Shown here: positions 1 through 39,339 of the stretch, one piece after another | How the letters are laid out: each line of letters starts with the position of its first letter | Numbering within the stretch: the first letter of the stretch is position 1 | NCBI GenBank assembly: GCA_000991245.1 | Contig: LBRD01000006.1 | Coordinates: 1-39,339, forward strand | DNA length: 39,339 nucleotides | Direction: 5' to 3' | From: Parcubacteria group bacterium GW2011_GWC1_36_108 | GTDB lineage: Bacteria > Patescibacteriota > Minisyncoccia > Moranbacterales > GWC2-37-73 | Made by a program: the position numbers and the translations under genes | Notes under the pieces: generated by a model | What the model was told of the DNA's origin: nothing | The model's database searches: none | Seen by the model: the letters and a program-made list of their open reading frames with translations, nothing else

Positions 1-297
1 AGTTCTCAGTCCCAATGTTGGGGGCCGTGCTCTCACACCCCCTACCCGTCATAGCCTTGGTAGTCCATTACACTACCAACTAGCTGATAGGACATAGGCT
101 TCTCCTGAAGCGATAAATCTTTACTCCGTAGAGCACATCGTGTATTATCCTGGATTTCTCCAGATTATTCACGACTTCAGGGAAAATTCCTATGCATTAC
201 TAACCCGTTTGCCGTGGGCCTAAACCCACTCGACTTGCATGCCTTATCCACGCCGCCAGCGTTCATCCTGAGCTAGGATCAAACTCTCAATAAATAG
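1..297 (-). rRNA. rrs: 16S ribosomal RNA, 5' portion (gene runs off the left edge)
   Basis: Reverse complement contains AGAGTTTGATCCTAGCTCAGGATGAACGCTGGCGGCGTGGATAAGGCATGCAAGTCGAG and CAGCTAGTTGGTAGTGTAATGGACTACCAAGGCTATGACGGGTAGGGG...CCCAACATTGGGACTGAGAACT, conserved 16S 5' domain. The 5' boundary is approximate. Confidence 0.96.
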
Positions 298-785
298 ATT
301 TTACAGAAGCGAACTTCTGCAAATCAGGTATTACTTTTATTTAACGAAAAAGTACAAAACGTATAAGCTCAAACAAACAACCAGTGTCCAGTCACTCGAG
401 AGCGACTGGACGAAGGACTAACCGCAACAAATTGCGATTAGTACTATTATTACAACTTTTTAAAGTTCTCTATTTTTTACTTTTTAAGGCTATACCTTAA
501 GAGTATAAAAAACACATCCTCACGCACATCTGTTTGATATGCATCGGGATGTATTTTCCATCCTGTCACTCGTGAGTGACGGGATTCCATCGACCGAATT
601 TTTAAGTATTTTTCTTGTTTGCGTTGATGTTTCCTTATGAATTTAACATCACCTCTTCTTGATTGCTTAAACAGTTTAGCAACATAAAAATAACTTGTCA
701 AGGCTTTTTATATTTATTATTTTTTATCAAATCTAAAGCCTATTTTTTGGCTTATAATAGGGATATTTCAAATATCAACAAAAAT

Positions 786-2021
786 CTATTCCTCAATCTC
801 AAGTTCATTGCTTTTACAAATCTTGGCATATTCGTAAAAACTTTTTCGTGGTTTGCGCTCAAGTGTTTTGAAATCCATTTCAATAAGACCAAATTTCGGT
901 TCATATCCATACAGCCACTCTAAGTTATCCATCAGAGACCAGAAATTGTACCCGCGGACATCAATACCCTCCGAAATTGCCTTATGCACAAAAACAAGAT
1001 GGCTTCGAAGATATTCAATTCTTTCTTCATCATCAATGCCAGCTCGCGTCGGCACTCCATTTTCAGAAATCAAAATCGGCAATTTGAATTTCCCGCTTGC
1101 TTGTTTCAGAACCTTATAAATTCCTTCCGGATATGAAATCCATTTCATGACATTTTCCGGATTTTCATCAATTGTAAAACCCATGTATATTTGATTGCGC
1201 GAATCCATTTTAACGTTTCTCCAGTTAAACCTAATTTTTCCCAGACGATAATAATGGATGCCGACAAAATCCTGATAACCTTTGATTTTGTTTCCAAACA
1301 AATCTATTCTATACCACTGCGCGATACGATTAATTGAATTGAGCAAAATTCCAAAACCTTCGGATTCATACCAATTATATAAATATGTTATTCCCACTTG
1401 AGCATCAGGGTATTTTTTATGAATAATTTCATATGATCTTTTGTAAGCCCCTGAAAGATTATTTACTGCTCTCAGAAACTTAAAAGGATTCATGTATCCA
1501 GGAGGAAAAGCTTTAGCCAAGAAACCTTGCCCCAAGGGCACCATTGGCTCATTCAAAACCATAAAAACATCTATCAGGTCTCCGAGCTCATCTGTTATTT
1601 TTTTAACATATCTCGCAAAAATTTCAACCGATTCTTTTTTATGAAATCCATAATTTTCTTGAAACCAAATGGGGCTTGTCCACCACCACAATGTAACTTG
1701 GGTTTTAATGTTTCTTTTTTTCAAATCTTGAAAAATTTCGCGATAATGCGCAATTGCTTCTTCATCGAAAACACCGTCCGCCTTTTCAACTCTTGCCCAT
1801 TCTATGCCAAGCCGAAATGAATTCACTCCAAGTTCCATCAACAAATCATGATCGCTTTTCCACCGATTCCAATAATCGCAAGCCAAGCCTGATTCGTTGT
1901 CTGCTTTCCCTTGTTTTTCCCATTGCCACCAATCTGCGTTTGAATTTCCGCCCTCAACCTGATACGACGAAGTCGCAGCTCCCCACAAGAAATCTTTCGG
2001 GAATTTAAACTTATCTGACAT
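786..2021 (-). CDS. Glycoside hydrolase family 1 (beta-glucosidase/beta-glycosidase)
   Basis: N-term FPKDFLWGAATSSYQVEGG, VLNEP acid/base motif and ISENG nucleophile motif typical of GH1. Confidence 0.92.
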   Translation of the reverse strand: MSDKFKFPKDFLWGAATSSYQVEGGNSNADWWQWEKQGKADNESGLACDYWNRWKSDHDLLMELGVNSFRLGIEWARVEKADGVFDEEAIAHYREIFQDLKKRNIKTQVTLWWWTSPIWFQENYGFHKKESVEIFARYVKKITDELGDLIDVFMVLNEPMVPLGQGFLAKAFPPGYMNPFKFLRAVNNLSGAYKRSYEIIHKKYPDAQVGITYLYNWYESEGFGILLNSINRIAQWYRIDLFGNKIKGYQDFVGIHYYRLGKIRFNWRNVKMDSRNQIYMGFTIDENPENVMKWISYPEGIYKVLKQASGKFKLPILISENGVPTRAGIDDEERIEYLRSHLVFVHKAISEGIDVRGYNFWSLMDNLEWLYGYEPKFGLIEMDFKTLERKPRKSFYEYAKICKSNELEIEE

Positions 2022-2047
2022 AATAAATCATTAAATATAAATTATAA

Positions 2048-2773
2048 TTACCACTTCCAATTGCGAAAGGGAATTTTTTGAAATTTTTGCGGACTCGTCA
2101 AACTTGCCCAATATTTCCATTGTTTCATAAATGCCATAAAGCTAAGACTATGGGAGTGTTGCACTATGAATTTCTTATTTTTTATTATAACATAACCGCT
2201 TTTTATGCAATGCGATGCCCATTCCGCATCCTCACCTCCCAAGCCATATTCTTCATTAAAATTATACTGCTCCCACAAATCTCTTCTTATTATGGAATTC
2301 GTATTGCCTAAGACGCCCATTCTTGATTTTTTCATGATCATTCTCTCAGGTGTGAACAATTCAAAAAAGGGACAAAGGATATTGAAATAAATTTTTTCCC
2401 AAATACTGCCGTCGGCCAATGTCCTAATTGGTCCATAAGCACCTGCCACGTTATCATCAGAAAAACTTTTCACGCCAATCTCAAGAAACAGTTCGTTCAA
2501 TGGAATTGCGTGCGCACTTATGATAACAAAATATTTTTGCGCGCTTGATGCTCGGCAACCGACATTTAAAGCATACGGATACGAAAATTCTTCCTGCGTA
2601 ATCTGCACCAACTTTACTGGAAAATTTTTAATTATTTCCAGTGTTCTGTCTGTTGATCCAGAATCAATAATCACAGTTTCAAAATTTTGGTAGGTTTGTT
2701 TTCCAAGCACTTCCAAAACAGCACCAATCCATTTTTCCTCATTTTTTGTTCTTACAATGACTGATGTTTCCAT
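2048..2773 (-). CDS. Glycosyltransferase family 2
   Basis: SVIVRTKNEEKWIGAVLEVLGKQTYQNFETVIIDSGSTDRTLEI is a GT-A family 2 N-terminus. Confidence 0.88.
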   Translation of the reverse strand: METSVIVRTKNEEKWIGAVLEVLGKQTYQNFETVIIDSGSTDRTLEIIKNFPVKLVQITQEEFSYPYALNVGCRASSAQKYFVIISAHAIPLNELFLEIGVKSFSDDNVAGAYGPIRTLADGSIWEKIYFNILCPFFELFTPERMIMKKSRMGVLGNTNSIIRRDLWEQYNFNEEYGLGGEDAEWASHCIKSGYVIIKNKKFIVQHSHSLSFMAFMKQWKYWASLTSPQKFQKIPFRNWKW

Positions 2774-2775
2774 TT

Positions 2776-2916
2776 TTATAAAAAATATTCCTTAATTTTC
2801 TTGCTCCCATCAAACATTTCTTGTTCCCATTGATACACATCAAAGAATGTACCACTAAAAACTTTCTTGGCATGCTCAGGAATTAGCTGTGTCGATTTTG
2901 GTTTTTCAATTTTCAT
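2776..2916 (-). pseudogene. Truncated N-terminal fragment (46 aa) resembling a NUDIX/ADP-ribose pyrophosphatase-like protein
   Basis: My translation: MKIEKPKSTQLIPEHAKKVFSGTFFDVYQWEQEMFDGSKKIKEYFL*. N-term of the ADP-ribose pyrophosphatase-like NUDIX type, but no Nudix box follows before the stop. Absent from the supplied ORF track. Confidence 0.5.
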
Positions 2917-2926
2917 TTTTTTATAA

Positions 2927-3154
2927 TTATCCTATATATTCAAATCTTGAAACCATTTTGTCATCTTTCTCAACCATTTCCAAAAACATTCCTAGCGGAC
3001 GAACCCAGAGCGTGCCGCCTTCTTTTCCTTTCACTGAATCATCGTGACGATATACGACCATTTTTTCCATTGTTTCACTGTGAAAAGCCCCGCCGACAAC
3101 ATCGACAATCATCCCCTTAAAATGCCTATATTTTCCAAGCTTCAAATTTTCCAT
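2927..3154 (-). CDS. DUF1653-like small protein
   Basis: GKYRHFKGMIVDVVGGAFHSETMEKMVVYRH...LWVRPLGMFLE pattern of DUF1653. Confidence 0.75.
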   Translation of the reverse strand: MENLKLGKYRHFKGMIVDVVGGAFHSETMEKMVVYRHDDSVKGKEGGTLWVRPLGMFLEMVEKDDKMVSRFEYIG

Positions 3155-3162
3155 ATGATAAT

Positions 3163-3720
3163 TTATTTCAAAAGTATTTTTACTGCTTCAAATTTTGGAC
3201 GAATTATCTCTTTGGATTTTTCAAATTTGACTTGATTCCACTTGTTTTCTAATTTTCCAAGTACTGATTTTCTTGATTCTTCCTTAGTTAAATGCTCACA
3301 CACAAATGCAGCCCCAAAAAGACTTGCGATATCATCGAAAGCGCTCATAGCATCAGCTTCTGCCAAGATTTGTTCTTCTAGCGTTTCCAATTCCATTTTT
3401 TGCGAACCACGATGATGCAAAACACAATTCTTCACTAATTTTATTTTTTCTTCTGGATATCCAAATTCTCGCAATTTCTCTTCAGCAATTTTTGCTCCCG
3501 TAATGTGATGATCCTCGCGTCCAATCATGATTGAGCCAATATCATGAATCCAGCTTGCAATTTCAACAATTTCTTCGTCAGCTCCTAGTTCTTGAGCCAA
3601 CTCTTTTGCATATTTAACAACTGGCACAAAATGATTTGTATATGGCTCATATCCATATTTACTCGTCGGCTTTTGACATTCATCTTCCACGAATTGGCGA
3701 ACTTTTTCAATAATATCCAT
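3163..3720 (-). CDS. HD-domain phosphohydrolase
   Basis: H...HDIGSI...HH.TGAKIAEE...LHHRGS HD-domain pattern. Confidence 0.82.
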   Translation of the reverse strand: MDIIEKVRQFVEDECQKPTSKYGYEPYTNHFVPVVKYAKELAQELGADEEIVEIASWIHDIGSIMIGREDHHITGAKIAEEKLREFGYPEEKIKLVKNCVLHHRGSQKMELETLEEQILAEADAMSAFDDIASLFGAAFVCEHLTKEESRKSVLGKLENKWNQVKFEKSKEIIRPKFEAVKILLK

Positions 3721-3725
3721 ATTTT

Positions 3726-4691
3726 TTATTTCAACACTTTTTCAATATCACTCAAAAGTAATTGGGAGGATTTTATCAAATAATCAACTTTCATCTTATC
3801 ACATGTATCATTATCTGAATGATAAACTTCTAAAATTTTATCAACTTCACATTGCATTAAAAATGTTTTATCCTTAACACTTTCCAATTGCTTTATTTGA
3901 AGCGTAATTTCTAGCCAAGAATATTCATTAGTAAAATGAGGCTCACTATTGCCCAGCCCATCAAGCACATAGATTCGCTCTGCATCACTAATCAATAAAG
4001 AAAAGTTTTCTTCAAATTTTCTGTATCCCAAACCACTTTGATCATGTTCATCATAAGAAATTTCTTCACAGCCAGAAAAAATAAACAGTGTGTTTTCTAA
4101 TATTTCAGGATGATTAATTATCGTAAACATTGAAGTTGCCACACTTGAGGCATTATCGACAGCACCACCATTTCCAATGCAATCGTAATGAGAAAAAACT
4201 AAGAATTTTGGATTCTTTTTATTACCAACCAATATATTTTCAGAAGTATATGAATATTTTCGCACTTCAACCTCTCCATGAGCATTTTTTGCCTTAAGTA
4301 CCTTACTTAAATCTGAAAATTTTATAGCCACCGATGGGTGCTCGTAAAATCCAACCGTGCAAATAGCATCAACATAGGGACTGAAATTTATATTATAGTT
4401 TGTTTTTGCATCATTTAAATATGGAAATGAACTTACAATATTATCCTTGCCATCTATTCTTCCAGAAACCAAACTAGTATTTTTACATTCAATTTTTTCG
4501 CCATCAGCAAAAAGTTCAGCCTTTCCCCACTCGGGAATAGTAGCTTCGAATTTTTGAGAAAAATACTCCACCCCTTGCTCGTCAAGAATCTTTTTCAAAT
4601 AAGATGCTGTAAGCTGTTCATTTTTCCCGAGCCTTGGAGAGAAGGAACAAACTTTTTCAATAAAAATCATCAAGTCAAATTCGCTTTTCAT
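3726..4691 (-). CDS. M28-like zinc aminopeptidase family protein
   Basis: SHYDCIGNGGAVDNASSVA and FSGCEEISY match metal-binding motifs of M28/M20-type peptidases. Confidence 0.6.
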   Translation of the reverse strand: MKSEFDLMIFIEKVCSFSPRLGKNEQLTASYLKKILDEQGVEYFSQKFEATIPEWGKAELFADGEKIECKNTSLVSGRIDGKDNIVSSFPYLNDAKTNYNINFSPYVDAICTVGFYEHPSVAIKFSDLSKVLKAKNAHGEVEVRKYSYTSENILVGNKKNPKFLVFSHYDCIGNGGAVDNASSVATSMFTIINHPEILENTLFIFSGCEEISYDEHDQSGLGYRKFEENFSLLISDAERIYVLDGLGNSEPHFTNEYSWLEITLQIKQLESVKDKTFLMQCEVDKILEVYHSDNDTCDKMKVDYLIKSSQLLLSDIEKVLK

Positions 4692-4693
4692 AT

Positions 4694-5095
4694 TTATATC
4701 AAAATTAAATCTTTATACTTCTCATCATTAACAGTCGTGATTTCAACCAATTCCAACAAAATTTTATCCTCAATGTTTTTTGGCAAAGCCAGCACTTGAA
4801 AATTTCTTGGTCCAACGCGCATGGCAAATTTCAAATCAGTCACGAACTCATATTTCAAGAATTTTGTCGCGAACTTATCCGTAAAACCAATATGAAATTT
4901 TGTCGGTTTTGGCGCCATCGCATGAAGCACGACAACCTTTTCCCAAGACGCAATTACGGCTTCATTATATTCCTCATCTTTATCAGGATTAAGTGGCAAT
5001 GCTTTTTTATTTCCAGCCACATATACACCAGCAATCTCCGGCCAGTTCTCATCCCCAATCAAATTGTGTTCGAGTTTTAAATTTCTCATTTTCAA
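4694..5095 (-). CDS. Hypothetical protein
   Basis: Complete ORF in a co-directional array; no family recognised. Confidence 0.6.
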   Translation of the reverse strand: MKMRNLKLEHNLIGDENWPEIAGVYVAGNKKALPLNPDKDEEYNEAVIASWEKVVVLHAMAPKPTKFHIGFTDKFATKFLKYEFVTDLKFAMRVGPRNFQVLALPKNIEDKILLELVEITTVNDEKYKDLILI

Positions 5096-5101
5096 TTAAA
5101 T

Positions 5102-6055
5102 CTATTTTGCTTCCAAAAAAATTCGTATCTTCTTACCCTTTAAATGTTGATAATAACGCCTTCCCAATCTAGAAATTGGATACATTATATATCCAATTAT
5201 GATGAGAATATTCATAAACACTTCGGATGTTTTATCCTTGGTTGCAAAAAGTTCCAATTTTTCTTTTTTTAGAATTGTAGAGAGATCGGAAACCTCATCG
5301 TATTTTTTTATTTCATTCCCATACTGAATTCCATTTAATTTTATCGTTCCATCAAGTCTAATCTTACCGAGCGCAATAATTTTTTCATTTTTGTTATTTT
5401 CAAAATGCCATTCAATTTTTGCATTATTAGCATTTACAAAATTAAATAAAAAGAGAAATATTATCCCCGCAACTGGCATTATTACATGCATGATGTGGTC
5501 TTGCCACTTGCCAGAAATTTTTTTAGGCATATCCTGAATATCAGCTTTCTGTGTGTCTAATATCCTATGTTCAATTGAAAAAATATTATTAATTTCTTTC
5601 TCATTTCTTTGCTTTGAAGTTTCAATAAGCGTTTCAAGACCAATGGATTCTCCACATCTAAATAAGCCTGTCCCGATAGACACAACAGCGCATGTATTCG
5701 ATTCTATTTTTATTGACGCATCAACTTTTAGAGATGTAGAAATTATTTTAACATCAATCCATTTGTCTCCATCTAAAAGATTAAAATAAATCTTCTCATT
5801 ACTTTTAATATCCTTATTGCCTGAATTAGTAAGAACTCCCTTAAATAAATACAAATTAGGACTAATCGGATTTCCTTCATAAATCATACTAAGCTTATCT
5901 AAATTTTTTGTAATGTCAGAAAAAAGTGAAATAACACTTTCTTTGTATAAAGTTATTTTACCTGGATAACGAAATCTAATACCAAAATATATACTCAAAA
6001 CAATTCCAAAGATTCCAAACAACCAAGATGATAACGATAGTAGTTCTAATTGCAT
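5102..6055 (-). CDS. Hypothetical membrane protein
   Basis: Complete ORF with N-terminal, central (HIMHVIMPVAGIIFLFLFNFV) and C-terminal hydrophobic segments. Confidence 0.65.
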   Translation of the reverse strand: MQLELLSLSSWLFGIFGIVLSIYFGIRFRYPGKITLYKESVISLFSDITKNLDKLSMIYEGNPISPNLYLFKGVLTNSGNKDIKSNEKIYFNLLDGDKWIDVKIISTSLKVDASIKIESNTCAVVSIGTGLFRCGESIGLETLIETSKQRNEKEINNIFSIEHRILDTQKADIQDMPKKISGKWQDHIMHVIMPVAGIIFLFLFNFVNANNAKIEWHFENNKNEKIIALGKIRLDGTIKLNGIQYGNEIKKYDEVSDLSTILKKEKLELFATKDKTSEVFMNILIIIGYIMYPISRLGRRYYQHLKGKKIRIFLEAK

Positions 6056-6081
6056 TATTTTAAATTCATAAATTATTACAT

Positions 6082-6104
6082 AAATTACACCTTAGGTGTA
6101 ATTT
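6082..6104 (-). terminator. Possible hairpin overlapping the serS stop codon
   Basis: AAATTACACCTTAGGTGTAATTT palindrome; weak U tract. Confidence 0.35.
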
Positions 6105-7410
6105 TTCCAACCCCTCCCGGCATATATTTCCTCAAAACCTCAGGGATCAAAACTGATCCGTCGGCTTGTTGGAAATTTTCGAGAATTGCGATGAAGGGGC
6201 GCGGTGAAGGAAGCACGGTATTGTTGAGCATGTAGACATGCTTTTTGTCGCCATTTTTATCAACATATTTCACATTGAGGCGACGTGCTTGCCAATCGAG
6301 AAAATTTGATGCTGAGCCTGTTTCTCCAAAGTTGTCGCGGCTTGGCATCCAAGCTTCAATATCATAGGCTCGGAATTTTCCTGCGCTCATATCACCAGAG
6401 CAAATTTTAAGCACACGATATGGAAGTCCGAGTTCTGCGTGCACTTCCTTGGAAATTTCCAACATATCATCATGCATCTTGATTGACTCCTCTTCGTTAG
6501 CCGCCATCAAAACAACCTGCTCAACTTTCATGAATTCATGCACACGATAAAATCCCTTGGTGTCTTTTCCATAAGATCCAATTTCAGAGCGATAGCACTG
6601 CGAATAACCCACAATTTTGATTGGAAGCTGCTCTTCTTTTAAAACTTCATCAGAGTAATATGCCAAAAGTGATGGTTCTGCCGTTCCAACTAAAAACTTT
6701 TTTTCTTTACTACTTTTTCCATCTGCTTCTTTGTCGCCACTTGCAACTTCATAAACCTCATCAACGCTACTATCATATTCTTTACCCTTGAAATATCCAG
6801 TTCCAAAAAGTGCACTTCCTTTCACGAGCGTTGGAGGAATCATTGGAGAATATCCTTTTTCAATCAATTTATTCATGGCATACATCATTAGTGCCATCAT
6901 CAGCGATGCACCTTCATTTTTCATATAATATCCACGAAAACCTGCAACCTTAGTTCCTTTTTCCAAATCCAAAATATCCAAATCTTTTCCAAGTTGAACA
7001 TGATCCTTGATTTCAAAATCAAATTTTGGAATTTCACCATTTCTTTCAATTTCTACATTGTCCTCATCAGATTTTCCAATCGGAGTGTCACCAGAAATTA
7101 TATTTGGAACTTTAACCATTAATTCATCAAATGCATCCTTGATGATTTTAAATTCTGGTTCAGCTGTGGCAAGTTTTTCTTTGACAGCCTTTGCCTGCTC
7201 CAAAAGCACAATCTTTTCTTCTGCGTCAGCCTTTGGCAAAAGTTCATTCAGCTTATTTTTTTCAGCTTGAAGTTCTTCAATGTATTGAAGTTGGCTTAAT
7301 CTTTTTTTATCCAATTCCAAAAGTTCAACCAGATTCAAATCAATACCTTTCTTCTCAGCAGCATCTGCAATTTTTTCCTTATTTTCTCGAATGAATTTAA
7401 TATCTAACAT
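6085..7410 (-). CDS. serS: Serine--tRNA ligase
   Basis: MLDIKFIRENKEKI, coiled-coil arm, class II motifs (YRSEIGSYGKDTKGFYRVHEF, GETGSASNFLDWQARRLNVKY, PRPFIAILENFQ). Confidence 0.96.
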   Translation of the reverse strand: MLDIKFIRENKEKIADAAEKKGIDLNLVELLELDKKRLSQLQYIEELQAEKNKLNELLPKADAEEKIVLLEQAKAVKEKLATAEPEFKIIKDAFDELMVKVPNIISGDTPIGKSDEDNVEIERNGEIPKFDFEIKDHVQLGKDLDILDLEKGTKVAGFRGYYMKNEGASLMMALMMYAMNKLIEKGYSPMIPPTLVKGSALFGTGYFKGKEYDSSVDEVYEVASGDKEADGKSSKEKKFLVGTAEPSLLAYYSDEVLKEEQLPIKIVGYSQCYRSEIGSYGKDTKGFYRVHEFMKVEQVVLMAANEEESIKMHDDMLEISKEVHAELGLPYRVLKICSGDMSAGKFRAYDIEAWMPSRDNFGETGSASNFLDWQARRLNVKYVDKNGDKKHVYMLNNTVLPSPRPFIAILENFQQADGSVLIPEVLRKYMPGGVGKITPKV

Positions 7411-7430
7411 ATGAATTTTATTTCCTTGTC

Positions 7431-7451
7431 ATCCTGAACTAGTTTCAGGAT
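7431..7451. repeat. Intergenic palindrome ATCCTGAACTAGTTTCAGGAT
   Basis: 8-bp arms ATCCTGAA/TTCAGGAT. Confidence 0.8.
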
Positions 7452-7482
7452 CTTTTTACCTTGCAGTAATGCGCCGCTCTGG

Positions 7483-7503
7483 ATTCCGGATCAAGTCCGG
7501 AAT
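7483..7503. repeat. Intergenic palindrome ATTCCGGATCAAGTCCGGAAT
   Basis: 8-bp arms ATTCCGGA/TCCGGAAT; sequence type commonly seen as an intergenic palindrome in bacterial genomes. Confidence 0.8.
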
Positions 7504-7660
7504 GACATAGGAGAAATTTTTTAATATACATATATATTAGCCTTTATTTAAGCTTTTTGCAAGACCAGTCACTCGTGAGTGACCGGTCAACCATCAAAAA
7601 AATTCATCGATTAGATGAATTTTTTGGCTGTGCCACGTTATGAGCGCAGCGAATTTTACG

Positions 7661-7801
7661 TGGACGGTCCGGCTAGATTCGAACTAGCGCCCAGTGCTAT
7701 CAAACAGAAAGTGTTGATCAACAAGATTCCCCTCAAAAATAACAAATCAATCACTTTCCACGTCACCCCCGATAGCCGCTCTACCGCTAAGCTACGGACC
7801 A
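7661..7801 (-). tRNA. tRNA-like gene interrupted in the anticodon loop by a long insertion; 3' CCA encoded; identity unresolved
   Basis: Minus strand: TGGTCCG(acceptor)TA GCTT AGCGGTA GAGC(D arm) G GCTAT [71 nt] ATAGC ACTGGGC GCTAG TTCGAAT CTAGC(T arm) CGGACCG T CCA. All four canonical stems form; only the anticodon loop is abnormal. Confidence 0.6.
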
Positions 7802-7863
7802 TGTTAAATATTACACGCTTATTTTAAAAATATTTCAAAAGAAAAGTATTATTCCATATTCCT

Positions 7864-8032
7864 CCCTCTCCTTAGATAAGGAGAGGGCTGGGGTGAGAAA
7901 TGAAAAAGAATAATTCCATATTACTTCCTCCCCTTGGATAAGGGGAGGATTGAGGTGGGGTTGAGCTAGACATCACTCAAACCTCTCTGTCCCGATTCCG
8001 TATCGCGACATCTCTCCTTATCAAAGGAGAGA
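7864..8032. repeat. Cluster of three related hairpins
   Basis: CCCTCTCCTT-AGAT-AAGGAGAGGG (7864-7887), CCTCCCCTT-GGAT-AAGGGGAGG (7927-7948), TCTCTCCTT-ATCA-AAGGAGAGA (8011-8032). Confidence 0.85.
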
Positions 8033-8051
8033 ATAATATTGAAGGAAATAT

Positions 8052-8465
8052 CTAAGGACTATTTCCTCTTATGATTGACGACTTGTATTTTTCTGGTTTG
8101 TAAGATTTTAGTTTTATTATTCTTGTTCTATCCAAACCTGTTTCATCAAGTTTTCTGCGAAGCTCAGCAACGTTTTGTTTTTGATCATAGCCCAAACAAA
8201 TAACATCCGGTTTATATTCGCGCACGACTTCATATCTATCATTCAAACTTCCCAAAACAACCTCGTCAGCCAATCCACTTTTTTTAATCGCAGTAACTCT
8301 TTCCTGTTCAGAATATCTTGGCTGATACCCTTTCACATTCAAAACCGTAACATCTCTCGCTACCACCACACGCAAAAACTCACCATATTTGCGAGCTTGT
8401 TTCAAAAAGTCCCAATGACCTTCGTGAAAAATATCAAATGTCCCAAATACTAAAACTTTTACCAT
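8052..8465 (-). CDS. Cytidylyltransferase-like nucleotidyltransferase (FAD synthase / glycerol-3-phosphate cytidylyltransferase type)
   Basis: MVKVLVFGTFDIFHEGHWDFLKQARKYG (HxGH motif) and YKSSIIR (ISTT-like motif). Start chosen at MVKVLVFG, ORF open to 8495. Confidence 0.87.
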   Translation of the reverse strand: MVKVLVFGTFDIFHEGHWDFLKQARKYGEFLRVVVARDVTVLNVKGYQPRYSEQERVTAIKKSGLADEVVLGSLNDRYEVVREYKPDVICLGYDQKQNVAELRRKLDETGLDRTRIIKLKSYKPEKYKSSIIRGNSP

Positions 8466-8484
8466 AAAAATTATTTTTGAATTT

Positions 8485-8754
8485 TCATTCCACACTTGCT
8501 GAGTTTATCATATCATACACTTTTTGATTTCTATCGTCCTGTCCCTTTTGCACAGCTTTCATTTTATTCCAAATGCCTTCCACATAAAACAACGTTCCTT
8601 GCTCTCGATTGTCAGCAATTACTTGTTTGGAAATTTCTTTTATTTTGTCTTGATAAAAATAATAAGTCACCATCAAAATAAGCACGATGATCATCGTCGA
8701 CATCCGCATAAACCCCCTCAAATGATACGCATACTTAATTATTTTTTCTTTCAT
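8485..8754 (-). CDS. Small hypothetical membrane protein
   Basis: 89-aa ORF with one hydrophobic segment MIIVLILMVTYYFY. Confidence 0.55.
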   Translation of the reverse strand: MKEKIIKYAYHLRGFMRMSTMIIVLILMVTYYFYQDKIKEISKQVIADNREQGTLFYVEGIWNKMKAVQKGQDDRNQKVYDMINSASVE

Positions 8755-8824
8755 ATTTTTATATTTGCTTTTATATTGATTTTATATTGCTTTTATATTC
8801 ATACAAATGTTTTTCAATATTTCC

Positions 8825-8850
8825 ATAAGTCCTTATGTGGTTGAATGGAC
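8825..8850 (-). promoter_or_regulatory. Copy 1 of 26-bp exact repeat containing palindrome ATAAG-TC-CTTAT
   Basis: ATAAGTCCTTATGTGGTTGAATGGAC, identical to 9328-9353; lies upstream of the 8754 start. Confidence 0.6.
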
Positions 8851-8892
8851 GGATTTGCATTAAAAAATGTTGGATGATTATCCTGACAAATA

Positions 8893-9300
8893 TTATCCCA
8901 ACAAATCTTTCAAGAATCTATGGTGGGCGTATTTATCAAGCATCCCGCCATCAGTTCGCCTGGTCACACTTTTTTCTTTTCTTTTTCTTGAACTATTTAT
9001 CTTCCTTGTTATGAATTCAGTTTTTTCATCATCACCCCTGAGCCAATGCTCCATTTTTGTTATTGTCTGATTGCTGACCTTAAGTTTTATCCTAATCTCA
9101 TCATAGCACGCTCCATCAATAATCATCTTCACGACCTGAATTCTTCTTGCAATCATAACAACCTCACTTGGCGTAAACAATCCGAGCAAAAAAGTGAACA
9201 CTTCATTTTTCGTTTTCAATTCGACAAAAATTTCAAAAAGATCATTTATGATTTTTTGTTTTTCCTTTTTGTCTATCGAATAAACCTTGACTTTGGACAT
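8893..9300 (-). CDS. TrpR/YerC-like transcriptional regulator
   Basis: LFTPSEVVMIARRIQVVKMIIDGACYDEIRIKLKVSNQTITKMEHWL resembles the TrpR-related YerC/YecD family HTH. Confidence 0.78.
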   Translation of the reverse strand: MSKVKVYSIDKKEKQKIINDLFEIFVELKTKNEVFTFLLGLFTPSEVVMIARRIQVVKMIIDGACYDEIRIKLKVSNQTITKMEHWLRGDDEKTEFITRKINSSRKRKEKSVTRRTDGGMLDKYAHHRFLKDLLG

Positions 9301-9326
9301 CTTTTTTGTTTTTATTTCAATTTTTC

Positions 9327-9358
9327 AATAAGTCCTTATGTGGTTGAATGGACTTATT
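9327..9358 (-). promoter_or_regulatory. Copy 2 of the 26-bp repeat, here forming a longer inverted repeat
   Basis: AATAAGTCC-TTATGTGGTTGAAT-GGACTTATT upstream of the TrpR-like gene start. Confidence 0.6.
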
Positions 9359-9380
9359 AGTTCTTTCATTACCGTTATTT

Positions 9381-9572
9381 TTATTTCAAGATTTTGTTCT
9401 TATATTTAGTGACAGCTTCTTTTTCATCAATAATCTCATCTTTATACAATTTTTGAAGTAAAGGCAGAACTCCGCAATTTTCACATTTTCCCCATGCGCA
9501 ACATTGCTTCTTTTGAAAATGCTTTTTGCAAATTGCAATTTCTGTTTCGAATGTTTCTTTTGAAATTTTCAT
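9381..9572 (-). CDS. Small Cys-rich hypothetical protein
   Basis: 63-aa ORF with CCAWGKCENC; overlaps the 9569-9985 gene by 4 nt. Confidence 0.5.
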   Translation of the reverse strand: MKISKETFETEIAICKKHFQKKQCCAWGKCENCGVLPLLQKLYKDEIIDEKEAVTKYKNKILK

Positions 9573-9985
9573 ATTATTTTATTCAAATTACCATCAATAA
9601 CTACGGGTGCTATAACAGCTATCTCTAAAGCGTATTTTTGTTCCTTATCAACTTCTGAAAACAAATAAATTTTCTTCTTCAAATAATACGCAAGACCAAT
9701 TTCCATCAAAACGGATGCGCCCAGGTATCCTTTTATATCATTTTTTTCATAATTGCAAACCAAATATGCATCACTTTCAGCAATTTTATTAAAAAAACTT
9801 CTAATAACATCGCATTCTAAACAGAGCTTAAGTTCTTCTTCAAAACTTTGCTTAATTGCTTCGTCTTTTGCAAATGATTCAATGTCGTCAGTAATCAAAA
9901 CTTTATGTCCTGCCTTTTCCAATTCTTTTTTGATTTCAATTTGTTCTCTGGCAAATGTCATACTCCCACCGACTGTAATTTTCAT
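9569..9985 (-). CDS. Nucleoside 2-deoxyribosyltransferase-like protein
   Basis: MKITVGGSMTFAREQIEIKKELEKAGHKV...SDAYLVCNYEKNDIKGYLGASVLMEIGLAYYLKKKIYL. Confidence 0.62.
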   Translation of the reverse strand: MKITVGGSMTFAREQIEIKKELEKAGHKVLITDDIESFAKDEAIKQSFEEELKLCLECDVIRSFFNKIAESDAYLVCNYEKNDIKGYLGASVLMEIGLAYYLKKKIYLFSEVDKEQKYALEIAVIAPVVIDGNLNKII

Positions 9986-10007
9986 ATGTTTCTCAAAATA
10001 AGTTTAA

Positions 10008-10475
10008 TTATTCAAAATATTTAGGAAATTCCTCCTTATCCCATGGAAAGACAACCCATTTATCAGTCAACAACGCAAAATAGTTTGGCAAAAAGTTACA
10101 ATTTTTTTTATTTACAACCAATGACGCTGTTCTTATTTCACCGGTATCATATTTATCAATAAGGATTTGTGAAATTTGCTTAAGTGTTTGTCCAGTATCC
10201 GCAATTTCATCGATAAGCAATACTTTCATTCCTTTCAAATTCGCCTCTGGCAAATATGATATATCCAACTCTCCTTGTTTTTCTTTTTCATATGATTTTG
10301 CAGAAACTGTAAGAATTTTTTCAATCTTTATTTTTTTCACCAACAACCCCAACGGAATTATCCCACCCGTAGTTATACCGATAATATAATCAGCTTCAAA
10401 ACCATCTTTACTTATTTGATCAGCAATATTCTCCACGGCCTGCGCAACCTCATGCCAAGATATTTTTGATACCAT
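10008..10475 (-). CDS. Purine phosphoribosyltransferase (hypoxanthine/xanthine-guanine type)
   Basis: YIIGITTGGIIPLGLL and PRPP-binding motif VLLIDEIADTGQTL. Confidence 0.82.
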   Translation of the reverse strand: MVSKISWHEVAQAVENIADQISKDGFEADYIIGITTGGIIPLGLLVKKIKIEKILTVSAKSYEKEKQGELDISYLPEANLKGMKVLLIDEIADTGQTLKQISQILIDKYDTGEIRTASLVVNKKNCNFLPNYFALLTDKWVVFPWDKEEFPKYFE

Positions 10476-10481
10476 ATTTTT

Positions 10482-11387
10482 CTATATTATTTTTAATTCC
10501 TTCATCCAGTCATGCCAAACTGGTTCAAGGCCTGGATTTTTCTTCCATTTCTCCTCTGAAATTTTTCCTGCTCGATAATCTTCGGTTCGCAGTGCAATAT
10601 TTTTCATTTCATCCATATTGACCCATTTGATCTGCTTTGTCTCAAAAAGACTGCGTTCAACCTCACCTTCAGCTTCAACCTCAAAAATTTTCCAATAATG
10701 CCAGTTTCCATTGATTCTTCGACAAGGATTTTCTTTCCTGCCTTCAATCAAAAGCTTCAATGACTTTGCGACAAGCCCGGTCTCTTCAAATAATTCAATC
10801 TTTGCCATTTCTTCAAAGCTCTCGTGACCATCAATATGACCAGCCGGCAAAGCAAAAGCATACGGCGGTTTCATTCTCTCGATCAAAAGAATTTTCTCAT
10901 CGTTTCGAACTATCATCCCTACACTTTTGTGATCGCAAATTTTCGCTCCAGACAAATATTGCTTAATGTTATTAAAATCTCCATCCAGCATAACGTCATA
11001 CATAGCCTTGATTTCATCAGTGTAAGAAACTTCTTCTGGAATTGGATTCAAAAGAAAAACTTTCTTGTCATTGACATGAGCAAAAGCAATCTCCATCAAA
11101 GTGTTGCCTCCAACATAATTCTTAATTCCCTTTTTATCGAAATTCAAAACCAAAATGCCATCACTGCTGCAAATAGCATTGTAATACCATTTTATATAAC
11201 CTTGAGCTTTTTTTGCCTCAGCATGCTCACCATTTGTGACTTGATTCCAAATTTCTTGTTTTTCTCCTTTTACAAAAGCTTCGTAGTCTGGATGAACAAT
11301 AGCTTCGTGTCCCATAGCAAAAAGTTTATCCCTATATTCCAACATTTGCTCTTTAAAAGTTGAACTCCCGCAAATTGTAATTTTCAT
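10482..11387 (-). CDS. Fusion: N-terminal nucleoside deoxyribosyltransferase-like domain + C-terminal NUDIX hydrolase
   Basis: N-term MKITICGSSTFKEQMLEYRDKLFAMGHEA is paralogous to 9569-9985; C-term has Nudix box GHIDGHESFEEMAKIELFEETGL. Confidence 0.82.
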   Translation of the reverse strand: MKITICGSSTFKEQMLEYRDKLFAMGHEAIVHPDYEAFVKGEKQEIWNQVTNGEHAEAKKAQGYIKWYYNAICSSDGILVLNFDKKGIKNYVGGNTLMEIAFAHVNDKKVFLLNPIPEEVSYTDEIKAMYDVMLDGDFNNIKQYLSGAKICDHKSVGMIVRNDEKILLIERMKPPYAFALPAGHIDGHESFEEMAKIELFEETGLVAKSLKLLIEGRKENPCRRINGNWHYWKIFEVEAEGEVERSLFETKQIKWVNMDEMKNIALRTEDYRAGKISEEKWKKNPGLEPVWHDWMKELKII

Positions 11388-11752
11388 ATTCTTTTTGTTG
11401 CTTCAAAATGAATTATTGAATCATTTTCATCAAAAATACTGATGACTTTGTATTTTCCTTTTGTCCAAATTTCCCCATTATCCATAAAATGCGTCGTTTC
11501 GAGAATTTTAATACTTGCGATTGGACGAGATAATTTTTCATTACCCTGCGTTTTCATCATTGGAATTTGTCCAAAACCCCACTCCTCACTATCACTAAAA
11601 TAATAAAGTCTTTGACCTTTTTTAAGAAAATCATACATCTTGCCTTCTTCAAATATTTCAGGCACACATTCTTCAATTTTTCTTCTTCCAGCTTTAAATT
11701 CGGAAATATCACGAAGTGCTAAGTCTGGATTAAATTCAACTGCAATACCCAT
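11384..11752 (-). CDS. Hypothetical protein
   Basis: 122-aa ORF overlapping the Nudix fusion gene by 4 nt. Confidence 0.6.
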   Translation of the reverse strand: MGIAVEFNPDLALRDISEFKAGRRKIEECVPEIFEEGKMYDFLKKGQRLYYFSDSEEWGFGQIPMMKTQGNEKLSRPIASIKILETTHFMDNGEIWTKGKYKVISIFDENDSIIHFEATKRI

Positions 11753-11811
11753 AGGATTAGCTTTTAGGAATTAGGAATTAGGTTTTTAGAAAAATTCAAA
11801 ATCACCTTAGG

Positions 11812-12366
11812 TTAATTATTTTTTAATTGCTCTAAATTTTGCAAATTTATTTCATCCACAATCTTCTCAACAAGTTTTTCCACTGACTCATTTGTTTCAA
11901 TTTTTATTTGTTTTCCGGGAATCGTACTATAATCATATTCGGTCGTTTCTATCAAATCAATCATTTGCCTATCAATATCATGATGCGAATGATGGCGTTC
12001 ACGTTCTTGAAATCTCTTCTTTCTTTCCTTACTATCGATAGAACACACGATGCTAAATAGTTGCAAATTATATTTCTCTTTCCAATTTACAAAAATAGGA
12101 TAGTCTTCAGAAAAATTAAAGGGTGCTTCCATAATAACATCTATATTGTTTTTCAATTGCTCCTCAATTAAATAAAACATGACGTCAACGGACGGCTTTC
12201 CTATTCGCTTACTATCTTCCAATGTTGAAAGATTCATACTTTCAAAAAGCACTTCTTTTATAGAATCCTTATGGATACAAGCCACTTTCATTTTTTTTGA
12301 AAGTTCATTGGCAAGCGTAGTCTTCCCAACTCCTGGCAATCCACAGACCAATATAAGCTTAGACAT
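11812..12366 (-). CDS. P-loop kinase-like NTPase
   Basis: Walker A GLPGVGKTTLANEL at the N-terminus. Confidence 0.78.
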   Translation of the reverse strand: MSKLILVCGLPGVGKTTLANELSKKMKVACIHKDSIKEVLFESMNLSTLEDSKRIGKPSVDVMFYLIEEQLKNNIDVIMEAPFNFSEDYPIFVNWKEKYNLQLFSIVCSIDSKERKKRFQERERHHSHHDIDRQMIDLIETTEYDYSTIPGKQIKIETNESVEKLVEKIVDEINLQNLEQLKNN

Positions 12367-12384
12367 AGGTAAAAAAATAAATTT

Positions 12385-13857
12385 TTACTCCTTTGATTTC
12401 ATTGCTGGAAAAACGACACATTCCCGTATTGATTTGTCCATCAAGAATGAGAAGAGACGTTCGGAAAGACCAAAACCAAAAGCGTTTGGCATTCCATATT
12501 CAAGAGCCTCGACAAAATCATCGTCGATCATTTGCGCTTCACTGTCGCCTGCTTCACGCAGCTTCATTTGATCTTCAAAGCGAGCTTTCTGATCAATTGG
12601 ATCGTTTAGTTCAGCAAAAGCATTGCAAAGTTCAGCTTTTCCTGCCACCACTTGAAATCTGAGAACTTTCTTGGGATTATTTGGGTCCTTTTTAGCTAGT
12701 GGAGAAACCTCGATAGGATGTCCAACCAAAAAGCATGGCTGAATCATTTTCTGGCGCACTGTTTTTTTATACACAGTGTCAATCATCCTTCCTTTGCCAT
12801 ATGATTTTTCATATTTAATACCAAGCTCATCCGCCTTCGCCATCAAAGTTTCAACGGAAATATCCTCAGACAAATCAATACCAGTTTCCTTTTTAAATGC
12901 ATCAAAATAATCAACAACTGGAAATTTCTTTGACCAATCTATTTTAGCCCCCTCATATTCAGTAATCATTCCTCCGGTGACATTTTTCACAACTTCTTTA
13001 TACAAATTTTCTGAAAATTCAATTCCCTTTTGCAAATCCCAATATGCTGCATAAAATTCCATCGCATCATATTCTTGCAAGTGATGACGATCAATTCCTT
13101 CATTTCGAAAAACGCGGCCGATTTCAAAAACTTTTTCATATCCACCAACCAACAATCTTTTTAATGCCAATTCAAGTGAAATGCGCATATAAAAATCTTG
13201 GTCAAGGGCATTGTGATGAGTTGTGAACGGCTCAGCATCAGCTCCGCCAGGCGTGTGTTCAAACACTGGGTTTTGCACTTCCAAAAATCCATTACTAGCC
13301 AAAAATGTTCGGATTGTTTGCCAAAAAATATTCTTTTTGCGAAAAAGTTCTCGTGTTTCAGGATTTGTCATCAAATCCAAATATCGTTTTCGCAAAAGTT
13401 CTTCTTCATCTTTAATTCCAAAATGTTCAGTCGGGATTGGACGAATGTTTTTGGAAAGCATTTTCCAATCAATAACCTTTAACGATTTTTCCTCAGTTTT
13501 TGTCAAAAAAAGTTCTCCCGTCACTTGCACAAAATCACCGAGCTCCACATTTTTCGTGAAAAGCAAAAAAAGCTCTTCCGGCATATTTGCCTTGTTCAAA
13601 AAAAGTTGCATCTTGCCAGACTCATCTTCAATGTTAGCAAAAGCGCTTCCACCCATAGGCCTCATTGAACGCACGCGTCCAGCCAGCGTGATCACTCGTC
13701 CAGCAAACTCTTCAAATTTTTCCGAAGCATTTGCATTTCGAAAATTACGCTCAGATTTTTCCGGATATGGATCCATCCCATATTCACGGATTCTCGCTAA
13801 TTTCTCTAATTTAGTTTGTTGTATGTCTTCGCGTATCATAAATAGCTTTTCAGCCAA
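12385..13857 (-). CDS. lysS: Lysine--tRNA ligase (class II)
   Basis: REYGMDPYP, FLEVQNPVFEHTPGGADAEPFTTHHNALDQDFYMRISLELALKRLLVGGYEKVFEIGRVFRNEGIDRHHLQEY. Confidence 0.96.
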   Translation of the reverse strand: MAEKLFMIREDIQQTKLEKLARIREYGMDPYPEKSERNFRNANASEKFEEFAGRVITLAGRVRSMRPMGGSAFANIEDESGKMQLFLNKANMPEELFLLFTKNVELGDFVQVTGELFLTKTEEKSLKVIDWKMLSKNIRPIPTEHFGIKDEEELLRKRYLDLMTNPETRELFRKKNIFWQTIRTFLASNGFLEVQNPVFEHTPGGADAEPFTTHHNALDQDFYMRISLELALKRLLVGGYEKVFEIGRVFRNEGIDRHHLQEYDAMEFYAAYWDLQKGIEFSENLYKEVVKNVTGGMITEYEGAKIDWSKKFPVVDYFDAFKKETGIDLSEDISVETLMAKADELGIKYEKSYGKGRMIDTVYKKTVRQKMIQPCFLVGHPIEVSPLAKKDPNNPKKVLRFQVVAGKAELCNAFAELNDPIDQKARFEDQMKLREAGDSEAQMIDDDFVEALEYGMPNAFGFGLSERLFSFLMDKSIRECVVFPAMKSKE

Positions 13858-13908
13858 TAGCTTTTTAGCTTCTTAGCCTTTTGAATTATTTTTTATAATA
13901 TTGAAATA

Positions 13909-14514
13909 CTAGCCTATTTTAGCCGTTTTGGCAATTTTCACTGCGCCTTCGCGCAAGATTTTGAGTTTGCCATCTTTTCCAAATTCAACCAAGGTTGAAG
14001 GTTTGGATTTGAGTTTTCCAAAATCAACATAAAAATCCACATCTTCTCCGAAATATTTTTTAGCCTCAACGTAAGTTTCAGCGGGTTTTTTTCCAGCCAG
14101 ATTGGCACTTGGTGCAACTAGCGGCCCCACTTTTTTCAAAAGGCTAACAAGTTCCTCATCAGAAGGAAAACGAAATGCTAAAGTTTTTTGTCCGCGGTGC
14201 AAATATTCCCATTTTTTCAATTTACATTCAAAAACAACGCTTACTTTTGCTGGCCAAATTTCACCAAGAATTTTCTTTTGCGATGCGCTTAAAATAATCC
14301 CAAACTTTTTCAAATCATTCAAAGACGAAATCAAAATAATCATCGGCTTTTTCAAATCTCTTTTTCGCAGCTGATAAACACGCTCAACAGTTTTTTTGTT
14401 AAGCGCACTTCCAACCAAACCATACAAAGTGTCAGTTGGAATAATACCAACACCGCCCAATTTTAAAATTGGAATAACGCTTTTTTGAATTTGAGTCCAA
14501 GAATCTTTTTTCAT
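13909..14514 (-). CDS. L-threonylcarbamoyladenylate synthase (Sua5/YciO/YrdC family)
   Basis: GGVGIIPTDTLYGLVGSALN...RKRDLKKPMIILISS...VAPSANLAGKKPAET. Confidence 0.93.
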   Translation of the reverse strand: MKKDSWTQIQKSVIPILKLGGVGIIPTDTLYGLVGSALNKKTVERVYQLRKRDLKKPMIILISSLNDLKKFGIILSASQKKILGEIWPAKVSVVFECKLKKWEYLHRGQKTLAFRFPSDEELVSLLKKVGPLVAPSANLAGKKPAETYVEAKKYFGEDVDFYVDFGKLKSKPSTLVEFGKDGKLKILREGAVKIAKTAKIG

Positions 14515-14532
14515 AAATACACAGAGAGAAAC

Positions 14533-14644
14533 ATTTCATGTGAATATTGTTTTTTTGCGGCTTCCGTATGAGCTTCGCTCAAATAGATTTTTCCGAGTGC
14601 GAAGCGAATGAAAGGCAAGTAAAAAAATAATATTCACATGAAAT
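14533..14644. repeat. 112-nt imperfect palindrome
   Basis: Perfect outer arms ATTTCATGTGAATATT / AATATTCACATGAAAT (16 bp) continuing as imperfect T7/A7 and CGCTTCGC-type pairing. Confidence 0.8.
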
Positions 14645-14668
14645 ATTAGCAAAAAATATTTTCGTTAA

Positions 14669-14971
14669 CTAAACGATTGTCTGTCGACTCTTTGAACTTG
14701 AAGAAAACTTAGATTGACGAACTTGCACACCTGGCTGCGGATTTTTTTCTATTTGTCTCTCCTGCTCCTCTTTTTTACCTTTTCCCCAATTGGCAAAAAC
14801 AAAAATATAAAGAATATCTAAAATGCCTAAAGTATTGAGGATTATAAGAGTTAAAAACCAGCCAATGTGCCCTCGCCTTGCTGCCCGCCAAAGAGCCGCA
14901 CCCTTCCAAGGCAGTGTCCAAAGCAAAATAAGAATTATAATCCAAGGATGGTCCAAAAATAATTTTTCCAT
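14669..14971 (-). CDS. Small membrane protein (DUF5652-like)
   Basis: MEKLFLDHPWIIILILLWTLPWKGAALWRAARRGHIGWFLTLIILNTLGILDILYIFVFA; start moved to internal Met (ORF open to 15154). Confidence 0.7.
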   Translation of the reverse strand: MEKLFLDHPWIIILILLWTLPWKGAALWRAARRGHIGWFLTLIILNTLGILDILYIFVFANWGKGKKEEQERQIEKNPQPGVQVRQSKFSSSSKSRQTIV

Positions 14972-15143
14972 ACGATTCACATGTTTATAAATTAATATTA
15001 CAAATATACCACAAGTTTCAACTAAAAAACATATTGCAGGTTTTTGATATATGCTGTATAATTTTAATGTAAAACAAAAAACAAAATACGGGTGGTACTT
15101 GAGGAAAAATTTCAACCTTGAGCTCTTCTTGTTAAAAACAAAA

Positions 15144-15932
15144 ATGACATACAATCAACAAACAAGTAACGAAATGAGCGAACAAGACAAGGCTCATAAA
15201 ATAGAAATGCTTCGTCAAATGATGCTGCAAGCAGAAAAAACCATGCAAAGCGCTAAGGCGATGCTTTTGCAACTAGAGGGAAAGAAAAAAACCGGACGAA
15301 AAAGAAAGGTTGATGAAGATGCCGAAGGGAATGTTGTTGAAGGAACATTTGATGGACAAATAATGATTGGAACAGACGGCAAACAATATCCCGTACCTGC
15401 AAACTATGCTTCAAAATCAAAACTTGTCGAGGGAGATATGCTCAAATTAACAATCACCTCCGACGGATCTTTCGTATACAAACAAATTGGACCCGCTGAC
15501 AGAAAAAGCATAATTGGAATTGTCAGCCAAGACGAAAAAGGAAATTATTTCATCTTTTCAGAAGGAAAACCATACAAGGTTTTGCTTGCTTCTGTGACAT
15601 ATTTCAAAGCAGAACCGGGAGATGAAGTTGTCATTATGATCCCTCGTGAAATCGAAGCGACTTGGGCTGCTATTGAAAATGTTTTGCAAAAAGGAAATGA
15701 CACCGCAATGTCAATGTCCAGACATATTCCTAGTCCAGAACCTGCCAGCAAAAACAATTTCGCAGCTGACACGGAATTAAATTCTTGGAAAAATGATCTC
15801 AAGCAAAATGAGCCTGATCCAGCAAAAAATAACTATGCAGAAAAACCACTCTTAACAAAAGATGATTTTGTTGATGAATGGACTTCTGACATCGAAGAAT
15901 TGGAGAAAGAAATTAAAGCCCAACAAATCTAA
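15144..15932 (+). CDS. Conserved hypothetical protein with coiled-coil N-terminus
   Basis: MTYNQQTSNEMSEQDKAHKIEMLRQMMLQAEKTMQSAKAMLLQLEGKKKTGRKRK...; start chosen at 15144. Confidence 0.75.
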   Translation: MTYNQQTSNEMSEQDKAHKIEMLRQMMLQAEKTMQSAKAMLLQLEGKKKTGRKRKVDEDAEGNVVEGTFDGQIMIGTDGKQYPVPANYASKSKLVEGDMLKLTITSDGSFVYKQIGPADRKSIIGIVSQDEKGNYFIFSEGKPYKVLLASVTYFKAEPGDEVVIMIPREIEATWAAIENVLQKGNDTAMSMSRHIPSPEPASKNNFAADTELNSWKNDLKQNEPDPAKNNYAEKPLLTKDDFVDEWTSDIEELEKEIKAQQI

Positions 15933-16043
15933 ATAACTAACAACTAGCAACCAACAACTAACTACAAACAACTGACAACTGACAACAAAATGCCCTACAT
16001 TAATTTTAATTTGTTGTAGGTTGTAAGTTGTAAGTCAATATTT

Positions 16044-16703
16044 ATGGAAAATACAACTGGAATCAGAATAACTAAAAGAGATTATGAATTTGCTATCGTT
16101 GCTGGACTGTTGATTGGTTTTTTAATTTTACCTGTTCTTAAGACAGTAAGCCCAGAAATTTTCGCAAAATTTGCGATAGTGATTGTTCCTTTTTTCTTAT
16201 TAGCAACACCACTCGGACTCCGAATTGCATTTATGCTAGGGAAAAAAATTGCTATCATTTATCAAATAGCAAAATTCGGACTTATCGGAGTTCTTAACAC
16301 ACTTGTTGATTTTGGAGTTCTAGCTCTTGTCACTCTTTTGTTCAGTGCTTATTTTCAAATTCAATCAAAAGATGCATTAATTGCAGGAATAACATTCTAT
16401 TCTTTATACAAAGCAATTTCATTCATCGTTGCAAACATCAGCAGCTATTTCTGGAACAAATATTGGACATTTGATCAAGGAGCAAAACAACAAACTAAAT
16501 CTGAATTTTTGCAATTTTTTGCAGTCAGCGTTATTGGGTTTTTAATCAATGTTTTCGTGGCTTCATTTGTTTTTAAAGTTGTTCTTGGCTCATTGATTAA
16601 CCTCACAGACGGACAACTCGGACTTATCGGTGCCGCTTTTGGATCAATCGCTGGACTCGCCTGGAATTTTATCGGATACAAACTATGGGTGTTTAAGAAG
16701 TAA
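16044..16703 (+). CDS. GtrA-like membrane protein
   Basis: KFGLIGVLNTLVDFGVLALV...NISSYFWNKYWTF...GLAWNFIGYKLWVF GtrA signature. Confidence 0.86.
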   Translation: MENTTGIRITKRDYEFAIVAGLLIGFLILPVLKTVSPEIFAKFAIVIVPFFLLATPLGLRIAFMLGKKIAIIYQIAKFGLIGVLNTLVDFGVLALVTLLFSAYFQIQSKDALIAGITFYSLYKAISFIVANISSYFWNKYWTFDQGAKQQTKSEFLQFFAVSVIGFLINVFVASFVFKVVLGSLINLTDGQLGLIGAAFGSIAGLAWNFIGYKLWVFKK

Positions 16704-16746
16704 CTGATTTACACGGATTGATTACGGATTAAAAACGGATTACAAC

Positions 16747-16779
16747 ACAAACTTCCCATCTCGGGAAGTTTTGTTTTTT
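16747..16779 (+). terminator. Intrinsic terminator after gtrA-like gene
   Basis: AAACTTCCC-ATCT-CGGGAAGTTT-TGTTTTTT. Confidence 0.8.
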
Positions 16780-16873
16780 CATTCTAAATGTTACAATAAT
16801 ATAAGTTAAATTTTATTTTTATTCATACGCTTCATGTTACATGTTATATGTTACATGTTATATAATCTTTTTT

Positions 16874-18604
16874 ATGGCAACAGCATTATATCGAAAATAT
16901 CGTCCACTCACCTTTTCAGATGTCATCGGGCAAGGGCACATTGTGCAAACACTCTCTAATGCAATTTTGCATAACAGAATTGGTCATGCCTATCTTTTTA
17001 CTGGCCCGCGAGGAACAGGAAAAACCACCATGGCCAGAATTTTTGCCAGAGCGGTGAACTGCCAAAATCCAAAAGGAGCGGATCCATGTTTAGAATGCGA
17101 CGTCTGCAAAAATATCACTCAAGGCACATCATTGGACATTTTTGAAGTTGATGCTGCTTCCAACACTGGAGTAGACAACATTCGCGAACTCCGCGAAAAT
17201 GTGAAATTTCCACCGTCTCAAGCAAAATTCAAAGTATACATCATCGACGAAGTGCATATGCTCTCAACTGGAGCATTCAATGCGCTGCTTAAAACTTTGG
17301 AAGAACCGCCTGCTCACGTTATTTTCATCTTGGCTACCACTGAAATTCACAAAGTTCCGGAAACGATCATCTCGCGTTGCCAACGATATGATTTCACACG
17401 CCTTTCACTGGAACATATTATTGAAAAACTTTCCACGATCGCCAAAAGTGAAAAAATTTCTGTCGAAAAAAATGCGCTTGAGATGATTGCCATCGCCGCT
17501 GAAGGTGGAATGCGCGATGCTGAATCTTTGCTTTCGCAAGTGATGGCGCTTGAAGACAAAAAAATCACAGCCAAAGAAGTTGAAGAAATTCTGGGCACAA
17601 CACAAAGACAATCGTTGGAAGCAATGGTTTCATATTTGCTTGGCAAAAATGCAGCCAGCGCCATCACACTTGTCAATGAACTTTCCAAGGATGGATATGA
17701 TTTGGATGTTTTCAATAAATCTTTTCTGAATTATTTGCGACAAGTAATGTTAGTGTGTGTGGATGAAAAATTGGCAAAAATATTTTCATATGAATTAACC
17801 AAGGAACAATCTTTGGCATTGGTTGAGCAAGCAAAAAATCATTCGCCCAAGGAATTGCTTCACATCATTGCCTGCTTTACTGAAATTCAAGGTAAAATAA
17901 AGTCAGCCTTTATCCCGCAACTCCCATTGGAGATGGCCATCATCAAGGCTGTTTCGCCAGCCCAAACACAGGCCATCCAACCAAACATCGCCCAAGCGGC
18001 TCCTGCTGCGCCCCAGATGAGAGCACCAGAGCCAACTAGGGTTATTCAGGCTCCAATAGCCCCCCAGACACCAAAAACACCCCCTATTTCGCCAGTTACC
18101 CCCAAAAGTGCTGAAACAGCACCCTCAATTACGACGCCAGAAACAAAAATTGAAGTTCCGGATCCAGAAGCTTTAAGCGAGCCAAAGTTGATCAAAAATG
18201 AAGCTCAGATTGCCGATTCTGATTTTACCTTAAATGATGTCAAAAAGAATTGGGGTCGCTTCATTATAGACACAAAAACCATAAATCACAGCCTTTCTGC
18301 AGTTCTGCAAAGCTGTCAACCTGTTAGTGTTGAGGCTGGAATTGTCACTGTAGCCACAAAGTTCACCTTTCACAAAGATAAATTAAACGAATATGGCAAC
18401 AAATTGACATTAGAGGAAACTTTTGCTAAAATCCTAGGGTTGCGATTGCTTATAAAAGTGATCACCGCCGAAGAAGCAGGCATCACAATTGCCTCCAGCC
18501 TAAACCAAAACACCAACTCAGCACCAGCCGAACAAGCACCTCACGAAACCAGTTCCCTGCTCAATGACGCAATGAATTTGATGGGTGGGAGCATAGTTGA
18601 GTAG
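16874..18604 (+). CDS. dnaX: DNA polymerase III subunit gamma/tau
   Basis: YRKYRPLTFSDVIGQGHIVQTL, GPRGTGKTTMARIFARAVNC, IIDEVHMLSTGAFNALLKTLEEPP. Start at MATALYRK. Confidence 0.95.
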   Translation: MATALYRKYRPLTFSDVIGQGHIVQTLSNAILHNRIGHAYLFTGPRGTGKTTMARIFARAVNCQNPKGADPCLECDVCKNITQGTSLDIFEVDAASNTGVDNIRELRENVKFPPSQAKFKVYIIDEVHMLSTGAFNALLKTLEEPPAHVIFILATTEIHKVPETIISRCQRYDFTRLSLEHIIEKLSTIAKSEKISVEKNALEMIAIAAEGGMRDAESLLSQVMALEDKKITAKEVEEILGTTQRQSLEAMVSYLLGKNAASAITLVNELSKDGYDLDVFNKSFLNYLRQVMLVCVDEKLAKIFSYELTKEQSLALVEQAKNHSPKELLHIIACFTEIQGKIKSAFIPQLPLEMAIIKAVSPAQTQAIQPNIAQAAPAAPQMRAPEPTRVIQAPIAPQTPKTPPISPVTPKSAETAPSITTPETKIEVPDPEALSEPKLIKNEAQIADSDFTLNDVKKNWGRFIIDTKTINHSLSAVLQSCQPVSVEAGIVTVATKFTFHKDKLNEYGNKLTLEETFAKILGLRLLIKVITAEEAGITIASSLNQNTNSAPAEQAPHETSSLLNDAMNLMGGSIVE

Positions 18605-18644
18605 AAACATTTTAATAAGTTTTTTGAAGAATTTTGTGTGATGT

Positions 18645-18716
18645 TGGGCCGTAGCCAAGCGGTAAGGCAACGGGTTTTGATCCCGTCATACCTAGGTCCG
18701 AATCCTAGCGGCCCAA
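18645..18716 (+). tRNA. tRNA-Gln (anticodon TTG), CCA not encoded
   Basis: TGGGCCG TA GCC AAGCGGTAA GGC A ACGGG TTTTGAT CCCGT CATAC CTAGG TCCGAAT CCTAG CGGCCCA A. Confidence 0.94.
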
Positions 18717-18948
18717 CAGCGCACAAAATTCTATCAGTTAAAAAATTACGTAAATTAGTTACGTATTTTTTTGCATTTAATTTTGATTTTAAAAAAAGTA
18801 CCTGACCTCTTTTACCTTTCTCGGAGCGGAGCCAAAATAAGTCAATTGAGGTTGTGCACTTTATTATTTAGCAAGTTTGCATTGATTATATATGGTATTA
18901 TTGATATTATAGAGATAAAGTAATATATAATAATATCAATAAATAACT

Positions 18949-19548
18949 ATGGAAAAACCATCACAAAGGGTCATATTTGGACTAATAGTCGCTCTCGTAG
19001 CCCTACCATCAATAGGAATGGCTGTAAGTCCAACGAGAAACTTACTTTTGGGCATGCTTCCGTGGGAAGCCACTCTAACTCTTGCAGATAAAATTGACAC
19101 GAACAAAAGTGAGGTTGATACTCAAGTGCAAGCATTGCAAGCAACAGTAAATAGTCAGCAAACTTTACTTGATGAACAGCAAAGAATTAAAGACGAGGAG
19201 CAAGCAAAAAAGGAAACTTTGGAAAAACAAACGGCAGAACAAAACATAGCCGATGAAAAGGAGTCTGCCTGTGAAGCAGCAAAAAATGAATGTATCGTAA
19301 AAATAAACAAACAGAAATCAATTATTGATTCTGCGGAATCATATATCGAACAAAGAAAAAAGGATACAAAATCCAGAAAAGAGTTACTTGCGAAATGTGG
19401 TGAGGGTAGTATGTGCTCAGGTTATGAAGATGCAATAAAAACTCATGAAAAGCTGATGGAAGATAAAAAAGATGAGTTAAATGATGAAGAAGATAAATTG
19501 TCCAAACTTGAAAATGAGACATGCAAGGATTACAAGTTAGCCTGCTAG
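18949..19548 (+). CDS. Hypothetical coiled-coil protein with N-terminal signal/anchor
   Basis: Hydrophobic N-term VIFGLIVALVALPSIGMAV, then Lys/Glu/Gln-rich heptads with Cys residues. Confidence 0.7.
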   Translation: MEKPSQRVIFGLIVALVALPSIGMAVSPTRNLLLGMLPWEATLTLADKIDTNKSEVDTQVQALQATVNSQQTLLDEQQRIKDEEQAKKETLEKQTAEQNIADEKESACEAAKNECIVKINKQKSIIDSAESYIEQRKKDTKSRKELLAKCGEGSMCSGYEDAIKTHEKLMEDKKDELNDEEDKLSKLENETCKDYKLAC

Positions 19549-19568
19549 GAAACATCAACTTATTAGAC

Positions 19569-19600
19569 AGGGACATCTCAAAAAGGTGTCCTTATTTATT
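19569..19600 (+). terminator. Terminator after 18949-19548
   Basis: GGACATCT-CAAAA-AGGTGTCC-TTATTTATTTT. Confidence 0.65.
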
Positions 19601-21547
19601 TTCCAGTTCTACTAATTCAGGAACCCTAAAAATAAAAATTGTTTTTCCTATTCTAGCAACAAGGTTATCCTTTAAAATAGAATACTTTTTTTCATACGGA
19701 AGCTCATCCTTAGTGGCAGTACCACTAACAACTGGATATTTTTCCCTATAAAAAATATTGTTTTGATAGTTTGTTGCAGATACAGCTATATAAGAACCTT
19801 GTTTAGGTAATCCCCACCAAGCAATATCATAATTTTCAAACATCGTATCACCAAAATAATACTTCAAAGGAACGGCAGAAAAAACATTGGTATATATTTT
19901 TTCAATTTTATTATCCTGAACCCATTTTCCTAATTCCTTGATATCCTGTCCCCAATCATAATTTGAATCAGTAGCTATTTTATAACCATTATTAATGCCA
20001 CCACCAAAGTAATTATAATAAGGCAAATAATTAGGAAAGGTATTAATTACGGAAATAACTAGAAAAACAGCAATTAAACTAAAGATGTATTTTATTTTAA
20101 AGAATTTAAAAAATATACTTTCATTCCAAAAAAAATCAATTCCTTTTGCAACAAGAAGTGAGATTGCTAAAATGATAGGCATAATATGTCGTAAACCTAT
20201 TTGAAAATTTGAAGACAATGTAATAACAGAATATAGATATATAAATAGCAATAGCAACAAAGACAGTGGTGCGTTTGTGAAATTAATAAATTTTGTGCTT
20301 AACTTCTTTTTATTGAAAATAAAATAATATAAAACAAATAACATAACAATACCACCCAGAAAAAGAAACTGTAGGGGTAATTTTGTCAGAAACAAGATTG
20401 GAAAATATGAAACACCAGCACCCTCAGCCTCATACACATTTCCCAAGAAATAAATTCTTTGACTTGCTATATTCATTCTATCTGACACCATCAAAATCCC
20501 ACTTAGATATTCTGCAAAGCCTTTTGTAATAGGATTTGATATTGCCATGGCGGACAAATAAACAGCACCAGTAATGTCTGCTGATGATTTGTTAGTTAGC
20601 TGATCGGTATAATTGTAAACAATTTGAGAAACCATTTCATTATTTGTCATATTTCTAGTATGAAAATAATAGACGAAACTTACCAAGAGTAATGTTGCGA
20701 GAGTAAATGAAGAAAATCTCACTAAATATTTCCCAAATTCCTTTAATGATTTTTTCAAGGCAATTATATAAATCAAGCCACCAATAAACATGGCTGGCAA
20801 TATTACCAATGATGAGAATTTTGCCAATAATGCCAAGGATGTGAATATAATTAAAAGTAGATACCAACTCAATATATTCTTATTTTCCACATATCTTTTT
20901 AAATAAATTGCAAAAGAAGATAATGCAATAAGTTGCAAAATAGAGGACATAAAATCCATCGTAACCAAAGAACCGTGAGCAATACTGAATTGAGAAAATA
21001 CTATGAAAAATATTGAAAGCAAGGAAGCTCTTGGACTCCACAATTTCCCGATAAGCCAAAAAAGTGCAAGTAAGAAAATTGAATTGAAAAAGATAACACC
21101 AATGCGAGAATATAGAGCGATAATGTCAGGATTGTTTTTTTGATTGAATAAAAAAACATGACCAAAATCCCATTCATCATTGGTACGCTCTAATTCCCTT
21201 GAAAACGTCTCGTCTTCAAATGGGTATATATCTTTATCATAAGTATAGCCAACAAGTGACGTATTTGAAGTGTCAATCTTAGGGATATATGGGTCAATCA
21301 AGAGCAATGGTAAGGCTGATATGTCCTTAATCAATGGCGGATGCTCAGAATTGAAAAAATATCTACCTGTTTTCAGATAATAATAGCCAGCGGTTATGTG
21401 GGCAAACTCATCAGAAGTAACTGCTGTGCCTGAGTATTTAAGGTTTTTCCAATCAAATCCTTCCACAGAAAATAAAGCAAGAAAAAAGAAAACTACACAC
21501 AGAATTACAGCGTAAAATAAATAGTTTTTTAGAAAAGATTTGATCAT
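19592..21547 (-). CDS. Multi-pass membrane glycosyltransferase (PMT/GT39-like)
   Basis: 651 aa, many TM segments; TSDEFAHITAGYYYLKTGRYFFNSEHPPLIK resembles the DE-containing first loop of GT-C enzymes. Confidence 0.8.
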   Translation of the reverse strand: MIKSFLKNYLFYAVILCVVFFFLALFSVEGFDWKNLKYSGTAVTSDEFAHITAGYYYLKTGRYFFNSEHPPLIKDISALPLLLIDPYIPKIDTSNTSLVGYTYDKDIYPFEDETFSRELERTNDEWDFGHVFLFNQKNNPDIIALYSRIGVIFFNSIFLLALFWLIGKLWSPRASLLSIFFIVFSQFSIAHGSLVTMDFMSSILQLIALSSFAIYLKRYVENKNILSWYLLLIIFTSLALLAKFSSLVILPAMFIGGLIYIIALKKSLKEFGKYLVRFSSFTLATLLLVSFVYYFHTRNMTNNEMVSQIVYNYTDQLTNKSSADITGAVYLSAMAISNPITKGFAEYLSGILMVSDRMNIASQRIYFLGNVYEAEGAGVSYFPILFLTKLPLQFLFLGGIVMLFVLYYFIFNKKKLSTKFINFTNAPLSLLLLLFIYLYSVITLSSNFQIGLRHIMPIILAISLLVAKGIDFFWNESIFFKFFKIKYIFSLIAVFLVISVINTFPNYLPYYNYFGGGINNGYKIATDSNYDWGQDIKELGKWVQDNKIEKIYTNVFSAVPLKYYFGDTMFENYDIAWWGLPKQGSYIAVSATNYQNNIFYREKYPVVSGTATKDELPYEKKYSILKDNLVARIGKTIFIFRVPELVELENK

Positions 21548-21643
21548 ATTTATTGATGCAATGGATGCTAATCAATGTTATTCTGCACCATTTTTGAACA
21601 AAAATCAATGATGCTAAAACTTTTCAAATTAAAAACTGGCTAA

Positions 21644-22579
21644 TCAAGTCAGTTTAATATTTTTTAAGTTAAATTCTATTTTTCTTTTATCACTTGCTGG
21701 ATTATATATTTCTGTCCTTGTAATAATTCCTGTACAGTGATCACCAATATGAAATTCTTTCATTTTTTCAAGTAAATCATTTGAAAATTGACCATATAAA
21801 CGGTGATTATCAATGGTCTGCACTTCAAACTTTCCCTTTGAACTAATAGTAACCAACTCTCCCTCAAACGATATATCAGATGGTTGAGAAATTGTCATCT
21901 GATTTAAGGAATCGTATAATCTAGTGATATTTTCCTTACGACCTTTCCATAAATACTCACGATCATCTGGACTATGCCATTTCAAGTCTATGTCCAAATC
22001 ATCACTAGATAATTCATATAAAAATTTTGATATATATCTTACACTTTCAACACCTACCGAACTAACTCTATCAATGAGCTCATCTGAATTATTAGACTGA
22101 AATAATTCAAAAGTGCTTCTTAAGGCTTCTTGTGTAATACTAAATCCAAATAAATCAGCTGATGTCCGACCAGATAGATAAAAAATAGTAGAGCCACGAC
22201 CAATTCCTTCAAGTCTTAAGTCTACAGTACTCTGGATCATTTCATCTCTTTTTTTACCACCTTTCCCGCCAAATTGTATGAATTTTGACGTATTCAATAT
22301 TGCCGAAGAAAAATTAGCAGTAATCCCTCCGACAAATTTGAGAGGAATGCTCCCAAAATTTGCAGCTTGTCCGATCAACCTTAACTCAATAATTTCTTTA
22401 TCTCTCTTAAGGTTTTCTCTATATAGTTGCTCCCTTAAATCATTGATTTGATTCCTTAGAGATGATAATTTCAATTGTATAGAAAAATCATCGGGAGAAG
22501 CTTTCTGTGCTGCCTCTAATTCAGCAATCATTGGCTCCAATTGTTCAATATTCGATTTTACTCTCCCAAAATTAGCCAT
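21644..22579 (-). CDS. Hypothetical protein with coiled-coil N-terminus, partner of 22582-23019
   Basis: Complete 311-aa ORF, 2-nt gap from the upstream nucleotidyltransferase-like gene. Confidence 0.7.
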   Translation of the reverse strand: MANFGRVKSNIEQLEPMIAELEAAQKASPDDFSIQLKLSSLRNQINDLREQLYRENLKRDKEIIELRLIGQAANFGSIPLKFVGGITANFSSAILNTSKFIQFGGKGGKKRDEMIQSTVDLRLEGIGRGSTIFYLSGRTSADLFGFSITQEALRSTFELFQSNNSDELIDRVSSVGVESVRYISKFLYELSSDDLDIDLKWHSPDDREYLWKGRKENITRLYDSLNQMTISQPSDISFEGELVTISSKGKFEVQTIDNHRLYGQFSNDLLEKMKEFHIGDHCTGIITRTEIYNPASDKRKIEFNLKNIKLT

Positions 22580-22581
22580 AA

Positions 22582-23019
22582 TTATACATACAAACGAATT
22601 ATACCCTTTGGCTCCTCATCCCTTGAAAATCCAAACCATCCACGCCAATAACTTCTCATGTTTAAGTCTTGATTTGGTATAATAAAAACATCACAATCGT
22701 ACCTAATTTTTGAATACTCGCGATTATTTAATTCTAAAATTATATTTCTTTTATCCTCTGGTAACAAATTAAGCTGAACACCATCAATAAAGAAAATTAT
22801 ATCAATATCTCCGGGTTCAGGCTTAAGTGTCGCAAAGGAACCATCTATCCATAGTTCTGCCGCTAATCCTGTTTCCTTGAATCTATCAATCAGTGCACTA
22901 AACCTTGATAATAAATATTCCCTTCTTGTTTTATTTTCAAATGGTCCAAGAAAGACTATCTCTAATTGCTCGTTAGCGATATCTAAAAATCCTGCCGTAT
23001 GTATTGGTGCGAATTCCAT
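22582..23019 (-). CDS. Nucleotidyltransferase-fold protein (DUF6932-like)
   Basis: LWIDGSFATLKPEPGDIDIIFFID: GS...DxD nucleotidyltransferase motif. Confidence 0.7.
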   Translation of the reverse strand: MEFAPIHTAGFLDIANEQLEIVFLGPFENKTRREYLLSRFSALIDRFKETGLAAELWIDGSFATLKPEPGDIDIIFFIDGVQLNLLPEDKRNIILELNNREYSKIRYDCDVFIIPNQDLNMRSYWRGWFGFSRDEEPKGIIRLYV

Positions 23020-23259
23020 TTCTTAATATCAAAACTAAAAACGAATTATGTTCAACTCTTTTATATATAAAACTATTGTATCACATAATAATAGTTTTAC
23101 TTATAAATTAAATATGAATGTCATAAATTAAATATGAATGCCATTAATAAATTAGCCCTTCAAAGCTTCAACAAGTGTCAAATCGCCGACTTGGCCGTCA
23201 AGGTCGCTCGGCTTCGCTCTCTTGACTGCCGTCGGATCGATTTGAAATACCGCCTATAA

Positions 23260-23280
23260 GCAAAAAATGGGATTTTTTGC
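23260..23280. terminator. Hairpin with A/T flanks
   Basis: GCAAAAAAT-GGG-ATTTTTTGC, perfect 9-bp arms. Confidence 0.45.
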
Positions 23281-23373
23281 CAGCCTAAGAACCGCAGGAA
23301 TTAACACTGCCCCTGAAAGATATAAGTTCCGACTTTATCCCAAGTCGCCAACAATAAAAGAAAAAATATCTTT

Positions 23374-24498
23374 TTATTTTTTTATACTCTTTCTAAAAAA
23401 TTCCCAATCAAATTCACCATTATCCAAAACTGCCTTCAATTTTTTTTCAATATCCTTCTGATCAAAAATTTCTTCCAATTCAATTTTATCCCCCTTATCA
23501 AAAAGCATATTATACATATCCTTTCCTAGCATAAAAACAGCCTGTATTTCCTCAAATTCCAGTTTACCAATCGAACTTATATTATTCTCAGTCAAATATC
23601 TATCCGCAACAAAATCTTGAAATAAATATCCTACATCAAAAAGCCTTCTTCTTCGAGCAGCTGCAGCTTCATGGGTTTTATATCCATATGAATCCATATA
23701 TCCATCAATTGCACAATCTTCGCAGATCATTTTTGGCTTTTTTGCGATAGGATTTGAAGAACCTAATCTATTTTTTTCTTTCTTACAAGTGTCACAAATA
23801 AAACCATCTTTAATAGTGTCCGCACCAAGAGTTGTATATTTGAAAGTTAATTGCGGCAAAATCTCGCTCAATTTTGCATCCTTGTATTTTTGATATATTT
23901 CTCTACGATAACCATTTTCAACAAGATCATACCGCATTTTTTCCAAACTTTTATAGACACTTGGTGGTAAACTTTCAATATATTTGTATTTATTGTATTC
24001 TTTTTTGTTATAATGATCAGCCATTTGCTCAAGATCCCAAATAAATTTTCCAAATCTTTCTCTATTTTTTATAAAATATTTTTCACCATATTTTTCAATG
24101 TCAAAATCACTTGGGCGTAAGTTTAAAAACATAATAAGATATTCGCTAGAATGAATCATTGCCTGCCTAATGTGCCCAGAGTCATTGCACATGCAATACA
24201 AAACAAATCTTTTACATGATTCAAAACAATCATCAAATTCATTCGCTCTCATGAAGGCATATTTTAAGGAGCCAATAAAAGCGATCTTATTACTTTCACC
24301 ATTAATGCCTTCAAAATTTCCAAATTCAGAAATAAAAATATTTACAAATTCCCTCGATTTTTCGGATTCCCTTTTGATACCACTCCAAATAAGCCCGATC
24401 TCATTATTAGCAATTTTAATATCACTTCTATTGCCAATTTTAATTTTTTCAATACATTCCCTTATTTTTTTGTCCTGCATATAATATAAATTAGTCAA
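23374..24498 (-). CDS. Hypothetical protein with a CxxC...CxxC zinc-ribbon-like motif
   Basis: FICDTCKKEKNRLGSSNPIAKKPKMICEDCAIDGY; no family recognised. Confidence 0.65.
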   Translation of the reverse strand: MTNLYYMQDKKIRECIEKIKIGNRSDIKIANNEIGLIWSGIKRESEKSREFVNIFISEFGNFEGINGESNKIAFIGSLKYAFMRANEFDDCFESCKRFVLYCMCNDSGHIRQAMIHSSEYLIMFLNLRPSDFDIEKYGEKYFIKNRERFGKFIWDLEQMADHYNKKEYNKYKYIESLPPSVYKSLEKMRYDLVENGYRREIYQKYKDAKLSEILPQLTFKYTTLGADTIKDGFICDTCKKEKNRLGSSNPIAKKPKMICEDCAIDGYMDSYGYKTHEAAAARRRRLFDVGYLFQDFVADRYLTENNISSIGKLEFEEIQAVFMLGKDMYNMLFDKGDKIELEEIFDQKDIEKKLKAVLDNGEFDWEFFRKSIKK

Positions 24499-24554
24499 AA
24501 ATTACCGCGTCGAGCACACCCACAAAATACCAGCAATGCAAGAAAAATGCAAAC

Positions 24555-24579
24555 AAAAAAACAAGAGTACCGACTCTTG
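24555..24579 (-). terminator. Bidirectional-type terminator after hepT
   Basis: aaaaaaa-CAAGAGT-ACCG-ACTCTTG on plus strand. Confidence 0.75.
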
Positions 24580-24608
24580 CTTATTTTTTTATTTTGTTTC
24601 AGCAATAA

Positions 24609-24959
24609 CTATTCCAGCAATGATTTTACAATCTTTTTCAGGGGTTTGAGGTCATACTGGCAGGTTTCCCAAACAACATTTTTATTCACACCGAAATATT
24701 CATGAATCAAAGTATTTCTAATCCCAATAATCTGCCTCCATGGAATATCAGGATTTTCATCTTGAAATTTTTTACTTATATTATTTGAAGCCTCACCGAT
24801 AATTTCCAATTCCCTGATAACAGCATCAGCCACCATGTCCTTTTTCAAAAAATCCTCAAAATCATCAGCATGCTTGATGTATTTTTCTATCTTTTCGATA
24901 GCTTCCAAAATATGTTCGAGATATACCCTATCATCTTTCATAAATAAGTTCTGCTTCAT
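24609..24959 (-). CDS. hepT: HepT-like HEPN-domain toxin
   Basis: RNTLIHEYF (RX4HXY motif) in a HEPN/DUF86 protein; overlaps mntA. Confidence 0.87.
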   Translation of the reverse strand: MKQNLFMKDDRVYLEHILEAIEKIEKYIKHADDFEDFLKKDMVADAVIRELEIIGEASNNISKKFQDENPDIPWRQIIGIRNTLIHEYFGVNKNVVWETCQYDLKPLKKIVKSLLE

Positions 24960-25236
24960 TGATTACCTTGTCGCGAAAAAACTTGCTCAAACCCTCGGGC
25001 GTGAGCAAATCGACCTTTTTCTGAATGTGATCCTCAATTGTATATTGAATTTCAACGTATTTAAAAAGTCCTACGTGGGATTCCGGGGTGAATTCGACAA
25101 GAATGTCTACATCGCTGTCTTCCTTTGCTGTTTCATGGAGATGCGAGCCAAAAAGAGACACTCTTTGAATGTCCTGCTTGAATGAAGCATTTTCAATTGC
25201 TTCTCTAACTTTTTCTTTAATTTCTTGTTTACTCAT
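24931..25236 (-). CDS. mntA: MntA-like minimal nucleotidyltransferase antitoxin
   Basis: VSLFGSHLHETAKEDSDVDILVEF (GSX10DXD). Confidence 0.88.
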   Translation of the reverse strand: MSKQEIKEKVREAIENASFKQDIQRVSLFGSHLHETAKEDSDVDILVEFTPESHVGLFKYVEIQYTIEDHIQKKVDLLTPEGLSKFFRDKVINEAELIYER

Positions 25237-25325
25237 ATATTTTTTCTTATATTGTCAATATACCACATAATACAGCAATAAATCAAGTTAAATTTCACAC
25301 ATAAATTCAATAAATTGAACTTTTT

Positions 25326-25895
25326 TTATTCAATAAAAATATCAAAAGCCTTGAGCAAGGAAACCACCTCTGCGGATGAAAATTTTGCTTTGGCAATCTT
25401 GTTTATCATGGGGTCTATTGAATAATTTATTGCGCCAACAAAATTTGCTTTGCGCAAATCAACGTTTTGAAAGCGAGTTAGTTGCAGGTCGGAATTTGAA
25501 AAATCAGCCTCGCTCAAATCACAATCAAAAAAATCACTCTCCCCAATTGAACACTGTGTGAATTTTGTTTTCTTAATATCCAAATTACCAAAATTACAAA
25601 GATTGATAACTGAGCCATTAAAACCCCACGACAACAAAAACCTGTTCAGTGAACTAAAGATTACACCGACAATTTTACATTCCCTGAATTTAACATTATT
25701 GAAAATGCAGTTTGCAACTTTCACATTTGAAAGATTGCAACGTTCAAAAATGCAATCAACAAGTTTGGCATCAGACAAATCCGCTTGCGTGAAATCGCAA
25801 TTGGAAAAATTGCAATTGGAAAACTCAAAAGAAGACAATTTCCTTTCGGACCAATCTTCACTTTGAAAAGTTTTATTCTCAAAAATATTTTGCAT
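25326..25895 (-). CDS. Pentapeptide-repeat protein
   Basis: Repeats NCNFSNCDFTQADLSDAKLVDCIFERCNLSNVKV...; start placed at MQNIFENKTF (ORF open to 25946). Confidence 0.87.
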   Translation of the reverse strand: MQNIFENKTFQSEDWSERKLSSFEFSNCNFSNCDFTQADLSDAKLVDCIFERCNLSNVKVANCIFNNVKFRECKIVGVIFSSLNRFLLSWGFNGSVINLCNFGNLDIKKTKFTQCSIGESDFFDCDLSEADFSNSDLQLTRFQNVDLRKANFVGAINYSIDPMINKIAKAKFSSAEVVSLLKAFDIFIE

Positions 25896-25948
25896 TTGTG
25901 TGATTATTAACTTTTTTAATAATACCATACTCACGCTAAATACCAATT

Positions 25949-25977
25949 AAAAAAAGGATGCTTTCGCATCCTTTTTT
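25949..25977. terminator. Intrinsic terminator, U-tract on both strands
   Basis: AAAAAAAGGATGC-TTTC-GCATCCTTTTTT. Confidence 0.85.
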
Positions 25978-25994
25978 AAAAAGTTGAGTGGTTG

Positions 25995-26423
25995 TTACAT
26001 GCGGTCGCATTTTCCATCACCGTTTGCGTCAACAAAATTTCCCCCTCGATTTTGTCCGCGTTGTCCTTGCCCGCTGCCCATCATTCCCTGACCTCTTCCG
26101 CCACCTTGACCAAGACCAAGTTCGGTTCTGATTTTGTTGGCTTCGTCAGTTTTTCCTTCAAGCATCAAATTATGCATCTGGGTAAAACGTGCAAAATTCT
26201 GCTCGGTTACAACGCGAGTTGCTCCGCGTGTTCCCATTTGATTTTTCCAAGAGGCATAATCATTGTTTGCAAAAGCTGTTTGCATTTGTGCATGACGTTC
26301 TGGAGTATAGTTTGGTCCAAATTGACCAACGCGTCCTTCAGCTGCAAATGCACTCACGCCATAAGCTGCTGCTCCTGCAACTGCCAATCCAAGAACTCCT
26401 AATGCCATTCCTTTATTAATCAT
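25995..26423 (-). CDS. Small secreted Gly/Met-rich protein ending in DANGDGKCDRM
   Basis: Signal peptide GVLGLAVAGAAAYGVSAFAAEG; GQGGGRGQGMMGSGQGQRGQNRGG tail and D-x-N-x-D-G EF-hand-like end. Confidence 0.75.
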   Translation of the reverse strand: MINKGMALGVLGLAVAGAAAYGVSAFAAEGRVGQFGPNYTPERHAQMQTAFANNDYASWKNQMGTRGATRVVTEQNFARFTQMHNLMLEGKTDEANKIRTELGLGQGGGRGQGMMGSGQGQRGQNRGGNFVDANGDGKCDRM

Positions 26424-26467
26424 AGTACTTTTTTGTTACTTATTAATTGCTGCCAGCACAACATAAA

Positions 26468-26491
26468 ACGTATAGGATTAGAAAAGTTTTC
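26468..26491 (-). promoter_or_regulatory. Predicted ECF-sigma promoter (-35 GAAAAC, N15, -10 CGT)
   Basis: Minus: CGAAAACTTTTCTAATCCTATACGTTTTATGTTG; shared with 27870-27893 and 32808-32831. Confidence 0.65.
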
Positions 26492-26494
26492 GTT

Positions 26495-27262
26495 TTAATT
26501 ACCCCTCATCATTCCCCTTCCCGTGCCCATACCATTTCGTTGACCGCCAACACCACCCATCATGCCACCACCTATCCATGGACGAATTTCAGTTGCTTGA
26601 AAAGTATCGCTGCCAGATTGTGTGCCTATAATCTTAATCATTTGTCCTTTTGAAACATTAGCGCTTGGTCTAATCAATGTATTTTCATCAAAATCAACAT
26701 TCCAAACTTTTCCATTTAAATCACTAACAACCAAAACCACATTTGAAGTTGAATTTATTGTTCCCGCCAAAAAACCATCTTGCGGCTGCATCCACTGCGA
26801 TTCTTTTGTTACCATCATATGTTGTCCATAATATGGAACGCCGCTTGCCATCATAGAGTTAAAACGCCCTCCTAATCCTGCAAAAAACATCACCGCACCC
26901 AACACTAATATACTGCCAATAGTAACCAGCGAAATTTTAAGCCAGCTAAAACGATATCCTGTTTCAGTTTTACGCATATCAAAAAATGCGCCAATAATAA
27001 ACGTACCAACTAAAACCGCCCAAAAATATGGAAAAATAGACAATAAATATCCAACTCTATTTTGATGCATAAAATTATATAAATCCCAATCCAAGCTAGA
27101 CAAAAGATACGCCGCCGCAGAAAGAGAAACGCCACCAAAAATCACCACCAAGACAAACAAAAACCAAACACCATATTTCCTTGCCAAATATTTCCATTTT
27201 GACTCGGGCAATATGTGCTGCTTTTTGATTTTTCCAATTGTATCTTTAATTAAATCTTTCAT
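26495..27262 (-). CDS. Membrane protein with Met/Gly-rich extracytoplasmic C-terminus; putative anti-sigma partner
   Basis: Three hydrophobic segments and IGGGMMGGVGGQRNGMGTGRGMMRGN tail; immediately downstream of the ECF gene. ORF may start at 27280. Confidence 0.65.
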   Translation of the reverse strand: MKDLIKDTIGKIKKQHILPESKWKYLARKYGVWFLFVLVVIFGGVSLSAAAYLLSSLDWDLYNFMHQNRVGYLLSIFPYFWAVLVGTFIIGAFFDMRKTETGYRFSWLKISLVTIGSILVLGAVMFFAGLGGRFNSMMASGVPYYGQHMMVTKESQWMQPQDGFLAGTINSTSNVVLVVSDLNGKVWNVDFDENTLIRPSANVSKGQMIKIIGTQSGSDTFQATEIRPWIGGGMMGGVGGQRNGMGTGRGMMRGN

Positions 27263-27270
27263 ATCTTTTT

Positions 27271-27846
27271 CTAAAAACAATTAATATTTTGCTCTTTCAT
27301 TTTTTCAATTAACATTTCCTTTCCTCTTGAAATCAAAGTTGCAATTGAGCCTTTTGGTTTTTTCAAGATATCCATAATTTCTTCATATTCCAACTCTTGC
27401 ACAAATCGCAGTATTAAAACTTCTTTATATTTAAGTGGTAATTTCTCAATACAAACTTTAACCTTCTCCACGCAATCCTTATTCATAATGTCTTTTTCAA
27501 TTCTGATGCTTGCGCTGATAATTTTTTCCCATTCATAATCCTCCAACGAATTTGTTTGCGGACGAGCATTTGTTTTTCGAAAATAATCAATAATATGATT
27601 ATGCGCAATGCGATATGCCCAACTGGAAAATTTCAGAACTTCATCATATTCATTCAATTTCTGATAAATTTTAATGAAAACCTCTTGCAACAAATCTTGA
27701 ATATCATCCGCTGGAAGTTGCGTCATGCGACGGATATAGTGAAAAAGCTGACCTTGATAACGCTCCATTAAAAGCCCAAACATCTCAGGATCCTTCTTTG
27801 ATAATTCAATTAAATCAGCATCCGTTTGGACGATATCTTTTTGCAT
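27271..27846 (-). CDS. ECF RNA polymerase sigma factor
   Basis: Region 2 DDIQDLLQEVFIKIYQKLNEY...FSSWAYRIAHNHIIDYFRK; region 4 LPLKYKEVLILRFVQELEYEEIMDILKKPKGSIATLISRGKEML. Confidence 0.92.
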   Translation of the reverse strand: MQKDIVQTDADLIELSKKDPEMFGLLMERYQGQLFHYIRRMTQLPADDIQDLLQEVFIKIYQKLNEYDEVLKFSSWAYRIAHNHIIDYFRKTNARPQTNSLEDYEWEKIISASIRIEKDIMNKDCVEKVKVCIEKLPLKYKEVLILRFVQELEYEEIMDILKKPKGSIATLISRGKEMLIEKMKEQNINCF

Positions 27847-27869
27847 ATTTTAATCTTAACATACATAAT

Positions 27870-27893
27870 ACGAATTTCACCCTATTTGTTTTC
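27870..27893 (-). promoter_or_regulatory. Predicted ECF-sigma autoregulatory promoter (GAAAAC-N15-CGT)
   Basis: Minus: GTGAAAACAAATAGGGTGAAATTCGTATTATG upstream of the sigma gene. Confidence 0.6.
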
Positions 27894-27900
27894 ACTACTT

Positions 27901-27927
27901 AAAAATACGGCTTAATAGCCGTATTTT
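27901..27927 (-). terminator. Terminator after ferredoxin gene
   Basis: AAATACGGC-TTAATA-GCCGTATTT with A/T flanks. Confidence 0.75.
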
Positions 27928-27934
27928 AGAAATA

Positions 27935-28120
27935 TTATTCAAAAGATAATGTCCGATATGGGCACATTGCAACACATCTGCCGCAAGCTATGCATTTTTC
28001 ATGATCAATTGTGGGTGCAGAAAAACCTTCTTGACTGATTGCGCCGACAGGACAAAGATTTACCAACGGACAAACATGATCCTGCGGACATCTCAATGAA
28101 TCAATTTTTATATTTTTCAT
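27935..28120 (-). CDS. 4Fe-4S ferredoxin-type protein
   Basis: CPQDHVCPLVNLCPVGAI and CIACGRCVAMCPYRTL cysteine motifs. Confidence 0.82.
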   Translation of the reverse strand: MKNIKIDSLRCPQDHVCPLVNLCPVGAISQEGFSAPTIDHEKCIACGRCVAMCPYRTLSFE

Positions 28121-28173
28121 ACAATGACCAGTAAAAAATTACCACTACACTTATATATACAACTCTTTCAATC

Positions 28174-29085
28174 TTATCCTCTAATCAAATATACCTTTAC
28201 AAAACTACTTTTAAGTTCTCCGGCCTTTGCTGGCATTTGATCTAATTTGCCTTCTTTAGCAAGTTGTAATAAAGTATCAAGATTTTTGCGAATTGTTTGA
28301 ATTTCATTATCATCAGCTTCTTGTTCAATTGCTAATAATTTTATATCAGCCTCAGCATATGTGGCGATAACACCAGGAGCATTTTTTGCATTTGCCATAT
28401 CTAAAACCTTCTCCATTGAATCATGAAAATCCACCAGCGTGATTGCTAACATAGAAAAACCATTGCGCTTAAATATTTCCTGCATAATAGGCCTAATCTT
28501 TTCAAGTTCAAGATGAACTTTTTTCAAATCCCCCGTTCTAACATCATTATCAACTCCCAAAATAATTCTATGCACACTATTTAAATCATTTTCAAATTGA
28601 ATATCATCTCGAAAAGCATATGGTTTATATGAGGAGTATTTATTTTGAAATTTTGCATATGCCAAAATTAAAGAGTCATAATTTTTAACAGATTCTAATC
28701 TTTTTTCTTGTCCTGTTTCAAATAACGTTTGTTTGTAGAAACCATTCATTGCATTAAAATCTTCAACAAATATCTTTTTAGTAAAGAATACACTGGCATA
28801 AATACCTCCAAACAAGACCACTAAAAATAAACTAGTAGCGACTGAAGCTATCACCTTGTTATGAGGAGCACTTTTTTCAAGTGTATTAAAGTTCAATGCT
28901 TTATACATTGGACAAAAGCCAATTACAGCTGTAATTAACAAAACTATTGCTAAAATATAAAAAACGATACTCACCGCACCTGCAAACCAAAAAAAGGCAA
29001 CCAGAAACAATATTTCTCCAATAATTAACCTTATTGCCCTATCAATATTTCCTTCATTTTTCATTTTGTTTTTTTGAATATTCAT
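28174..29085 (-). CDS. DUF2892-like membrane protein with C-terminal helical domain
   Basis: N-term NIDRAIRLIIGEILFLVAFFWFAG...AVIGFCPMYKALNFNT is DUF2892 (YgaP-like) in style. Confidence 0.7.
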   Translation of the reverse strand: MNIQKNKMKNEGNIDRAIRLIIGEILFLVAFFWFAGAVSIVFYILAIVLLITAVIGFCPMYKALNFNTLEKSAPHNKVIASVATSLFLVVLFGGIYASVFFTKKIFVEDFNAMNGFYKQTLFETGQEKRLESVKNYDSLILAYAKFQNKYSSYKPYAFRDDIQFENDLNSVHRIILGVDNDVRTGDLKKVHLELEKIRPIMQEIFKRNGFSMLAITLVDFHDSMEKVLDMANAKNAPGVIATYAEADIKLLAIEQEADDNEIQTIRKNLDTLLQLAKEGKLDQMPAKAGELKSSFVKVYLIRG

Positions 29086-29107
29086 ATTAATTTAAATTAC
29101 ATCTAAT

Positions 29108-29137
29108 ATTATATACCCTATGGGGGTATATTGTCAA
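29108..29137 (-). promoter_or_regulatory. Promoter TTGACA-N18-TATAAT overlapping a CsoR/CstR-like palindrome
   Basis: Minus: TTGACAATATACCCCCATAGGGTATATAAT; palindrome ATATACCCTATGGGGGTATAT at 29111-29131. Confidence 0.7.
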
Positions 29138-29156
29138 ATACAAAAATTTTAAAAGA

Positions 29157-29819
29157 TCACACAATCACACCATCCTTTAAATTTATATGTCGCGAAGCAA
29201 AACTTGATGTAAAAGTATCATGCGTCACCAATATTATTGTTTTCCCTTCTTCTTCATTCAGCGCCTTTAATGCTTCCATGACTTCAGCAGATGAGTGACT
29301 ATCCAAGTTTCCTGTGGGTTCATCAGCCAAGATAATTTTTGGATTATTAATCAGCGCCCTTGCAATTGCTACTCGCTGTTTTTGACCTCCTGACAATTCA
29401 TTTGGATAATGGTGGATGCGATCCCCTAAACCAAGTTTCTCAGCCAATTCTCTGGCTTTTTGCTTATCCTCTTTTCCAGCATACAAACTGGGTATAGCAA
29501 TATTTTCCAAGACAGTAAGGTCCGGTATCAAATTAAAATTTTGAAAAATAAAACCAATTGAATTGTTTCTAACTTCTGACAAAGAATCTTCTGAAAGCTT
29601 TGACACGTCATTACCTTCCAAATAATATTGACCACTATCTGGAATGTCCAAGCATCCGATCATATTCATCAGTGTGGATTTGCCAGAGCCGGAAGGACCC
29701 ATTAGTGCTATAAATTCTCCCTTTTTAATATTCATATCAATATCAAGAATGACCGGCACTAAATTTTTACCAAGTTGATAACCTTTGGAGATATTTTTCA
29801 AACTGATAATGTCTTCCAT
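29157..29819 (-). CDS. ABC transporter ATPase (MacB/LolD type)
   Basis: Walker A GPSGSGKSTL, signature LSGGQKQRVAIARAL, Walker B IILADEPTGNLD. Confidence 0.94.
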   Translation of the reverse strand: MEDIISLKNISKGYQLGKNLVPVILDIDMNIKKGEFIALMGPSGSGKSTLMNMIGCLDIPDSGQYYLEGNDVSKLSEDSLSEVRNNSIGFIFQNFNLIPDLTVLENIAIPSLYAGKEDKQKARELAEKLGLGDRIHHYPNELSGGQKQRVAIARALINNPKIILADEPTGNLDSHSSAEVMEALKALNEEEGKTIILVTHDTFTSSFASRHINLKDGVIV

Positions 29820-29830
29820 AGAATTAAATA

Positions 29831-31015
29831 TTATTTCGTGATTACAACTTCCTCTCCTTGCTCCAGTCCACTCTTAATTTCAACCCTTTTTCCATTTGTA
29901 AAACCTGTTTGAATTTCTCGCTCCGAAAAAACATCTCCTTTTTTAACAATAACCATTTGCTTTCCTTGCACATTTTTTACAGCATCATTTGAAATCATTA
30001 AAACATTTTTGGCCTCCTTAGAAACAAGTTCAACAGACCCAGCCATATCACTAAGCAGCTTAGCATCATCCTTATTTGTTAATGTAATAATAACCTTATA
30101 ACTAGGAATTCCATTGGCATCTATTTCAGGAATTAGCGAAACAAAATCAACCCTAGCTTCAAATTTCTTATCAGGATACGCATCCAATTTCACATAGGCC
30201 AACATATCTTTTTGAATTTTAAGAGCATCAGTATCTTCAACTAACGATTCAAACCAAAAATTATTATGATTAATAAGTGTTAAGAAACCAGCAGAACTTT
30301 CCGAACTAGAATTGCTAGATTGTGAAACAATATCCCCCACATTTCCATTGATTGCATCTACAATTACATCACTTTTTGGTGATATTATATTAGAATTATC
30401 TGCACCAGCTAACGCAATATTATATGCTGATGAACTTTTTGCTAATTCATATTGTGCTTTTTTATAACTTTCCTCAACTTGTTGCATTTGATATTTTGCA
30501 TTGTTAACATCAGCTTCAGCTGAAGAAACTTTCACTTTTTGCGCCAAAGACTGAGTCGAATCTTTTCCATTAGCTTGAACATATTCGTCATATAAATCCT
30601 CTTCTTTGTCCAATTTATCTTTAGCATCTTCATAGGCACGTTTTTTCATTTCATAATCAACGCCATCTTTTGAAAGCCTGCTTAGGTCAATATTGGATGC
30701 TCCCAGTTCTGATTTTGCTTGTGAAATTTGACTGCTGTTTTTTTCAATATCAATGCTAGCAAGCACTTGACCTTTTTCAACAATATCGCCAAGTTTGACA
30801 TTAATTTTATCCACCGTGCCAGAATTAATAAAATCTAATTCCCATTTTTCGTATACAATTTTTCCATCAACGGAAAAAGAAACTGCAACGTCACCGCGAA
30901 CAACTTTTTCAGTCACGTATTGAGGAATATTTTTTTTCTCAGCATTGTTTTTCCACCATTGCCAACTGCCAAAGACAGCAATAATAACGACAGCGCTAAT
31001 TATATATTTTTTCAT
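29831..31015 (-). CDS. MacA-like periplasmic-adaptor/HlyD family protein
   Basis: N-terminal anchor; GTVDKINVKLGDIVEKGQVLASID lipoyl-like and C-term IQTGFTNGKRVEIKSGLEQGEEVVI. Confidence 0.88.
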   Translation of the reverse strand: MKKYIISAVVIIAVFGSWQWWKNNAEKKNIPQYVTEKVVRGDVAVSFSVDGKIVYEKWELDFINSGTVDKINVKLGDIVEKGQVLASIDIEKNSSQISQAKSELGASNIDLSRLSKDGVDYEMKKRAYEDAKDKLDKEEDLYDEYVQANGKDSTQSLAQKVKVSSAEADVNNAKYQMQQVEESYKKAQYELAKSSSAYNIALAGADNSNIISPKSDVIVDAINGNVGDIVSQSSNSSSESSAGFLTLINHNNFWFESLVEDTDALKIQKDMLAYVKLDAYPDKKFEARVDFVSLIPEIDANGIPSYKVIITLTNKDDAKLLSDMAGSVELVSKEAKNVLMISNDAVKNVQGKQMVIVKKGDVFSEREIQTGFTNGKRVEIKSGLEQGEEVVITK

Positions 31016-31021
31016 AATTAT

Positions 31022-31510
31022 TTAGTTTAAACCCTTTATTTTGACAGCTTCAATACCACTGGCAGTTGTCCAAATAGATAAATATGTTCCCTTCTTTATT
31101 TCACTCAAATCAGATTTTAATGCTTTTCCTGTTCCTGTTCCATCAGCTTTATAAATAGGAACACCCACTGGAATAGTTAATGTCGTGTCCTCAGTTTTAA
31201 CATTTGACAATTCAGATGCACGCATCGCTTGTCTTTCTGATTCGCTCAATTTTTGTCTTTCTGCTTTCTTTTTAGCCATCTGCTCCTCAGTCAAAACTTC
31301 AGCTCCAATTTCTTTTTTGATAATAATTTCATTTCCTTCTATTGAAGAAATAACCCCGCTTATTTCAGCTGCACGTGTCGGCAATGTTTCTTCATTTTGC
31401 AATAAAACATTTTGCTCAGTTGTTTTTGCAGGAACCTGATCACTACTGGAGCAACCGCTTAGAAACACCGTAGAAACAACAAGAAACGCAAACAGTACTG
31501 TTTTTTTCAT
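31022..31510 (-). CDS. Putative lipoprotein
   Basis: Lipobox LSGCSSSD after hydrophobic N-term. Confidence 0.72.
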   Translation of the reverse strand: MKKTVLFAFLVVSTVFLSGCSSSDQVPAKTTEQNVLLQNEETLPTRAAEISGVISSIEGNEIIIKKEIGAEVLTEEQMAKKKAERQKLSESERQAMRASELSNVKTEDTTLTIPVGVPIYKADGTGTGKALKSDLSEIKKGTYLSIWTTASGIEAVKIKGLN

Positions 31511-31531
31511 ATTATTTTAATTTAAAATTAA

Positions 31532-32770
31532 TTATTCATATCTAATTGTGTCGACTGGTTTAAGCCCTGCAGCCTTAAGTGCTGGATAGTAACCAAAAAA
31601 TATACCTATACCTATTGTAAACATTGCCGAAAGTCCATAACTCCACCAAACAAAAATAATATCCAATCCATATTTTTTCAGCAGATAATACAGCGCACTG
31701 GCGAGAATAAGACCAATAAAAGAACTAAAAATACTAAGGATCACGGCTTCAGTCAAAAAATGAAAAAGTATGTAGTTCTTTTTTGCTCCAATGGCCTTGC
31801 GAATTCCAATCTCCTTTGTGCGCTCCTTAACCACAATACTCATAACATTCATTATTCCTATTCCTCCAACAAGTAAAACTACCAATCCTACACTACCAAG
31901 TAATAGTGCCATTGTTTGCGCGCTATCCTTTGCAGCTTGAACATTGGTTCCCATATCTCTGACCCTAAAATCTTCTGGAGAACCTATTTGCAAACTGTGC
32001 GATTCACGCAAAATACGGCTTACATCCGAAACTGCACCATCCACACTTTCAACATCTTTTGCTTCCAAATTAAGATTGAATTTTCCATTTACACCTAAAA
32101 CATAACGATACGAAGAATCGTACGGCATTATGATACTATCATCCAGTGAGATTGGTCCAAGAGAACCACCTTTATATTTAGAAATTCCTATTATTTCAAA
32201 TTGTTTTTTGCCAATTGTTATTTCTTGCCCGATAACATCGGGATTAGCAGTTCCAAATAACTCCTCGGCGACAGTCGCTCCCAACACCGCCACCTTAATG
32301 TGATTATCCTCTTCTTCCTTGGAAAAAAATCTTCCGCTGACCAGCTCAATATCAGCCAAGTCATATAACTTAGTCGTACTACCGAGAATGCCAGCTTGAT
32401 AGATGTTCTCCTTTGATTGGGATTGAACCTTTCCGGTTAATTGAGGAACGGCATAAGAAATATATTGGCTTTTCATTACAGCCTCAACATCATCAATATT
32501 CAAACGTGAAGCAGCTCCACCCTCTGCAGGTGCAGGAGCGTTAACCAAAATAGTTGTCACGCTCATATTGGAATATTGTTTTTCAATTTCAGCTTTGGCG
32601 CCCGCACCCATTTCAATTACCAAAACAATTGTGGCACTGCCGATAATTATCCCAAGAGAAGTCAAAAAAGAACGGAATTTATTTTTGCTTAAATTCTTCC
32701 ATGCTATTTCTATAGTCTTCAGATACACATAAGAATCTTTGCCGATGCGCTGTGAATCAAAATATTTCAT
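31532..32770 (-). CDS. ABC transporter permease (MacB/FtsX type)
   Basis: IAWKNLSKNKFRSFLTSLGIIIG...GGIGIMNVMSIVVKERTKEIGIRKAIGAKK. Confidence 0.94.
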   Translation of the reverse strand: MKYFDSQRIGKDSYVYLKTIEIAWKNLSKNKFRSFLTSLGIIIGSATIVLVIEMGAGAKAEIEKQYSNMSVTTILVNAPAPAEGGAASRLNIDDVEAVMKSQYISYAVPQLTGKVQSQSKENIYQAGILGSTTKLYDLADIELVSGRFFSKEEEDNHIKVAVLGATVAEELFGTANPDVIGQEITIGKKQFEIIGISKYKGGSLGPISLDDSIIMPYDSSYRYVLGVNGKFNLNLEAKDVESVDGAVSDVSRILRESHSLQIGSPEDFRVRDMGTNVQAAKDSAQTMALLLGSVGLVVLLVGGIGIMNVMSIVVKERTKEIGIRKAIGAKKNYILFHFLTEAVILSIFSSFIGLILASALYYLLKKYGLDIIFVWWSYGLSAMFTIGIGIFFGYYPALKAAGLKPVDTIRYE

Positions 32771-32807
32771 GATTTATTTTTCATATATAACCTAATCGCA
32801 ATATAAA

Positions 32808-32831
32808 ACGTATTCAATTTGAAATGTTTTC
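32808..32831 (-). promoter_or_regulatory. Predicted ECF-sigma promoter (GAAAAC-N15-CGT) before the MacAB-like operon
   Basis: Minus: CGAAAACATTTCAAATTGAATACGTTTTATATTG. Confidence 0.65.
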
Positions 32832-32861
32832 GTTTTTCAAAAGACGGGATGTAAAAATATT

Positions 32862-33827
32862 TTATTTTAAAACTACATTAAACAAATATCCCGTAAAAAT
32901 TATACCTATACCCACAACACTGGCAAAAATAATGATAAGCTTTGTTTTCATCACTTTTTTAAGAATCATAAACTCAGGAAGCGATAGCGCTGTGACTGCC
33001 ATCATAAAGGCTAGTGCTGTGCCCATTGCCACGCCTTTTTCAGTTAAGGCTCCGACAAGCGGAATTACTCCGGCCGCATTTGAATATAGTGGAATTCCAA
33101 TAACCACCGCCAACGGAACCGCGTACCATTTATCGGCTCCAGCATACTCTGCCAAAAAATCGGCCGGGACATAACCATGAATCCAAGCTCCCAATCCAAC
33201 TCCGATTATCACATAAAGCCAAACTTTTTTCACAATATTAAATGTGTAATTTTTGGCATATTCAATTCTTTCTTTCCAATTCAATTCTGGAAGATTACGA
33301 TTTTTTCCATTACCATCAAGCGCAAATTCTTCCACCAAACTTCGCACGTCTATTTTTTCAATCACAATTCCAGCCAAGATTGCAATCAGCAGTCCACTGA
33401 CAATGTATAACATTGCAATTTTCCAGCCAAACATTCCCCATAAAAATGCAAGCGCAACCTCATTAATCATTGGCGAAGCCACCAAGAAAGAAAAGGTAGT
33501 GCCAAGCGGCACACCAGCCTGCACAAATCCCAAAAACAGTGGCACTGCGCTGCATGAGCAAAAAGGTGTAACAATCCCCAACAGTGATGCTAAAATATTT
33601 CCCACATACTTTTTCTCATGAGAGAGAATATTTCTAATTTTTTCAGGCGGTAGAAATGAGCGAATAATTGACACGACAAAAATAATCACAACCAAAAGAA
33701 TCAGAATCTTGATCGTATCAAAAACAAAGAAATTTACCGCACTTGCTAAGAGAGTTTCCGGGATAATTCGAAAAACTGAATACGTCATCCAGTCAGCAAA
33801 TAATTGAACTGGATAAAAAATGTTCAT
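32862..33827 (-). CDS. Permease of the YraQ/UPF0718 family (putative metal efflux)
   Basis: SLLGIVTPFCSCSAVPLFLGFVQAGVPLGTTFSFLVASPMINE and IPLYSNAAGVIPLV. Confidence 0.85.
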   Translation of the reverse strand: MNIFYPVQLFADWMTYSVFRIIPETLLASAVNFFVFDTIKILILLVVIIFVVSIIRSFLPPEKIRNILSHEKKYVGNILASLLGIVTPFCSCSAVPLFLGFVQAGVPLGTTFSFLVASPMINEVALAFLWGMFGWKIAMLYIVSGLLIAILAGIVIEKIDVRSLVEEFALDGNGKNRNLPELNWKERIEYAKNYTFNIVKKVWLYVIIGVGLGAWIHGYVPADFLAEYAGADKWYAVPLAVVIGIPLYSNAAGVIPLVGALTEKGVAMGTALAFMMAVTALSLPEFMILKKVMKTKLIIIFASVVGIGIIFTGYLFNVVLK

Positions 33828-33831
33828 GTTT

Positions 33832-34140
33832 TTATTTGATTATTTTGTTTAATATCACTTTATATTTTTTAATTGCTTTACGATCAAGTCCGTAGCGGAT
33901 AAAGTTTCCCTCACGCTGTTCAGTTAAAAGACCAATGCTTTTCAGTTGTTTGAGATGATGCGAGGCTAATTTATCAGAAATTCCCACTGCAGGCACAATT
34001 TCACAAACACATTTAGAACCACCTTGCAAAACACAAAGTATTTTCAATCGATTAGTATCAGCCACGGCGCGCAAAAAAGCATATGTCTTGGCAACATTTT
34101 CTGCTTCTTGTGAATTTTTTCCGCAACATTCAAATTCCAT
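33832..34140 (-). CDS. ArsR/SmtB-family metalloregulator
   Basis: RAVADTNRLKILCVLQGGSKCVCEIVPAVGISDKLASHHLKQLKSIGLLTEQREGNFIRYGL. Confidence 0.92.
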   Translation of the reverse strand: MEFECCGKNSQEAENVAKTYAFLRAVADTNRLKILCVLQGGSKCVCEIVPAVGISDKLASHHLKQLKSIGLLTEQREGNFIRYGLDRKAIKKYKVILNKIIK

Positions 34141-34141
34141 A

Positions 34142-34181
34142 ATAATATACTATTCTAAGATATATTAGAATAGTATATTAT
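34142..34181. promoter_or_regulatory. ArsR-type operator, perfect 17-bp inverted repeat
   Basis: ATAATATACTATTCTAA-GATATA-TTAGAATAGTATATTAT; overlaps the -10 TACTAT of promoter TTGACA-N17-TACTAT (minus). Confidence 0.82.
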
Positions 34182-34280
34182 CCTTAAAGACATGTCAAAC
34201 ACAAATAACGAATGTAACATACGTCGCCTTTAGGTGTATAATAAAGATGTGATCTAACTTAGAATAATAATATCAATTAT

Positions 34281-34643
34281 ATGAAAAAACTATTTATAGC
34301 ATTGCCAATAATTGCAGTAACAGTTTTATTTTCTGGTTGCAGTTTATATTCAGCATCATCTCAACCAGCAGCACCAATTCAATCCCAAACAACACCCGTT
34401 ATCAACAATACGATAACTATTCAAAATTTTGCATTTTCTCCTGCAACCATAACTGTCAAAAAAGGTACTACCGTAACCTGGACCAATAATGATAGTGCTC
34501 CGCATCAAATCAATTCTGCAACATTTAATTCAAATTTGTTCAATAAGGGACAAACATTCTCTTTTACATTCAATGAGGTTGGGACTTTTGATTATTTTTG
34601 TGCCATTCATCCCTCAATGATAGGAAAGGTAATTGTTGAATAA
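34281..34643 (+). CDS. Cupredoxin/plastocyanin-like lipoprotein
   Basis: Lipobox FSGCSLYS; TVTWTNNDSAPHQI...GTFDYFCAIHPSMIGKVIVE copper-ligand pattern H...C..H..M. Confidence 0.9.
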   Translation: MKKLFIALPIIAVTVLFSGCSLYSASSQPAAPIQSQTTPVINNTITIQNFAFSPATITVKKGTTVTWTNNDSAPHQINSATFNSNLFNKGQTFSFTFNEVGTFDYFCAIHPSMIGKVIVE

Positions 34644-34709
34644 ATAATAATTTAATAAAAACCGCGATTAAACAATGTGGATTACCACAGTTTAACGGGG
34701 CAAGAAAAT

Positions 34710-34934
34710 ATGATTCACAGTCTTGCGCTAACTTTGTTTTTGGGCAAACCGCTTGTGATGTATGGTGGAATTTTCACTTTTCTACTATTACTCTTCACGG
34801 CCACTGTCGGTTTTTTAAATTTTAAAGGAATTCACACTATTCCCTTCAAGTGGCATCCGCGATTAGCACTAACTACCATTATTGTTGCCGCAATCCACGC
34901 AACTTTTGGATTGTCTATTTTCTTTAATTTCTAA
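34710..34934 (+). CDS. Small membrane protein with conserved-type His residues
   Basis: Hydrophobic segments; WHPRLALTTIIVAAIHATFG. Start at MIHSLALT (ORF open from 34677). Confidence 0.6.
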   Translation: MIHSLALTLFLGKPLVMYGGIFTFLLLLFTATVGFLNFKGIHTIPFKWHPRLALTTIIVAAIHATFGLSIFFNF

Positions 34935-34952
34935 ACATTTTTACCAAACACT

Positions 34953-34980
34953 AAAAAAGCGCACTGCTAGCGCTTTTTTT
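34953..34980 (+). terminator. Intrinsic terminator
   Basis: AAAAAAGCGC-ACTGCTA-GCGCTTTTTTT-type hairpin. Confidence 0.75.
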
Positions 34981-35002
34981 CTTTTTCAGATAAACTAGTA
35001 TT

Positions 35003-36037
35003 ATGCAGTACAAACTCTACACAACATCCATAAAAGCTTGGGATGCCATGCTAGAAGGCATTGAACAAGCTAAGAAATCCGTATACCTTGAGATGTATAT
35101 TTTTGAACGTGACACAACGACAAGCCATGATTTTATCGGCAAGCTCAAGCAAAAAGCACGCTCCGGGGTGCGCGTTATCATCGTGGCTGATGCCTTTGGC
35201 AGCAAGGCTCTCAAGAAAGAAATAGCTTCCACTATCGAAAATTCCGGGATTGAATTTTTATTCTTCAGTAATTGGCTAAGACACATTCACAGAAAGATTT
35301 TAATTGTTGACGAACGCATTGCTTTTGTTGGTGGTGTTAATATTGGAAAACGTTTTACCAATTGGAACGACCTGCAACTTAAAGTGGTTGGGAGAATTGC
35401 AAAAAGAATCCTGCGTTCATTTGCCTATACTTATGAAATGGCGGGCGGAAAAGATAAAAAAATATTAAAACACAGAGAAAGAAAATTTACCGCTAAATTA
35501 AAATTTTTCATTTTGGAACATTGGCCCAATAAAAATATTTACACCCTAAAAAGTCATTACATTGAAAAAATAACCCGCGCTCAAAAAAGCATCCAAATAG
35601 CCTCTCCGTATTTCACTCCCCCGCGCTGGTTAATTTCACTTTTGGATGATGCAATTAGACGCAATGTTAGAGTTGAAATACTTATTCCCAAAAAAGTTGA
35701 TTGGCGCATTATGAATCTCTTGAATTATCGCTACATGCGCGCACTTCATCCACTAGGTATAACATTTTTTCTAAGCAGAAAAATGAATCACGCAAAATTG
35801 CTCATTATCGACGGCGAAGAAGGACTTATTGGATCGCAAAATATGGACTTACTTTCATTTCAACTTAATTCTGAAGTTGGAATATTTTTCAAAGAAAAAG
35901 CACTGCTTGATGAGCTAGCAATAACCATAAGAAAATGGAAACAAAATTCTGAAATATTCAAACCACAAAAATACAAAATGAAATTTATTGATTATGTAAT
36001 TTTAACTCTGCTAAAAATTCTTTATCCGATTTTATAA
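35003..36037 (+). CDS. Phospholipase D/cardiolipin synthase-like protein
   Basis: Two HKD-type motifs: HRKILIVDERIAFVGGVNIG and HAKLLIIDGEEGLIGSQNMD. Confidence 0.92.
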   Translation: MQYKLYTTSIKAWDAMLEGIEQAKKSVYLEMYIFERDTTTSHDFIGKLKQKARSGVRVIIVADAFGSKALKKEIASTIENSGIEFLFFSNWLRHIHRKILIVDERIAFVGGVNIGKRFTNWNDLQLKVVGRIAKRILRSFAYTYEMAGGKDKKILKHRERKFTAKLKFFILEHWPNKNIYTLKSHYIEKITRAQKSIQIASPYFTPPRWLISLLDDAIRRNVRVEILIPKKVDWRIMNLLNYRYMRALHPLGITFFLSRKMNHAKLLIIDGEEGLIGSQNMDLLSFQLNSEVGIFFKEKALLDELAITIRKWKQNSEIFKPQKYKMKFIDYVILTLLKILYPIL

Positions 36038-36087
36038 CTAGGTTTTAGGTTATAGGAGGATATAAAATAAATTCAAAAAGAAAAAAT

Positions 36088-37335
36088 ATGCCGAAAATTC
36101 AGATCACATCTAAAGGAATCCGTGCTGCATTGAAAAAATACACACCATATCAATCATTGGTTGAATATATTTGGAATGGTTTTGATGCGCAAGCATCAAT
36201 AATTAAAATAGATTACATTGCTAATGATCTTGGCAATATTGAAACTATCATAATCTCAGACAATGGTTACGGAATCCCACACAGCAAGTTACAAGACAAA
36301 TTCGAACCACTTTTTGAATCTAAAAAAGCACTCGAAAATAAGCTCAAAAAAAATCTTTCCGCTATTCATGGAAAAAACGGAATTGGCAGACTAACCTTTT
36401 TTACATTTGCCAGAAATGCTTCTTGGAAAACAGTTTACTGTGAAAATGAAACCAACCTAACTTATGAAATTTATGCCAATGCTGAAAATATAAATCTTTA
36501 TACGGGAGTTAATGCTGCTCAGCGCCAAACCGCGGAGCCAACTGGAACCAGCGTAACTTTTAGTGGAATTCATGCGCTTACCGCACATCAACTTGAAGAA
36601 AAATTCCAGGAATACATTCTCAAGGAATTTGCTTGGTTTTTGGCGCTAAACAGAAATAGAGATTTTAAAATAATCCTAAATGGAACCCCAATTGATTTTA
36701 AAAACATCATTGCTGATAGTGAACAACTTGAACTTATCCATACTGAAACCAACACAGTTTTTTTCCTTTATTATGTTCGCTGGGATCAACGCCTTAACAA
36801 TGAGCCGTCGCGTTATTATTATCTAAACTCGGAGCACAAAGAATGTTGGAAAGAGCCTACTGCTATCAAGAATAAAGGTGAACAATTTTACCACAGCTTT
36901 TTTATTGAAAGTGCATATTTTGACTCATTTGGTTTCCAAAGTGCTGAAGTTCAAGCCCAGGAAGCTCTAATTATTGGCACACGTTCAGATGCTCAATTTA
37001 AATTCCTGCGAAAAAAGCTAGCCAACATCCTACGCATCAAACGCAGACCATTTCTCAAAGGTTTTGCCGAGCAATTATTAATTGAATATGAAGAAAAAAA
37101 CATTCTACCATCTGGAGCTAAAGAAAATCTCAAACAAACAATCAAAATTTTATACGAAATGCAACCCAAAATTTTCACCTCGCTAAACACAGAACAGAAA
37201 AAGATCCTCGTCGGCCTCTTGGATATTTTACTTGAAAGCAACAAGACCGAAACAATTGCCCAACTTCTCGGTGGAATTATAGAGCTTACCAAAGAGGAAC
37301 AAAACGAACTTACTCAATTATTTTCAAATAATTAG
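36088..37335 (+). CDS. Stand-alone GHKL (HATPase_c) ATP-binding protein
   Basis: LVEYIWNGFDAQA, ISDNGYGIPHSKL, AIHGKNGIGRLTFFTFA: Bergerat-fold N/G1/G2 boxes. Confidence 0.85.
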   Translation: MPKIQITSKGIRAALKKYTPYQSLVEYIWNGFDAQASIIKIDYIANDLGNIETIIISDNGYGIPHSKLQDKFEPLFESKKALENKLKKNLSAIHGKNGIGRLTFFTFARNASWKTVYCENETNLTYEIYANAENINLYTGVNAAQRQTAEPTGTSVTFSGIHALTAHQLEEKFQEYILKEFAWFLALNRNRDFKIILNGTPIDFKNIIADSEQLELIHTETNTVFFLYYVRWDQRLNNEPSRYYYLNSEHKECWKEPTAIKNKGEQFYHSFFIESAYFDSFGFQSAEVQAQEALIIGTRSDAQFKFLRKKLANILRIKRRPFLKGFAEQLLIEYEEKNILPSGAKENLKQTIKILYEMQPKIFTSLNTEQKKILVGLLDILLESNKTETIAQLLGGIIELTKEEQNELTQLFSNN

Positions 37336-37355
37336 CATCTTTCAATAAAATTAAC

Positions 37356-37387
37356 AAAAAAACCTCACCATAACGGTGAGGTTTTTT
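37356..37387. terminator. Bidirectional terminator between convergent genes
   Basis: AAAAAACCTCACC-ATAA-CGGTGAGGTTTTTT. Confidence 0.9.
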
Positions 37388-37412
37388 AAACTGTTTATTG
37401 AAACTAAATTAC

Positions 37413-37811
37413 TTATTTCAATACTACAGTTGCACCAGCTTCTTCAAGCTTCTTTTTAACATCTTCAGCTGCAGCTTTAGCAATCTTTTCTTTGATTACT
37501 TTTGGAGCTGCATCAACCAAGTCTTTTGCTTCCTTAAGTCCAAGACCAGTGATTTCACGAACAGCTTTAATAACGTTAATTTTCTGTGCTCCAGCTGAAG
37601 TTAATTCAACATCGAACTCAGATTTTTCTTCAGCAGCTTCAGCAGCAACAGGTGCAGCACCCATCATCATTGGAGCAGCAGCAGAAACACCAAATTTTTC
37701 TTCAAGAACCTTCACAAGTTCAGAAAGATCCAAAACACTCATCTTTTCGATTTCTGCAACAAGTTTTTCAAATTTTGCAGGAACCACAACGTCCTTTTTT
37801 TCTTCAGTCAT
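37413..37811 (-). CDS. rplL: 50S ribosomal protein L7/L12
   Basis: [45 protein letters not shown]. Confidence 0.97.
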
Positions 37812-37937
37812 AATAGTAGCTTTTTAGGCATTAGCTTTTCAGCTTTTCAGCTTTAAAGACAAAACCTTAAACATTAAATTAAAAATAAATTATACACATA
37901 ACCTAAGTAGCTAACAAGCTAATGCCTGATAAGCTGC

Positions 37938-38459
37938 CTATGCTTTTTGCTCTTTTACAGCATTAAGCACTTGAACCAAACCTCTCAAATTTCCTGCCAA
38001 AACATTGACGAAGCCAGATACTGGCGCGTTGAGCGTTCCAACAAGTTGTCCCAAAAGTTGTTCTTTTGAAGGAATTTTTGCCAAAGCTTTAACTTCGCTG
38101 GCATCCATAACTTGCTGTCCCAAAACTCCACCCAACAATTTAATGTTTTCATTGGTCTTTGCAAAAGTATCAATGATTTTAGCCGCAGCAACTTCATCAA
38201 GGTTTGAAAATGATAAAGCAACTTGACCTTCCATTTTTTTAATACTAACACCTTCGATTCCTGCATTTTTAAGTGCAATGTCAAAAAGAGTTTTGCGAGA
38301 CACAATATATTCAACGCCAGCTGCTCTTAAGAATTTCTTAAGTTCAGTTGAGTCTTTAACTTGGAGTCCCTTATAATCAACAATGATTGTTGATTTTGCA
38401 GCCTTGATTTTTTCTGTAAGCTCTTTTACAAGCTCAATTTTCTGATTTTTTGTAAGCAT
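37938..38459 (-). CDS. rplJ: 50S ribosomal protein L10
   Basis: AKSTIIVDYKGLQVKDSTELKKFLRAAGVEYIVSRKTLFDIALKNAG. Confidence 0.94.
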   Translation of the reverse strand: MLTKNQKIELVKELTEKIKAAKSTIIVDYKGLQVKDSTELKKFLRAAGVEYIVSRKTLFDIALKNAGIEGVSIKKMEGQVALSFSNLDEVAAAKIIDTFAKTNENIKLLGGVLGQQVMDASEVKALAKIPSKEQLLGQLVGTLNAPVSGFVNVLAGNLRGLVQVLNAVKEQKA

Positions 38460-38513
38460 TTGCCTTTTCTACTGATTACAAAGTTTTTAACATTTTGTAA
38501 TTTCGTAGGAATT

Positions 38514-38537
38514 AAAAAAATCTGCGTTTCCGCAGAT
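38514..38537 (-). terminator. Intrinsic terminator in the rplJ leader (candidate attenuator)
   Basis: Minus: ATCTGCG-GAAA-CGCAGAT-TTTTTT upstream of the rplJ start. Confidence 0.82.
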
Positions 38538-38656
38538 CGACCTTTGAAACCACGAAAACATTCTTGATGAATATTTTCGTAATTCCTCGATAGGGTTTAC
38601 ATACCCCAGTGAAATGTTCCTTCGGAATTTCACGGGGTAAACCTACTGTCTGCGGA
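38530..38656 (-). ncRNA. Ribosomal protein L10 leader RNA
   Basis: Minus: CCGCAGACAGTAGGTTTACCCCGTGAAATTCCGAAGGAACATTTCACTGGGGTATGTAAACCCTATCGAGGAATTACG...GATCTGCGG; GACAGTAGG and CGAGG elements plus closing helix match L10 leader style. Confidence 0.85.
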
Positions 38657-38688
38657 ATTCTATTCTATTAAAATTTCCCAAAATTCAA

Positions 38689-39084
38689 TTATTCAGCTTT
38701 CGTTTCTTCTACAACTGGTGCAGCCTCTTCTGTTTTCACTTCCTCAGCTTTTTTCTCTTCAACCTTCACTTCTTCAGCTGGCTTTGTCTCGACTTCGGCG
38801 GAAGCTTCTGGAACCACTGCCTTTACCATTTTAACAGCTCTCTTCTTCCCTTCAATCACACCTTCTTTGACAAAAAGGTTGTATGCGCTATCTGAAACTT
38901 GCGCTCCTTTTGCAATCCATTCTTTAATCTTATCAGCCTTTAGAACAGCCACTTTCTGATGAGGGTCATAACTACCCAAGACAGCCACATGGCGTCCCGT
39001 AGGGGCTGCTGTATGCTGCTGAAGCACTACTCTGAATTGAGCTTTATTTTTTCGTCCAACACGTGAAAATCTGATAGTTAACAT
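38689..39084 (-). CDS. rpsP: 30S ribosomal protein S16 with acidic/Lys-Ala-rich C-terminal tail
   Basis: MLTIRFSRVGRKNKAQFRVVLQQHTAAPTGRHVAVLGSYDP; tail VETKPAEEVKVEEKKAEEVKTEEAAPVVEETKAE. Confidence 0.96.
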   Translation of the reverse strand: MLTIRFSRVGRKNKAQFRVVLQQHTAAPTGRHVAVLGSYDPHQKVAVLKADKIKEWIAKGAQVSDSAYNLFVKEGVIEGKKRAVKMVKAVVPEASAEVETKPAEEVKVEEKKAEEVKTEEAAPVVEETKAE

Positions 39085-39197
39085 AATTTCCTTTTCTTTA
39101 TAAACAAATTAAAAGGTATTGATATACCCTCTTTTAGCCTCTCTTGAGCTAATTTTTAGTACTTGTTTAATATAGCGTTTTGCTCAACATTTGTCAA

Positions 39198-39296
39198 CCC
39201 CATTAGAAAAATGCCCAACAAATTGGCACCAACACAAGGTCTTAATGCTTAAAACATTTTACAAAAGCATTTCATATTGTCATTTTTCTAACGGGG
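39198..39296. repeat. Long inverted repeat with nested hairpin
   Basis: CCCCATTAGAAAAATG ... CATTTTTCTAACGGGG (one mismatch in 16), inner AATGCTT...AAGCATT. Confidence 0.75.
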
Positions 39297-39339
39297 TCAA
39301 TACCCAAGGGTATTTTCACAATCCATAGCCGCATTAAAG

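Follow-up and report, generated by a model that had tools for sequence, protein, structure and literature searches.

On the minus strand of the analysed window (the whole stretch of 39,339 nucleotides) positions 7661-7801 probably hold the gene of a stand-alone non-coding RNA, in which a tRNA fold would serve as scaffold for a conserved bulged hairpin with the motif GGGUGAY; from the comparison of sequences we give this reading roughly two chances in three. An RNA of this kind was found only in one family of small-genome bacteria. It is most likely a tRNA-shaped non-coding RNA without earlier record, rather than a translating tRNA with an intron; no description of such an RNA was found in the open-licence literature.

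The RNA was missed by ARAGORN with default settings and by the gathering scan of the whole window; ARAGORN in intron mode detected it and called it a tRNA with an intron. When the region was searched alone with cmscan, the tRNA family RF00005 matched 7664-7801 of the minus strand with 36.1 bits (cut-off 29), 71 nt filling the place of the 7-nt anticodon loop, and this family was the sole credible Rfam match for the RNA. A preliminary description had named all the canonical tRNA stems on the minus strand and an insertion of 71 nt with its own helix. The stems are indeed present at the positions it gave, and the inserted helix was predicted to fold as described and is supported by covariation in 11 sequences. 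The parts of the locus are the following.

7661..7801, minus strand: probable tRNA-shaped non-coding RNA gene, whole (RF00005, ARAGORN intron mode, orthologues)
7661-7663, minus strand: encoded CCA
7664, minus strand: N73, a U
7665..7671, minus strand: acceptor stem, 3' strand CGGACCG (RF00005 match, covariation)
7795..7801, minus strand: acceptor stem, 5' strand UGGUCCG (covarying, 4 of 7 pairs changed on both sides)
7672..7688, minus strand: T arm with the loop UUCGAAU (RF00005 match, covariation helix 7)
7778..7792, minus strand: D arm with G18G19 (RF00005 match, covariation test; absent in the orthologue G015)
7771..7776, minus strand: basal stem of the arm (anticodon stem), 5' strand GCUAUC (covariation helix 3)
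7696..7701, minus strand: basal stem of the arm, 3' strand GAUAGC (covariation helix 3)
7762..7768, minus strand: bulge GGGUGAC, conserved more strongly than any other part of the arm (mean pairwise identity 97%)
7745..7758, minus strand: inserted helix, 5' strand GAAAGUG-A-UUGAUU (fold, covariation helices 4-6)
7707..7719, minus strand: inserted helix, 3' strand (fold, covariation)
7808..7838, minus strand: promoter-like boxes TTGAAATA ... TGTAATAT, with their end 6 nt upstream of the RNA (same boxes and distance in other orthologues)
7626..7660, minus strand: hairpin repeat of about 35 nt between CCA and terminator (second copy after tRNA-Leu(CAA) in the same genome)
7596..7626, minus strand: predicted intrinsic terminator hairpin and T run, about 35 nt after the RNA here, behind the small repeat

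The covariation test was carried out on 11 aligned sequences with 36 pairs, using 500 shuffles and partner-sliding controls; an alignment (A4) that included the G008 and G012 copies was poor and was left out of model building. In the 11 sequences 98.7% of the cells were paired, 16 of the 36 pairs were changed on both sides and none of the 500 shuffles matched the observed pairing, while sliding the partners by one column left a pairing of about 45%. Covariation supports the acceptor, anticodon, insert and T helices; in the D stem just one pair is variable. Since this covariation is strong in the 11 orthologues, the tRNA-like RNA is far more than a chance resemblance, despite the weak single-sequence z-score (-0.8) of the inserted helix in the window. 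Comparison shows that the orthologues have preserved the predicted acceptor, D and T arms, mostly through paired changes.

The anticodon loop is not the open loop that had been described: the anticodon stem extends over 6-8 bp and is followed by a bulge of 6-7 nt on the 5' side, GGGUGAY, and then by a long helix which carries UUGRYU/RRYCAA and has a variable tip. The mean pairwise identity was 77% for the tRNA shell and 69% for the arm, compared with about 41% for the flanking DNA (a figure from forced alignment) and 97% for the bulge, which in G008 is reduced to GGGU. The letters of the D-loop and the T-loop are also kept in most members. Since the shell is as conserved as the arm and these loop letters are retained, some tRNA-like processing or aminoacylation is possible.

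The same insertion recurs in related genomes, where the preliminary description had thought it worth looking for: the RNA was found in 13 further genomes of the family, with 11 full-length and 2 reduced copies, so that the shell is intact in 12 of the 14 copies; CCA is encoded in four. All five other members of the genus that were examined (G001-G005) carry it, as do the family members G010, G011, G014, G016 and G018, and a covariance model run over 132 genomes of the order added G008 and the reduced copy of G015, the remaining high matches being ordinary tRNAs caught via the shell. The G012 copy was caught through its 3' half, with a weak arm score. With a model of the arm only (R2), 4 of 387 sampled genomes of the class gave a match, all of the same family. 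Among the family genomes searched, G006, G007, G009, G013 and G017 gave no convincing match. As for the tRNA ancestor, several tRNAs of the genome resemble the shell to about the same degree.

In the reduced copy of G015 a short AU-rich stretch replaces the D arm and C56 of the T-loop is changed, while the arm is kept. In G012 the 5' acceptor strand, the D arm and the lower stem are gone, so that the lower stem cannot form and the arm is left with the 3' half; a promoter-like sequence, TGAAATA...TAATAAT, stands directly before AAGGGUGAUACGG, next to the bulge. The acceptor, D and T arms of the cloverleaf are thus complete in the window RNA and incomplete in both these copies. The losses, together with the lack of the RNA in some genera, are what one would expect of a decaying, functionless tRNA pseudogene. 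However, paired changes occur in all helices, the bulge is 97% conserved and the promoter boxes and the terminator are kept, which makes a pseudogene very improbable as an account of the family; a recent disruption of a tRNA, one of three options in the preliminary description, is excluded by the conservation through the genus and into the family. The G012 copy itself may be in decay or may result from an assembly fault; if the latter does not apply, the arm outlives the shell. It is mainly because G015 and G012 have shed shell parts and kept most of the arm that the arm is regarded as the working part, and because the shell is overall as conserved as the arm, this is something we infer.

The sequence around the RNA is consistent with a separate transcription unit. 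A box TGAAATA, or a close variant of it, and a box TGTARTA(T) precede the RNA at a constant distance, with 5-7 nt between the end of the second box and the RNA. In most orthologues a terminator hairpin follows the RNA within about 10 nt; in the window genome (G000) and in G004 a hairpin repeat of about 35 nt separates RNA and terminator. Judged from sequence, a putative promoter, a putative terminator and a conserved structure, as expected for a stand-alone small RNA gene, are thus all present. The repeat, CGTAAAATTCGCTGCGCTCATAACGTGG..., lies at 7626-7660 of the window and again at G000:C6:139476-139511 after tRNA-Leu(CAA), and it is possibly a small element which settles at tRNA ends.

A cytidylyltransferase gene lies upstream of the RNA in genus g1, G012 and G011. 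The position beside serS, noted earlier for the window, is shared in part: serS is downstream of the RNA in g1, G008 and G010 and 2 kb away in G012, and in genus g7 it is found elsewhere, not beside the RNA. Two types of serS, about 45% identical, occur within family f1, even inside one genus (g2), and the serS tree was unusable as a species tree. Between the cytidylyltransferase gene and the RNA, the window carries at 7850-8040 a cluster of inverted repeats (GGAGAG/CTCTCC, GGGGAGG), and G002, G003 and G004 have similar sequence in the corresponding position. At the G012 locus (L056) the interval that separates the cytidylyltransferase gene from the reduced RNA contains another tRNA-like stretch, CGGGATGTGATCGC...CATCCCG. 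Positions 1-294 of the window hold, on the minus strand, the 5' portion of a 16S rRNA gene that is truncated at the contig end.

The main alternative to an unspliced RNA is a tRNA interrupted by a short bacterial intron (about 59-68 nt) of a new type, which some unknown nuclease would excise, after which RtcB or a different ligase would join the ends. The intact shell of most copies, the encoded CCA of four of them and the ARAGORN call of a tRNA with an intron agree with this, as does an RtcB family gene in 15 of the 19 family genomes. Among the splice registers that leave a 7-nt loop, however, none has U33 in more than 7 of the 12 sequences, and the anticodon differs among the copies: most have GUU in this loop, G001 and G010 have GUC, and G008 has UAU, so that the Asn identity guessed earlier from GUU is not supported. 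No 7-nt loop with U33 and a conserved anticodon, direct or spliced, as expected of a decoding tRNA, was found in these sequences. The first acceptor pair also varies among the orthologues, and N73 is U in g1, G008, G010 and G012, and A or G in g7. The consensus fold contains one 5' bulge and no second 3-nt bulge, and, judged by eye, no BHB motif is seen. RtcB does not co-occur with the RNA among the 19 family genomes: it was not found in G001, G015 and G018, which carry the RNA, and is present in G006, G007, G009 and G013, in which no tRNA-shaped RNA was found. The genome has 39 other tRNA matches, and with tRNA-Phe all 20 amino acids are served, so that the tRNA-shaped RNA is not needed for an otherwise unserved one; an intact Asn-GUU tRNA, a second copy of the guessed isoacceptor of the kind that had been considered, exists elsewhere. 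The short intron also fits poorly with the orthologues that have lost the D arm or the 5' half. Taken together, it is an unlikely explanation, and among the three options of the preliminary description the extended anticodon arm is the best supported.

A minimal or degraded group I intron is less probable still, and we regard it as scarcely credible. Such introns do reach tRNA anticodon loops here, since the same genome has a genuine one: tRNA-Phe(GAA) at G000:C2:37478-37732 (locus L053) contains a group I intron of 254 nt (RF00028, 73.5 bits), the sole group I match of the genome above the cut-off. On the other hand, the insert of the tRNA-shaped RNA measures 59-68 nt across the copies, its conserved parts fold as one bulged hairpin and not as a P3-P9 core, and the group I models, earlier named as a check, gave no match in the window with E up to 10 or in the orthologues with E up to 5. 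The tRNA-Phe intron also disposes of a missing tRNA-Phe, which had been entertained and was rejected. Just downstream of the tRNA-Phe intron locus lies an ORF with an initial helix-turn-helix-like stretch.

The stand-alone RNA would be the product of a small gene, of about 141 nt plus terminator, in one bacterial family. From the promoter position, transcription probably begins with the first base of the acceptor stem or one adjacent to it, which would leave little or no 5' leader to remove. The RNA would stay unspliced and would not decode codons. By analogy with the laboratory 'tRNA scaffold', the tRNA fold may protect the ends and offer a handle to tRNA-binding enzymes, and the long arm would be the working part, whose bulge may contact a protein or another RNA. 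As to its origin, we tentatively suggest a natural tRNA scaffold: the lineage may have recruited a tRNA gene in which a functional hairpin with the GGGUGAY bulge replaced the anticodon loop, the tRNA fold would stabilise or deliver this hairpin, and later lineages would have shed tRNA parts and kept most of the arm. Excision of the insert through a new bacterial tRNA-splicing route is a more extreme proposal than the natural scaffold, and less likely. A weak lead to a partner is that GGGUGAU could pair with the 16S 3' end AUCACCU, a pairing which is not kept in G008.

Several known identities were considered and rejected. The RNA is not tmRNA: RF00023 has no match at its position, and a separate tmRNA lies at C4:10086-10491. 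SRP RNA was also discarded, as RF00169 has no match in the window or at the orthologue loci; the same model detected nothing in any of the 13 family genomes scanned, with or without the tRNA-shaped RNA, and the SRP RNA of the family may be very divergent. The T-box motif is AGGGUGGNACCGCG, and its UGG pairs with the CCA of tRNA. The sequence AGGGUGAUACGG of the RNA resembles this motif, but UGG is replaced by UGA in nearly all copies and there is no CCCU partner, so the likeness was judged a coincidence (cmscan being the sole model used). Coding in the arm was rejected because its length varies by non-multiples of three.

If the reading is correct, tRNA-shaped non-coding RNAs gain a new family and the laboratory scaffold a natural counterpart, and the copies, at different stages of shell loss, offer a test case for the conversion of tRNA genes into non-coding RNAs. 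The RNA can also mislead annotation, since default ARAGORN skips it and the intron mode assigns the orthologues to Asn, Asp, Thr, Lys or Glu.

With the tRNA family (RF00005) the RNA shares the covarying acceptor, D and T stems and, in most members, the GG of the D-loop and the UUC of the T-loop; it differs in having an arm of about 80 nt and no 7-nt anticodon loop, constant anticodon, U33 or constant N73. Bacterial group I introns occur in tRNA anticodon loops (PMC8450103), which is the same insertion site, but here the insert has 59-68 nt, there is no group I core and splicing is only putative. The pseudo-tRNA tRNAOther of Bacillus cereus, for which a role outside translation has been proposed, is likewise tRNA-like (PMC3399842); it has a Trp anticodon, whereas the RNA described here has the long arm and no anticodon loop. 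YrlA, a bacterial Y RNA, combines a tRNA-like module with a long stem and joins Rsr to PNPase (PMC8394870), and the present RNA resembles a permuted YrlA, with D, T and acceptor arms and a long stem where the anticodon arm would be. A Y-RNA-like tether linking two proteins in this way is nevertheless quite improbable, as the RNA ends at the acceptor and not within the long stem, a TROVE/Ro (Rsr) protein was found in 0 of 19 family genomes and Rfam gave no YrlA match. The laboratory 'tRNA scaffold' for RNA expression, in which a structured RNA is placed at the anticodon stem-loop site upon the acceptor, T and D arms (PMC3753655), is equal in design to the RNA described here, which differs from it in that it is a natural gene, is conserved, and has promoter-like boxes and a terminator of its own.
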